Source: Anaeroplasmataceae bacterium (GTDB lineage Bacteria; Bacillota_I; Bacilli_A; Acholeplasmatales; Anaeroplasmataceae). Taken from it: a stretch of 64,000 nt of DNA. Below the pieces are notes generated by a model, which was not told where the DNA came from, did no database searches, and saw nothing but the letters and a program-made list of their open reading frames with translations. The position numbers and the translations under genes are program-made. Location of the stretch: NCBI GenBank assembly GCA_029067355.1, contig JAIEEQ010000010.1, forward strand, positions 1 through 64,000. Reading direction: 5' to 3'. Below are positions 1 through 64,000 of the stretch, in pieces. How positions within the stretch are numbered: the stretch's first letter is position 1; every line of letters begins with the position of its first letter.

Positions 1-494
1 ACTTTAATATTAGCGACAAAGTTTTGAATTGTTAATTTCTGAATAGGATCAGTAATTTCATCAATAAAAGATTCTAATTTGTTATCCTTAATATAATCAT
101 ATAAAAAACATCTTATTTTGTATGCCAGCATTGATAAATCATCATCTTCAGAAAATTTCAATTTAAAATATTCACAATACTTTTGAAATCTGAGTTTTGT
201 GAATATATTTATATCAATGTCAATTGCACAATCAAAACTATCATCAAAATTTTTAAAATCTTGCATATAAACTGTATTATTAATTAGATTCTCAATAGAG
301 TAATTTCGTTTAGTGTTAGAATCAATTGTATTTGGACAATATTTGTATAGCTTAAAATTACTATTTGAATGAAACTTTTCTGAAAAACCATCTAGGCCTG
401 ATTCACCAATCTCTGTAAGAGAATAAACTTTATTTGCTATTACACAATCATTTTCTAAAAACGATACTAATATTTGTTGTAAATCTATATCCAT
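1..494 (-). CDS. DUF2971-like protein, C-terminus beyond left window edge
   Basis: Open minus-strand frame from ATG at 494 to the window edge: MDIDLQQILVSFLENDCV...KLYKYCPNTIDSNTKRNYSIENLINNTVYMQDFKNFDDSFDCAIDI; 'LYKY...F.DSFDC' resembles the DUF2971 N-terminal pattern. Not in the ORF track. Confidence 0.6.
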   Translation of the reverse strand, partial: MDIDLQQILVSFLENDCVIANKVYSLTEIGESGLDGFSEKFHSNSNFKLYKYCPNTIDSNTKRNYSIENLINNTVYMQDFKNFDDSFDCAIDIDINIFTKLRFQKYCEYFKLKFSEDDDLSMLAYKIRCFLYDYIKDNKLESFIDEITDPIQKLTIQNFVANIK

Positions 495-612
495 ATTTTC
501 GCCTTCTTTCAACATTATTTTAACATATATAATCATGAAAGCATATACTTTAGAAGAATTCATTAAATTTTTATGTTGTTTAAGTTGAATACCAAAGATG
601 TGAAAATTATGT

Positions 613-651
613 GAGAAAAAATACCCAAAATGGCTGTTTTTGCCCCATTTT
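613..651 (-). terminator. Rho-independent terminator downstream of the CotD-like ORF
   Basis: Minus strand AAAATGG-loop-CCATTTT followed by GGGTATTTTTTCTC. Confidence 0.55.
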
Positions 652-668
652 AGGCACTTTGTGTAGGT

Positions 669-842
669 TTAGTTGAGTACTACATGTGTATGATAATTTG
701 TATAGTGGGGTACATCCTCTACATTACAAGTCTGAACAACCTGATTACATTGCTGGTAGGTTGGAACACTGGTTGGACAACCAGATCCTAAATCATTTCC
801 ACCACAGCCACAGGAATTAAAGTTAGTGCCTGTGAAATTCAT
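669..842 (-). CDS. Small CotD-like spore coat peptide (57 aa)
   Basis: MNFTGTNFNSCGCGGNDLGSGCPTSVPTYQQCNQVVQTCNVEDVPHYTNYHTHVVLN; strong SD AGGAGG upstream; 'V..T..V..VPH....HT' and Cys-rich character resemble CotD-family coat proteins. Below the 60-aa cutoff of the ORF track. Confidence 0.6.
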   Translation of the reverse strand: MNFTGTNFNSCGCGGNDLGSGCPTSVPTYQQCNQVVQTCNVEDVPHYTNYHTHVVLN

Positions 843-892
843 TTCTTTACCTCCTCACCTATAATATATGTTTTTATTATTGAAGTGAATAG

Positions 893-922
893 GCAAAAAA
901 GAAAAAGCTCTAGTTTGAGCTT
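893..922 (-). terminator. Terminator overlapping the stop codon of the DUF3737 gene
   Basis: Minus AAGCTC-aaacta-GAGCTTTTTCTTTTTT. Confidence 0.6.
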
Positions 923-1779
923 ACCTTTTCCTTTATTCTTATTTTTGCAAGAGGCTTATACTTTGCATCTTCTGTTAATAATACTTCTTTTATCTCATCT
1001 GCTTCTATGAATCCTGATTTTGGATTCTTTACAGAATCTATGAAGCCTTTGATGGTTGCTTCTACATCAGAATACTCAAAGGCTAAATCCGTATCTATCA
1101 TTTCACAATCAATCAGCTTTAAATTTTTGCAATAACAAAGAGGCTGTGTCCCAATAATTTTACAATGGATTAAAGTTAAATTTTCAGAATACCAAGCCAA
1201 GTATTCTCCCTGAACAATTGAATTCTTAACAGTTACATTCTTAGAATGCCAGAAGGCATCCTTTGTTTTTAATATACTATCTTCAATAAGCATATCCTCT
1301 ACGTACTGAAAGGAATATTTTCCTGTGAAATTCATATTTTTTAATTTCAAATTCTTGGCTTCAAAAAACAGATATTCACTTTGAATCTGAATTTGATTTG
1401 CTGTTATATTTTTTGATCTCCAGCCAAACTCTGGAGAAACAATTTCTGTATTTAACAACTCAATATTTTCACATTCTCTTAAAGCCTTAATACCAAGCAA
1501 ATGAGAATTTTTGATTTGAGCATTTTGGGTATACCATAGGGCAGCACGACAATTTTCAGTCATTGTAACATCTTCAAGTAAGACATTATAATCATGCCAT
1601 AGCGGATATCTTAAATCCATAAAACAATGAATTAGTTCAATACTTTTAGTCTCCTTAAGGGCAGACTCTCCGTCTTCTTCTCCCTCAAATCTACAATCTA
1701 TAACTCTTGTATTTTCTATTCCATATAATGCACGCTCTTCACCAAAGCGCATATTTCTTATTTCTTTCATTTTTCTCAC
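910..1779 (-). CDS. DUF3737 family protein (right-handed beta-helix repeats)
   Basis: Repeated '..I.N..L..C..' units; N-terminus 'EIRNMRFGEERALYGIENTRVIDCRFEGEEDGESALKE' typical of DUF3737. Confidence 0.8.
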   Translation of the reverse strand: MRKMKEIRNMRFGEERALYGIENTRVIDCRFEGEEDGESALKETKSIELIHCFMDLRYPLWHDYNVLLEDVTMTENCRAALWYTQNAQIKNSHLLGIKALRECENIELLNTEIVSPEFGWRSKNITANQIQIQSEYLFFEAKNLKLKNMNFTGKYSFQYVEDMLIEDSILKTKDAFWHSKNVTVKNSIVQGEYLAWYSENLTLIHCKIIGTQPLCYCKNLKLIDCEMIDTDLAFEYSDVEATIKGFIDSVKNPKSGFIEADEIKEVLLTEDAKYKPLAKIRIKEKVSSN

Positions 1780-1784
1780 CCCAT

Positions 1785-1811
1785 AAAAAAAGGATTTTAA
1801 TAATCCTTTTT
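1785..1811. terminator. Hairpin terminator
   Basis: AAAAAGGATT-ttaat-AATCCTTTTT. Confidence 0.6.
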
Positions 1812-1818
1812 CCCTTTA

Positions 1819-2559
1819 TTAATTATCACTTCTTGCTGCGATAAGTACAAGTAATCTTACTACCTCAACATAAATATAAACTATACTTACCAATAATCCT
1901 AAGGATACAGACCACTCTGCATCTTTAGAAGCTCCCATAGAAACCACTGTGTTTGCCTCAGCAAAGTTCAGCGCAAGTGTAATTACACCATAAAACAATA
2001 AGAATACCTCTACACCAATCATGATACCTAAATAAGTACCATAATCTGGAATAAACATACTGAAGATGAACATAAGTGGTATAATTGCGATAGCACCTAA
2101 GGTTAACCCGAAGCAGATAGAGCGGAATTTACTTCCAACACGCATAATTCCAGTTGCAAATAAAATTAACATAATTGCAAACAACACAACGGTTGAGAAT
2201 ATTGCAGTCGTAACAACACCTGGAACATAGGCTTCTACAATCGCAGAAAGGGTTCCTAAGAACAATCCTTCACAAATTGAATAAATTACAGAAGCATATT
2301 TTGCCTTACGCTCTGACATTCTTCCAACCATTACAGAAATGAACCCTACAATGCTTGATACAATCAAGGTTACATAGAATACCATTGGATTATTAGTAAG
2401 AATCGTTGGTAACGCAAAGGCAACCACTGCCGCAATTAAAATTGTAATCAGCAATAAAATCGTTGTTTTAACCGTTATTCCCTTATAGGTAGCACGGTCT
2501 ACATCATCATAAACAGCCTCTCCTGTTTGAATACTTGAAAATAATGGACTTTGTTTCAC
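1819..2559 (-). CDS. Bax inhibitor-1/YccA family membrane protein
   Basis: Seven hydrophobic segments; family-like sequence. Confidence 0.85.
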   Translation of the reverse strand: MKQSPLFSSIQTGEAVYDDVDRATYKGITVKTTILLLITILIAAVVAFALPTILTNNPMVFYVTLIVSSIVGFISVMVGRMSERKAKYASVIYSICEGLFLGTLSAIVEAYVPGVVTTAIFSTVVLFAIMLILFATGIMRVGSKFRSICFGLTLGAIAIIPLMFIFSMFIPDYGTYLGIMIGVEVFLLFYGVITLALNFAEANTVVSMGASKDAEWSVSLGLLVSIVYIYVEVVRLLVLIAARSDN

Positions 2560-2652
2560 GAAAATATCCTCCTTAAATTACGCTATACATTATATCATAT
2601 CCCATTTGATTAGACAAGATACACAAAAGCTTTCACATAATATCACATAACT

Positions 2653-5600
2653 TTAAGCAAAAGCAAATAATCCAACAGCTTCCTCTGGGTCATCCTCCGG
2701 CAAATTTCCAAAGGAATGCATAACTTCAAATAAATCAAATAGGCTCTGACTTAAGCGTGTACGATTTTGAATATCCTTTTTGGAAGTAAAGAGCTTTTCC
2801 TCTCTCTTTTTCACAATATCTAAAGCTATACTCTCCCCTAAGGAATCTACTGCTGAAAATGGAATTCGTAGAGCTCCATCCTCTACCTCAAAAACTGTTG
2901 CAGAGGATTTCATAATATCAACAGGTAAAAACTTAATTCCTCTTGAAGCCATTTCTAGAGCCACCTGTAAAGCCGTATATTTATCATCATCTGTGGCAGT
3001 TTTATCTGTCTTAGCTGTTATTTCTTCCATTGCTGCCTTAATTGCCATTTTACCACCAAGATAAGCCTGAACCACATGACCCTTAGCACGCTTAGAAAAC
3101 CATGCACTATAAAATAACGCAGGTGCGTTTACCTTAAACCATGCAATTCTTAACGCCATAAGAACATATGCAGTAGCATGAGCCTTAGGGAACATATATT
3201 TAATACGCTCACAGGACCAGATATACCATGCTGGAACATGCTTCTCCTCCATCTGAGCTTTATATTTAGCCCAGGTCTGCTGATCCTTAGCCACCTTTCC
3301 CTTACGTACAAATTCCATAATCTGGAAAGCCGCAAGTGGCTCTAGCCCATAGTGAAGTAGGTCTACCATAATATCATCACGACACCCTATAATATCCTTA
3401 AATTCAATTTTACCAAACTCTGTTGTTCCAGCAACCAAATCCTGTGCATTTGTATTCCAAACATCTGTACCATGGGACAGACCAGAAATTTTAACCAGCT
3501 GCGCAAAAGTCTTTGGCAAGGTTTCAACAAGCATCTGACGCACAAAGTTTGTTCCAAACTCAGGGACTGCATAGGAAGCAACCTTACTTCCAACCTCCTC
3601 CTCTCGAACTCCAATAACCTCTGTTCCAGAGAATAGTCTGTATATATTTTTATCATCAATTGGAATATCCTGAGGATCAGAAAATGGGAAGTCCTCCTGA
3701 TGCTTATGAACATAATCCATAAAATATTTAATTAGAGTAGGATCATCGTGTCCTAGCACGTCAAGCTTTAAAAGATTATTTTCAAAGGAATGATAATCAT
3801 AATGTGTAGTTCTCCACGTATTTTCTGTATTATCCGCAGGATATTGAACTGGAGTAACATCATAAATATCTACATAATGAGGAACAACTACAATTCCACC
3901 AGGATGCTGACCCGTAGAACGCTTGATACCAACCAAATAGGTTGCAAGTCGGTCCATTTCACAAGAACGTAAGGTAATCCCCTTTCGCTCACAATACCCC
4001 TTCACATAGCCATAAGCATTCTTCTCAGCAATTGTACCTACTGTACCTGCACGGAAGGCATTTTCTGGTCCAAATACCTCACGAATATATTCATGAGCCT
4101 GTGCCTGATATTCTCCAGAAAAGTTCAAATCAATATCTGGAACCTTATCTCCGTTAAAGCCTAGGAAGGTTTCAAATGGGATATCATGACCATCCTTTGT
4201 CAAAGGCTCGCCACATACTGGACAAACAGCATCAGGTAAATCGTATCCTGAATCCACACTGCGAAGAACCGCCTGGAATGGCTTTTCTACTTCCGTAAGT
4301 CCAAATTCATCCACCTCATCATCTCGCATTCTGAAGGTATGAAATTTACATTTTTTACAACGATAATGTGGAGATAGAGGATTAATCTCTGTAATCTGCA
4401 TCATAGTTGCAACTAAGGAAGATCCCACAGATCCTCGAGAACCAACCAGGTATCCATCACTTAAAGATTTTTCAACCATTAAATGAGAAATATAATAAAC
4501 AGACGCATATCCATTAGAAATGATGGAATTTAACTCTCTGTCAATTCGTTTTTGCACAATAAGATGAGGATTTTCACCATAGAGCCTTGTCATATTTTCC
4601 TTGACAATTCGCTTTACCTCTTCTGTTATAGAAGGAATATGTAAGAAGGTATCCTTAAACTCATCATCTCTAGGAGCAAACATATCCTTTTTGAAGGCTG
4701 GGAATTTTTCAATCTGATCTGCAATCTTATTTGTATTTTCCACAACAATTTCATAAGCTAAATCAGAATGTAAAAACTCAAATTCCTTAAGCATTTCCTC
4801 AGTTGTTCTTAAATGCATATCAGGCGCTTCCTTATAGTTTGCCAAAGGATGCTGTCCACCACCTACCTGTGGAGATGCAATCAGGATATCTCTGTACTTT
4901 TTCAGGTTTGGTCTTAAGTAATGGCAGTCTGAGGTTGCAACCACTAATTTTTTCTTTCGCTTTGCAGCTTCAATAATCTTTAAAATAATTTCTTGAACTC
5001 GCTCTTCTCCATTAGGCATATCCTCAAATAGCTGTCGGTAAGCCGTAGGAGGCTGAACCTCAATATAGTCATAATACTCTATTGCCTCTTCAAGCTCCTC
5101 AATACTTCGATTTAAAGCTAGCTCAAATACCTCTCCATTAACACAGGCTGAGCCTAAGAAAATTCCTTCCTTATGAGCATCTATCACTGACTTCAGCGCC
5201 TTGGCATTGCCAAAGAAATGCTTTGTCAAAGCATCACTGATTATCTTATACATATTTTTATAGCCCACTTGGTTTTTAGCTAGAATTGTAATATGTGTTG
5301 GAATCAGATGCTTCCAGTGCTCCTCTTTATTTATAATTGAATTAATATCCTTATAATTGTAAATATTTCTCTTGAAAAGATCACTAAGCATCTGAATAAA
5401 ACAAAGTGCAGTAACTCTTGTATCATCAGTAGCTCTATGGTGCTGTTCCTGCTTTACCTTAAAATACTTAGATAGAGATTTCAAATTAAAGGTTTTAACC
5501 TCCGTTCCGTAGCCAGCACGGAATAAATTTAAGGTATCAATTACAGGAAGCATTTCATATCCCATATGATATTTCTTAATATCTCTATAAATCATTCCCA

Positions 5601-7110
5601 CATCAAACGAAGCATTATGGGCAACCAAAATAGCCCCCTCACAGAACTTCATAAATTTAGGTAAGATTTCTTCAATACCTAAAGCATCCTTAACCATATC
5701 ATCTGTAATATGGGTAATTCCCACAATCTTTTCAGGAATTGGACGTCCTGGGTTTACAAAAACCTCAAATGTATCCACAATTCCACCCTGAACAACCTTA
5801 TGAGCAGCAATCTCAATGATTTCATCATAGGTTTGAGATAATCCCGTGGTTTCTATATCAAAAACCACATAGGTTGCATCTCTAAGCTCTATATCCCTTT
5901 GATCTAGGGTTATAAAATATTTTTCATCATTGATATAATTTAGCTCCACCCCATAAATAGGTTTAAAATCAGGATATTTTTCAATTGCATGTGCGATATC
6001 AGGAACACTGTAAATACCATTATGGTCTGTAAAGGCCATAGCCTTCCAGTCCCATTCAATAGCTGTCTTTACATAGTCTACCGCATCCGTTAAGCCATCT
6101 AGGTTACTCATCTTTGTATGACAATGTAGCTCAACACGCTTTACAGGGGCTGTGTCTGTTATCCTGCTTTCTTCCTTTTTTCCAATATATTCTATGGAAG
6201 TAGCATTAATAACCACCTGCTTCGCAAAAGAATCAAATTCAGCTTTTCCAGAAATTTTTAATCTAGAGCCCTCCTTCATATCCTTTTCATAAAGCTCCTT
6301 TTCTGTATCTGTACGCAACCATTTTTTTACCAAAATTGAATCTGATTCATCTGTAACCTTTATTGTTGCCAAAGAGGATTTTGTTTTTGCAAAGCTACGG
6401 ATTTCTATACCAAAGATATAGGCATCAATCGTAAAATTACATAGACCGTGTGTATTCTGATAAACGGATATATCATACTGTGTATTTGGAATATCCTTAA
6501 TTAAGCTAATTTCAGATGGTGCCTGAGTACGCACATATTTCTTTTCCTTTTGAATCTGCTCATTAATTTTCTGAACTGATTCTGCCTCAGATTTTTGTTT
6601 TGCCAGAGTTTCCTCAATTTCCCTTTGAAGGGCATTTAGCTCCTCCTGAACACTGCTTTTCTCATCACGAAGTAAAGCAATATGAACATGTAAGCCGTAA
6701 TCCTCAAATTTCTTTAAAATAGGCTGAATCAAATCTTCAACACCTGCAGCATCACAAGGGATAGTAAAATGCAGACGATTTTCTTCAATTTTGCACTCCT
6801 CAGCAGAGAAAACGACAAAACGTGGAGATTCATGCCCAAGCTCCTCTAATATGGCCTCAAGATAGGCTTTATATTCTAAAGAAGCCAAATTCTCCTTGAT
6901 ATACTCTACTTCTAAAACAATTTTCATTGCCTCTAGTCCCACAGCATTCTTTACACACTGAAATAATGCTTTGTATTGTTCAATTTGCAGGGCTTCCTCT
7001 ATACCAATATGAAAGACCATCTTTTTTGATTTTTTATGATAGGTTACTTTTTCAACAGAAAACTCTGACGAAATAATATCTTCAGCCTTTATAATCTCCT
7101 CTAGCTTCAT
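2653..7110 (-). CDS. polC: DNA polymerase III alpha subunit, PolC type
   Basis: OB domain, PHP, DEDD exonuclease (VVFDIETTGLS) and polymerase motifs (PDIDLNFSGEYQ). ATG at 7110 preceded by SD GGAGGG; the track start is 12 nt upstream. Confidence 0.97.
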   Translation of the reverse strand: MKLEEIIKAEDIISSEFSVEKVTYHKKSKKMVFHIGIEEALQIEQYKALFQCVKNAVGLEAMKIVLEVEYIKENLASLEYKAYLEAILEELGHESPRFVVFSAEECKIEENRLHFTIPCDAAGVEDLIQPILKKFEDYGLHVHIALLRDEKSSVQEELNALQREIEETLAKQKSEAESVQKINEQIQKEKKYVRTQAPSEISLIKDIPNTQYDISVYQNTHGLCNFTIDAYIFGIEIRSFAKTKSSLATIKVTDESDSILVKKWLRTDTEKELYEKDMKEGSRLKISGKAEFDSFAKQVVINATSIEYIGKKEESRITDTAPVKRVELHCHTKMSNLDGLTDAVDYVKTAIEWDWKAMAFTDHNGIYSVPDIAHAIEKYPDFKPIYGVELNYINDEKYFITLDQRDIELRDATYVVFDIETTGLSQTYDEIIEIAAHKVVQGGIVDTFEVFVNPGRPIPEKIVGITHITDDMVKDALGIEEILPKFMKFCEGAILVAHNASFDVGMIYRDIKKYHMGYEMLPVIDTLNLFRAGYGTEVKTFNLKSLSKYFKVKQEQHHRATDDTRVTALCFIQMLSDLFKRNIYNYKDINSIINKEEHWKHLIPTHITILAKNQVGYKNMYKIISDALTKHFFGNAKALKSVIDAHKEGIFLGSACVNGEVFELALNRSIEELEEAIEYYDYIEVQPPTAYRQLFEDMPNGEERVQEIILKIIEAAKRKKKLVVATSDCHYLRPNLKKYRDILIASPQVGGGQHPLANYKEAPDMHLRTTEEMLKEFEFLHSDLAYEIVVENTNKIADQIEKFPAFKKDMFAPRDDEFKDTFLHIPSITEEVKRIVKENMTRLYGENPHLIVQKRIDRELNSIISNGYASVYYISHLMVEKSLSDGYLVGSRGSVGSSLVATMMQITEINPLSPHYRCKKCKFHTFRMRDDEVDEFGLTEVEKPFQAVLRSVDSGYDLPDAVCPVCGEPLTKDGHDIPFETFLGFNGDKVPDIDLNFSGEYQAQAHEYIREVFGPENAFRAGTVGTIAEKNAYGYVKGYCERKGITLRSCEMDRLATYLVGIKRSTGQHPGGIVVVPHYVDIYDVTPVQYPADNTENTWRTTHYDYHSFENNLLKLDVLGHDDPTLIKYFMDYVHKHQEDFPFSDPQDIPIDDKNIYRLFSGTEVIGVREEEVGSKVASYAVPEFGTNFVRQMLVETLPKTFAQLVKISGLSHGTDVWNTNAQDLVAGTTEFGKIEFKDIIGCRDDIMVDLLHYGLEPLAAFQIMEFVRKGKVAKDQQTWAKYKAQMEEKHVPAWYIWSCERIKYMFPKAHATAYVLMALRIAWFKVNAPALFYSAWFSKRAKGHVVQAYLGGKMAIKAAMEEITAKTDKTATDDDKYTALQVALEMASRGIKFLPVDIMKSSATVFEVEDGALRIPFSAVDSLGESIALDIVKKREEKLFTSKKDIQNRTRLSQSLFDLFEVMHSFGNLPEDDPEEAVGLFAFA

Positions 7111-7125
7111 ACTTCCCTCCAAAAA

Positions 7126-7917
7126 CTATCCTTTAAAAACGATTTTAATAATATGTCTAAATGTGATAAGCGTATAAATTAAAGGTAATGCTAATGCAAA
7201 ATATATGATTATAGACACATTGAATAAATAAGCAAAGAATGAGCCTACAAAAAAGACACATCCATCATAGAAGCTAAGCTTTGCACGCACACCTCGGTCA
7301 ATCGTTGGATTCATCGCAATGGATAAAACATAGCAAAAAACCACACAAATCAAATAAAAGATTATGATAGAAATAACTTCCTGAACAAAGGAATAGGTTT
7401 GAAAAAACAAAGTTGTACTTTCTAATAAAGAACTGACTAGTACTCTAAAGTTATAGGTATCTAAAGACTGGTTAGCAGCAACATTAGCTAAATTAAAGCT
7501 AGATACTGTTATGTCCTTATACTCCATAGAAGAAATTTCAACATTGCTGTAAAATACCTTAGCTCCACTTTCTTCTAATAGCAAGGTTACTGTGTCTAAG
7601 GGCAAAGAATATTGGTTATCCTTAGGTAATACTACCAAACGAATTCCTGTTCCACCAAGCTCAAAGCCTGTACCTGACAAGGTATTCGTTTCACGATCAA
7701 AAGCCACATCATTGTCTCCATGTTGTATAATCTTTGAGGTTACTGATAAAAGTGGTGCCTCTGTAAATGGAGAATCTGTATAGCATCTAGCAGCAAGCAT
7801 TCCTGCACATAGCGTAAAGAAAAGAACGATAGTTAAAAAAACTACGCCTGCACGATCCTTATTATATTTTCCAATACATCTTGGATGACAAATACAATCC
7901 TTAAATCTTTCAAACAT
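7126..7917 (-). CDS. Multi-pass membrane protein, possibly DUF1189-like
   Basis: Hydrophobic segments at both ends with an extracytoplasmic middle; directly upstream of polC. Confidence 0.5.
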   Translation of the reverse strand: MFERFKDCICHPRCIGKYNKDRAGVVFLTIVLFFTLCAGMLAARCYTDSPFTEAPLLSVTSKIIQHGDNDVAFDRETNTLSGTGFELGGTGIRLVVLPKDNQYSLPLDTVTLLLEESGAKVFYSNVEISSMEYKDITVSSFNLANVAANQSLDTYNFRVLVSSLLESTTLFFQTYSFVQEVISIIIFYLICVVFCYVLSIAMNPTIDRGVRAKLSFYDGCVFFVGSFFAYLFNVSIIIYFALALPLIYTLITFRHIIKIVFKG

Positions 7918-7999
7918 TATTTAAAACCTCACATTATTTTTATTATACCAAAAAACAACAATTATTACCACTTAAGAATAAAAATTTGTTATAATATTT

Positions 8000-8935
8000 A
8001 TGGTGATCCTAATGAATCAAGAAAAACATTATAATACACTTACAGAATATTATCAAAAAAAATTAAATTGCAAGGTTGCAAAGGTTGCCTTAAATGCAAA
8101 CTTTACTTGTCCAAACCGAGATGGAACAAAGGGATATGGCGGATGCACCTATTGCTCAAAGCTAGGAAGCGGAGATACGGCAGGAAATCCCATCCATTCC
8201 TTAAGGAAACAGTATTTTGAAATCAAGGAACGTCTAATGAAAAAATGGCCAACTGCCAAATTCATTCCTTATCTTCAGGCCTACTCTAATACCTATGCCC
8301 CTTTAGAGCAATTAAAAAGCCTCTATGAGGAAATTCTTTCCTTTGATCCAGATCATATTGTAGGACTTGCCATTGCTACCCGACCAGACTGCTTTACAAA
8401 GGAGCTTTATGATTATCTAGGTCAAATCAATCAAAGAGTTCCTTTATCCATTGAACTTGGACTTCAGTCAATTCATGAAAAAACAATTCAGCGAATTCAT
8501 CGCTGTTGTACAAATGAAGAGCTTATTTTAAGTGTAAAGGAGCTTAGAAAAAGAAACATAGAGGTCGTTATTCATATTATAAATGGGCTTCCTGATGAAA
8601 TGGAAGACGATATGCTAAAAACCATTGATTTCTTGAATACACTAGATATACAGGGAATTAAAATTCATAGTCTTTTACTTCTAAAGGATACCGTACTATA
8701 TGAGGAATATCAAAAAGTCCCTTTTCCAATTCTAACCTTAAAGGAATACGTTGACATTGTTGTAAAGCAGATTGCCCGATTAAAGCCCTCCATCTTGATT
8801 CATCGTTTGGCAGCAGATGGAATTCTAGAAGATATTATGCTTCCAAAATGGCCAATAAAAAAGCTTGTCGTCATGAACGAAATTGACAAGCTCTTAAGGG
8901 CTAAAAATATATATCAGGGAGATGATTTTAAATAA
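8000..8935 (+). CDS. TIGR01212 family radical SAM protein (YtqA-like)
   Basis: CPNRDGTKGYGGCTYCS radical SAM Cys motif with extended spacing; full-length match to the family pattern. Confidence 0.9.
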   Translation: MVILMNQEKHYNTLTEYYQKKLNCKVAKVALNANFTCPNRDGTKGYGGCTYCSKLGSGDTAGNPIHSLRKQYFEIKERLMKKWPTAKFIPYLQAYSNTYAPLEQLKSLYEEILSFDPDHIVGLAIATRPDCFTKELYDYLGQINQRVPLSIELGLQSIHEKTIQRIHRCCTNEELILSVKELRKRNIEVVIHIINGLPDEMEDDMLKTIDFLNTLDIQGIKIHSLLLLKDTVLYEEYQKVPFPILTLKEYVDIVVKQIARLKPSILIHRLAADGILEDIMLPKWPIKKLVVMNEIDKLLRAKNIYQGDDFK

Positions 8936-10937
8936 TCCAGCCATCATCTCCAAGCAGATATTTCCCTCGATATATCGTTTGATAAATATCTTCAGCAAGA
9001 AATGGACAAATCGGATATAGAATCTTCAACAGAATCAATCCTTGCTTACTTGTGACAGAAGCATTCCATAAATATTCCTTAAAAAATTCAATAAATGCTT
9101 CAACATAGCAATAGGTATTCTTCTTTTCTATATACTCTAGTTCCTGTTGCACAAATTTTTCAAAACCATCCTTTAAAGTATCCTTGGTAGTAAACGGCTT
9201 TTCATAAAAATCCTCTATACTCTTCTTTAAATTTTTCATGCTAGCTAACTCTGCTTCCTGAAAAATAAAATCCTGATCCAAGGGTTTACTCAAGAAATAC
9301 ATCCGAAGTGCATCAGCAGAATACTTTTTAATAATGCCCTGAGTATCAAATAGATTGTTATTTGAGCGGGTAATCAAATTCAAATTTTCATCATACACTG
9401 GACGTGTTAGCTGAAGCGTCCTAAATAAGGTGGGTAATGCTACCCCCTTTTCTTTTTCTATTATGGATAGTATACTTAGAGGAACAAAGACAGACTCAAA
9501 TAGCTCCTCTTCTCTTATTGTATAAAGGTCAATCCCCTTCCACATAGTATAGCTTTTTAATGCATCAGCTGAAAATATGGAGGTACTCGCTCCAACATCA
9601 TCATATAAAATAGCTAAAAAAGGAAGAATTGCTGTTGAAAAAATATGGTTAATACTTCCAGAAATCATATTCCCAGGAACCTCTATATCATCTGATAGTA
9701 TGGGTCTGAATTTGGAGGATAACAAAAATGGAAGATGTCCCTTTAGAGAATGAAGTTCCTCATCATTATCAATAAAAAACGGAAACAACGCACCAAAGGT
9801 GTCTAAAGAGGATAATAAAATTTTATCCTTACTATAATAAAATTGAACACTTCCAATATCTGCAGAAACAAATTGTTCAATAATCATATCCTTTCCAGAA
9901 GCCACAGGATGTCCATTTAAAAAGTCGCTTTCTATAAATACACCATTTTGTACCACATCAATGATGGGCAAGCCCTCGTCTTGTGCTACTATCCGATCCT
10001 CTGAATTTAGATATGGATTTGCCATATAGACAGGACAATCAAAATTAACACTTAAAAAAATTGGTATCTTCTTCCCTGTAAGAGGGTTTATGGCATAGGT
10101 ACCTGTAAATACACCAAAATCATTAGTGTTGTCTTCAGCTAAATATTTTTCAATAGCAGAATATTCCTCATAAAGTGTATATTTCGTAAAATCAATATAA
10201 TCTGGATGCAAAAGAATATAAGAAATTCCACCAATATATTCAGGCTCCTCAAAGGTATAGGAAATCTTTTCACCATTGGTTACAGAAAAGGGTATTGTAA
10301 GACTTTGCTTAGGAGCCAGCATTCCTTTAAGCCTTCCTGATATTTCCTCTGAAACAGGTAATTCTTCTATTTTTTGTAGGACGTTCTTTTGAACAGAGGA
10401 GATATCTAAATAAAATGCTTTAATTTTATTGTAATGCAACGATTTTTTATAAAAATAAGGATCCAATATTTTTTTGCCAGATTTATCCTCACATACCTCT
10501 ATTAGCCCATACTTGATATAACCACGCTCATATAGCTCAACAAAAGCGAGCTGTAAGGAGGATAAAAAAACATCCTGCTTAAGATCAATCTTCTTCTGCT
10601 CATCTATCCCAATTCCTAAGGAAAGCATCTGTTCTTCAAAAATAGAGGTGATATCATCATTAATCATATTACTATGCTTCTTATTCTCCATATAAGCTGT
10701 TAAGCCTAAGGAGTCAAAGCCCGTAGGAAACAAAACATTATAGCCAGCCATTCTTTGCTGTCTTGAAAAAAAATCACCATTTAATAAAGGCCTTATATAG
10801 GCATCCTGAAAGCCATATAAATTGGTTTTCGGAAAACTTGAAAAAAGATAGGATTTGGGTTTGATTCTATCGTTTTCCACTCTGAAATTTTTACTTTTCT
10901 GCCAAGCTTTAATCCAATAGCCGCTATCATTTTTCAT
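8928..10937 (-). CDS. Leucyl-tRNA synthetase-like paralog, catalytic motifs lost
   Basis: Aligns by eye with LeuS at 26488-28896 (e.g. GTYAINPLTGKKIPI vs [23 protein letters not shown] vs [22 protein letters not shown] vs [14 protein letters not shown]) but lacks HIGH, KMSKS and the LeuRS C-terminal domain. Confidence 0.85.
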   Translation of the reverse strand: MKNDSGYWIKAWQKSKNFRVENDRIKPKSYLFSSFPKTNLYGFQDAYIRPLLNGDFFSRQQRMAGYNVLFPTGFDSLGLTAYMENKKHSNMINDDITSIFEEQMLSLGIGIDEQKKIDLKQDVFLSSLQLAFVELYERGYIKYGLIEVCEDKSGKKILDPYFYKKSLHYNKIKAFYLDISSVQKNVLQKIEELPVSEEISGRLKGMLAPKQSLTIPFSVTNGEKISYTFEEPEYIGGISYILLHPDYIDFTKYTLYEEYSAIEKYLAEDNTNDFGVFTGTYAINPLTGKKIPIFLSVNFDCPVYMANPYLNSEDRIVAQDEGLPIIDVVQNGVFIESDFLNGHPVASGKDMIIEQFVSADIGSVQFYYSKDKILLSSLDTFGALFPFFIDNDEELHSLKGHLPFLLSSKFRPILSDDIEVPGNMISGSINHIFSTAILPFLAILYDDVGASTSIFSADALKSYTMWKGIDLYTIREEELFESVFVPLSILSIIEKEKGVALPTLFRTLQLTRPVYDENLNLITRSNNNLFDTQGIIKKYSADALRMYFLSKPLDQDFIFQEAELASMKNLKKSIEDFYEKPFTTKDTLKDGFEKFVQQELEYIEKKNTYCYVEAFIEFFKEYLWNASVTSKQGLILLKILYPICPFLAEDIYQTIYRGKYLLGDDGWII

Positions 10938-10959
10938 ACATTCTGCCTCCTTTCAGTGA

Positions 10960-10984
10960 AAAGAAAAAGCTGCATATTGCAGCT
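10960..10984 (-). terminator. Intrinsic terminator between acpP and the LeuRS-like gene
   Basis: Minus AGCTGCA-ata-TGCAGCTTTTTC. Confidence 0.65.
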
Positions 10985-10990
10985 GAATTC

Positions 10991-11224
10991 TTACTTTGTT
11001 AGTTCTTCAATATAGGTAACCAGATCCCCAACCGTAGAAATTGCCTCAGCCTTAGTGTCATCAATCTCTACACCAAACTCATCTTCAATATCCATCACAA
11101 TTTCAACTGCATCTAAGCTATCTGCACCTAGATCATCCTTTAAGGATGCTTCTAATGTAACCTTTGAAGCGTCTACCTTTAGCTCCTTAACTATGATTTC
11201 TTGTACCTTTTCAAAAATAGCCAT
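10991..11224 (-). CDS. acpP: Acyl carrier protein
   Basis: GADSLD phosphopantetheine motif; 77 aa. Confidence 0.97.
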
Positions 11225-11301
11225 ATTAAAATCCTCCTAATTGCTATAATTATAACACGTTAAATTTAAAAAGTAAATAATACGTTTTTCTAAATCAATC
11301 T

Positions 11302-11336
11302 TTAGAAAAGCTGGCAAGAATTCACCTGCCAGCTGT
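11302..11336 (-). terminator. Terminator of the sugar ABC ATPase gene
   Basis: Minus GCTGGCA-ggtgaattct-TGCCAGCTTTTC. Confidence 0.6.
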
Positions 11337-11346
11337 TTCATTTTTA

Positions 11347-12453
11347 TTAAAATAAAGCCATTTCTGTTTCTAAATCAAAGATATGACAATGATTCATATC
11401 AAAGGCTAAACGGACAACAGAGCCTCTGCTCAAATCATCACGAGCAGGTACAGAGGCAATAATGGAATCATTACCAAGAGTAGAATAAATATTCGTTTCA
11501 GCACCTAATAGCTCTGCAACATCTACTGATACTTCAACAATAGATTCAGGATAGGTTTCTAATACAACAGGATCATCATGAATATCTTCTGGACGAATTC
11601 CTAAAATTAAACCCTTATTGATATATCCTTGATCAACTAGTACCTTCAGCTTACCTTCAGGAATTAATACCTTATGATTGCCACTTGCTGCTGTGAATAC
11701 ACCCTTCTTATCAACAGTTCCATGAATGAAATTCATAGGCGGAGTACCAATAAATCCTCCAACAAATACATTGGCTGGATGCTCATAGATTTCTTTTGGA
11801 TTACCCACCTGCTGAATGCGTCCATCACGCATAACAACAATACGAGATGCCATGGTCATAGCCTCAATCTGGTCATGAGTTACATAGATTGTCGTAGATC
11901 CTAAATTACGATGTAGTTTGGTTAATTCTCCACGCATGGTTACACGAAGCTTTGCATCTAGGTTAGATAGTGGCTCGTCCATTAGGAACACCTTAGCATT
12001 TCTTACAATTGCACGTCCTAACGCAACACGCTGGTTTTGTCCACCAGATAGCTGACGTGGATAACGGTCTAAGAATTTTTCAAGACCTAAAATTCTTGCA
12101 GCCTCTGCTACTCTTTTTTCAATTTCCTCTCTTGGAACACGACGAAGCTGTAAGCCAAAAGCCATATTATTATAGACTGTCATATGTGGATATAATGCAT
12201 AGGACTGGAATACCATCGCAATTCCACGATCCTTAGGATTGACGTTATTCATTAAAACGCCATCAATATATAATTCACCACTCGTAATGTCCTCTAGACC
12301 AGCAATCATACGTAATGTAGTAGATTTTCCACAGCCAGAAGGTCCTACAAATACGATGAATTCCTTATCCTCAATGTCAAGATTGAAGTCAAAGACTGCC
12401 TGAACTCCATTAGGATAAATCTTATTAATATTATTTAAATTTAAAGTTGCCAT
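11347..12453 (-). CDS. ABC transporter ATP-binding protein, UgpC/MsmX type (sugar import)
   Basis: Walker [23 protein letters not shown]-like C-terminus. ATG at 12453 ([16 protein letters not shown]) preferred over the longer track start. Confidence 0.92.
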
Positions 12454-12517
12454 AAACTTCCTCCTTATTTTACTTATATTATACTTCCTTAGCCAAAGGA
12501 ATACTATGTGCAATTTG

Positions 12518-12556
12518 TACAAAAAAGCCTAATTGCAAATAAAGCAATCTAGGCCT
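12518..12556 (-). terminator. Terminator overlapping the end of the PucR-like gene
   Basis: Minus GCCTAgATTGC-tttattt-GCAATTAGGCTTTTTT. Confidence 0.6.
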
Positions 12557-13097
12557 TCAATAATTGTACTAAAAGATATAAATCATTAAAATGTTTAAGA
12601 TCAAAGCCTTTTAAGGACTCCAGTCTTTCTATTTTATATAATAAGGTATTTCGGTGCATAAAAAGCTTTGAGGAAGCCTTAGAAACATTCAAATCACAAT
12701 CAGCCATAGCCATAATGATATCCTCTGTTACTCCTGTTCCCTCTACAATAAAATGGAAAAGCTCTAAAGCTAATGCCTTTTTACGAACATAGGGAATAAC
12801 TTCCTTGAATTGATAATGTCCATACTCAAGATTTAAAAATATATCAAAAACAAGCTCTGTTTCATATTCAGGAGATGATGTGGAGGTCAAATAATAGCTA
12901 ATCAAAGAATTTAAGTCAGCCTCTAAGGATTGAATCGTTGAGCATAGTTCCTTTTCATCAACTGACAAGCATTCTATCTTCAAAAGCTGATGTCCCTCTT
13001 CTACCTGAATATTCCAGCCAAGAAGCATTTTTAATACATCTACGATATAGGGATAATTTTCTTTTTGTGTTTTCAATAGCAAGTACTTCTTCATCAT
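12549..13097 (-). CDS. PucR/CdaR-type C-terminal HTH transcriptional regulator
   Basis: C-terminal 'NVSKASSKLFMHRNTLLYKIERLESL' HTH pattern. Confidence 0.8.
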   Translation of the reverse strand: MMKKYLLLKTQKENYPYIVDVLKMLLGWNIQVEEGHQLLKIECLSVDEKELCSTIQSLEADLNSLISYYLTSTSSPEYETELVFDIFLNLEYGHYQFKEVIPYVRKKALALELFHFIVEGTGVTEDIIMAMADCDLNVSKASSKLFMHRNTLLYKIERLESLKGFDLKHFNDLYLLVQLLKA

Positions 13098-13714
13098 TAA
13101 AAAACCTTATAATCAATATCGTCTTTATTTTCTTTTACCTCAGTAAAGGTAGCATCAACATAGTCACCATCAAAGGTAGTTTTCTTATCGTTTTCCACAT
13201 AATCTGAATTCATCCTCTTAGAGTCAATCAGCCTTGTTCCACCCGCCATATCAGCTAAAGATCTTCCCGTAGACATGCATAGGTACCAGTATATCAGAAG
13301 CAACAGCATACCTCCAGATAAAAGATTTAAAAGAATGGCACCAACTAGCTCTCTTGCAAGCAGATTTGTAATTTTAGCTTTCGTTTCTGCTTTTGTAACA
13401 ACTTGAACGCCCATAAGGAAACGACCAAGGGTTTGTTTCTTCCAAAAGCTTGGCAATAACACAAAATATATTGTATATAAAGGAATATGAACAGCATAGG
13501 CAATTCCTAAGCATATAAGAAAACTAAGAAAAATATCACTTGTCGGTTCTATATTCTCAAAAAATCTTTCCTCATAAAATTCTACAATATGATTCACATG
13601 CTGATTAAACGCAGGAATCAAGCAAATCAATAAAATGGCAACAATTCCTACACATAAGGTATCTAGAATATAGGCAATCAGTCTTTGTGAAATTTTTGCA
13701 TCTGCATATTTCAT
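13097..13714 (-). CDS. RDD family membrane protein
   Basis: RLIAYILDTLCVG ... QTLGRFLMGVQVV ... pattern of RDD proteins. Confidence 0.8.
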   Translation of the reverse strand: MKYADAKISQRLIAYILDTLCVGIVAILLICLIPAFNQHVNHIVEFYEERFFENIEPTSDIFLSFLICLGIAYAVHIPLYTIYFVLLPSFWKKQTLGRFLMGVQVVTKAETKAKITNLLARELVGAILLNLLSGGMLLLLIYWYLCMSTGRSLADMAGGTRLIDSKRMNSDYVENDKKTTFDGDYVDATFTEVKENKDDIDYKVF

Positions 13715-13751
13715 ACCTTCCGCCTCCTTAAAGGCTATTATACCATATTTT

Positions 13752-14741
13752 TTATTTATTGATATTATTTTTTAGTAAGAAATGTGTATTTGGATAATTT
13801 TTTATTTCCTTTGTCAGACACAATCTAAGAGATTCCTTAAAGACCTCATTAAAATCAGAAAAAAGATACATAGATAAAGCCCCTGGCGTGGTATTGACCT
13901 CATTCACATAAATTTTATCCTCAGATAAGAAAAAATCAATTCGGATAATTCCACTTGCGTGTAATAGCTCATAAACCTTTCTTGCTATCTTACAAAACTC
14001 ATCGTACCTTGGATGCTCAATGATACTTTGATGGGTCACCTTAAAGGAATCACTATATTTATTTTCAAAGGAGAAAATGTCATCCTTCTTATGTATTCTT
14101 TCCAAATGAGAAAAGGTTGTTTCATTTAAGGCTAAATTATATTCCTCCAGCGTTTCTAAATAGGGCTGAAGAATAATTTCCTTAGAATAAGAGAAGGTTT
14201 CTGCAAGCTTTGCCGATAGCTCCTCAGGTGTACTAGCAATAAAAATTCCAATGGAGGAGCCTCCGCATACTGGCTTCATTATACAAGGAAGATAAGGTAT
14301 TTTCTTATTGCTTAAAAAATCCTCATAGGTATAATGGATTGTTTTTACCATTCTTACCCCATTTTTAGATAAATATAGATAGCTTCTATATTTATCTAAA
14401 GAAACAGCACCTGCTAAAAGATCACATCCCATATACCGAATTCTATGGATTTTTGCAAAGGCAGCTGCTAATCCGTCTTCACCATTTTCTCCATGCATAG
14501 CGCCAACAATACAATCCAGCTTGAGCTTATCTAGCTTGAGCTTTTTTAAATTTTTATTCTGGCTTAGCTTAAAATTGCTGAGCTTCATTCGATCCGCATT
14601 AAAATATTTTCCATCTAAGCTGACATAAATTAAATGGACTTCATATTCCTGTTCAATTCTCTTCTTCAGCTGATAGGCTGTAATGATAGATATTTCATGC
14701 TCATAGCTTTGACCACCAAACAATATTCCTAATTTCATCAT
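13752..14741 (-). CDS. D-alanine--D-alanine ligase-like ATP-grasp enzyme
   Basis: GILFGGQSYEHEIS, GGSSIGIF, VNEVNTTPGALSMYLF motifs. Confidence 0.85.
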   Translation of the reverse strand: MMKLGILFGGQSYEHEISIITAYQLKKRIEQEYEVHLIYVSLDGKYFNADRMKLSNFKLSQNKNLKKLKLDKLKLDCIVGAMHGENGEDGLAAAFAKIHRIRYMGCDLLAGAVSLDKYRSYLYLSKNGVRMVKTIHYTYEDFLSNKKIPYLPCIMKPVCGGSSIGIFIASTPEELSAKLAETFSYSKEIILQPYLETLEEYNLALNETTFSHLERIHKKDDIFSFENKYSDSFKVTHQSIIEHPRYDEFCKIARKVYELLHASGIIRIDFFLSEDKIYVNEVNTTPGALSMYLFSDFNEVFKESLRLCLTKEIKNYPNTHFLLKNNINK

Positions 14742-16219
14742 ATTAATCCCACCCTATATAAATCTGGTACATCGTTTTCAATCAACAGCATACTATCCTT
14801 ATACACCTCTGCAAGTTTTAAAAACAAATGATATCCCTCCATAAAATTTCTAACTAAATATACCTCTTTGTTAAAGCTTTTCAGTTTTCTATATAATAAA
14901 TTCGTTTGGTAAAAGCCAATCAAAATTACAATATCTGAACAGCATACCATATAATCTACTAAATTAGTAAAGAGCTCCCTTTTGTACTTCCCTAACTCCA
15001 CCATTCCTGGAGTAAGCAAAATACGCTTGTTTGGATGACTTCTTAAAATATTTAATGCCTCTATAAAGCCCTGATAATTGCTATTAAAGGAATCATCTAA
15101 AACTGTATAGGAATTCATCTTTTTAACCTCTAGCCGATTCTTTTCCGTCTTGAAAGTTAATGCCCCTCGTATTAGGACATCTAAATCATAGCCCATCTCA
15201 TAAGCATAGGCGAACACTCCTGTTAAATTTAAAATCTGATGCTTTCCAACCAAAGGAGTTTGAATGTGAGCCAGCTTGATATCATCCTTATAAAAGTCAA
15301 AGGAGCCTCTTTCTATATTTTTAGCCTGATAGCTTCCGTATTCCAATCCATAGGTTATAATGGAAATATCGCTACTGAGCTCATAATTTCTTATATACTT
15401 ACACTCATAATTTAAAACCCCTATTTTACATCCTTTTAAAAGACTCATCTTTTCTTCAATAATATTTTCTATGGAGCCAAAGGTATCTACATGCATATAT
15501 CCAATTCCTGTAATAAAGGCAACCTCAGGTACTGCAATTTCCTTGAGCTTAAGAATATCCTTCTTATGACTTGCTCCAAACTCTAAAACAAGATCGTTAT
15601 AGGAATTTACATCAGGAAGTTCATTTAAAAATTTTGAAATTCCTAATTCTGTATTATAGCTTTTTGGTGTTGCACAGGAACAATGAAACAGACTTAAGGC
15701 CTGATTTAAAAGTACCTTTGTGGATGTTTTCCCATAAGAGCCCGTTACAGCAATAATTGTTCCTCCATATCCAGCAATTTTCTTATGAGCACGAGTGATA
15801 AAGGGACGATTTTTCAAATAGGAGATTCCCCGTTCTATTCCTAAAATAGGTAAAATAGAAAATTCATAAAAAAGTAAGATATAAGGCCCTACCCAAGGTA
15901 TAAACCCAATTCCCATAAATAGAATACTTAATACTATTAATCTGAAAATTCGTTTGGTAAACTTTAATCGTACCCTTGCCAAAAGGTAGAATAGACTGAA
16001 TAAGCATAAATAGATGCTGCAAATTAAAACAATGATAAACTCTCTTTGCCAAAGTCCTAATATCAATACAATACATGGAAATAAATCATAAAACACAAGA
16101 TTAAGGAAAAAATGCTTTAGATAAGCCTTAAACTGATAATGAGCCTGCTGATATATATTTAAAATAAGATAGAGCTTTAAAACTGCATAGATAAAAACAC
16201 TAACTAGCATAATCTTCAC
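14738..16219 (-). CDS. MurF-like Mur ligase with N-terminal membrane segments
   Basis: GSYGKTSTK P-loop, MurF-like middle/C-terminal domains, about 130 aa hydrophobic N-terminus. Confidence 0.85.
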   Translation of the reverse strand: MKIMLVSVFIYAVLKLYLILNIYQQAHYQFKAYLKHFFLNLVFYDLFPCIVLILGLWQREFIIVLICSIYLCLFSLFYLLARVRLKFTKRIFRLIVLSILFMGIGFIPWVGPYILLFYEFSILPILGIERGISYLKNRPFITRAHKKIAGYGGTIIAVTGSYGKTSTKVLLNQALSLFHCSCATPKSYNTELGISKFLNELPDVNSYNDLVLEFGASHKKDILKLKEIAVPEVAFITGIGYMHVDTFGSIENIIEEKMSLLKGCKIGVLNYECKYIRNYELSSDISIITYGLEYGSYQAKNIERGSFDFYKDDIKLAHIQTPLVGKHQILNLTGVFAYAYEMGYDLDVLIRGALTFKTEKNRLEVKKMNSYTVLDDSFNSNYQGFIEALNILRSHPNKRILLTPGMVELGKYKRELFTNLVDYMVCCSDIVILIGFYQTNLLYRKLKSFNKEVYLVRNFMEGYHLFLKLAEVYKDSMLLIENDVPDLYRVGLI

Positions 16220-16922
16220 CTAATAAATAGCTCATTAAGATAATGGCAAACACGCTAGGACGATCCAAATAGGGAAAATGTCCGCATTCCTCCAGCTCAA
16301 TCAGCTCAGCATTTGAAATATAATTCTTCATCTGATATCCTAGACTTAATGGGGTAACCTCATCATTTGTTCCATAAAGTAATAGAGTTGGTGCTGCAAT
16401 ACGCTTCAAATATTCTCTAAGATCTGTGTTTACAGCTTTTACAAGCATAATGCGTTTGACATTATCTGCATTTTGATAATCGGCTGATCCCATTTTTACA
16501 GGAAGATGACATTTTTTTAAGATTTTATAAACCCTTATTTTAAATCGTTTAGAAAACCGGAGCTTCTGCTTTAGTCCAGCAGAGGAAATCAATACCAGCT
16601 TTTCCACAGAATACCTTGATGCATAGATTATAGCTACTCTTCCTCCATAGGAATGCCCACAAAGTATTGGTGCTTCTATTCCTAACTGAATAACAAAATC
16701 ATGAATCAGCTCTGCAACCTCTTCTACTCCCATTGGAACTCCTATCGTAGACTGTCCAAAGCCAGGAAGATCAATAGAATATACCGTAAAGGAGCTACTT
16801 AACGTTTTTGCCAGCTTTGTAAAGGTTAAAAGAGAAGCTCCCCAGCCATGAAGTAATATCAAATCATGCCCTGATCCCGTTACCTCATAATGTATTTTTT
16901 GATTTTCAATTTCAATATAAAT
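16200..16922 (-). CDS. Alpha/beta hydrolase
   Basis: LLHGWGAS, CGHSYGGR nucleophile elbow, C-terminal GHFPYLDRP. The frame continues upstream of the track start (TTG, 16862) and encodes typical N-terminal sequence (IYIEIENQKIHYEVTGSGHD). Confidence 0.85.
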   Translation of the reverse strand: MYIEIENQKIHYEVTGSGHDLILLHGWGASLLTFTKLAKTLSSSFTVYSIDLPGFGQSTIGVPMGVEEVAELIHDFVIQLGIEAPILCGHSYGGRVAIIYASRYSVEKLVLISSAGLKQKLRFSKRFKIRVYKILKKCHLPVKMGSADYQNADNVKRIMLVKAVNTDLREYLKRIAAPTLLLYGTNDEVTPLSLGYQMKNYISNAELIELEECGHFPYLDRPSVFAIILMSYLLGEDYAS

Positions 16923-17027
16923 ATTATCACCAACCTATAATAAATATATGGTCTAAGCAATATAAATATGTAAAATATAACTGGAATGAGGCTAGCATTT
17001 TTTCTACAAAGAGCTTCATCTTATAAA

Positions 17028-17085
17028 AACAAAAAAGCCTTAAGCACATCTAGCAGTAAACTAGATTCACCTAAGACTTAAAACG
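17028..17085 (-). terminator. Long-stem terminator after the LRR lipoprotein gene
   Basis: Minus CTTAGGTGAATCTAG-loop-CTAGATGTGCTTAAGGCTTTTTT. Confidence 0.5.
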
Positions 17086-17091
17086 TTTGTC

Positions 17092-19005
17092 TTACCACTT
17101 CGTTATTTCATTCTGCTCATCATAATACCAATAATTTCCAGCACTAGTCGGTTTGGTTTCAGCATACGTGTAAATGACAGGATTACATTGGTAATGTTGA
17201 AATCCATCCTTTGTTAACAACGTCCATTCTGCCTGACTTCCAGCATAGTAGATGGTCTTTAATTCCTCACACATATAAAGCGATCCATTATGAATATGAG
17301 TTAAGCTTTGTGGTAGCACCATCTTCTTTAGAGCTTTACAGCCTCCAAAAGCGTCATTAGAAATTCTTTCAATTCCTTCTTCTAATACAACAGACTCTAG
17401 GGAGATACATTGAGCAAAGGTTGAAATATTGATAACTTTTATAGTTCCTGGAATTTTAACCATAAGTAAATCAAAACAAGAGGAAAATGCCAGTTCACCA
17501 AGAGTAGTTAGATTTTTTGATAAGGTTAGAGAAACTAATCCTTGACAGGATGCAAAAGCATACGCTCCAATGGTTTGAACACTATCTGGAAGAATCAGAT
17601 CCTTCAGTCCTATACAAGCTCGGAATGCAGATTCTCCAATGGTTTGAACACTATCTGGAATCGTAATAGCTTTTAGATTAAAACAGCTGTTAAAGGCTGA
17701 ACTTCCAATTTCAATAAGACCTTCTGGCAAATTGATTTTTGATAGCTTCATACAATGATCAAAGGCAGAGTCTCCAATTTTCTTAATACTTGAAGGCAAG
17801 GTTACCTCCTCAATATACTGATTGGAAAATACCTCTTCCCCAATTCTTGAAACAGGTAAATTATTGTGCTTTTCTGGAATTTCAATGCTCATAGCCATTC
17901 CAAAATAGGCTGTAACAGCATAGCTTGTACCATCTCCAGTAAGGATATAATATAAGCCTGAAGTCCCTAAATTGTGAATGTATCCACAGATTGTACAATT
18001 AAAATTCTCATCATACTGATGTTCCTCTAAAGAAATCTCCTCTCTACATTTTTCACAGGTTAACCAGTGAGAATGATCGTCGATTTGAAAATCATCATTC
18101 ATTTGGTGTCCTGTTTCTTCAATTAATTTTGAGAAGACTATGTTCTGTTCATCTATTGTATATACGTAAATTTCATACCCTTTAGTTTCACAGGTTGGCT
18201 CATCAATTATCTGATGATGATAATCATAAGAATTTAATATCGGCAACTCTATGGATTCTGTATGAAGTTCATTTCTTTTACAGGTTTTTGTTATTTTTCC
18301 TTTTGAGGAAAGGGTGGGCTCTATGACTATTTCCCATGTATCATATAAATGCCCTAAGACAGGAATTTCAGTAATATCACTCTTCTCATCACAAGTTAAA
18401 CAGTGATGGGATTTACTACCAGGTTCTTCACAGGTTGGAATCTTATCTATTGTCCATTCCTCTGCATTAGAGTGTGTATGTCCTAATACCTCTATTATCT
18501 TTACCTGCTCATAGCCACAGACATTGCATACTCTCTTTTGCTTTCCAGCTATATTTTCTTGTGCATCCATAATAATAATCCAGTTCCCATAGGAATGCTC
18601 TAAGATATCCTTCTTTTCTGATGTATGCTCACAGATTGCTTGATGATAATGGGTATATTCGTCTGAACTCCATTCCTCTGAATAGGTATGTGTATGTTCT
18701 TCCTGTGGTAAATCTATATTTACTACATATTGACAAATACGGCAAATTCTTTTCTCGTTATTTAAACTCAGCAAAATCTCCTTAGATTCAAAGGAATGCT
18801 GAACTATTGTACTTTTAGCTCCACAGGAACACTCCTGCCAGTGCGAAACTTCATCATATAAATATGCTCCTGTAAAAGAATGAACATGACTATCTTGTTC
18901 ATCATTTCCATTTCCTAGTGATTCTATTCCATCACAAGAAGCTAGTATTAAACCAAAAATGATAGAAAATGACATAAAAAATATTATGTTAAATAACTTT
19001 TTCAT
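17092..19005 (-). CDS. BspA-like leucine-rich repeat (LRR_5) surface lipoprotein with CxxC repeat N-terminal half
   Basis: Lipobox LASC; multiple CxxC/HTH-rich repeats; repeated 'LPDSVQTIGESAFxxCxxL' units. Confidence 0.85.
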   Translation of the reverse strand: MKKLFNIIFFMSFSIIFGLILASCDGIESLGNGNDEQDSHVHSFTGAYLYDEVSHWQECSCGAKSTIVQHSFESKEILLSLNNEKRICRICQYVVNIDLPQEEHTHTYSEEWSSDEYTHYHQAICEHTSEKKDILEHSYGNWIIIMDAQENIAGKQKRVCNVCGYEQVKIIEVLGHTHSNAEEWTIDKIPTCEEPGSKSHHCLTCDEKSDITEIPVLGHLYDTWEIVIEPTLSSKGKITKTCKRNELHTESIELPILNSYDYHHQIIDEPTCETKGYEIYVYTIDEQNIVFSKLIEETGHQMNDDFQIDDHSHWLTCEKCREEISLEEHQYDENFNCTICGYIHNLGTSGLYYILTGDGTSYAVTAYFGMAMSIEIPEKHNNLPVSRIGEEVFSNQYIEEVTLPSSIKKIGDSAFDHCMKLSKINLPEGLIEIGSSAFNSCFNLKAITIPDSVQTIGESAFRACIGLKDLILPDSVQTIGAYAFASCQGLVSLTLSKNLTTLGELAFSSCFDLLMVKIPGTIKVINISTFAQCISLESVVLEEGIERISNDAFGGCKALKKMVLPQSLTHIHNGSLYMCEELKTIYYAGSQAEWTLLTKDGFQHYQCNPVIYTYAETKPTSAGNYWYYDEQNEITKW

Positions 19006-19198
19006 ATCTAAACACCTCTATTTATATTTAATTCTTTATGTATTTTACCACAAATTGTCACGAAATGCAAATTTAGCCCCTAAGATAGGGGCTAAATCAT
19101 TTAATTTTACAAATAAATATTTTTAAATTCCAAGAGTCTTCTTCTTTTCATTTTATTTTCAAATAGAAAATGCTATAATGACAATATGAGGTACAAAT

Positions 19199-20215
19199 AT
19201 GAAAGAAATTGTTACACCATTATTAAGCTGGTATAAAGAGAATAAACGGGATTTAGAATGGAGAAAGCATCCAACTCCCTATCATGTTTTAGTTAGCGAA
19301 ATCATGCTTCAGCAGACAAGAGTAGAAACTGTACGTCCCTACTATCATCGTTTTATAAATGAGCTTCCTGATTTTCAAAGCCTAGCACTCTGCAAGGAGG
19401 AACGACTATTAAAGCTTTGGGAGGGCTTAGGTTACTACTCAAGAGTTAGGAATTTGAAAAAATGTGCTATGGAAATTATGGAAAAGCATCAGGGCAGTTT
19501 TCCTAAAAACTATGAGCAGGCCATAAAGCTTCCAGGTGTTGGAATGTATACCTGTGGAGCCGTATTGTCCATTGCATATCACCAGAAATATGCCGCAGTT
19601 GATGGAAATGTGCTACGTGTCCTTACCCGCTATATGGCTTCCTCTATGGATATATCCTTAGAAAAGACAAAGCAGTACTTTAAAAAAGAACTTGAGAAAA
19701 TTATGCCCACAGATGCAGGTGCATTCAATCAAAGTCTTATGGAGCTAGGAGCCACCATTTGTATGCCGAAGGTTGTCTTATGTGATGCCTGTCCTATCAA
19801 AATGAATTGTATGGCAAGACAAGAAAATACCCAACTTAAATATCCAATGAAGCCTTTACCAAAGGAAAAGAAAATACTAGAATATACTCTTTTATTTATA
19901 ACAGATGGCCAAAAATATGTTTTGATACCAAAAAAGGAGGGTGTTTTAAAAGGATTACCTTCTCCAATTTTGATAGATTCTTATTTATCCTCTAATGAAG
20001 CCATAGACTATACTTCTTCCCTAGGGTTTCATCCGCTAAGAGAAATTAGGCTACCTGATAAAACTCACACCTTTACCCACCAGAAATGGTATATGAAGGG
20101 CTATAAAATTATTGTGGATCATCTTTTGGATTATCCCGCATTTGAGCTTGAAGAAATAAAAAACAGGCTTGGAATCCCCACCTGCTTTAAACAATTTATA
20201 AATGACTTAGATTAA
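19199..20215 (+). CDS. mutY: A/G-specific adenine glycosylase
   Basis: HhH-GPD region, C-x6-C-x2-C-x5-C iron-sulfur motif (CMPKVVLCDACPIKMNC). Confidence 0.93.
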   Translation: MKEIVTPLLSWYKENKRDLEWRKHPTPYHVLVSEIMLQQTRVETVRPYYHRFINELPDFQSLALCKEERLLKLWEGLGYYSRVRNLKKCAMEIMEKHQGSFPKNYEQAIKLPGVGMYTCGAVLSIAYHQKYAAVDGNVLRVLTRYMASSMDISLEKTKQYFKKELEKIMPTDAGAFNQSLMELGATICMPKVVLCDACPIKMNCMARQENTQLKYPMKPLPKEKKILEYTLLFITDGQKYVLIPKKEGVLKGLPSPILIDSYLSSNEAIDYTSSLGFHPLREIRLPDKTHTFTHQKWYMKGYKIIVDHLLDYPAFELEEIKNRLGIPTCFKQFINDLD

Positions 20216-20248
20216 AAATGGAATGAACATTGTCATTCCATTTTTTCA
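20214..20248. terminator. Bidirectional terminator between convergent mutY and sufB
   Basis: AAATGGAATGA-acattg-TCATTCCATTTTTT. Confidence 0.7.
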
Positions 20249-20288
20249 GTTATGAATATAGCTAGAAAACTATTTTAAATTTCTTCTA

Positions 20289-21701
20289 TCATCCAATAGA
20301 ATCTGTCATTTCTAATTTAATTAAACGATTTAACTCAACAGCATATTCCATAGGAAGCTCTTTGGAAAAGGGTTCTATGAAGCCCATAACAATCATTTCA
20401 GTTGCTTCTGCTTCAGTAAGTCCACGACTCATTAGATAAAAGAGCTGTTCTTCATTAACCTTAGAGACCGTTGCCTCATGCTCAATATACATATCACTAT
20501 TTTTTCCGGTGTTTGTAGGAATCGTATCTGAAGAAGATATCTCATCTAAAATTAATGTATCACATTCAATATGACTTCTTGCCCCCAATGCCTTAGATCC
20601 ACAGGACGCTGTACCTCGGTAATTTACCTTCCCGCCCCCACGGCAAATGGATTTAGAGATAATCGTAGAACTAGAATTTGGTCCTAAATGGATCATTTTC
20701 GCACCAGTATCCTGAATTTGATTCTCTGCTGCAAAAGCAATAGACACGGTTGTTCCCTTACTATAATTCCCCTTTAATACACAGGCTGGATATTTCATAT
20801 TAAGACCAGCTCCTACATTTCCGTCAATCCATTCCATATGACCTTCATCATCCACAATTGCACGCTTTGTAACTAAGTTGACTATATTGTTTGACCAGTT
20901 TTGAACGGTTGAATATCTGCAATGTGCTCGCTTTCCAACAAAAATCTCAACAACTGCGGCGTGAAGACTATCCTTAGAATACTGAGGAGCCGTACACCCT
21001 TCTACATAGTGGATATCTGCATCATCATCTACAATAATCAAGGTTCTTTCAAATTGCCCCATACGCTCAGAATTGATTCTAAAATAGGACTGAACAGGTT
21101 TTTTTAGCTTAACCCCCTTTGGAACATAAATAAAGGAGCCTCCACTCCAAACCGCAGAATTCAAAGCTGCATATTTATTGTCTGTATAGGGAACAAGCTT
21201 TCCAAAAAACTTTTTCATAAGCTCTTCGTGTTCTCTTAAGGCAGTATCTGTATCACAGAAAATTACACCTAGTTCATCTAGTTCTTTTAAATTATTGTGA
21301 TAAACTACCTCAGATTCAAACTGAGTAGAGGACCCTGCCAAATATTTGGCTTCAGCCTCAGGAATACCTAATTTTTCAAAGGTATCCTTAATCTCTGAAG
21401 GAACGTCCTCCCAGCTATGCTCAGTCTTTTCTGAGGATTTAATATAATAGGTATATTCATTAAAATCTATTCCAGATAAATCTGGTCCCCAGACTGGATT
21501 TTTCAATTCCATAAAAGCATCGTAGGATTTTAATCGAAACTCTTTCATCCACTTAGGTTCATGCTTAGCATTTGATATAAATTCTACAACAGAACGAGAT
21601 AATCCTTTTCCTGAGGAAAGAACAGTTTTTGCATCTGTGGTAAATCCATATTTATAATCACCAACGATTTCATCTACCTTGTCCTTACTCATGATGCTCA
21701 A
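20289..21701 (-). CDS. sufB: Fe-S cluster assembly protein SufB
   Basis: Full-length SufB sequence; operon context. Confidence 0.96.
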
Positions 21702-22146
21702 CCTCCTCTATTGCTCTTTCTACACATTTCCATGCAAGAGTGGCACATTTGATACGAGCTGGAAAATCACGAACTCCTTTATAGGCAATAGCCTCCTCAA
21801 GCTTGTCCTCATCTGGAAGTTCTTCTCCCTTAACCATTGAATAAAAGCCATCAATTAAATTTTTTGCCTCCTCAACAGATTTTCCAATCAACAATTCACT
21901 CATTACAGAGGCAGAGGATAGGCAGATGGAACATCCTTTTCCATCCTGACGTACATCAACTACCTTTCCATTCTCCACAATAATTTCCACTCGCATATCA
22001 TCGCCACAGCTTGGATTTGTTAAATGAACCATATGATAAGAATCTGTGTTTTTCAGTCCTTTATTTTTAGGGTTTTTATAATGCTCCATAATAACCTGAC
22101 GATATAAGGTTTTTAAATCCATATTCTTCCTCCTAAAGAGATCCAA
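21685..22146 (-). CDS. sufU: SufU/NifU-like Fe-S scaffold or sulfur transfer protein
   Basis: [26 protein letters not shown] motifs. Confidence 0.95.
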
Positions 22147-23341
22147 AAAATTCTTGTGCCTCTTTTACACTCTGTACAAATTTTTCAACATCCTCTAAGG
22201 TATTATAAAAATAAAAGGATGCACGTACTGTTCCAACAGTCTTTAACCATTTTGTAATTAATTGAGCACAATGATGCCCCGCACGAATACAAACATCATT
22301 ATTGTCAAAAACACTGGCAGCATCATGAGGATGTACTCCCTTAATGTTAAAGGAAATAATTCCTGTTTCAGCAGTTTCATTATATACAATTACATTAGGA
22401 ATCTGCTTTAATCCCTCAACTGCCTTCTGCTTTAAAAAATATTCATACTTAGCAATCTCACTAAGACCAATGCCTGAAACATATTCTACTGCCTTTCCAA
22501 GTCCAATTGCAGAAGCAATAATTGGAGTTCCAGTTTCAAAACGATAGGGAGCATCCTTATAGGTCATTGTATAACAATTCACATCATCTGCCATATCTCC
22601 ACCAAATTCAGTTGGTTGCATTATGGCTAATAGTTTAGCCTTCCCATACAAAACTCCAATTCCCGTAGGACCACATAGCTTATGTCCAGAAAAGGCAAGA
22701 AAATCACAATCCAGCTTTTTTACATCAACTGGCATATGAGGTACTGCCTGAGCTCCATCAAGCACAACAATTGCTCCTACCTGATGAGCTAAGGAAATAA
22801 TTTCTTCAATTGGTGTAATGTAGCCCATAACATTTGAAACATAGGTAATCGCAACAATCTTTGTATGTTCAGTCAAAACAGACTGAAAAGCCTCTACGGT
22901 TATTCTTCCCTCTTCATTTAAAGGAATATATTTTAACGTAGCTCCTGTCACATTGCAGGCATGAAGCCATGGCATACAATTAGAATGGTGCTCAAGCTCT
23001 GTTGTGATAACCTCATCTCCAGGCTTAAGATTATTGATTCCATAACTAGAGGCAACCAAATTTAAAGCAGAGGAGGCCCCTCTTGTGAAGACAACCTCTT
23101 CAAAATCAGCATGAATAAAATCAGCAACCTTTCCTCTAGCCTCTTCATAGGCATCCGTAGCAAGATAGCTCAACTTATATACTCCTCTATGTACATTAAC
23201 TCCTAGCTTAGCGTAATACTCATCTACGGCCTCAATCACGCATTGGGGCTTTAGTGTAGATGCTGCATTATCTAAATAGGCTAATTTAGGATTTTCATTT
23301 AAAACAGGAAAATCCTTTCTTAGCTTTTCAACGTTAAGCAT
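22133..23341 (-). CDS. sufS: Cysteine desulfurase SufS
   Basis: SGHKLCGPTGIGVLYG PLP-lysine motif; RAGHHCAQ. Confidence 0.96.
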   Translation of the reverse strand: MLNVEKLRKDFPVLNENPKLAYLDNAASTLKPQCVIEAVDEYYAKLGVNVHRGVYKLSYLATDAYEEARGKVADFIHADFEEVVFTRGASSALNLVASSYGINNLKPGDEVITTELEHHSNCMPWLHACNVTGATLKYIPLNEEGRITVEAFQSVLTEHTKIVAITYVSNVMGYITPIEEIISLAHQVGAIVVLDGAQAVPHMPVDVKKLDCDFLAFSGHKLCGPTGIGVLYGKAKLLAIMQPTEFGGDMADDVNCYTMTYKDAPYRFETGTPIIASAIGLGKAVEYVSGIGLSEIAKYEYFLKQKAVEGLKQIPNVIVYNETAETGIISFNIKGVHPHDAASVFDNNDVCIRAGHHCAQLITKWLKTVGTVRASFYFYNTLEDVEKFVQSVKEAQEFFGSL

Positions 23342-23345
23342 AAAA

Positions 23346-24143
23346 TCACCTCTTCAATAATTGTTCAATCCTTTGTTTGATTGAAGCCTTTAATTGTTCA
23401 TCCTGCACTTTGGAAATAAAAGGGCTTAAAATCCCTTCTAGGATTAATAAAAAGGCTTCCTGCTTTGATAATCCTCTACTCATCAAATAAAACAAACTAT
23501 CATCTGACATTTTTCCTATGGAAGCTCCATGATTGGCTGTAACATCAAATTCATCAATCAGCAAAATCGGCTTTGAGGTTACACTAGAATCATCATCTAA
23601 AACAATTCCCTTAGAAAGCTGTACGCACTTTGATTTTGCCATACCCTTTAGAATCTGTCCAGTCGTTTCAAAGGTAATTTCTCCAGAATGCAAGGCAACA
23701 CCAAAATTAGAAATATTTGATTCAGTTTGCTTTGACTTATGCTCTATTCTTTGGGTAAATTCAGCCAAATGATGACTTGCTAAAGATAAAAGCTCAACAT
23801 TAGCCTTGGCAAAATCAGATAACAATTCAATATCTAAGCTCTCCTTGCTCTCTTCTAAGCAAATCTGAGTTACTATAAGCTCACCATTACACTTAAAGTT
23901 TCGATAGGTATTTTTAGAATTCAATATCTGATAGGTAACTCTTGCTCCTTGTTCAACATATAGCTCAATTCTTTGATTTTGGCACATATCCAAAAGTTCA
24001 ACAGAAGCCCCAGAACAAACATAGATCTTTAAATCATTTTGAATAAGAATCGTATCTAAAATAGAATGATGAATTGTAAGAACATGATTTTGAAGGGAAA
24101 GACCGTTACCTTCTGTTCCTACGAAAGAATTTAGATGAATCAT
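23346..24143 (-). CDS. sufD: SufD-like Fe-S assembly protein
   Basis: SufBD core motif [29 protein letters not shown]. Confidence 0.92.
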   Translation of the reverse strand: MIHLNSFVGTEGNGLSLQNHVLTIHHSILDTILIQNDLKIYVCSGASVELLDMCQNQRIELYVEQGARVTYQILNSKNTYRNFKCNGELIVTQICLEESKESLDIELLSDFAKANVELLSLASHHLAEFTQRIEHKSKQTESNISNFGVALHSGEITFETTGQILKGMAKSKCVQLSKGIVLDDDSSVTSKPILLIDEFDVTANHGASIGKMSDDSLFYLMSRGLSKQEAFLLILEGILSPFISKVQDEQLKASIKQRIEQLLKR

Positions 24144-24961
24144 TGCTTCACGCTATTATGAGCACAAGAGCCTAAAAGAACATGGGTCTTCTCATCATCT
24201 TCTTTTTCAATTTCAATACCAAGCTCTTCTTTTACCCAATCATAGCCATTTTGGTCAATCTTAGCGATTAGTTCCTTACCACCCGTCAAAACAATTCTTC
24301 CATTAATCATTATATGAACAAAATCTGGCTGAATATAGTCTAATAGCCTTTCATAATGTGTGATTAAAAGGCATCCTAGGTTTTCATCTATCATATTGCT
24401 GACATTTTCTCCCACAATCCGCAGGGCATCAACATCTAGTCCAGAATCTATTTCATCTAAAATTGCAAATTTTGGTTTCAGCATCTTCATCTGCAAAATT
24501 TCATTTCTTTTTTTCTCTCCACCAGAGAAGCCCTCATTTAGATACCGATGAGCTAAATCCTCTGGCATTTTTAATTCAGCACAGGCCTTTTCATAGGTTC
24601 TAATGAAGGAAAACAAAGAAACATCCTTTCCTGAACAAGCCTTCATTGCTGTTCTAATGAAATCACTATTTGTAACACCAGGCACCTCAGCAGGATACTG
24701 ATAGGCTAAAAATATACCCTTTCTAGCACGCTCATCTACCTCTAAATCTAAAAGATTTTCCTGATCCAAAAGAACCTTTCCAGAGGTAACTCTGTACTTG
24801 GGCTGGCCCATAATCACGGAGGACAATGTCGATTTTCCTGTGCCATTTGGCCCCATAATCGCATGAACCTCACCTGTTTTAATGGTAAGATTTACTCCTT
24901 TTAGGATTTCCTTTCCGTCTATGCCTGCATGTAAATCTTTAATTTCTAAAATACTTGCCAT
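24140..24961 (-). CDS. sufC: Fe-S assembly ATPase SufC
   Basis: GPNGTGKSTLS, FSGGEKKRNEILQM. Confidence 0.96.
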   Translation of the reverse strand: MASILEIKDLHAGIDGKEILKGVNLTIKTGEVHAIMGPNGTGKSTLSSVIMGQPKYRVTSGKVLLDQENLLDLEVDERARKGIFLAYQYPAEVPGVTNSDFIRTAMKACSGKDVSLFSFIRTYEKACAELKMPEDLAHRYLNEGFSGGEKKRNEILQMKMLKPKFAILDEIDSGLDVDALRIVGENVSNMIDENLGCLLITHYERLLDYIQPDFVHIMINGRIVLTGGKELIAKIDQNGYDWVKEELGIEIEKEDDEKTHVLLGSCAHNSVKQ

Positions 24962-25011
24962 TGTTATTCAACTCCAATTCTAAAAGCATTAAGTATTATA
25001 CCACATATATC

Positions 25012-26436
25012 TTATTTTTTTCCATATTTAGCTAAATTATAATGATATATTTTTTGGACCTCTTTAAATAATTTTTCTGGAGTGTCCTTTGAAACAACAC
25101 TAGAGCATCCACATAAGTCATCTGGATGTAAGCAATCTAACGCAACTGCGTATCTGCTATTTTTAAGTAAATGTGTAGAATGACTAGAGGAGGTTAAGCC
25201 AACAACATCTAAGCTTTCCTGTCTACAATAGGAATGAAGAATCTCCAGACTTTCTATGGCTTTACTGTAAATTTTTACATATTTAAGTCCCTCAACCTGA
25301 TTGGTTTCAAAAACATCATAAACCAAAATAGAAAGCTTAGAATATAAGGACTCCTCTTTTTTTATTTCTTTAATCAAATCTAAAACAATCTCTTCCTTTT
25401 CTACAATAAGGAAATAGACAATTTCTCCCTTAGGAGCCTTGGTAGGAACATAGCTACAAAAAGCAGCATTTCTTTTTCCTTGGGCATAAATTCGTTCTCC
25501 TTCATTATCTAAGCTTTCATTATAAGTAAATAAAACATCCTCATGAACCTGATTGACAAAAGGAGAAATTCTTTTTCTTTCCAAGACACAAAATAGTTCT
25601 TCTGCAGTCTTTTCATCTATCGTTTCTAAGGCAAGATAATGATGAGAAACAGCATCGTATAGCGCCGCACCTGACATACAAATTACTGGATGACTAATCT
25701 TAACATCCTCTAACAGAGGCATAAAGGTCGTTGGAGTTCTTGTCGTAAATAAGGTCACGTTAGCCCCAATCCGATTTAGATAGTTCATTTTATATTGCAT
25801 AAATCCCTTAAATCGGTCTTCATCCTTAAGTAGCATTCCATCAATCCCTACGCAGAACAAAAGATTCTTATTTTTATAGCGATGAGGAAACTGAAAAAGA
25901 TTCACTCCTAGGGCAATCAAAACTCCAATTACTGTGGATAGAATCCGATTTGTACCAAATTGCCACTGCCAGTAGCCAACATTAATGTTTGGATTTACAG
26001 TGACAGATAGGAACGTCAGTATGGCAACAAATACAGCCTGCTGTTGATGAAGTCCAACTCCAGTAACAACCACTAAAATAGTGCAAACAGAAATCAAAAG
26101 ATAAGGAAGAATAAAGTTCAAGGACTCAAGGCTTACAGACTGAAGGTTGGGCCAACTTCCACCACAAAGCTCATAAATTGTAATCAAAAGAATTCCAATA
26201 CCTCCGCCAATTACAGAAGCCACACATCGGTTCTTAGCCTGATTTAAACTTGCACTTTTGCTTGCATGCACAGAGTATGCTGTTGCAATTCCTGCAAAGA
26301 AAGGATTGTACCAAGAAAAAGCAAAATCATCTGGAACTCCTGGAATAAACTCAAAAAGCTTCAAAATAACAAAAACGAGTAAGCAAAAAAAGACACAAAT
26401 TGCCGTTTTTATTGTTCTTAAACCAATTTTTTTCAA
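25012..26436 (-). CDS. FUSC/aromatic-acid-exporter-type membrane domain fused to Cof-like HAD domain
   Basis: N-terminal ~190 aa with several TM segments; C-terminal HAD/Cof-like region (VGIDGMLL..., SGAALYD...). Confidence 0.8.
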   Translation of the reverse strand: MKKIGLRTIKTAICVFFCLLVFVILKLFEFIPGVPDDFAFSWYNPFFAGIATAYSVHASKSASLNQAKNRCVASVIGGGIGILLITIYELCGGSWPNLQSVSLESLNFILPYLLISVCTILVVVTGVGLHQQQAVFVAILTFLSVTVNPNINVGYWQWQFGTNRILSTVIGVLIALGVNLFQFPHRYKNKNLLFCVGIDGMLLKDEDRFKGFMQYKMNYLNRIGANVTLFTTRTPTTFMPLLEDVKISHPVICMSGAALYDAVSHHYLALETIDEKTAEELFCVLERKRISPFVNQVHEDVLFTYNESLDNEGERIYAQGKRNAAFCSYVPTKAPKGEIVYFLIVEKEEIVLDLIKEIKKEESLYSKLSILVYDVFETNQVEGLKYVKIYSKAIESLEILHSYCRQESLDVVGLTSSSHSTHLLKNSRYAVALDCLHPDDLCGCSSVVSKDTPEKLFKEVQKIYHYNLAKYGKK

Positions 26437-26459
26437 TATCCCTCACCTCCAAACTTCTT

Positions 26460-26487
26460 AGAAAAAATCACAGCATGATGCTATGAT
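26460..26487 (-). terminator. leuS terminator
   Basis: Minus AAATCATAGCAT-CATGCTGTGATTTTTTC. Confidence 0.65.
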
Positions 26488-28896
26488 TTATTTCATTACA
26501 ATATTCACAAGCTTTTTAGGAACATAAATTGTTTTTATAATTTCATGTCCTTCTGTAAAGGCTACAATTTTTTCTAAGGCTAATGCCTGTGCAATAATAT
26601 CATCCTTAGAAGTATCAACGCCTACCTCTAGTTTATCTCTAAGCTTACCATTAATCTGAACAACCAAGGAAAGCTTTTCTAAAACAAGCTTAGACTCATC
26701 ATAGGAAGGCCATGCCTCAAAGGTAATTGTTCCCTGATGTCCTAAATCCTGCCATAGTTCTTCTCCAATATGAGGACATATTGGATATAAAAGCTTTACA
26801 AATCCCTCTATATAAGGCAAATAAATAGATTTCGCCTTGTATGCCTCATTTAAGAAGGTCATCATCTGAGCTATTGCAGTATTAAAGTTCAAGCTATCAA
26901 AATCAGAGGAAACCTTTTTTACCGTTTGATGATAAATCTTATCTAATTCACCTGTATTTTCCTTGCTGAATTTAGAGGTATATTCCTCCTGATGATAAAA
27001 TCTCCAAACTCTGTCTAAAAACTTTCGAGCACCTTCAAGTCCTTTACTGCTCCAAGGAAGAGAAGCCTCAAGAGGTCCCATAAACATCTCATATAGTCTT
27101 AATGTATCTGCACCATATTCCTTTGTTACATCATCTGGATTAACAACATTTCCGCGAGATTTACTCATTTTCTCATTGTTCTCTCCTAAAATCATACCCT
27201 GATGGAATAGCCTTTGGAAAGGCTCCTTTACAGGGACAAGTCCTTTATCAAACAAATAATTTGTCCAGAACCTTGAGTAAAGCAAATGTCCAACCGCATG
27301 CTCTGACCCTCCCAAATATAAATCAACAGGTAACCAGTGCTTCAAAAGCTCATAATCTGCAAAGCTTTTTTCATTTTTTGGATCAATATATCGCATAAAA
27401 TACCAGCTAGAGGCAGCAGAGCCAGGCATTGTATTTGTTTCACGAATACAAGTCTTCCCATGATAAGTCGTATTCACCCAATCCTTGGCATTTTCTAAAG
27501 GTGCAGTACCACTCTTCTTTGATTTATAATCATCTAAAACAGGAAGTACAAGAGGTAAGTCTTTATCCTCTAGTGCTTCACTTGTGCCATCCTCATAAAA
27601 TACAACAGGAATTGGCTCTCCCCAATATCTCTGTCTTGCAAAAATCCATTCTCTTAGTCGGTAAGAAATCTGCTTTGAACCACATTGATGCTCCTCTAGC
27701 CAATGAATCATCTTCTCAATAGAATCCTCTTTGTTTAAGCCATTCAAGAAATCTGAATTGATATGAGGTCCATCCTCTGTATAAGCAGCCTCTAAAACAT
27801 TTCCACCCTCTAAAACAGGAATAATTTCTAAGCCAAATTTCTTTGCAAAAGCATAATCTCTTTCATCATGAGCAGGAACTGCCATAATAGCTCCTGTGCC
27901 ATAGCTGGCTAAAACATAGTCAGAAATCCAGATTGGAATTCTTTTTTGATTTACGGGATTTATAGCATAGGCTCCTGTAAAAACACCTGTCTTTTCCTTA
28001 TTTAGTTCTGTACGCTCTAGTTCACTTTTAGAGCTACAAGCTTTTTGATAGGCCTCTACACTTTTCTTTTGTTCAGGAATTGTAATTTGATTTACAATTT
28101 CATGTTCTGGAGAAAGGACACAATAGGTTGCTCCAAAAAGAGTATCACAGCGTGTGGTAAACACAGTAAACTTGAATTCAGAATGATCCACCTTGAAATC
28201 CACATGTGCACCAATGGATTTCCCAATCCAGTTTCTCTGCATCTCCTTTGTTGAAGAGGGCCAATCCAAGGTATCCAATCCCGCAAGAAGCTTTTCTGCA
28301 TACTTAGGAATATCTAATACCCATTGCTTCATATTCTTACGAACAACAGGATATCCACCTCTTTCACTTTTCCCATCAATAACCTCATCATTTGCCAAAA
28401 CAGTTCCTAAAGCCTCACACCAATTCACAGGCATTTCTATCTGTTTTGCAAGTCCATCCTTGTATAACTGCTTAAAAATCCATTGGGTCCATTTATAATA
28501 ACCAGGATCACAGGTAGATATTTCTTTTGTCCAGTCATAGGAAAAGCCCAGCATTTTTAGCTGTCTTGTAAAATTAGCTATATTTTCTTTTGTAAATTCC
28601 TCTGGATGATGTCCTGTGGCAATAGCAAACTGCTCTGCTGGAAGTCCAAAGGCATCCCAGCCCATAGGATGTAGAACATTAAAGCCCTCCATTCTTTTTT
28701 TACGACAAACAATATCTGTTGCGGTATATCCCTCTGGATGTCCTACATGAAGTCCCTGACCAGAAGGATAGGGAAACATATCCAAAGCATAGAATTTAGG
28801 CTTTGTAAAATCACTTATATCTGTAAAAAAGGTCTGATTCTTTTCCCAATATTCCTGCCACTTTTTTTCAATCTCTATATGATCATAATTTTTCAT
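26488..28896 (-). CDS. leuS: Leucine--tRNA ligase (canonical)
   Basis: [26 protein letters not shown], intact C-terminal domain. Confidence 0.98.
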
Positions 28897-28907
28897 AATT
28901 TCAACTC

Positions 28908-29336
28908 CTATTTATTCTGAATGATTTTTGGTCCTTTTCCGTTCTTTTTTCTTCGATCTGTAAGCCAAGTAATCAGCTTAAAAATCAAATAAGGAATAGC
29001 GAAGGCAAGCAAAACTAAGCCATACCATAAGGCTATTGTATTTGCGAAAACAAAAGTAATATGGAAAAAGCAATACCAGATTAAACAACCCAAAAGGATG
29101 GTTAAAACCATACAAAGTGGCATAAATCTGGACTCCTCATATTCTGCAACTAACGAGGTTTTAAATAACATCATAATTAAATAAAGTAACGGATGAACCA
29201 AAAGCACCGTTGTTAAAACAGCAATAAAGGTGCTTGGAGAATCAAAGCCTTGAAGAAATCCTACAAGAGGAATAACTGCAATATCTATAACTAATAAAAC
29301 AATGTGAATTATATTTAATTTTTTGAGCATTTTCAT
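28908..29336 (-). CDS. Small membrane protein of unknown function
   Basis: Four predicted TM segments; directly upstream of leuS. Confidence 0.55.
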
Positions 29337-29590
29337 TCCTCCTCATTTCTTTTTTTCTTCAAAACCAAAAACAATGCCTCTAAGCCTATAAACATTATTA
29401 AAATTCCTATTACTGCAATTCCAAGATAAAGATATACAACATCCTGCTTCAAGGAAAATACTATAAAATATGCAATTGACATTACAGATCCTAGGATAAG
29501 AAAGAACAAATGTTCTTTTAAAAACCTCTTCCATAATATCTTCTTTTCCTGCTTTATTTCAAAATCATCATGAATTTCTTTTTCTTCCAT
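29333..29590 (-). CDS. Small membrane protein of unknown function
   Basis: Two predicted TM segments; overlaps the next gene start by 4 nt. Confidence 0.55.
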   Translation of the reverse strand: MEEKEIHDDFEIKQEKKILWKRFLKEHLFFLILGSVMSIAYFIVFSLKQDVVYLYLGIAVIGILIMFIGLEALFLVLKKKRNEEE

Positions 29591-29772
29591 AAACGAAACC
29601 TCAATTTCTATATTTGAATAGCATCCTAAAAAATTTCTTTTCTATGTTCCTTATTTCAAATCTACCATTTTATAAATAAATGAAAAAAGATATACAAATA
29701 GCGAATGGAAAAGATATCTAAAATGTCATACTCCATATCTTCGCTATTTTATTATTATACTATAAAATGTCA

Positions 29773-29804
29773 AAAATAAAAAGTCCTAAGATACATCTTA
29801 GGAC
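29773..29804 (-). terminator. uxaC terminator
   Basis: Minus GTCCTAAG-atgtat-CTTAGGACTTTTTATTTTT. Confidence 0.75.
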
Positions 29805-29824
29805 AATTCTATAACTAAGTTTTA

Positions 29825-31237
29825 TTAAAATCCAAAGAATTCCTTAGCATTGTTGTAGCAAACATCCTCTACAATTTTGCCTAAGGTATCTAATTCCTCT
29901 ACTGGATATTGACCAGATTCAACAAGATTTCCAAGCATCTGGCATAATAAACGACGATAGTATTCATGACGTGGATAAGCTAAGAAGCTACGAGAATCTG
30001 TAAGCATACCCACAGACTGAGCAACAAGCCCAACCTGCATCAAGGTTTCAAGATTTTGACGCATACCATCCTGCTGATCTAAGAACCACCAAGCTGTTCC
30101 AACCTGTACACGTCCCTTAACCCCTTCCTTCTGGAAGCATCCAGAAAGAACAGTTAAAGCATAATTATCTCTTGGATTTAAACAATAAAGAATCGTTTTA
30201 GGAAGCTGATCAGTTTCATCTAAAGCACCTAATAAAGCAGAAAGCTTTGCCATATAGTTCTGATCCTCAATCGCATCAAAGCCAGTATCTGGTCCAATCT
30301 TCTTAAGCATAGACTTTGAATTATTTCTTAAAGCTCCAATATGATATTGCTGAACCCAGCCATGCTTATGATATTCCTTTCCTAAGAATACTAAAACGTA
30401 GCCCTTATACCAATCCTGCTCAAGCTCAGAAATTTCTTTTCCTGCCATACCCTTCTTAAATACAGCATTTGCCTCTGCATAGCCACATGGAGCATAGTGT
30501 ACTACATCAAGGGCATGATCAGACAATCTTGATCCCATTTCATGGAAAAAATCAATCCGCTCAGCTAAAGCACGTTCTAAATCATGAAGCTCCTTTATTT
30601 TATACCCAACAACATCACTTAGCTGATTTACCCAGTCAGCAAACCAGGATAGCTCGACATTAATTGCTTTATCAGGACGGAATGCAGGACGAACATGAAC
30701 CTTTAAGGTTTCATCAGCATTCATTTTCTTATGCCATTCTAGACTATCTACTGGATCATCTGTCGTGCAAACTGTATCTACCTTAAATTTATACATCATT
30801 TCTCTTGCAGTTAAGGTTTCTAATTTTTTGTTTGCAGCATCCCAGATTTTTTTCGCATTTTTTTCATTGATAATATCCTCAATATCAAAATATCTTCTCA
30901 TTTCTAAATGGGACCAGTGATACAAAGGGTTTCCAACAAAATAAGGCATAGACTCAACAAACTGCATATATTTCTTATAATCATCATCAGGTCCTGAAAT
31001 GGAATCCTCCTCATAGCCTCTTGCACGTAGACTTCTCCATTTATAATGATCTCCATAGCGATCTCCTGCACCAAGCCAAACCTCAGCTAAATTACGGAAT
31101 TTCTTATCCTCAAAAATTTCCTTTGGCTGTAAATGACAATGATAATCAATGATAGGCATATGCTCAGCATGCTCATGATATAATTTCTTAGCCGTTTCAG
31201 TAGTCAGTAAGAAATCCTTATCCATAAAATCTTTCAT
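29825..31237 (-). CDS. uxaC: Glucuronate isomerase
   Basis: Full-length UxaC sequence; uxa operon context. Confidence 0.95.
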   Translation of the reverse strand: MKDFMDKDFLLTTETAKKLYHEHAEHMPIIDYHCHLQPKEIFEDKKFRNLAEVWLGAGDRYGDHYKWRSLRARGYEEDSISGPDDDYKKYMQFVESMPYFVGNPLYHWSHLEMRRYFDIEDIINEKNAKKIWDAANKKLETLTAREMMYKFKVDTVCTTDDPVDSLEWHKKMNADETLKVHVRPAFRPDKAINVELSWFADWVNQLSDVVGYKIKELHDLERALAERIDFFHEMGSRLSDHALDVVHYAPCGYAEANAVFKKGMAGKEISELEQDWYKGYVLVFLGKEYHKHGWVQQYHIGALRNNSKSMLKKIGPDTGFDAIEDQNYMAKLSALLGALDETDQLPKTILYCLNPRDNYALTVLSGCFQKEGVKGRVQVGTAWWFLDQQDGMRQNLETLMQVGLVAQSVGMLTDSRSFLAYPRHEYYRRLLCQMLGNLVESGQYPVEELDTLGKIVEDVCYNNAKEFFGF

Positions 31238-31261
31238 ATTTTTCTTCTCCTTACTTAATTT

Positions 31262-32740
31262 TTATAATACAACCCCGTCCTTGAAAATAGATATTTCACG
31301 GAAATTGTTTTCTTCATTTTTAGTCTGCTTTTTCTCAGAGGCAATATCACATAGTAAATCAATAAAATCCTCTAAAAGCTCATCCATGCTCTTCTTATCC
31401 ACTAAATCCCCAGCATTAAAATCAATCCAGTTTGATTTTTTATTTGCAAGAGCTGTGTTTGTTGCAATTTTAACCGTTGGAATAAACCCACCAAATGGAG
31501 TTCCTCTACCTGTTGTGAATAATACCATCTGACAACCACTACAACCTAGGGTTGTTGTCGCAATCAAATCATTACCAGGAGTACAAAGTAGATTTAATCC
31601 GTTCACGCGAATTCTTTCTCCCATTTTTAATACATCCTGTACAATGGCAGATCCTGCCTTCTGTGTACAGCCTAAGGATTTATCCTCTAATGTTGTAATT
31701 CCACCCTTTTTATTTCCAGGAGATGGATTATCATAGATTACCTGATTATGATTTTTAAAATATAGCTTAAATTCATTGATTAGGTCAACGATTTTTTCAA
31801 ATGTTTTTGCATCCTTTGCACGTGCCATTAATAGCTTTTCAGCACCAAACATTTCAGGAACCTCTCCTAGTACCGTGGTTGCACCATTAATAGATAAAAA
31901 ATCAGAGAAACGCCCTAAAAGAGGATTTGCTGTGATCCCACTCATTCCATCAGAGCCACCACACTTTAGTCCAATTCTAAGAACAGATAGCGGTTTTGTA
32001 ACACGTCTATCGTTCTTCATCTGGTCATAAAGCTCCTTTAATAGCTTCGTTCCCTCCTCAACTTCATCTTCTACCTCTTGAGCAATTAAAAATCTTGTTC
32101 TTGTAGCATCATAAGCTCCAAGTGTTTCTCTAAACGTTGATACAAGATTTTCCTCACAGCCTAATCCTAAAACCAAAACTCCACCAGCATTTGGATGCTT
32201 AACCATATCCTGTAAAAGTGTTCTAGTTAGTTCAAGATCAGAGCCCATCTGACTACAACCAAAAGGATGCTGGAAGGTATAAATCCCATCAATCCCCTCT
32301 GTGCCATATTTTTCCTTAAAATGCTCTATCATATCCTTTGCCATACCAGAAACACAGCCAACTGTTTGGATAACCCAAAGCTCATTACGGATTCCATATT
32401 CCCCTGTTGAACGCTCATATACTTCAACCTTGCGATCAGATTTATATCCCAAAACATCTGGGTATTTAGGATTATAGGAATAAGAAATTACGTCATCAAG
32501 ATTAGTAGCTACATTATGTGTATGAACATGCTCACCAGCCTTAATATCTACTGTTGCATGCCCAATTGGAGAACCATATTTCATTACATCTTCTCCATTA
32601 CGTATGTCCCTTAAAGCAACCTTGTGTGCCTGAGGAATATCCTCTAAAAGAACAACATTTTCTAATTTCTCACCTTTAGAAAAGGGTCTAAGTACAACCG
32701 CAACATTATCCAATGGATTAATGATGATATAATCTTTCAT
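31262..32740 (-). CDS. uxaA: Altronate dehydratase
   Basis: Fused SAF plus UxaA dehydratase domains; CGGSDGMSGITANP. Confidence 0.95.
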   Translation of the reverse strand: MKDYIIINPLDNVAVVLRPFSKGEKLENVVLLEDIPQAHKVALRDIRNGEDVMKYGSPIGHATVDIKAGEHVHTHNVATNLDDVISYSYNPKYPDVLGYKSDRKVEVYERSTGEYGIRNELWVIQTVGCVSGMAKDMIEHFKEKYGTEGIDGIYTFQHPFGCSQMGSDLELTRTLLQDMVKHPNAGGVLVLGLGCEENLVSTFRETLGAYDATRTRFLIAQEVEDEVEEGTKLLKELYDQMKNDRRVTKPLSVLRIGLKCGGSDGMSGITANPLLGRFSDFLSINGATTVLGEVPEMFGAEKLLMARAKDAKTFEKIVDLINEFKLYFKNHNQVIYDNPSPGNKKGGITTLEDKSLGCTQKAGSAIVQDVLKMGERIRVNGLNLLCTPGNDLIATTTLGCSGCQMVLFTTGRGTPFGGFIPTVKIATNTALANKKSNWIDFNAGDLVDKKSMDELLEDFIDLLCDIASEKKQTKNEENNFREISIFKDGVVL

Positions 32741-32761
32741 AAATTGTCTTCCTTTTTTTAA

Positions 32762-34240
32762 TTATTTTACCATTTTAGCTAACGCTTCACGCATAGAGCT
32801 AGATGTAATTTCATATAAACAATCTGTAACAAAATCCAATACACCATCAAATTTTGTCAAGTCTACTTCCCAATGAGATTCTAGGCCTAAAACATGAGAG
32901 GCAATCTTCTTACAAGAAGCCTTAGAGCCATCAAAATCACTCCAAAGATTATTAAACATCTCTAATGCCCACGCATCATCTGCAAGCTTAATATCTTCAG
33001 TACCACGTTTTCCACGATAGAAAACAAGTAATGCTGCTAAGCTAAATAAGGCATGATCAGGGAAATGCTTTAAATCATTTAGATTTTGTAAAACCGTAGG
33101 TAAAATTCTTGTCTTATATTTTGTCACAGAATTTAAAGCAATACTCATAAGTTCATGACGAACAAATGGGTTACCATAACGCTCTAATACACTATGTGCA
33201 TAAGAATCCATTTGATCTCTTGGAATATTAATTGTAGGAACAACCTCATTAAAGATAAAATCTAAAACAAATTTGTTCAATTGCTTGTCCTCAATCGTTT
33301 CACGTACTGTGTCTATTCCAGCAAGATAAGCAACAGGAACTAAGCAAGTGTGAGATCCATTTAAAATTTTAACCTTTCTTTCCTTATATGGCTTTATAGA
33401 ATCAACAAATAACACATTTAAGCCAGCTTCTTTTGCAGGAAGCTTCTTTTCTAAATCCTTAACTGTTTTACCATCTATAACCCACAAATGGAAAATTTCT
33501 CCAACAACCATATTATTATCAATATAGCCTAGCTGATTCCATAATTCCTTATCCTCATTTCTTGGATAGCCTGGGACAATACGGTCAACCAGCGTATTAT
33601 AATAACGATTTGCATGCTCAATCCAGTCAATGAATTTATCATCCATATGATTATGCTTAGCAAGCTCAATCAATATTTCCTTTAGGGTGTCTCCATTATG
33701 GTCGATTAGCTCACAAGGGATGATTTCTAATCCTTTAGTAGTATCCCCTTTAAAGTAATCATACCGCACCTTTAAAAAGGCTAATAGTTTACCAGGGAAG
33801 CTGTTTGGTGTTTTTGTAAAATCAGTATCATTTGGATCAAAGGCAATCCCTGCCTCTGTTGTATTAGAAATGATATATTCTAATTCCTCGCTTTTGGCAT
33901 AATCTAAATATTTTTGATAGTCAGTAAACGGATTAATGAAATCCTCTAAGCAATCTATAACCTGATGGGTTTTAACAGTTTGTCCATTATTTATACCTTG
34001 TAGGTATAAAGTGTAAAGCCCATCTGCCTCAGATAACTCCTTAACACGTCCAAAAGGCATTGGCTGTACAACAACTACCCCCGCATTGAAGTTAGCCTTT
34101 TTGTTCATAGAATCCACAATCCAATCAATGAACGCTCTTAGAAAGTTTCCTTCTCCAAATTGCATAATCTTCACAGGATGTTTCACCTTATTCACAATCT
34201 TACTACTAATATTTTCCACGTTTTTTCCCTCCATATACAC
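32762..34240 (-). CDS. uxaB: Tagaturonate reductase
   Basis: GEGNFLRAFIDWI Rossmann start; mannitol dehydrogenase family; operon context. Confidence 0.92.
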   Translation of the reverse strand: MYMEGKNVENISSKIVNKVKHPVKIMQFGEGNFLRAFIDWIVDSMNKKANFNAGVVVVQPMPFGRVKELSEADGLYTLYLQGINNGQTVKTHQVIDCLEDFINPFTDYQKYLDYAKSEELEYIISNTTEAGIAFDPNDTDFTKTPNSFPGKLLAFLKVRYDYFKGDTTKGLEIIPCELIDHNGDTLKEILIELAKHNHMDDKFIDWIEHANRYYNTLVDRIVPGYPRNEDKELWNQLGYIDNNMVVGEIFHLWVIDGKTVKDLEKKLPAKEAGLNVLFVDSIKPYKERKVKILNGSHTCLVPVAYLAGIDTVRETIEDKQLNKFVLDFIFNEVVPTINIPRDQMDSYAHSVLERYGNPFVRHELMSIALNSVTKYKTRILPTVLQNLNDLKHFPDHALFSLAALLVFYRGKRGTEDIKLADDAWALEMFNNLWSDFDGSKASCKKIASHVLGLESHWEVDLTKFDGVLDFVTDCLYEITSSSMREALAKMVK

Positions 34241-34338
34241 TTTACATATTTAAAAAAAGTGTGCATAATATAGTTTAATTTTACCACGCAATATTGAATT
34301 AGTCAACGAATTACAAACGAAAAATGTAAGCCCTTTAC

Positions 34339-35745
34339 TTAAACCTGAATTTGAAGCCATTTCTGTTGGGCAAACCTCCAAATATTGAGTCCCATTCTCA
34401 AGACCTGATCAATCAGCATTCCAATCCATGCCCCAATCACACCAAGCCCAATAGGATAGCATAGCAGATAGGAAACCAGAGGTCGTATACAGGTAACACT
34501 AATTAAGGAGGTTGCTGCAGTATATTTTGTGTCTCCACTACCTCTTAATATACCTGTAATTACCCACTGTATATTTTGAGGAAGTGTAGTAAAGGCTGCA
34601 ATAATCATAATTACAGAGGCCATATCTGCACGTTCCTTTGTTTCAGGCCTATACATACCAATCATTAAATTTCTAGCAGAAAGCATAATGATACATATTA
34701 ATATAGCACAAAGAAAGGACAATGTCATACTTACCTTGGCATACACAATTGCAAGATCCTTTCTCTTTTCACCTAATCTGTGTCCAACTACTGCTGCTGT
34801 ACCTATGGAAAATCCATCTGCAAGGGTAAACATTAAGGTATTTAAGTCATTACAGATTCCATGTACATAGGTAGCATCATCTCCTAGATAATTCACAATT
34901 AATGCAAATAAAATAAATCCAATTCTCATAAAAATCTGGTCAATAAAACAGGAGGGTAAAATATGCCCTATATCCTTTAAGGTTTCTTTATCTAAATGGA
35001 ACAGCTGTTTGAACTGAAGCTTCAAGTAGCCTTTAGGTAATAAGATTGTAATCAAGCAAATGATAAAAGCAACTGCATTACCAATAATAGTTGCGATTGC
35101 TGCTCCAGCAATACCAAGCTCTGGAAAGCCCCAATTCCCTTCAATCAGCAAGTAATTTAATCCAATATTCACCAAATTTGCAACAAGGTTTGTCCACATA
35201 GATATTTTTGTTTTCCCAATGCCCCTTTGACAAGCATTGATGGTCAGTCTTAAGCCATTAAACACAAATCCAGACGCAATAATGGTCAAATAGGTTGTGG
35301 CATAATCTATTGTGTTTTTTGTCGCACCCATAATTTGGCACAAAGGTCTTGCTAGGCAGGCAACCAAAATACTTAATACAAAAGAAATTGCGAAGCATAA
35401 TTTAATTCCTTCATGAAGCGTTTTATTTACAGCGTTCTGATTTTTAGAGCCATATCTTCTAGAAACAATAGCCGTTAATGCAATATTAAGAGCCGTAATA
35501 AAGCAAATCATGAAAAAAATCGGTTGTTTTGTAATAGTTACGGCTGAATTTGCATCATTTCCAATAGAGGAAACCATGATTCCGTCAAACATTGTAACCA
35601 ATGCGACTAAAAAGCCTTCCACCATAGAAGGCCAAACAATTTTCATAACATCCTTGACAACCTTAGAATACTTAGGAATTTCTCCTTGCTTATCACAATC
35701 CTTGACTAATCTTTGGGTATTAAACAAGCAAATCAAGTGAATCAC
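34339..35745 (-). CDS. MATE family efflux transporter
   Basis: 12 TM-type MATE sequence. Confidence 0.9.
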   Translation of the reverse strand: MIHLICLFNTQRLVKDCDKQGEIPKYSKVVKDVMKIVWPSMVEGFLVALVTMFDGIMVSSIGNDANSAVTITKQPIFFMICFITALNIALTAIVSRRYGSKNQNAVNKTLHEGIKLCFAISFVLSILVACLARPLCQIMGATKNTIDYATTYLTIIASGFVFNGLRLTINACQRGIGKTKISMWTNLVANLVNIGLNYLLIEGNWGFPELGIAGAAIATIIGNAVAFIICLITILLPKGYLKLQFKQLFHLDKETLKDIGHILPSCFIDQIFMRIGFILFALIVNYLGDDATYVHGICNDLNTLMFTLADGFSIGTAAVVGHRLGEKRKDLAIVYAKVSMTLSFLCAILICIIMLSARNLMIGMYRPETKERADMASVIMIIAAFTTLPQNIQWVITGILRGSGDTKYTAATSLISVTCIRPLVSYLLCYPIGLGVIGAWIGMLIDQVLRMGLNIWRFAQQKWLQIQV

Positions 35746-35748
35746 CTC

Positions 35749-36219
35749 TTATTTATGATATGTTTCATGATTTAATATTTTAAAGGAACGGAAAATCTGC
35801 TCTAGTAAGATTACCTGCATCAGTTGATGAGGAAAGGTCATTTTTGAAAAGCAAAGATGATAATCCATTCTTTTTAAAAGCTCATCTCCAAGTCCAAGAG
35901 ATCCTCCAATAACAAAAACAATATGAGAAGCTGAATAAGAAAAAATATGGGAAATTTTTTCTGCCAGCTCTGGACTACTAAGCATCTCTCCTTTTAAATT
36001 TAATGCAATTTTAAAAGAACTTTCTGGAAGCTTGGACAATAATTTTGTCGCTTCTTTGCTTTTAATATCCTCAATACTCATATTATGAATAATTGGCTCA
36101 TCTGGCACAGAGATAAAATCTATTTTACAATATTTAGATAATCTTTTAGAATATTCTAAAATCGCATCCTTCAGGTATCGCTCCTTGATGATACCAACAC
36201 TAAGTATGGTGATTTTCAT
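35749..36219 (-). CDS. rlmH: 23S rRNA (pseudouridine1915-N3)-methyltransferase
   Basis: SPOUT motifs FVIGGSLGLGDELL, LLEQIFRSFKIL, ending YHK. Confidence 0.95.
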   Translation of the reverse strand: MKITILSVGIIKERYLKDAILEYSKRLSKYCKIDFISVPDEPIIHNMSIEDIKSKEATKLLSKLPESSFKIALNLKGEMLSSPELAEKISHIFSYSASHIVFVIGGSLGLGDELLKRMDYHLCFSKMTFPHQLMQVILLEQIFRSFKILNHETYHK

Positions 36220-37043
36220 AAGCTATATACCTTTGTAGGAACTGGAGAGGTAACTACAAATTCTACCCTTGAAGTATCCATCCCTAAATCCTCCATTACC
36301 TTTTTTCTTGTAAGGTCAATAATTTCTGTCAAATTACATTCCTGAGAGATATGGGCATAGAAAACCAGCCTTGTCCGTTCTCCCATAATTTTGGCTAATG
36401 TAACAGCCGCATCCTCATTAGATAAATGACCATGATCAGATAAAATACGCATTTTTAGACTATACGTTCTATCAGAAGACATCAAAATATAAGGATCATG
36501 ATTAAATTCCAACACATAACAATCCGCATTGGATATAGTAGTGTATAGAGACTGATGAACATAGCCTGTATCTGTAATATATACTAAGATTTGATCTGAA
36601 TCCTCTATTTTATACCCCACAGACTCTGCCGCATCATGGAAGGTTGGTAAAACCTCTATCCTAGTATTCCCAAGAAAAAAAGATTCATAAAGAATAGAAT
36701 TCGCCATCCTATTTAATAATATAATATGACCAGAAGCTAATTTTTCTCTTAAAACAGGCTTGAGGGAGTCATTTTTACCATTTAAAATTGCCTGGAACGT
36801 TCCTTGCGTCATATAGCAAGTTAGATTTCCCTTTTTTAGCACTGTGCAAAGAGAGCGAATATGATCCTCGTGTTCATGAGTAATTAAAAGAGTATTTATA
36901 GCAGAAAAGCTTGTATTTAACTTTTCTAATTCTGTATCTATTGTTCTTTTACTAATTCCTACATCAATTAAAATTTGATGGTCTTTTGTTTCAACAAAGG
37001 TACAATTTCCAGTTGAACCACTTGCAAGTACTTCTATACGCAT
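36216..37043 (-). CDS. MBL-fold metallohydrolase, YycJ/WalJ-like
   Basis: GSTGNCTFVET, HEHEDHIRSL, HGHLSN motifs. Confidence 0.88.
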   Translation of the reverse strand: MRIEVLASGSTGNCTFVETKDHQILIDVGISKRTIDTELEKLNTSFSAINTLLITHEHEDHIRSLCTVLKKGNLTCYMTQGTFQAILNGKNDSLKPVLREKLASGHIILLNRMANSILYESFFLGNTRIEVLPTFHDAAESVGYKIEDSDQILVYITDTGYVHQSLYTTISNADCYVLEFNHDPYILMSSDRTYSLKMRILSDHGHLSNEDAAVTLAKIMGERTRLVFYAHISQECNLTEIIDLTRKKVMEDLGMDTSRVEFVVTSPVPTKVYSL

Positions 37044-37092
37044 ATTCCCACCTCAAAAACATATAAATTATACCATAATTCGACTTTGATTG

Positions 37093-37118
37093 TAAAGAAA
37101 AAAGCCGACTCATCGGCT
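37093..37118 (-). terminator. Terminator after the YjcZ-like gene
   Basis: Minus AGCCGA-tgag-TCGGCTTTTTTC. Confidence 0.7.
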
Positions 37119-37140
37119 AAAGAGTATATTTAAGGAAGCC

Positions 37141-37233
37141 TTATGCTAACCAAGCTGCACCAATAATGACAAGTAAAATAAATAATACTAAAATTAATGC
37201 ATATCCATATTCATTAGAATTACAGTTTGCCAT
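37141..37233 (-). CDS. YjcZ-like sporulation micropeptide (30 aa)
   Basis: MANCNSNEYGYALILVLFILLVIIGAAWLA; SD AAAGGAGGTG; matches the YjcZ-family pattern (short N-terminus + ALIxVLFILLxIIGAA). Confidence 0.8.
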   Translation of the reverse strand: MANCNSNEYGYALILVLFILLVIIGAAWLA

Positions 37234-37421
37234 AGATGTGGCACCTCCTTTCCTTTCTACTACTATATTATGTAATAATATAAATTAATTTAGTATTATT
37301 TGCCTATATATATGAATTATTTTACCTGAAAATAAAGTTCTTTATTGCAATTTACTTTTAATAATGATATTATATATAGTGCTATGGTTTGAAATTCTAA
37401 CAAAAAAGGAGTTATCGAAAT

Positions 37422-40400
37422 ATGTTAAAAAAAATAAAATTGAAACCACGGAGACTTTGCTTATTGGCATCGCTCTTCGTTTTACTTATATCGCTGGGGA
37501 GTTGTAGTTCAGCGGGAAAGCCAGTTGGAAATTTAGATAAAGATAGCATTTATCTATCTGCTGGAAACTACTCTGTAACCAAAGGAGAGCTCTGGGAGGA
37601 GCTACGTTGGAGTGCTAATACGATTCTAACAGATAAAATTACAGAGGTTGTAATGAAAGACTATGTGGAAAAGGTTGAATTGATCATTGACAAATCCTAT
37701 ACAGATTTATCTGAGAGTCAAAAAAAGCTTTTTGCTGACAATTTCACAGATGAAGATTTCAGCAATCTAAGAGCCTTTTATGAGGAACGCTTAGAAGATT
37801 ATGTGATTGAAGACATTTACAACTTTAATTATAGCTCTACAAATAGCTACGATTCAATTAAGGATGTATCTGAGTATGATGCAAAGAAGCTGATTATTCA
37901 GTATAGTGATGAATTATATTCTAATTATAACATCAAGCAATTTAACAATCAGGATGTACAAACATTTGTAACTGAAGCTGTTGAAAAAAGAGAAAACTAT
38001 CTTACTATAGCAAAAGAACTTAAATCTGTATATTATTTATCTCTAGCAAAAGAGCTGCTTGCCTACTCTAAGTTAGAGGAGGATATAAAGGATGCTTTTG
38101 ACAACAGAGATCCAGACAATGAAGATGATTTAGGTTATTTCACTAAAAGTGAATATACAAACAAATTTAAATCAGATTTTGCAAATCAATCCGATTTAAA
38201 TTTAGTTTTAATTCATTTTTCCACAGAAAAGGAATATACTTCTACACTTCGTTCCTTTGGACTAAAGGTATATGAGAATAATTTAGTTTATATTCCTTAT
38301 CCTGAAGATATCAAAAACTTCTCAGAATATTGCACCTATTATGATGAGTTAACCTCAAATGATTTAAGAGGTTCAGACAAATATCAGAATCTAAATACTT
38401 TAGCTATTGCTCAGCTTTATATTCAAATCTACAATTATCTTTATGGTGGATATAGAAATTATATTTATGATGACTCTTATGTTCAATATTTTGATAAGGT
38501 AGAGGATTTGATAAAAATCACTGAAGATATTCGTGAAAAATCTCAAGCTGTTGCAGCAAATGAGGAAGCTGAGGTTAATAAGATTCGTGATGCCTTAGCA
38601 AATGCGGATTTGAATGAAGATGAAATTGGTACAATTTACACTAGAGAAGACATCAACAAAATTTCAGATTCCTTCTCTACCTATTTGTATGAGACACTTT
38701 GCTTACCTTTTAAGGCTGAAGCTGATGATGATAGTCTTTGCTATTCTACTTCTACCCAAAGCTATAATAACTCCTATTGGATTGCCTTTAAATTTGATCA
38801 GGCTGAAGACCAATATGAGGATATGTATAATAAAAACACAATTGATGATGATTTATATGATAGTATTGCAGCAAATGAAGAGCTTAAGGCTGAGATTGAA
38901 AAGCTTTTAAAGAGAGATAAAATGCTTGAAAATAGTATCACAAATGCTGTTAAGGAAAGAACAGACGAAGTAAAGATTAGCATCTATGATGAAGCCTTAG
39001 AGATTGCTTATGCAACAAGCAATGCTGGCTATTCTAAAACCTATGGAAAAGCTCCTAATAAAAATGTAATTGCTACATTAAAGTATGATAATAAAACATG
39101 GAATTTAAACATTGTTTCTGATGATCAAGATCAAAATGCCCTAGATGAAGGTGTGTTTGACATTTTAGAAAGAACAAATGGAATTACTACTGCAATTGAT
39201 ATATTAAGTAAAAAGGTAGTGAAGGGCACGAAGGCTTATGCTGATACTGAAAAGGATACTCAGCAGTATAAAGAAGCCTTAGAATTTGTATTAGCCGCAT
39301 TCTCAAATGATTACTATTCAACAAGTGGTTATCCTTCTTCTATTGGTAAGTATAACTTTATGATGCTATATTTCCATTCCGTAGATATAAATCATATCGT
39401 TTCAGAAAATTATCGTGTTAATGCAGCTGCTGCTAAATTATTAACAAACTATAACTCCAATCAATTGTTAGAATTTTTCAAATCCTATTCCGATAATATT
39501 TATAGCAATCACTTCTCTATTGGCGGAAAAAGATTAGTTGTCTTCCGTGATGCAGATGATGATTCTAAAAAAGATGATGTTTCCACTTGGACAGAGCATC
39601 AAAAGAGATTGGCTCAACAATTAATTCGTCAAATCTATAATGAAGTGTCCTCTACAACAGGTGCTCATGCTGATGCTTTATCAACAATCGTAAGTGAAAT
39701 TCAGGATTCTGCACGTGCAAAATTTGAAGATAATCCTATTGCCCCAGAAAATAAATGGGCTGAATATCGTAAGGCTGGTTTAAGTGTAGAATTAGAAGAT
39801 GTTACAGCTGATAATTCCACAACCTCCTTAGATTTCAAATTAAAACAACGCCTATATGATATTTTCTATTCTTCTTCTTATAGTATTGTTCATGGTACTG
39901 ATCATACAATTCCAACAGAATATATGGAAGATTTACAAGATCCAAATACTACAATTTTAGAGACAAAGGATGGATACAATCTATTATTAATCACTTCTGC
40001 TGATTTCCAAACCTCTGCTAAATTTACAGAAGAGGACGACAAGCTTAAGATATTTGAAAACCTTTCTGTTTATTACAATGAAGAATATCATCAAATAGGA
40101 AGTGTTTATAATGAAGAGGATAAATTATCCTTAGAACAAATCCGCTTGTATGTATTAGAATATGTATCAAGCTCAACTTCTAATCTTTCACCTTCAAACA
40201 TCTCTTCTGCTTTATCTAGCTTCTTATCTCCTGTTATTTCAAGATATACAGCAAATGAAACACAAAGAGATATCGTAATTTATTTAATTGAAACGAAGGC
40301 TGGTCCTCTTCAGTTTACAGAAAGCAATATTGATCGCTATGAAAGAATTCTAGAAATCAATCATAGTACTGCTGATGACTATATTTCTATTTATTTTGAG

Positions 40401-40499
40401 GAAGACACAACAAACACTTTAAAGACCTATGAAAATTGGTGGACAGATTTACAAAAAATTGTTGCAGATATCCTATTAACGGAAGGAGAGGATGCATAA
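37422..40499 (+). CDS. Large parvulin/SurA-like lipoprotein (1025 aa)
   Basis: Lipobox SLGSC; SurA_N-like start 'YSVTKGELWEELRWSANTILTDKITEVVM'; parvulin-end-like 'ILETKDGYNLLLITSA'. Confidence 0.6.
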   Translation: MLKKIKLKPRRLCLLASLFVLLISLGSCSSAGKPVGNLDKDSIYLSAGNYSVTKGELWEELRWSANTILTDKITEVVMKDYVEKVELIIDKSYTDLSESQKKLFADNFTDEDFSNLRAFYEERLEDYVIEDIYNFNYSSTNSYDSIKDVSEYDAKKLIIQYSDELYSNYNIKQFNNQDVQTFVTEAVEKRENYLTIAKELKSVYYLSLAKELLAYSKLEEDIKDAFDNRDPDNEDDLGYFTKSEYTNKFKSDFANQSDLNLVLIHFSTEKEYTSTLRSFGLKVYENNLVYIPYPEDIKNFSEYCTYYDELTSNDLRGSDKYQNLNTLAIAQLYIQIYNYLYGGYRNYIYDDSYVQYFDKVEDLIKITEDIREKSQAVAANEEAEVNKIRDALANADLNEDEIGTIYTREDINKISDSFSTYLYETLCLPFKAEADDDSLCYSTSTQSYNNSYWIAFKFDQAEDQYEDMYNKNTIDDDLYDSIAANEELKAEIEKLLKRDKMLENSITNAVKERTDEVKISIYDEALEIAYATSNAGYSKTYGKAPNKNVIATLKYDNKTWNLNIVSDDQDQNALDEGVFDILERTNGITTAIDILSKKVVKGTKAYADTEKDTQQYKEALEFVLAAFSNDYYSTSGYPSSIGKYNFMMLYFHSVDINHIVSENYRVNAAAAKLLTNYNSNQLLEFFKSYSDNIYSNHFSIGGKRLVVFRDADDDSKKDDVSTWTEHQKRLAQQLIRQIYNEVSSTTGAHADALSTIVSEIQDSARAKFEDNPIAPENKWAEYRKAGLSVELEDVTADNSTTSLDFKLKQRLYDIFYSSSYSIVHGTDHTIPTEYMEDLQDPNTTILETKDGYNLLLITSADFQTSAKFTEEDDKLKIFENLSVYYNEEYHQIGSVYNEEDKLSLEQIRLYVLEYVSSSTSNLSPSNISSALSSFLSPVISRYTANETQRDIVIYLIETKAGPLQFTESNIDRYERILEINHSTADDYISIYFEEDTTNTLKTYENWWTDLQKIVADILLTEGEDA

Positions 40500-43306
40500 T
40501 GAGAAACTATAAGAAATTCTTCTTACTATGTAGTGTTGGATTACTTGCACTATCCGTTGCTTCTTGTGACAAAAAGGAAAAAAGAAATACCTCTGTACCT
40601 CTTTCTGATTTAGATACCTCTACTGTTATCGCTTCTAGTAAAGATCATGAAGTAAATAATGGATTATTCTATACAAGATTACGTACAAAGGGCTATAATA
40701 CTGTATTAAATGAAATTAGAAAATCCTTATTTGAAGAGGAATACGCATTTGTTACTTCTCAAATAAACTTAAACGATTCTACTGTAAATGATTATGAGCA
40801 AGAATTATTTGATTCTTATGCAAATGACATATTTGGTACTTCTTCTATCTCATCCATTGAAGATTTATCTGAAAAGGATCGTGACATTGCTATACAAAAA
40901 TTTATTGATTCCTCTATGAACAAAGGAATTACTGTCACTAAGGAAAACTGCTTAAGCTATTCATTTGAAAATGAAAAGATAAAATTTTCTTATATCCCTC
41001 AAGATATTATCAATGAAAAGCTGATAACAATTGCTCTGAATAAGGGCACAAAGGACGCCTTAGAAAAAATCGTAGATGAAGAAAAAATTCAAGATGATGA
41101 TGACAAAACTGTCAACAATTCCAATTATATTTCTGAGTCTAACTTATCTAATTATTATGATTCTCATCAAAAAACATATGGTACATATCGCGCTATTATC
41201 ATTCAGTTTAACAACCTAAATGAAGCAAGAAATGTTATCTCTACTGTTGAAGCAAGAATGGGTCGTACATTAATGGATAGTGATGCAGATAGCTTTGCAT
41301 TAGAATTCTACGTAAACCTATATAATACCTATTACAATTACAGACCTGCTTTAAGCATATCTGATCCATTTGGAAATTCAAACGATTCTTCTAAAACTGT
41401 ATTCACTGTAAATAAAAATAAGAATGAGCTTTCTGAAATGTCAACTGGAATATCTGGACTTGTCACAGAAACACTTGAGGAAGATGGCCAATATATTAAA
41501 CAGCCATTTAATCAGAATAGCAAATATGTAATGATTTATAGAGGAGCAACAGAATTTGAATTAAATAAAACGTACAATATTACTCCATATAATGAGCAAA
41601 TTGAATGGAATGATTTAAAAGAGCATGAAGTAGCCTATAATGATATTAGAGCTGAAGTAAGAGATGAATTGATTGATAACAAAATTGCTTCCTATACTTC
41701 TACTGTAATTGAAAAAAGAGTTAAGAATGCAGATATTGAAATCTATGATCCTTACTTTGAAAATCAGTTCAAATCAGCTTATTCTGATGAATATGAGTAT
41801 ATTGCACCAAATCAGTTTAATAATGATTTAATATTCAAATTAACTACAAACTCTAAAACAAAAGAGTATTCTGTAAATGAATTTTATACAGCGCAGAGTA
41901 AATTAAGTGGGATTGATATTATCGTTGAACAGCTTAAGCTAGATTATGTATATGATTTAAAGGACAAGTTCCTGGATTCAGATCAATTAAATGATTTAGA
42001 GGATTCTTTAAACAATGCCATTACTTCTTTTAACAAAAATGAAAACACTGCATATCCTTCTGCAATGGGCTTAGAAACCTTCTTACTTGCAAACTTTGGA
42101 TATACAACAAAAGAGGATGCATTAAAATATAACAAGATTGCCTCCAGTGCTTTGACAGAGTATTTAAACCAAAAGGTATTTGATGAATGGGCAGTAAAGA
42201 ATAGTGATGGAACTTACCCTGATACCCATGATATTGATTATGAGAAGCTAAATATTTTGGATAATCTTTTAGCCGCTGGAAATGCGAACTATTCAAATCT
42301 TTTTTCTATCAATATTGATCACATTCTGATTTTTATTGATGATGATGGAGATGGAAGTCCAGATGATCCAGAGGATTTCCTAAAGAATTTCTCTGACAGA
42401 CAAAAACAAGACTTTAATGATGCTTTATTAGAGCTTGCAAATGCAATTTATGAGGAAGCAAATTGTGATGAATTAACAAGATCTAATTCAATTCTAGAAA
42501 TTCTTCAATATATAGTTGGTGCATATAACCGCAATGAACGCCTGTTCTCTGATAAAACAAAGACTTGGGAAGATTACAAAAAATATAATTTCCTTTTAAC
42601 AGCTGAATCTCTTTCCTCAAATGGTGATACTACTCAAAGTAATGTATCTACCTATGTTGAAGAATTTGGTACTTATATTAAGGACCTTTATAAAAAGGCC
42701 GTAGAAAATGATTTAAAGATTGAGGATAAGAAATCTAAGTTCTACTTTATTGAAAGCCTTGAAAAAGCCCCTGAAAATATTGAAGATTTATGTGCAACTC
42801 AATTTGGATATCATATGATTGTTGTAAATAGTTATAGTAAACCTTCTACAACGAAGAGTACTTCTTCTTCTGATCAATATGGATATTATAAAAATATTGA
42901 AATACTAATCAATGAGTTGGATAAGGATACAACAGATGATAATATCTATGTTATTGTTCCTGATGCTTATAATGAAGAAGAAAACAAGGCTACAATGAAT
43001 CAATTTTTCACCTACTATGTACAAAAACAAACTGGAGTTACCTCTTCTCTTGATTCAACACTTCGTGATGTTTTAAGCTCAATGTTTGATTCTTCTATTA
43101 CAAGATATACTTCTACTGGATTCCAAAACTATCTATTATTTAAAGAATTAAATATCAGTGTAGCTAATTCCAATTCAATTCTTGCACAACAGCTTGCAAA
43201 TTATGAGGGTTACCTAAAGAGAACATCTCAGGAATACAAGACAGATGATGAATTTGAAGAATGGTATGACGGAACTCTAAACTGGTCTAGACCTTACGAA
43301 AAATAA
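40499..43306 (+). CDS. Large parvulin/PrsA-like lipoprotein (~935 aa), translationally coupled
   Basis: Start ATG at 40499 overlaps the upstream TAA (TAATG); lipobox SVASC; 'INIDHILIFIDDDGDG...LCATQFGYHMIVVNSY' resembles parvulin start and end strands. Confidence 0.65.
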   Translation: MRNYKKFFLLCSVGLLALSVASCDKKEKRNTSVPLSDLDTSTVIASSKDHEVNNGLFYTRLRTKGYNTVLNEIRKSLFEEEYAFVTSQINLNDSTVNDYEQELFDSYANDIFGTSSISSIEDLSEKDRDIAIQKFIDSSMNKGITVTKENCLSYSFENEKIKFSYIPQDIINEKLITIALNKGTKDALEKIVDEEKIQDDDDKTVNNSNYISESNLSNYYDSHQKTYGTYRAIIIQFNNLNEARNVISTVEARMGRTLMDSDADSFALEFYVNLYNTYYNYRPALSISDPFGNSNDSSKTVFTVNKNKNELSEMSTGISGLVTETLEEDGQYIKQPFNQNSKYVMIYRGATEFELNKTYNITPYNEQIEWNDLKEHEVAYNDIRAEVRDELIDNKIASYTSTVIEKRVKNADIEIYDPYFENQFKSAYSDEYEYIAPNQFNNDLIFKLTTNSKTKEYSVNEFYTAQSKLSGIDIIVEQLKLDYVYDLKDKFLDSDQLNDLEDSLNNAITSFNKNENTAYPSAMGLETFLLANFGYTTKEDALKYNKIASSALTEYLNQKVFDEWAVKNSDGTYPDTHDIDYEKLNILDNLLAAGNANYSNLFSINIDHILIFIDDDGDGSPDDPEDFLKNFSDRQKQDFNDALLELANAIYEEANCDELTRSNSILEILQYIVGAYNRNERLFSDKTKTWEDYKKYNFLLTAESLSSNGDTTQSNVSTYVEEFGTYIKDLYKKAVENDLKIEDKKSKFYFIESLEKAPENIEDLCATQFGYHMIVVNSYSKPSTTKSTSSSDQYGYYKNIEILINELDKDTTDDNIYVIVPDAYNEEENKATMNQFFTYYVQKQTGVTSSLDSTLRDVLSSMFDSSITRYTSTGFQNYLLFKELNISVANSNSILAQQLANYEGYLKRTSQEYKTDDEFEEWYDGTLNWSRPYEK

Positions 43307-43404
43307 GAAAAAAAATAAAGGTGCTCTAAATTTTGAAGTATGTGATAAAAAAACAAGCTATAAGAAATAGAGTATGTATCTATAAACAGCTAAGTATGAT
43401 GTAG

Positions 43405-43435
43405 AAAACGACCTGAAAAATCAGGTCGTTTTTAA
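43405..43435. terminator. Bidirectional terminator
   Basis: AAAACGACCTGA-aaaa-TCAGGTCGTTTTT. Confidence 0.8.
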
Positions 43436-43465
43436 GTGGTTAAAAACAAATGAAATAACAGTTAA

Positions 43466-44232
43466 TTATTTATTATATTTGCCTCTAGGTTTACCAGGTA
43501 AAGCATTAGAAATTTTATCAGAAGAGCCTCTTATTATGGCATCATGATTTAATACATAAAGAATGCGATTCCTAGTTCTAGGGAAATTATAAAAGCCATA
43601 AGCATTAGCGAATAATTGTTTAATAACAAGATTTCTACGTTCAATATAGCCATTGTGAATTCTATGACCATTATAAGTGGAGAAGGAATTCACAATTTCT
43701 TTTTTCCATTTTTTCAACAAATGAACAAAAGGAATATATTCATAAATTTTTGAAACTGAAAATTCTTGAATTAAATCAGTAAGCCTGTCTTCAGCGTCTA
43801 GAATAGAGGCTGAAGAATTAAAAGATCTGTAAGCTTCTTTTAAATCATAAGCGAGTTGAAATTCAGGGTCAATGGAGAGTATGGTAGAACGGATTTGGTA
43901 TTTACTCATTACCTCACCTGTAACCTTATTTATACAATAGTATTCTTTGAGTTTAAGAAAGTCTTTATAAAGAACAAAGTTATACTTTTTAAGAAGCCAA
44001 TACAGGCTAGAACGTTCCTTTTTCAAATACTCATATTTTTTTAGAAAAGAGATTCTAATTTTATTAAAATAAAACATTAAGTTCTTTATCACATGAAAAG
44101 AATCAGCACAATTACAATTAGGGAAAGCAGTTTTAGCCACATCTTTATAGGTATCCCAAAGGTCAATAGAGACATATTTGACTTTTAAGCGTTCACTTAT
44201 AGAGTATTTGGCAGTAAAATCAAATAAGTCCC
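43466..44232 (-). pseudogene. ISL3-family transposase fragment (C-terminal DDE part)
   Basis: LFDFTAKYSISERLKVKYVSIDLWDTYKDVAKTAFPNCNCADSFHVIKNL...NGYIERRNLVIKQLFANAYGFYNFPRTRNRILYVLNH; different frame from the adjacent upstream fragment. Confidence 0.85.
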
Positions 44233-44454
44233 ATTATAATGGTGTTTAACAAGTCTTTTCGTATAGACTTCATCAATACAAATTACAGGAGTTAACTTAC
44301 CTAATCCAAAGGATATTCTATTATCAAAAACAGATTGAACATAGGACGGGGAGGTAGATGTAAGCTTCGCAGCTTTAGAGTAAGTCATAGTAGGGTTTAA
44401 GCGTTCAAATGGACACAATAAACTAAAATTAGAATTAAAGCAGCCTAAATTCAA
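44197..44454 (-). pseudogene. ISL3-family transposase fragment (HTH and first catalytic region)
   Basis: MTYSKAAKLTSTSPSYVQSVFDNRI...VICIDEVYTKRLVKHHYNG then frame loss. Confidence 0.8.
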
Positions 44455-44455
44455 T

Positions 44456-44494
44456 GTAAAAAGTAGCCTTGGCTTTATAAAAAGTCGAGGCTAC
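44456..44494 (-). terminator. Terminator of the AAA ATPase gene
   Basis: Minus GTAGCCTCGACTTT-ttat-AAAGCCAAGGCTACTTTTT (two mismatches). Confidence 0.7.
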
Positions 44495-44515
44495 TTCTGT
44501 GTTTAATATTTGCTT

Positions 44516-46306
44516 CTAAAAATTTTCTTCAAATTCTTTCAGTTTAGCGATTTCTTCCAAAATTACAGATGATCTTACTGTACCTTCTACGTGAGCGACG
44601 TCATCCATACCTATTGTTTGTTCTTCGCCTTTTTCTAAAGAATCTTTAATTGCGCTCATTTTTAATTTTTCACAAAATTCTTTAATGTCAGCGCCGTTAA
44701 ACCCTTCAGTAATTTTTGCTAAATAATCATAATCGAGATCGTCGGCAACAGGCAACTTCCTTAATTGAATCTCAAACAATTTCTTCCGCGCGATAAAATC
44801 AGGTAACGGAACATAAATTTTTTCATCAAATCTTCCCGGACGCAAAAAGGCGCTATCTATCATCCAAGGTTTGTTAGTAGCGGCAATGACTACAATAGTT
44901 GAATTTGTTTTACTTGACCCAACACCTTGCATTTCTGCCAATATTTGCGGGACAAGGTCATTATTTCCATTCTCGCTGTTATCTGTTCTTTTTGCGCCTA
45001 TTGCCTCAAATTCATCAAAGAAAATGATTGCTTTCCTTTCTTTCCTTGCATTAGCGAATATTTGCTTAACCTTTTGTTCTGATTCGCCATACCATTTTGA
45101 TTTAATATCAGAACACTTTATAGAGAAAAATTTAGCATCGATTTCATTTGAACAAGCCTCTGCGAACATAGTTTTACCTGTTCCGGGTAGCCCATACAAT
45201 AAAATGCCGCCGCCAGCTTTTTTTCTGAACTTTTCAAATATTTCGGGGTTTTCAAACGGAAGTATTACTTTATCTCTAAACGCTTCCTTTACCGTTTCTA
45301 AGCCGGCAATATCGGTAAATGTGATATTACTTTTATATGTAGCTGTTTTCTTTTTTTGTTGCGTTTTTTCCGTAGTTCTTAAAGCGTTGACATTTTTGTC
45401 CTCTATTTCCTCGTCATTTTCACTGACTATCAAATCAATTAAATCTGCTTTGTTTAATGTAGAATAGCCTTTGATTCCATTATCCCTACAATACTCCTTT
45501 AACTCACTAACACTAAACATTGCTAAACTGTCAGGATCATCAATATAATCTGAAACACTGCCATCAACTCCTTCTTCACAAGAACGTGGCGAAATGTAAG
45601 TTCCACCGCCAAACCCAAACGATGCTTCTTCAACTATATACTTAATTAAATGAGCTAAGAGTATTATTAAAATAGCCGCTATCAAACCACCAAGAACGAT
45701 CACTACTGGAACCCAGTTAGTTGTTATTGCAGAGAATATACCACTACCAACAGGCCCAGCCAGAATGATGAATAATATCCACCAATAATCGCTCAGAATA
45801 TCTCCGATATCATCTAACTCTAAATCATTTACTACCATTACAATTATATAGATAATTGCGGCTATGCTGGCAATAACAATGGTTATAATAAACCAAATTT
45901 TATATGTATCCCAAAAGGACGAGAATTCAGCAGCCCAACTTTTATACTGTATTTTTGTGATTTCTCCTTCAACATCAAAATAACATCTTTCAAATGATTC
46001 TTCGCCATGCTTTATTTCTATACTATAACTCTTTTTGTCATCTTGTATGATAAGCGAATCACCATTATACAAATCAAAATAAACGCTTACAGAATTGATA
46101 TTATATATAGAATTGTTTTTGAATGTAGTAGTCCAATTTATACGAGTTGTATTTTCCGAAGCATTATATTGACAAGTATATTTGAAATCAGAACCTGTTG
46201 ATAAATACGCTTCTTTTTCCGTTGATTGACAACCGGTTAAGGTAAATAGCACTAACACGAATAGCAAACTGAAGAATATAAACCGTTTAATTTTGCTCAT
46301 TATCAT
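44516..46306 (-). CDS. Membrane-anchored AAA ATPase with lipoprotein signal, SAP-like motif
   Basis: Lipobox LTGC; TM segments; SVSELKEYCRDNGIKGYSTLNKADLIDLI (SAP-like); Walker A GLPGTGKT, Walker B IIFFDEFEAIG, SRH NKPWMIDSAFLRPGRFDEKI. No M41 peptidase domain. Confidence 0.85.
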   Translation of the reverse strand: MIMSKIKRFIFFSLLFVLVLFTLTGCQSTEKEAYLSTGSDFKYTCQYNASENTTRINWTTTFKNNSIYNINSVSVYFDLYNGDSLIIQDDKKSYSIEIKHGEESFERCYFDVEGEITKIQYKSWAAEFSSFWDTYKIWFIITIVIASIAAIIYIIVMVVNDLELDDIGDILSDYWWILFIILAGPVGSGIFSAITTNWVPVVIVLGGLIAAILIILLAHLIKYIVEEASFGFGGGTYISPRSCEEGVDGSVSDYIDDPDSLAMFSVSELKEYCRDNGIKGYSTLNKADLIDLIVSENDEEIEDKNVNALRTTEKTQQKKKTATYKSNITFTDIAGLETVKEAFRDKVILPFENPEIFEKFRKKAGGGILLYGLPGTGKTMFAEACSNEIDAKFFSIKCSDIKSKWYGESEQKVKQIFANARKERKAIIFFDEFEAIGAKRTDNSENGNNDLVPQILAEMQGVGSSKTNSTIVVIAATNKPWMIDSAFLRPGRFDEKIYVPLPDFIARKKLFEIQLRKLPVADDLDYDYLAKITEGFNGADIKEFCEKLKMSAIKDSLEKGEEQTIGMDDVAHVEGTVRSSVILEEIAKLKEFEENF

Positions 46307-46928
46307 ACACCTCGCTTGTCGGTTCGTTGCTGTTTTTGCCTATCACATTTTCAAGTTTAATATCATGGGCCGCATGAGCAACTATTGTTTTTTTACAATT
46401 ATCATCACCATAGAAATTACCATTTACTTTGACGGAACCATATTCTGACTTCGCATTAACATTCACTAATGTTGTATTAAAATATTTTAACCTGATAATT
46501 CCATATTCGGATTGTAAATGTAGATATGTAAAATCAAATAACGATAGTTTTATATCATGTGCAGATTGAACTTGCAGATTGCTTATTGTAGACTTGATAA
46601 TATTGAGTGCGCCATATTGACTAATAATCTTACAAATTTTCAAGTTGGACTTTTTAATTTTAATATCGTGTGGAGCATATATCTGAATAGAATTCGTCGC
46701 TATTTCTTCGCACTTGATTGAACCATAATTAGATTGCAATACGATTTCCTCTAACGGAAAGTTGGGTATAATGAGTGTAATGTTTCCGTGTCCCGACGAA
46801 GCATACAATCTACCATCGTTTATAGAAAACTCCGCAGAACACTTAAACGATATTCCTCGCTTTATGATTATTGTATGTGCTGCTTCTAAATGGATTGAAG
46901 TAAATCCAGTATTGATATTCTTTTCCAT
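46287..46928 (-). CDS. DUF4097-like beta-helix/repeat protein
   Basis: Alternating repeats SGHGNI/SNYGSI/APHDIKI/SQYGAL/SAHDIKL/SEYGII/SEYGSV/AAHDIKL. ATG at 46928 preferred. Overlaps the AAA gene start by 20 nt. Confidence 0.65.
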   Translation of the reverse strand: MEKNINTGFTSIHLEAAHTIIIKRGISFKCSAEFSINDGRLYASSGHGNITLIIPNFPLEEIVLQSNYGSIKCEEIATNSIQIYAPHDIKIKKSNLKICKIISQYGALNIIKSTISNLQVQSAHDIKLSLFDFTYLHLQSEYGIIRLKYFNTTLVNVNAKSEYGSVKVNGNFYGDDNCKKTIVAHAAHDIKLENVIGKNSNEPTSEVYDNEQN

Positions 46929-47115
46929 AGATGACTCCCAATCTATATATGATATATTATAGCAAATAAATCGACAAAAATCAACACAACAAAACACAAC
47001 TAAATAATTACTTTATACATATTGTGAGATTGGCGCATAAGCTTGTATTAAAAAAATCAAATGTACCATTGCGTCAAAATCTTTTTTCAAGTCCCATAAA
47101 CGGGACACGAAAGTA

Positions 47116-47144
47116 TTGCAACGAACAAAAGTTTGTGATATAAT
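47116..47144 (+). promoter_or_regulatory. Sigma-A-type promoter for the structured RNA region
   Basis: TTGCAA (47116-47121), 17-nt spacer, TATAAT (47139-47144); hairpin begins at the predicted start site. Confidence 0.65.
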
Positions 47145-47147
47145 GCA

Positions 47148-47410
47148 CACTACCACAACCTACATTGTGGTAGTGTACCCTTATAGGGTAGGAGTTCTGC
47201 GGTGGGCGTAAAGAGTTCGTCCACAGGAAGGCAGAAGGTTTTGGGCGAACAGTCCGCCCGTGCCTTAGCTTACGGATAAAGCGTAGGTTTTTTAGTTGTA
47301 CGCAAAATTCGTTAGCCGTGATAGGCTTTTATTGGCGTACAGTTTTGTATGACAATGAGTGCAACCGGAGTTATCCGAGATCTCTTTGAGAGTGCGAAAG
47401 TCGGATAGTG
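47148..47410 (+). ncRNA. Candidate structured non-coding RNA, family not recognised (3' end uncertain)
   Basis: Series of helices: CACTACCACAA/TTGTGGTAGTG (47148-47175), TACCC/GGGTA (47176-47190), GGGCG/CGCCC (47204-47208/47255-47259) enclosing GTTCGTCC/GGGCGAAC (47215-47222/47243-47250), AGCTTACG/CGTAGGTT then T-run (47267-47293), GTACGC/GCGTAC (47298-47340), TATCCGA/TCGGATA (47372-47407). No ORF; GC visibly above flanks. Confidence 0.6.
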
Positions 47411-47482
47411 TTGATGGTCTATTTTGTGTTACAAATTTTTCGGTTAAGGAGTATCTTTTGAACTAAACCATTACTTACAATC

Positions 47483-47797
47483 TCATAGAATGGCTAACCA
47501 CCATAGAGCAATAGGATTTTTTTCTAAAAAGTATTTACAACAATCCTTACATTGAAATTTTCTTCTATGAAGTTTTAAAATGGTTTTATGATTTACAAAA
47601 ATGGAATAGTTCAATTTAGAAGTAACAGAAGAGACAATTTTAATGTGATTAGAATTACAATTAGGACAAACAGGTGTAGAAAGATTGAGATAGATATTTA
47701 GGATTGTTTCATCCTCATTTGTGATAGTTTCAAAAGATTTATCAATATTAATATTTAGATGTGTTAATTTAAAAAGTTTTAGTGTATAATCATTCAT
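47483..47797 (-). pseudogene. ISL3-family transposase N-terminal fragment (zf-ISL3 zinc finger)
   Basis: CPNCNSNHIKI...HRRKFQCKDCCKYFLEKNP, then divergent from family expectation. Confidence 0.85.
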
Positions 47798-47878
47798 GGA
47801 ATCCTCCTTTTCATTATGTTTTTAACCAATACAACAATATCATAAGAGAGGATTCTACTTAAATAAGAAACCAGGGGA

Positions 47879-47918
47879 TGTGGGACAACAGATTTTTCCC
47901 ACACTCTTTTTCTTTTTT
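47879..47918 (+). terminator. Rho-independent terminator
   Basis: TGTGGGA-loop-TCCCACACTCTTTTTCTTTTTT. Confidence 0.6.
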
Positions 47919-48023
47919 AGATAAATAGCAAAGGGGAACACATTTCCCCTTATACCCTTTTGTTAACATACTCTATATTTTATAGTTGATACTTACATAC
48001 TCGTTTAATTAGATTACTAAAAT

Positions 48024-48054
48024 AAAAAGCTTGTTTTATTGACAAGCTTTTTTT
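48024..48054. terminator. Terminator of the ECF S-component gene
   Basis: AAAAAGCTTGT-tttattg-ACAAGCTTTTTTT. Confidence 0.7.
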
Positions 48055-48817
48055 ATGCTATTTTTTCATTCGATTTAAGAAAGACCTTTACTGAAGAATA
48101 AAGAGGATAGAATATGATTCCTGATAAAATGCAGGTTAATACAGAGGTTACTGAAGCACTTACAATTCCACTCATAGAATAAATATAGGCTTGTTCAAAG
48201 GTAGCATATTTTGCTTCCATCCAATAATATAGGAGTGCCTTTATATAGATTTCGCCAAACAAATTAAAGATGACTGCAAAGGAAGTTGCAATCATAGCTA
48301 CTTTTGCCAAATCATTCAACTTCTTATCAAAAATTACAATACAGATATACATTAGAACAATAATGCCCAACAATAAGGGAACTGTATAATGAATTTCTAT
48401 ATGCTTTCCAAAGAAATCAAAACCTCCTATCCCAGAAAATATTCCACTCACAATTAATCCCGTAAAGAAAACGCCTAATAAAATGAAGCTCCACACCTTT
48501 ATATTCTTATTCTTTTTCACAAAAAACTGAAATACAAAGCCTGCAATAAGTCCCATTCCCAACTTCAAAATAATTGTTCTAAGCACACCAGCTGTAAAAC
48601 CGCCATAGTAATACAAATCAAATAATCCCATCCCTATGGATCCTGATAATCCACCAACAATTCCACCACATAGAAGAGCAGACATTATACAAATGAAATT
48701 ACCTAGATGTACAAAGCCTACTGGCAAGGGGATTCGGATATTTACACCAACAAAGCATAAAGCAGAAAAGATAGCAGTTAAAACCATATGATATAATGTC
48801 TTTTGATTTTTTCTCAT
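48053..48817 (-). CDS. ECF transporter S component (substrate not assignable)
   Basis: Hydrophobic, 6+ TM; 'ALCFVGVNIRIPLPVGFVHLGNF' S-component-like N-terminus. Confidence 0.8.
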   Translation of the reverse strand: MRKNQKTLYHMVLTAIFSALCFVGVNIRIPLPVGFVHLGNFICIMSALLCGGIVGGLSGSIGMGLFDLYYYGGFTAGVLRTIILKLGMGLIAGFVFQFFVKKNKNIKVWSFILLGVFFTGLIVSGIFSGIGGFDFFGKHIEIHYTVPLLLGIIVLMYICIVIFDKKLNDLAKVAMIATSFAVIFNLFGEIYIKALLYYWMEAKYATFEQAYIYSMSGIVSASVTSVLTCILSGIIFYPLYSSVKVFLKSNEKIA

Positions 48818-48829
48818 ATGCCTTATAAC

Positions 48830-50998
48830 CTACATTTTATACAATGCCAAGCCCATCTTATGCTTATCATAATCAATGTCAATAACATAAACATGAATTT
48901 CATCTCCAACATTTAAGATGTCTGAAGGATGATTAATTTTTTGAGTTGACATTTTAGAAATATGAAGTAAGCCATCATATTTCACTCCACAATCAACAAA
49001 AGCACCAAAGTCAACCACATTTCTTACTATACCATCTAGTTCATCACCAATTTTAACATCCTCAAAATGCATAATATCGCTTCTTAGCTTTAGTCCTGGA
49101 TAACTATCACGAATATCTCTCAAAGGAGCTACAAATGCCCCTAAAATGTCATTTAAGGTATATTTATCAATGTCATATTTTTGTTGGAGTTCTTCTTTGT
49201 CCAGTTGAGAAACAGCAACCTTCATTTCTTCACTGCCAATATCCTTAGAGGATAAGCCCATCTCCTTTAAGAGAGCCTCTGCCTTTTTATAGCTCTCTGG
49301 ATGAATAGGTGTCATATCTAAAGGATTAGAGCCACCTAAAATTCTTAAAAATCCAACACATTGTTCATACGTCTTTGGTCCAAGCTTAGCAACTTTTTTC
49401 AATTCCTCTCTGCTTAGAAATTGATTGTTGGCTTCCCTATAATCAATAATATTCTTAGCTACACTCTTAGATAATCCTGAAACATAGCCAAGTAAAGATG
49501 GAGAACAGGTATTTAAGTTTACACCAACCTTGTTTACTGCATCAACAACAACGTCCTCTAAAGATTTATTTAGCTTATTTTGTGCGATATCATGCTGATA
49601 TTGTCCCACCCCAATTGAACGTGGCTCTATTTTCACTAGCTCTGCTAGAGGGTCTTGAATTCTTCTGGCAATTGAAATTGCAGAACGCTGTTCCACAGAC
49701 AAATCTGGAAATTCCTCCATAGCAAGAGGAGAAGCAGAATATACTGATGCCCCAGCTTCACTTACAACAACATACTTTGCAGATAAATGATTCTCTTTGA
49801 TAACCTCAGCAATAAAGCTTTCTGTTTCTCTACTTGCTGTTCCATTTCCTATCGCAATAATTTCAACCTTATATTTTGTAAGTAAATCTACTAGGGTTCT
49901 CTTTGATTTTTCTAAGGCTCTAGGATCAATCATAGCACCCTTAGTACGCTCATTTGGATAAATTACACCTATTTCAAGTACCTTTGAATTTGGAGAAATT
50001 ACAGCTAATTTACATCCTGTACGAAAGGCCGGATCAACTCCTAATACGACACGTCCCTTCATTGGAGCCTGTAATAAAAGATGCTGTAAATTTAAAGAAA
50101 ATATATGAATGGCTTGTTCCTCTGCCTTCTCAGTTAAAATAACACGAATTTCTCTTTGGATGGACGGAGCAATCAAACGCTTATAGGCATCCTGAATAGA
50201 ATCAAGTAGCTCCTCATTAAATATTGACATTACATTATGCGTTACATGATATCGGATATGCTCTACATCTCTCTCTGGCTGTAATCCAATTGTAACTGTT
50301 ATTACCTCTTCATTTTCTGCTCGATTCATAGCCAAAACACGATGAGCTTTTATAAAGACTAGCTTCTCTGTTGTCTCATAATAATTCTTATATTTTTCCT
50401 CAGCATCTAAATCATTATTTTTCTTCTTACTGCTAATTGTACCATATTTTAAAGCAGCTTCTCTGATATGCTTTCGATATTCCGCATTATCAGAAATTTT
50501 TTCTGCAACAATGTATTTTGCCTGAAGAATAGCCTCCTCTACGGTAGGAACCTTCTCTGTAATATACTGACTTGCCAAAGAAATCTTATCTCCTGTCCGA
50601 GGCAAGGATAGCATTAAATCAGCTAAAGGTTCCAAGCCCAAAGCAATCGCTGTTGTCGCCTTCGTTTTCTTTTTTTCCTTATAGGGACGATACAGATCCT
50701 CCACTTCTATTAATTTTGAGGCAGATAGGATTTGTTCCTTTAAGTCATCTGTCAAAAGACCTTTTTCATCAATTAGACGAAGAACGTCATCCTTACGCTT
50801 CTTTAAAGATAAACCATATTGATACTGATCATCAATAATACGAATTTGTTCCTCGTCTAAGCCTCCTGTAACCTCTTTACGATATCTTGCAATAAATGCA
50901 ACAGTATGGTCATTTTCTAAAAGCTCTAAAACAGCCTGAACCTGTTCAACCTTTACTCCTAATTCCTTTGAGATAGCTAATATAATATCTTCATTCAT
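48830..50998 (-). CDS. tex: Tex family RNA-binding transcription accessory protein
   Basis: YqgF-like, HhH and S1 domains (DELDGIVRNVVDFGAFVDCGVKYDGLLHISKMS). Confidence 0.95.
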   Translation of the reverse strand: MNEDIILAISKELGVKVEQVQAVLELLENDHTVAFIARYRKEVTGGLDEEQIRIIDDQYQYGLSLKKRKDDVLRLIDEKGLLTDDLKEQILSASKLIEVEDLYRPYKEKKKTKATTAIALGLEPLADLMLSLPRTGDKISLASQYITEKVPTVEEAILQAKYIVAEKISDNAEYRKHIREAALKYGTISSKKKNNDLDAEEKYKNYYETTEKLVFIKAHRVLAMNRAENEEVITVTIGLQPERDVEHIRYHVTHNVMSIFNEELLDSIQDAYKRLIAPSIQREIRVILTEKAEEQAIHIFSLNLQHLLLQAPMKGRVVLGVDPAFRTGCKLAVISPNSKVLEIGVIYPNERTKGAMIDPRALEKSKRTLVDLLTKYKVEIIAIGNGTASRETESFIAEVIKENHLSAKYVVVSEAGASVYSASPLAMEEFPDLSVEQRSAISIARRIQDPLAELVKIEPRSIGVGQYQHDIAQNKLNKSLEDVVVDAVNKVGVNLNTCSPSLLGYVSGLSKSVAKNIIDYREANNQFLSREELKKVAKLGPKTYEQCVGFLRILGGSNPLDMTPIHPESYKKAEALLKEMGLSSKDIGSEEMKVAVSQLDKEELQQKYDIDKYTLNDILGAFVAPLRDIRDSYPGLKLRSDIMHFEDVKIGDELDGIVRNVVDFGAFVDCGVKYDGLLHISKMSTQKINHPSDILNVGDEIHVYVIDIDYDKHKMGLALYKM

Positions 50999-51041
50999 AT
51001 AAATAATCCTCCTTCAAAAAAGAAAGCCTCCATTTGGAAGG

Positions 51042-51743
51042 CTATCTTGCATCTTTTAAACTCTCTATATAGTTAATAGCATAGCGGATAGAAGAATTTA
51101 AAACATCTGTCCAAGATTTTGTAGAAATAATATGACTTTCATCTCCATATTCAACCTTTTGCTGATAGGCTTGATTTTTCATATAGATGAACGCTGGCTC
51201 ATAATTTAGCATATCATCACTATAAAATGCACCAAAGGTAGAATCATTTAAAATTCCCACATTCGTTGCACTATCCACAGCGACATCAACAATATATAGC
51301 TCCATATTGATTCCTGCTGATTTTGCCTGATCCACATGATATTGAAGCTGAGCAATACGTGTGATTAATTCAACATAATCCTTATTATAATAATCCTCAT
51401 CCTTTTCATCTGCATAAAAGGCTTTTCCATCATAAACAAAAATAAAGACTTCTTCTTCTAAATCTCCCTTATCTATATGTCTTACAATGGTCTGATAATT
51501 TTCCTTATTAAAGGAAACCTTATGATCATCATCAATGCTAACCTCTTCATTGAAATAAATCTTATCTGAAACGTATGTGTCATCCTTCTTATTTCCATAA
51601 TATAGACCTAAGCCAACACCTAGCCCTATACCAATAACAAGTAAAACAGAACAGATGATGATAATCCATTTTTTACTGTTTCTACTTTCCTTTTTTTGAT
51701 CTCTTGTCTTTGCACGAGACACCTTTCTAACTGATCTAGCCAA
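51042..51743 (-). CDS. Single-TM extracytoplasmic protein of unknown function
   Basis: Basic N-terminus, one TM segment; no recognised domain. Confidence 0.5.
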   Translation of the reverse strand: MARSVRKVSRAKTRDQKKESRNSKKWIIIICSVLLVIGIGLGVGLGLYYGNKKDDTYVSDKIYFNEEVSIDDDHKVSFNKENYQTIVRHIDKGDLEEEVFIFVYDGKAFYADEKDEDYYNKDYVELITRIAQLQYHVDQAKSAGINMELYIVDVAVDSATNVGILNDSTFGAFYSDDMLNYEPAFIYMKNQAYQQKVEYGDESHIISTKSWTDVLNSSIRYAINYIESLKDAR

Positions 51744-51902
51744 GGGTAATACCTCCTAAAGTAAACATCTAATATATTATAAAATATATTAAGGAAAAAT
51801 TCAAGGAAAAACACTAATTTTTAATGATTAACTTCTATTTTTCAGACATAATAAAAATGAAAAAGAAAATGACACCTCAAATTTGAAGTGTCATATCTGA
51901 AT

Positions 51903-52868
51903 TTATGCTAAAGTGATACTGTTTGCAATGTTAATATAATCATCAATGCTCAACTGGTTGGAGAATATTGTAATTTCATATTTTCCATTATAAAACTTCA
52001 TTGTGTTCTCATTTATGAAGCCTAAGCCACATTCTAAAAATTCAATACTTTGATAGGTATCTATGGCTACAACCTCATCAGATACTTCAACAGGAGATAC
52101 AATAATGGTATACGCACTTTCTCCACTATAACACAGAATGGTTGTGTTATCCTTTTTACTGGATGCTGCTAAGCTACTACCTTCTACTACATAGCCAGCT
52201 GTTAAAGTTAAAGAGGTTTCCTCCTCGCCTGGTTTTTCTTCCTGAGCTCCTAAATATTTTTTCTCATTAAAGTTATCCTTGCCTAAATTACTATTAGGAG
52301 TAAATGTATCAAAATCTACAACAATGCATTCCTCATTTTTTTCATTCAAAAACACTGTTTTTTTAGGCTTAAAGCTTGCATCACAGGTATATTTCATTTT
52401 ATTTAGCTTCTGATTTGTCTTATGTGTGATTTTACACTCAATAATAAAATCAGTTCCTTCCATACTCCCCGTAGCCTCTTTATCAGCCTTAATATCCTTA
52501 TTAATAGCCTCTAATAAATAAGCATGAGAGCTGTTCAAAGGCCAGTTACTATCAAAACGAAACTCTTTATTTAAGGAAGGTGTAATGACATAGACTCCTG
52601 TATCATTTTTAATAATCAGCTGTTCATTATCTCCTTTAAAACATACCTTATAATAGGAAGGAGATAAAAAGTCTACATCTACATTGACACTAACGTTTTT
52701 GTCTGGACGCTGAATCGTCATTTTAGAGGTTAAGCTATAAGAGCTTAAACCAGATAGATAGTTGGTAACTCTCGTAACCTCATCTACATTATCCTTGTTT
52801 TTACATCCCACTAATACCAATAAACTTAATAAAATTAAACCAAATAATTTTTTCATTTTTCCACCCAT
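51903..52868 (-). CDS. YdcC-like (LolA-fold) sporulation-associated lipoprotein
   Basis: Lipobox LVGC; 'IIKNDTGVYVITPSLNKEFRFDSNWPLNSSHAYLLEAI' resembles B. subtilis YdcC; close to acpS. Confidence 0.75.
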   Translation of the reverse strand: MGGKMKKLFGLILLSLLVLVGCKNKDNVDEVTRVTNYLSGLSSYSLTSKMTIQRPDKNVSVNVDVDFLSPSYYKVCFKGDNEQLIIKNDTGVYVITPSLNKEFRFDSNWPLNSSHAYLLEAINKDIKADKEATGSMEGTDFIIECKITHKTNQKLNKMKYTCDASFKPKKTVFLNEKNEECIVVDFDTFTPNSNLGKDNFNEKKYLGAQEEKPGEEETSLTLTAGYVVEGSSLAASSKKDNTTILCYSGESAYTIIVSPVEVSDEVVAIDTYQSIEFLECGLGFINENTMKFYNGKYEITIFSNQLSIDDYINIANSITLA

Positions 52869-52940
52869 CTTCTATAATCAATAAACAATATGCTTTAAAC
52901 AAAAGAACTATGCATAAAGTCCTATGATTTCGTTAAAACT

Positions 52941-53174
52941 ATGAATAAAGGAGGAACCAAAATGTCTATAATACAAAAAATAGCCCTTGTATTCACCATC
53001 CTTGGTGGTATCACATGGGCCATAGTAGGAATATTTAATTTTAATATTGTTACTTGGTTATTTCAAGAAGGCTCTGTTATGACAAGAATCGTATATATCT
53101 TCATTGGTATATGTGCCTTATTTAATATTATTGCCTTATTTTTACCAAATCGTCATCGGTTCATGGAAGAATAG
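52941..53174 (+). CDS. DUF378 family small membrane protein
   Basis: IALVFTILGGITWAIVGIFNFNIV pattern. Confidence 0.85.
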   Translation: MNKGGTKMSIIQKIALVFTILGGITWAIVGIFNFNIVTWLFQEGSVMTRIVYIFIGICALFNIIALFLPNRHRFMEE

Positions 53175-53487
53175 CAACAGCCACGCTATAATTATCGGTA
53201 TGAGTTAAACTAATTTTAAGCTCTGTAAGCTGATCATGTATTAAAGCATAAGGAGCTCCGTTTTCCTCATTTAAGATAGTGATAGCCTGGAAATCAAGAC
53301 CTGCTTGAAAGCATTTGAAGATAGCCTCCTTGCAGGCAAAACGAGAGGATAGATATTCTATCCTTCTTTTTTTATTTGTTATAGATACATAGTACGTAAG
53401 CTCTTTATTCGTTAATATTCTATGAATGAATCGCTCATCTCTAAATTCCATGTCCTTATGTTCAACCAAGTCTATTCCAACACGCAT
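53161..53487 (-). CDS. acpS: Holo-[acyl-carrier-protein] synthase
   Basis: GIDLVEHKD, FACKEAIFKCF motifs. Confidence 0.92.
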   Translation of the reverse strand: MRVGIDLVEHKDMEFRDERFIHRILTNKELTYYVSITNKKRRIEYLSSRFACKEAIFKCFQAGLDFQAITILNEENGAPYALIHDQLTELKISLTHTDNYSVAVAILP

Positions 53488-53488
53488 A

Positions 53489-54424
53489 CTAAGATTCCCT
53501 TCTTGCCTTAAAATCTAAGGCAATTTCTTTTATTTTACGAAAACGATGGTTTAACCCGGATTTCGTAATTTGCTCATTATATTGTAAATTGATAATATCT
53601 ACAAGTTCATTTAAAGAGGCCTCTTCATTCTCTTTTCTTACCTTCATAACAAGTAAAAGCTTTTGGTCTAATCTTTCAAGTGGATAATTATATTCTAAGT
53701 AAAGAATGTATTTCATCTGTTCAACAGAACTACGATTTGTTTTTTGCTGATTGGCTACATCTGTATTCATAGTCCTATTCACATTTGCTGAAATTTCTCG
53801 CTTGATTATGGCATTTTCAAATTCATTCATAATGACATTCGCACCAATTCTTCTTAAGAATTCTACAATTCGATCCTTCTCCTTTATATATACAAGAAGG
53901 TGATTTCTTCTCTTTGCAATTCTTGCATTTAAATGATATGTATTCATCATTCGCTGAATAAATAACGCCTCTACCTCTTTATCCATAGAAATTTCCAAAT
54001 GGTAATTTGAGGTTTTAGGGTCATTTACACTTCCCTTAGCCAAAAAAGCTCCTCTTAAATAAGCAATAGAAAGCTTAGGTTCCTCTAAAATTTCATCTTT
54101 ACGTAAGGAAACAGGCTCCAATAAATGAAGATCCTCAATGATTGTTTCAGCATTTGCCTCAATAATACAGCTATATATTGTTTTTCTTTGTAGCTTCTGT
54201 TGAGCCTTAGATACAATTTCAAAGCTTGTATTTGAATATAAGCTTTTTAAAATACTCACATAATAGCGTATAATATGTAAATTTGAACTTGAAAAGACCA
54301 ATCGAAGAGGATTTAGATGGATTTCTCCAACCAGTCTTAGCCAAGCCTCTAGCTCCACAAGATGCAAGGATGAATCCATATTCAATTTTAATATATCTTC
54401 CTTGACATCAAATGAAAAACTCAT
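53489..54424 (-). CDS. whiA: DNA-binding protein WhiA
   Basis: LAGLIDADG-like and HTH C-terminus; size and motifs fit WhiA. Confidence 0.92.
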   Translation of the reverse strand: MSFSFDVKEDILKLNMDSSLHLVELEAWLRLVGEIHLNPLRLVFSSSNLHIIRYYVSILKSLYSNTSFEIVSKAQQKLQRKTIYSCIIEANAETIIEDLHLLEPVSLRKDEILEEPKLSIAYLRGAFLAKGSVNDPKTSNYHLEISMDKEVEALFIQRMMNTYHLNARIAKRRNHLLVYIKEKDRIVEFLRRIGANVIMNEFENAIIKREISANVNRTMNTDVANQQKTNRSSVEQMKYILYLEYNYPLERLDQKLLLVMKVRKENEEASLNELVDIINLQYNEQITKSGLNHRFRKIKEIALDFKARRES

Positions 54425-54428
54425 ATTT

Positions 54429-55928
54429 CTACTCCACCAGTATTGTTAAAATATCATTTAATTGACGTATTGTATAGGTTGGTTCTGCCTCAATAATCTT
54501 ATCCTTTCGATCAGAATATAAAACACCTATGGTATCAATATTTGCATTCTTTCCTGCTTCTATATCTCCAACACCATCACCAACATATAATGCTTTTTTG
54601 CTGTGGAGTATCTCCATTGCTTTAAGAATTCCTTCAGGGTCTGGTTTTGGAATTGCAACATCCTCTTCTCCTATTACAACACGTACATAATCAAGCATAC
54701 CAAACAAATCTAAGCCATGCTCTACCAAATCTGTTTTTTTAGAAGAAACAACTCCAACCTTATATCCTTTTCTTGCTAAGGTTTTAATCAAGCTTTTAGC
54801 TCCAGGAAAGGCAGTGACCAGCTCATCATGAACTGAAACATTATACTCTCTATAATATTGGACCATTGCCTCTATTTCCTCTTCATTATTACTATATTTA
54901 GAAAAGGTTTGACGCAAGGATGGTCCAAAAAATGAATCCAGTTCCTCATCCGAAAGCGTATGCTCAGGCATAAAATGCTCAAAGGTATGAATGAAGCTTC
55001 GATTAATTAAATCTCTTGTGTTTAAAAGTGTACCATCTAAATCAAATAATATGGTATCATAACGGTTTTCTTTTATATTCAACATAACCTCTTGATAATT
55101 GGTTCTTGGACCAATAAATCGCTTTGCAATTAAAAATGCGATTCCACAAACAATAAAAATTATGCTAATTAAAATGGACATTGGAACTGGTCCAGCCATT
55201 AAAATTTCACCTGCACCACTTTGACTTCTTAAAATTTCTGTTGGAATTCGCACAATCCCATACCAAACAAGATAAAGTCCTATTAAATCACCATTTTGTA
55301 ATTTTTTAAACTTTCTTCTAAGAATCAGCATTAAAATTAATCCAACTAAATTTAAAAAGCTTTCATATAAAAATGTTGGATGACGTAAATACATCAAATC
55401 AGTAGATGGAGTAGGCGGATTGGTTGTAAAGCACATATTTTCCCCTAAAATAGGAATATTATAAATAAATTGAGCTAAACCTTTATTTTGAACTACTGGT
55501 CCATATAATTCATGATTACAGAAGTTTCCCCAGCGACCACAGATTTGTCCAATCAAAAATCCAGGAGCCACAACATCTAAAATACGATAAAAAGAGAATT
55601 TACGTACTCGGCAGTAAAGATATATCGTCAGCAATGCTGCAAGAACGCCTCCTTGAATCGCGAGTCCTCCATCCCATATCGCAAAAACATCTGTAAAAGA
55701 ATGGATTTTATCCATATTGAAAAGATCCCACCATAAACGAGCTCCTAATATAGCACAGGGCAAAACAATCACAACACCTGTATAAATATAGTCACTTGGG
55801 ATTCCGATTTTTTTACCCTCACGAACTCCTGCAATAACTGCCAGTACCACTCCAACTAAAATACATACTGCATACCAGCGAATTTCTAATCCAAATATAT
55901 AAAAGGACGGATTTATAAAATTAATCAT
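54429..55928 (-). CDS. lgt: Fusion: prolipoprotein diacylglyceryl transferase (Lgt) + PpaX-like HAD phosphatase
   Basis: Lgt signature (GQICGRWGNFCNHELYG) followed by HAD motif DTILFDLDGTLLNTRD...GDGVGDIEAGKNA. ATG at 55928 overlaps the hprK stop. Confidence 0.92.
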   Translation of the reverse strand: MINFINPSFYIFGLEIRWYAVCILVGVVLAVIAGVREGKKIGIPSDYIYTGVVIVLPCAILGARLWWDLFNMDKIHSFTDVFAIWDGGLAIQGGVLAALLTIYLYCRVRKFSFYRILDVVAPGFLIGQICGRWGNFCNHELYGPVVQNKGLAQFIYNIPILGENMCFTTNPPTPSTDLMYLRHPTFLYESFLNLVGLILMLILRRKFKKLQNGDLIGLYLVWYGIVRIPTEILRSQSGAGEILMAGPVPMSILISIIFIVCGIAFLIAKRFIGPRTNYQEVMLNIKENRYDTILFDLDGTLLNTRDLINRSFIHTFEHFMPEHTLSDEELDSFFGPSLRQTFSKYSNNEEEIEAMVQYYREYNVSVHDELVTAFPGAKSLIKTLARKGYKVGVVSSKKTDLVEHGLDLFGMLDYVRVVIGEEDVAIPKPDPEGILKAMEILHSKKALYVGDGVGDIEAGKNANIDTIGVLYSDRKDKIIEAEPTYTIRQLNDILTILVE

Positions 55929-56856
55929 CTTTTTTCCCTCCCTTTGAAGCTTTTTCATCAACCTTACGAACAAAATCCATTGCTGCATAATGCCCTAACA
56001 GCTTTAGTTTTTCATTCATTGCCGCGGATTCTACAAGCAAAGATACTGTTCTTCCTGGTAATACTGGAATCGTAATTTTAGTGATTTCTGTATTAAAATA
56101 CTTGATTTTTTCTTCATCCAAGCCTAAACGATCATAATACTTATCCTCATCCCATGCCTCTAATTCAACGACAAGACGAAGATTCTTTCTTTCACGATAG
56201 GCACCTGCTCCAAACATTGTAACAACATCAACAATTCCTATTCCTCTAATTTCCATATAACGCTTAAGTATTTCTGGAGCACGCCCAATTAGATTACCTG
56301 GTTCTTTTTCAAGAATTTCAACCAAATCATCAGCAATCAGCTGATGTCCTCTTTTAATTAAATCTAAGGAGGTTTCTGATTTACCTATGCCACTTTTTCC
56401 AATAATCAAGGTTCCCATCCCATTGATATCCAAAAATGTGCCATGAATTGAAATGGTTTCTGCAAGATGATCCTGAAGATAATTGAAAAGCTTTGAAGAG
56501 GTTGGAGTTGTACGTAAATTGCTTTTCAATACACAAATCCCATACTCATCACCAAGCCTCTTAAAAATCTCTGGCACAGCCACCTTTACACTAAAGACAA
56601 TACAGGGTGGTTGAAACTCAAAAATTTTCCTTACATTTTCTTCAATAATTTTAGGATCCTGCTTGCTTAAGAAGGTTGCATCCTTTGAACCAACAAGTAC
56701 TACACGCTTTGGATCAAAATAATCAAAAAAGCCTGTAAACTCTAGTCCTGGTCTTGCAATCATTTCTTCTACACAATGCCTTGACAATCCTTTGCTTCCA
56801 CTTATTAATTCAAGCTTATTATCCATCATAAGTTGCTCAATTGTTATAAAGTCCAT
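55921..56856 (-). CDS. hprK: HPr kinase/phosphorylase
   Basis: GKSGIGKSETSLDLIKRGH P-loop; signature region MEIRGIGIVDV. Confidence 0.96.
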   Translation of the reverse strand: MDFITIEQLMMDNKLELISGSKGLSRHCVEEMIARPGLEFTGFFDYFDPKRVVLVGSKDATFLSKQDPKIIEENVRKIFEFQPPCIVFSVKVAVPEIFKRLGDEYGICVLKSNLRTTPTSSKLFNYLQDHLAETISIHGTFLDINGMGTLIIGKSGIGKSETSLDLIKRGHQLIADDLVEILEKEPGNLIGRAPEILKRYMEIRGIGIVDVVTMFGAGAYRERKNLRLVVELEAWDEDKYYDRLGLDEEKIKYFNTEITKITIPVLPGRTVSLLVESAAMNEKLKLLGHYAAMDFVRKVDEKASKGGKKDD

Positions 56857-56865
56857 AATTTTCTC

Positions 56866-57423
56866 CTAAATTCCAAAATATACTTTTCTTGTGTAAATCA
56901 TATCCACGACAGAGGCTGTAATCAGTAATAGGGTCGCCATTAAAAATGATTTATCTAGGCTAATACAAATGTGAAAATATAAATTATCTATAAAAGCAAA
57001 GACAATAATTACTACGATATAAATCAATCCCATAAAAAACAAAGGATGCTGATTTGTCATTTTATTTGAAGCATAATTCATACTTCTTAAAGCTATAAAC
57101 AAAACAAACGAAGTTAGTGGAACAATCCTAATAAATTGCTCAGAGGCTATTGGGTTCAGCAAAGAATGTGTAAACCCAAATACTATACATACTGAAGCTG
57201 TACACAATATGTAAGAAAAAATAACAATTATAAATAGCTTTAAGAATATGACAAAGCCATAACCCTTTCTGAAATTTGATTCGTCTAAAGCATAATCCAT
57301 ATTTTTTATGAAATTCTCTATATCCTCATAATTTCCATAAGGATTCATTGCTTTTAATTTCTCTAGTTCTTCCTTCGCATTTTCTATCTTTTGCTTTAAT
57401 TGATTTCTTTTCTCCGCTTTCAT
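56866..57423 (-). CDS. Membrane protein of unknown function
   Basis: Coiled-coil-like N-terminus plus four TM segments; SD AAGGAGG before ATG 57423. Confidence 0.6.
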   Translation of the reverse strand: MKAEKRNQLKQKIENAKEELEKLKAMNPYGNYEDIENFIKNMDYALDESNFRKGYGFVIFLKLFIIVIFSYILCTASVCIVFGFTHSLLNPIASEQFIRIVPLTSFVLFIALRSMNYASNKMTNQHPLFFMGLIYIVVIIVFAFIDNLYFHICISLDKSFLMATLLLITASVVDMIYTRKVYFGI

Positions 57424-57518
57424 ATTGTTCCACACCTCCTTTACTTCTTAAGAATCCCTATTATTATATAATAATAATGTGATTTTAGCAATAAAAATAC
57501 TTTTCTATGAAACAAAAA

Positions 57519-57552
57519 GAAATAAGAAACCTGAGAAAGATTTCTTATTTCA
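57519..57552 (-). terminator. uvrA terminator
   Basis: Minus AAATAAGAAA-loop-TTTCTTATTTCTTTTT. Confidence 0.55.
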
Positions 57553-60352
57553 ATAAAGGACGCAGATACTTTGCAGTATAGGAGTTATCCTGTTGAATCA
57601 GTTCTTCAGGAGTTCCCTCAAACAAGACAGTTCCACCACGATTCCCACCCTCAGGTCCTAAGTCGATAATATAATCTGCCAATTTGATAACGTCTAAATT
57701 ATGCTCAATAATAATCACCGTGGCACCAGCATCAGCAATTCTAGAAATTACAGACATTAATCGCTTTATATCATCTACATGAAGTCCTGTTGTGGGTTCA
57801 TCTAAAATATATAAAGACTTAGAAGAAATTTTTGAATGTAGCTCATAAGCTAGCTTCACACGTTGTGCCTCTCCGCCTGACAGCGTTGTTGAAGATTGTC
57901 CTAGTTTAATGTAGCCTAAGCCAACATCATAAATGGTTTGAAGCTTTGATTTAATTTTAGGAAAGGCATCAAAAAATTCCACAGCGTCCTCTACTGTCAT
58001 ATCCAGCACATCTGCAATACTTTTCCCTTTAAATCTCACGTCTAAGGTTTCCTGCTGGTAACGTGTTCCATGACATACCTCACATGGTACAAATACATCA
58101 GGTAAAAAGTGCATAGATATCCTCTTTACTCCATCTCCAGAACATGCCTCACAGCGTCCACCACGAACATTAAAGGAGAATCTGGATTTATCGTATCCCT
58201 TTATTTTAGCATCCGTGGTTTGACTAAACAGCTCACGGATATCATCAAATACACCTGTATAGGTTGCTGGATTACTTCTAGGTGTACGTCCAATAGGCTG
58301 TTGAGAAATGTGAACGATTCGATCAATATAGTCTAATCCTTCAATTCGCCTTACTGCACCAGGAGAAACCTTTTTTGCAGAGTAAAGTCTAACATAAGCA
58401 TTTTTATACAATACCTCATTCACTAAGGTCGATTTACCTGAACCTGATACTCCAGTAACACAAGTAACAACGCCTAAAGGGAATTTAACACTTATATTTT
58501 TCAGGTTATTTTCAGAGGCTCCTATAACCTTAATGAATTTGGACCCCTTTCTTCTATGCTCTGGGATCTCAATTGACATTCTTCCAGATAGATAAGCCCC
58601 TGTTATACTATTTGGATGGTCCATAACTTCCTGTGGTGTTCCATAGGCAACAACCTCTCCACCATGAATTCCAGCCTTTGGCCCTATATCAACCAAATAA
58701 TCACAAGCCTTCATCGTCTCATCATCATGCTCAACAACAACCAAGGTGTTTCCTAAATCTCTCATTTCCTTTAATGTTTGAATTAAACGGGCATTATCTC
58801 TTTGATGAAGTCCAATAGATGGCTCATCTAAAACATACAAAACACCAGTCAATCTAGAACCAATTTGAGTTGCTAGACGAATTCTTTGAGCTTCTCCTCC
58901 TGATAAGGTTTCTGCACTACGGCTTAAGGTCAAATACTCTAAGCCAACATTTTTCAAAAAAGAAAGTCGGTCGCAGATTTCCTTTATGGCTAGTTTAGAA
59001 ATCACCTGCTTTTCTTCACTTAATTTCAAACTTTGAAACCATTCATAAAGTTCATCAATAGGCATTGAACAAACATCATAGATACTTTTTCCTTCAATAA
59101 AAATATTTAATATGCTGGAGTTCAATCTGGCACCCTTACACTTTTCACATTGATTTTCAATCATATATCCTTCAATCCAATCTCGAATCCAGTCGCTATT
59201 GGTTTCAATATATCGCCTTTGGAAATTAGAAATAATTCCTTCAAAATAATCCGTCTTATCATGATTCCTTCCACTGGAAGAACGAAGCTTAAAGCTGATT
59301 TTATCCTTAGAACCATATAAAATTGTTTTCTTTTCTTCCATAGAAAGATCCTTAAAAGGAATCTTCATATTTATCCCATAATATGCACAGGTTTGTTCTA
59401 ATTCTGAATTAGATAAATTTTCTTTGTCCTGATTTCGATAAGGAATAATACACCCTTTGTCTAATGATTTTTCTTCATCTATAACCAAATCAGGAGATAC
59501 AGTTAATTTTTTTCCTAATCCATTACAATCAGGACATGCTCCCAAAGGGTTGTTAAAGGAAAAGATTCTTGGCTCTAAGGTAGCCATAGAATATCCACAT
59601 TCTGGACAAGCATGGACAGTAGAATAGAAGGTCGGTTGATCATTACAATAAACCTGAACATATCCCTTAGAAAATTTTACTGCAAGCTCTACTGCTTCTG
59701 CTACACGGCTACGAACACTATCCTTAAGGATTAGTCGTTCTACCACAATTTCTATGGTATGCTTCTTATTTTTTTCCAATTCCTGAGGCTGATCAAGCTC
59801 AATCATTTCTCCATCTACAATTGCGCGAACAAAGCCTTCCTGCAAATATTTAGAAAAAACAGCCTTATGTTCTCCTTTTTCACGAAAAACAACTGGAGAG
59901 GTGATATAAAGTCTTGAACCTTGAGGGTATTCTAAGACCTTATTTACAATCTGCTCATTTGAAAAGGAAGTAATCGGAATATGATGGGTAGGACAGTATG
60001 GTGTCCCAATTCTAGCAAAAAGCACACGCAAATAGTCATAAATTTCTGTAACCGTACCTACCGTAGAACGTGGATTATGACTAGCAGACTTTTGATCAAT
60101 AGATATTGCCGGAGAAAGTCCTTCAATACTATCAACATCAGGCTTATCCATTGAGCCTATGAATTGTCTTGCATAGCTAGAAAGAGATTCCACAAATCTT
60201 CTTTGTCCTTCCTGATAAATTGTATCAAACGCCAAAGAGGATTTCCCTGAACCAGATAATCCTGTCATAACAATAAATTTATTTTTAGGAAGCTCAATAG
60301 AAATATTCTTTAAATTATTTTCTCTTGCCCCCTTAATACTTATGTAATCCAT
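57545..60352 (-). CDS. uvrA: Excinuclease ABC subunit A
   Basis: Two ABC modules, zinc fingers, full UvrA sequence. Confidence 0.98.
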   Translation of the reverse strand: MDYISIKGARENNLKNISIELPKNKFIVMTGLSGSGKSSLAFDTIYQEGQRRFVESLSSYARQFIGSMDKPDVDSIEGLSPAISIDQKSASHNPRSTVGTVTEIYDYLRVLFARIGTPYCPTHHIPITSFSNEQIVNKVLEYPQGSRLYITSPVVFREKGEHKAVFSKYLQEGFVRAIVDGEMIELDQPQELEKNKKHTIEIVVERLILKDSVRSRVAEAVELAVKFSKGYVQVYCNDQPTFYSTVHACPECGYSMATLEPRIFSFNNPLGACPDCNGLGKKLTVSPDLVIDEEKSLDKGCIIPYRNQDKENLSNSELEQTCAYYGINMKIPFKDLSMEEKKTILYGSKDKISFKLRSSSGRNHDKTDYFEGIISNFQRRYIETNSDWIRDWIEGYMIENQCEKCKGARLNSSILNIFIEGKSIYDVCSMPIDELYEWFQSLKLSEEKQVISKLAIKEICDRLSFLKNVGLEYLTLSRSAETLSGGEAQRIRLATQIGSRLTGVLYVLDEPSIGLHQRDNARLIQTLKEMRDLGNTLVVVEHDDETMKACDYLVDIGPKAGIHGGEVVAYGTPQEVMDHPNSITGAYLSGRMSIEIPEHRRKGSKFIKVIGASENNLKNISVKFPLGVVTCVTGVSGSGKSTLVNEVLYKNAYVRLYSAKKVSPGAVRRIEGLDYIDRIVHISQQPIGRTPRSNPATYTGVFDDIRELFSQTTDAKIKGYDKSRFSFNVRGGRCEACSGDGVKRISMHFLPDVFVPCEVCHGTRYQQETLDVRFKGKSIADVLDMTVEDAVEFFDAFPKIKSKLQTIYDVGLGYIKLGQSSTTLSGGEAQRVKLAYELHSKISSKSLYILDEPTTGLHVDDIKRLMSVISRIADAGATVIIIEHNLDVIKLADYIIDLGPEGGNRGGTVLFEGTPEELIQQDNSYTAKYLRPLLK

Positions 60353-60364
60353 AAAACACCTCAA

Positions 60365-62350
<1,986 letters not shown>

Positions 62351-62398
62351 TCATTTATTATTTTTTCTCAACTATTTAAATTATACCATAAAATGGAA

Positions 62399-62427
62399 AA
62401 AATTGTGGATTTTTTAACCACAATTTA
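62399..62427 (-). terminator. nrdG terminator
   Basis: AAATTGTGG-loop-CCACAATTT with minus-strand T-run. Confidence 0.6.
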
Positions 62428-62946
62428 ATCGAAATTTATTGTATTTATTTGATTTGTAGCTAAGGTTTGTTTCATATTAATTATACGCTGATTTGAGGAT
62501 CCACGAAATTTTAGATTTAAATTCTTTAATTCCTCTATAAACCTACCATCAACCAAAACATCAATCATAGATAAAACTTCATCAGTTATATCTATATGTG
62601 CTTTTCCTTTTAATAAATCGGTTTCTAAAGTATATCCTGTATAACACCAAATATCCTTATCAGGGATTTCCTTTTTTACCCGTTTTAAAAATTCATATAA
62701 GCCTCTTTGATTTTGAGGTTCCATAGGCTCCCCACCTAATAGAGTTAATCCAGAAATCATAGGCTGGTGTAATGCAGATATAATATCATCTTCAACTTCC
62801 CTTGTAAAAGGATTCCCATAATCAAAATCCCAGGCAACAGCATTAAAGCAATTTTTGCAATGATGAGTACAGCCACTCACAAAAAGAGAAACTCTTACCC
62901 CTAATCCGTTGGCTATATCATATTTTTTGATTGTTGCATAATTCAT
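62425..62946 (-). CDS. nrdG: Anaerobic ribonucleotide reductase activating protein
   Basis: GCTHHCKNCFN radical SAM motif. Confidence 0.95.
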   Translation of the reverse strand: MNYATIKKYDIANGLGVRVSLFVSGCTHHCKNCFNAVAWDFDYGNPFTREVEDDIISALHQPMISGLTLLGGEPMEPQNQRGLYEFLKRVKKEIPDKDIWCYTGYTLETDLLKGKAHIDITDEVLSMIDVLVDGRFIEELKNLNLKFRGSSNQRIINMKQTLATNQINTINFD

Positions 62947-64000
62947 TACAAATGAAGAACTCTTTCCTTAATTTCCTGAGTTCGTCCTTGATTCCAGAAT
63001 TGTGTACCAATATACCCACAAGTTCGACGAGCAACATTCAATTTAGATTCATCTGTATTTCCACAGTTTGGACAACGCCAAATCAACTTATCATCAGCAT
63101 CCGTAACAATTTCCATTTCACCAGTAAATCCACAGCATTGACAGAAATCACTTTTCGTATTTAGCTCTGCATACATAATCGTTTCATAAATATGTTGCAT
63201 TAAAGCTAGAACTGCTGGAATATTATTTTGAAGATTTGGCACCTCTACATAGCTAACTGCTCCCCCTGGAGAAAGCTTTTGGAATTTAGATTCCACAGTC
63301 AACTTACTAAAAGCATCAATTTCCTCTGTAACATGAATATGATAGCTATTGGTAATATAATTTTTATCTGTAACTCCTGGAATAATGCCAAAGCGCTTTT
63401 GAAGACATTTTGCAAATTTATATGTAGTAGATTCAAGAGGAGTTCCATACACACTAAAGGCAATATTGGTATCTTTTCTCCATTTTGCACATGCATCATT
63501 TAAGCGTTGCATAATTTCTAAGCCTAGCTTTGTTCCTGCATCCGTAGTATGAGATTCTCCAATTAAATATTTAACACATTCACTTAATCCCGCATATCCT
63601 AAAGAAATTGTAGAGTATCCATCAAATAATAACCGATCAATAACTTCTCCCTTTTTAAGTCTTGCAAGACCACCATGCTGCCATAGGATAGGAGCCACAT
63701 CAGAAGGAGTTCCAAGCAATCGCTTATGACGACACATTAGGGCACGATAACAAAGCTCTAAGCGTTCCTCCATCAAGCTCCAGAATTTATCCAAATCTTT
63801 GCCAGAAGAACAAGCTACATCAACAAGATTTAATGTAACAACACCCTGATTAAATCTACCATAATATTTTCCTTGTCCTTCAACATAATTCAACGCATTC
63901 GCAATATTTCCTAAATGAATTGTAGTGTCTGGTGTAAGAAAAGACCTACATCCCATACAAGGGTAGCAATCTCCCTGGCCATTTTCATTTATTTTTAAGT
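62946..64000 (-). CDS. nrdD: Anaerobic ribonucleoside-triphosphate reductase, N-terminus beyond right edge
   Basis: GRFNQGVVTLNLVDVA, C-terminal CxxC zinc site and RRTCGYIGTQFWNQGRTQEIKERVLHL glycyl loop; the frame stays open to 64000 (LKINENGQGDCYPCMGCRSF). Confidence 0.96.
   Translation of the reverse strand, partial: LKINENGQGDCYPCMGCRSFLTPDTTIHLGNIANALNYVEGQGKYYGRFNQGVVTLNLVDVACSSGKDLDKFWSLMEERLELCYRALMCRHKRLLGTPSDVAPILWQHGGLARLKKGEVIDRLLFDGYSTISLGYAGLSECVKYLIGESHTTDAGTKLGLEIMQRLNDACAKWRKDTNIAFSVYGTPLESTTYKFAKCLQKRFGIIPGVTDKNYITNSYHIHVTEEIDAFSKLTVESKFQKLSPGGAVSYVEVPNLQNNIPAVLALMQHIYETIMYAELNTKSDFCQCCGFTGEMEIVTDADDKLIWRCPNCGNTDESKLNVARRTCGYIGTQFWNQGRTQEIKERVLHL

Follow-up and report, generated by a model that had tools for sequence, protein, structure and literature searches.

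Within the window, meaning the whole 64,000-nucleotide stretch of DNA that was analysed, the principal feature is a 596-residue ORF on the minus strand, recognized from the ORF list and its translation, which encodes a predicted membrane-anchored lipoprotein ATPase of the AAA type (Table 1). Across the same interval the plus strand contains many stops; a sequence-only reading had placed a gene here without stating a strand, and the ORF itself is real. From N- to C-terminus, the protein comprises a lipobox signal, a beta-sandwich, three transmembrane (TM) segments, a linker, a Rho_N/SAP-like helix-loop-helix, a further linker and an AAA module with its lid, both linkers being loose. The anatomy described in the sequence-only reading, i.e., a signal, an extracytoplasmic part, TM segments and a full AAA domain, was borne out by motif scan, hydropathy, Pfam and homologues.

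Upstream of the AAA gene is a gene for a Toastrack (DUF4097) protein, present as a single copy in the genome, whose last 20 nt are shared with the beginning of the AAA gene, making co-transcription and translational coupling of the two likely. Toastrack is an intracellular, sub-membrane assembly or scaffold domain of envelope-stress systems (PMC11237479). In pairing a cytoplasmic Toastrack protein with a membrane protein in one operon, the locus resembles the PSP and Lia envelope-stress systems, although this is a feature of the present genome only, as a Toastrack gene stands beside the AAA gene in no other family copy examined. Furthermore, unlike the PSP and Lia systems, there is no adjacent PspC or LiaI-LiaF-TM gene, and no PspA in the genome. 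A candidate promoter precedes the Toastrack gene, with matches to the consensus being overall no commoner than in shuffles, and a strong terminator-like hairpin follows the AAA gene.

Together, the two genes make up a cassette of ~3.07 kb (about 44437-47506) that interrupts an ISL3-type transposase between residues 97 and 100. The interrupted ISL3 region spans positions 43466-47797 of the window, and an intact ISL3 paralogue exists in G000:C59 (L093:517-1710). At the cassette ends, the search for target-site repeats gave weak, chance-like repeats only and no clear pair, and neither a recombinase or terminal repeat of the cassette's own nor any RNA family within it was found. The segment upstream of the candidate promoter (47040-47505) has no match in plasmids or in the other family genomes. 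Other copies of the family lie next to tRNA genes (L010, L012, L023) or phage tail and holin-like genes (L011), some follow pheT, and copies in other genomes are near Fic, HNH, DNA methylase or PADLOC candidate-defence genes, the neighbours not being conserved across the family. The ISL3 insertion, along with the copies adjacent to tRNA genes and prophage, speaks for an accessory gene that has moved horizontally. Elsewhere in the window (37422-43306, plus strand), there are genes for two adjacent lipoproteins of about 1025 and 956 residues that look like tandem paralogues.

Table 1. Features of the AAA locus, with window coordinates, strand and basis of each assignment
Feature	Coordinates	Strand	Basis
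Membrane-anchored lipoprotein AAA ATPase (predicted), 596 aa	44516..46306	-	ORF and translation, Pfam/NCBIfam, homologues
Lipoprotein signal peptide with lipobox LTGC, residues 1-26, predicted lipid-anchor Cys C26	46229..46306	-	Sequence, motif scan
Extracytoplasmic beta-sandwich, residues 27-136, FxLYD-like at most	45899..46228	-	AlphaFold2, pLDDT 89, seven strands
Three-TM membrane bundle, about residues 136-228	45623..45901	-	Hydropathy; AlphaFold helices, low-to-moderate confidence
Rho_N/SAP-like helix-loop-helix, about residues 256-300, accessory	45407..45541	-	Pfam Rho_N, AlphaFold helices
Classical AAA module, lid and Vps4-side C-terminal helix, residues 326-596	44519..45331	-	Pfam, alignment, tree, motif scan
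Toastrack (DUF4097) protein, 213 aa, no signal or TM	46287..46928	-	Pfam DUF4097 E=5e-12; sequence
Candidate promoter TTGATT-17-TATAAT with TG, 28 nt before Toastrack ATG	46956..46984	-	Consensus scan
Strong terminator-like hairpin directly after AAA stop	44461..44496	- (scanned as + match; stem symmetric)	Hairpin scan
ISL3-type transposase N-terminal piece, aa 1-97	47507..47797	-	tblastn, intact paralogue G000:C59 as query
ISL3 transposase remainder, aa 100-391, decayed	43526..44436	-	tblastn

The N-terminal half of the AAA protein is covered by no curated family in Pfam and NCBIfam profile searches. Its lipobox occupies residues 23-26 in a motif scan, and the predicted lipid-anchor cysteine is invariant across 11 aligned homologues. 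The extracellular beta-sandwich of ~105 residues obtained only generic beta-sandwich matches in a fold search against the PDB, none of them below an E value of 1e-3, and no match in a PDB sequence search; its resemblance to FxLYD (NCBIfam NF038353) is weak (E=0.03; 14.2 bits vs a cut-off of 23). After the signal, hydropathy places TM segments at about residues 140-158, 177-195 and 199-217, and, since the predicted lipidated cysteine is outside and the number of TM segments is odd, the AAA domain probably resides in the cytoplasm. A stand-alone relative of this half, i.e., a lipoprotein with the beta-sandwich and TM segments and without an AAA domain (L130:1486-2181), indicates that the lipoprotein-sandwich-TM half constitutes an independent module.

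The helix-loop-helix, for which AlphaFold models helices at residues 266-275 and 286-301 with moderate pLDDT, is a better match to Rho_N than to SAP. On the whole protein, Pfam Rho_N scores 24.7 bits vs a cut-off of 24.9, with SAP also below its cut-off; on the N-terminal half scanned alone, Rho_N reaches 25.7 bits vs 24.9 and SAP 15.8 vs 23.9. Among the domains that the sequence-only reading had raised, AAA was matched, along with AAA_lid_3, and SAP and FxLYD remained below their cut-offs. There is also a weak resemblance to the SAP domain of Ku70 (E=0.012). Based on the alignment, the module is missing from two family members (L021, L023) and degenerate in three more (L016, L011, L017). Its core has a net charge of -2 to +2 in nine members, with no basic nucleic-acid surface, and the corresponding stretch in the window's protein is net acidic (-9 over 49 residues), such that nucleic-acid binding is unlikely as a core function. 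We interpret the segment as accessory, either a spacer or an element that binds protein, with binding to nucleic acid unsupported.

The AAA module itself is complete, matching Pfam AAA (E=1.9e-39) and AAA_lid_3 (E=3e-9) and containing a Walker A motif (GLPGTGKT) at residue 372, a Walker B motif (IIFFDE) at 427, a second region of homology (ATNKPWMIDSAFLRPGRFD) at 476 and a sensor-2 GAD at 538. All of the catalytic motifs are present and, in the alignment, invariant across the membrane family. The intact Walker A/B and SRH motifs and the end of the protein soon after the lid could be located as the sequence-only reading had claimed, and the protein is likewise without a protease, there being no HExxH in the motif scan and no Peptidase_M41 among the Pfam matches listed. 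In NCBIfam, CDC48, PAN and CdvC score higher than FtsH, and none comes near its cut-off (FtsH, 202 vs 600; CDC48, 233 bits vs 803), and the closest PDB match, for sequence as well as fold, is the D2 domain of p97. In a tree of 48 AAA domains, none of them from eukaryotic Msp1/ATAD1, the membrane AAA family is a single clade (98/96) nested in soluble AAAs of Firmicutes. A larger group made up of these Firmicutes AAAs, Woesearchaeal AAAs and two from the virus collection joins an Asgard Vps4 (96/89) and is separate from FtsH, PAN and the two domains of CDC48; given the length of the Vps4 branch, placement on the Vps4 side is the softest part of the tree. The likening of the protein to the FtsH type therefore fails, as the genome has a normal FtsH (L002), the tree puts the AAA in a different clade, and an AU test rejects an FtsH origin or grouping (p-AU 0.0005). 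A grouping with CDC48 D2, another of the affiliations that phylogeny was expected to decide, is rejected as well (p-AU 0.0006). Forcing the membrane family together with the Vps4 sequence alone is likewise rejected, which points to a separate lineage on the Vps4 side of the classical AAAs. Judged by sequence-based membership tests, the protein is not an FtsH, a CDC48, a canonical Vps4 or an IetA.

About 15 full-length homologues were found, most of them in metagenome-assembled genomes (MAGs) from Bacilli and Clostridia of the gut (L009-L018, L020-L023, L099). Frameshifts disrupt two of the copies (L014, L022), and a third (L013) lacks an intact start. Carriers amount to 5 of 395 genomes in a class sample and 5 of 392 in a phylum sample, the two samples overlapping. 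The family extends to very small genomes, including a 0.67-Mb mollicute genome that reads UGA as Trp, where the gene adjoins a DNA methylase gene (L100:1-3294). Hence, the architecture, which the sequence-only reading had allowed might prove common and of known role, is rare, patchy and under-described, appears to be undescribed as a family, and has an N-terminal half without a curated family. Patchiness of this kind suggests an accessory role rather than housekeeping quality control. Searches of phage, plasmid and viral-contig collections matched the AAA domain only; no phage or plasmid match extended over 80 % of the protein, and viral contigs held no relative of the N-terminal half. Compared with an 85%-identical copy in an Anaeroplasma bactoclasticum MAG, i.e., from the same genus as the window's genome, dN/dS is 0.09 overall, with values of 0.06 for the extracytoplasmic domain, 0.07 for the TM segments, 0.09 for the SAP-like segment and 0.04 for the AAA domain, relaxation being confined to the signal and the two linkers. 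From the shared genus, the window's organism is probably Anaeroplasma-like, a gut bacterium with wall-less relatives. The protein, including its extracytoplasmic, TM and AAA parts, is under strong purifying selection. Given this value and the retention by homologues of the lipobox cysteine, extracellular domain, TM segments and AAA domain, the 596-residue frame is not a product of chance.

Pore loop 1 reads KWYG (residues 404-407) and is invariant in all 14 membrane members examined; the equivalent positions are MFVG in this genome's FtsH, KWLG in Asgard Vps4, KWVG in CDC48 D2 and KFIG in PAN. In Msp1/ATAD1, X1 and X2 of the KX1X2G loop are both aromatic, X2 usually being non-aromatic elsewhere, although Cdc48 likewise uses a double aromatic (PMC7018516). 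Both aromatics are needed in ATAD1 (PMC9273213), and function depends on the W and Y of the Msp1/ATAD1 loop, which are well suited to holding on to membrane substrates (PMC7018516, PMC9273213). Double-aromatic loops also occur in CDC48 D1 (KYYG/KFYG) and in soluble relatives of the present family (KWFG in L024; KWYG in L054, L025 and L006), and, because the soluble relatives share them, KWYG favours membrane extraction without being proof of it. The likeness to Msp1/ATAD1 goes further, in that a membrane anchor lies N-terminal to one Vps4-side AAA, there is no protease, and a C-terminal helix follows the lid; the anchor-before-single-AAA arrangement takes the form here of three TM segments, a linker, an optional Rho_N-like segment and one AAA. 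However, Msp1/ATAD1 is mitochondrial or peroxisomal, belongs to the AAA meiotic clade and has one TM segment, whereas the family here is bacterial, has three, and adds a lipid-anchored extracellular beta-sandwich and the Rho_N/SAP-like segment. The likeness is thus best read as one in the way of working; membership in the Msp1 family is not claimed, the tree containing no eukaryotic sequence. Like FtsH, the protein is a membrane AAA with a small extracytoplasmic domain, but it differs in clade and pore loop and has no M41 peptidase, FtsH being encoded separately. As to CDC48/p97/VAT, Cdc48 also extracts membrane proteins and p97 D2 is the best PDB match, yet the present protein has a single AAA and no N-domain. 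Vps4/CdvC and the soluble AAAs of Clostridia (L024, L027, L033, L049, L054) share its AAA super-clade and a similar C-terminal end, but have a helical docking domain (MIT in Vps4/CdvC) in place of the lipoprotein/TM N-terminus, and the family here is membrane-anchored and differs in pore loop and in having no ESCRT-III-like partner in 13 carrier genomes.

Reading function from sequence, we judge it about even (probability roughly 0.5) that the protein is a membrane-anchored, protease-free extractase or unfoldase that works like Msp1/ATAD1 and has an extracellular sensor or anchor. The starting points are observed features, namely the domain order, ATPase motifs, pore-loop signature, clade, conservation and operon overlap. 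In such a scheme, a hexameric ring of AAA domains would sit against the cytoplasmic side of the plasma membrane, where its double-aromatic pore loops would use ATP to pull a membrane or membrane-associated protein through the central channel, leaving the extracted substrate uncut. The external, lipidated beta-sandwich and the TM bundle would hold the ring in place and select or sense its substrates, a flexible cytosolic adaptor may be provided by the Rho_N/SAP-like segment, and, in this genome, the cytoplasmic Toastrack scaffold might be co-made as a partner or regulator. Supporting the extractase are the invariance of KWYG, a single clade apart from FtsH, PAN and CDC48, the Hsp70 gene beside the soluble sister L025, and purifying selection; counting against it are the double aromatics of soluble relatives, the non-conserved neighbours and the patchy distribution. 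More tentatively, the family may represent a bacterial counterpart of Msp1, i.e., a mobile, protease-free membrane-protein dislocase with an extracellular sensor, derived within Firmicutes/mollicutes from a Vps4-side AAA whose soluble relatives in Clostridia have ESCRT-III-like neighbours.

Those soluble relatives also prompt a different explanation. In Clostridia, they have a helical N-terminus (MIT-like by eye only) and a Vps4_C-like C-terminal end (L024, 20.6 vs a cut-off of 21.3), and adjoin coiled-coil proteins with sub-threshold Snf7 similarity (E=4e-5 for L027); these traits, and the joining of the AAA clade to Vps4, would suit a remodeller of the Vps4/ESCRT kind that disassembles a membrane-bound polymer, with the TM anchor replacing the N-terminal docking domain of Vps4. 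Yet, an ESCRT-III-like coiled-coil partner was found in 0 of 13 genomes with the membrane AAA, both control genomes being positive, and this finding and the lack of PspA make polymer disassembly less likely; as the pore loop is also not of the Vps4 type, the remodeller is clearly unlikely. A mobile accessory trait, e.g., an anti-phage one whose extracellular domain detects phage entry or damage to the membrane and whose AAA then targets a membrane protein of the phage or the host, would agree with the patchy distribution, the cassette inside the transposase gene, and the copies near tRNA, phage tail/holin-like, Fic, HNH, DNA methylase and PADLOC-candidate genes, as well as with the PADLOC IetA models that match the AAA domain. 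This is nonetheless rather unlikely, given no conserved defence partner, candidate neighbours that belong to very common families, an IetA score of 105 bits vs a cut-off of 510, and no close relative in the phage, plasmid and viral collections, though such a trait could share extraction as its biochemical activity. IetS is the partner of IetA in the IetAS anti-phage system; IetAS as such was rejected, IetA being below cut-off and the genes adjoining the AAA being Toastrack and ISL3 pieces, not IetS.

Two further proposals concern what the AAA might be coupled to. It might act as a proteolysis adaptor, unfolding membrane proteins and passing them to a separate protease such as FtsH or ClpP, as AAA unfoldases often feed proteases and the genome has FtsH; however, the family has a single AAA without a protease domain and no conserved protease neighbour, an M13 peptidase lipoprotein gene following in one genome only (L018), so that we regard the adaptor as quite improbable. 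The sequence-only reading had favoured an unfoldase, remodeller or sensor linking the cell surface to DNA or RNA. Its unfoldase/remodeller part is plausible, but the tether to nucleic acid is extremely improbable; Rho_N scoring at the Pfam cut-off and the Ku70 resemblance are in its favour, whereas the supposed SAP-like link is missing from two family members, degenerate in others and acidic in this protein.

Removal of membrane proteins in bacteria is usually attributed to proteases such as FtsH. If the extractase reading is true, a conserved membrane AAA with an Msp1-type pore and no protease would constitute a distinct, non-destructive route of removal, and bacterial Vps4-like AAAs would be tied to membrane quality control. 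The family would also make it possible to ask directly whether a double-aromatic pore loop is by itself enough to predict the extraction of membrane proteins.

Several observations were made on the wider group of Vps4-side AAAs. The Vps4-like AAAs of L024, L027, L033, L037, L049 and L054, with their ESCRT-III-like coiled-coil neighbours, constitute a candidate bacterial ESCRT-like system, and a band-7-type gene is, by eye, nearby in L024 and L027. An Hsp70 gene comes directly after the soluble sister AAA in L025 (L025:7554-11318), and the soluble AAA of L054 is followed by what by eye is an Hsp70-like gene (L054:2542-5191). Two viral-collection contigs encode a Vps4-side AAA (L101:5120-6759, L102:5731-6822), the former preceded by a gene for a 197-aa coiled-coil protein. 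Finally, another Anaeroplasmataceae Vps4-side AAA (L006:375-3795) lies in a run with two genes that, by eye, are von Willebrand-like.
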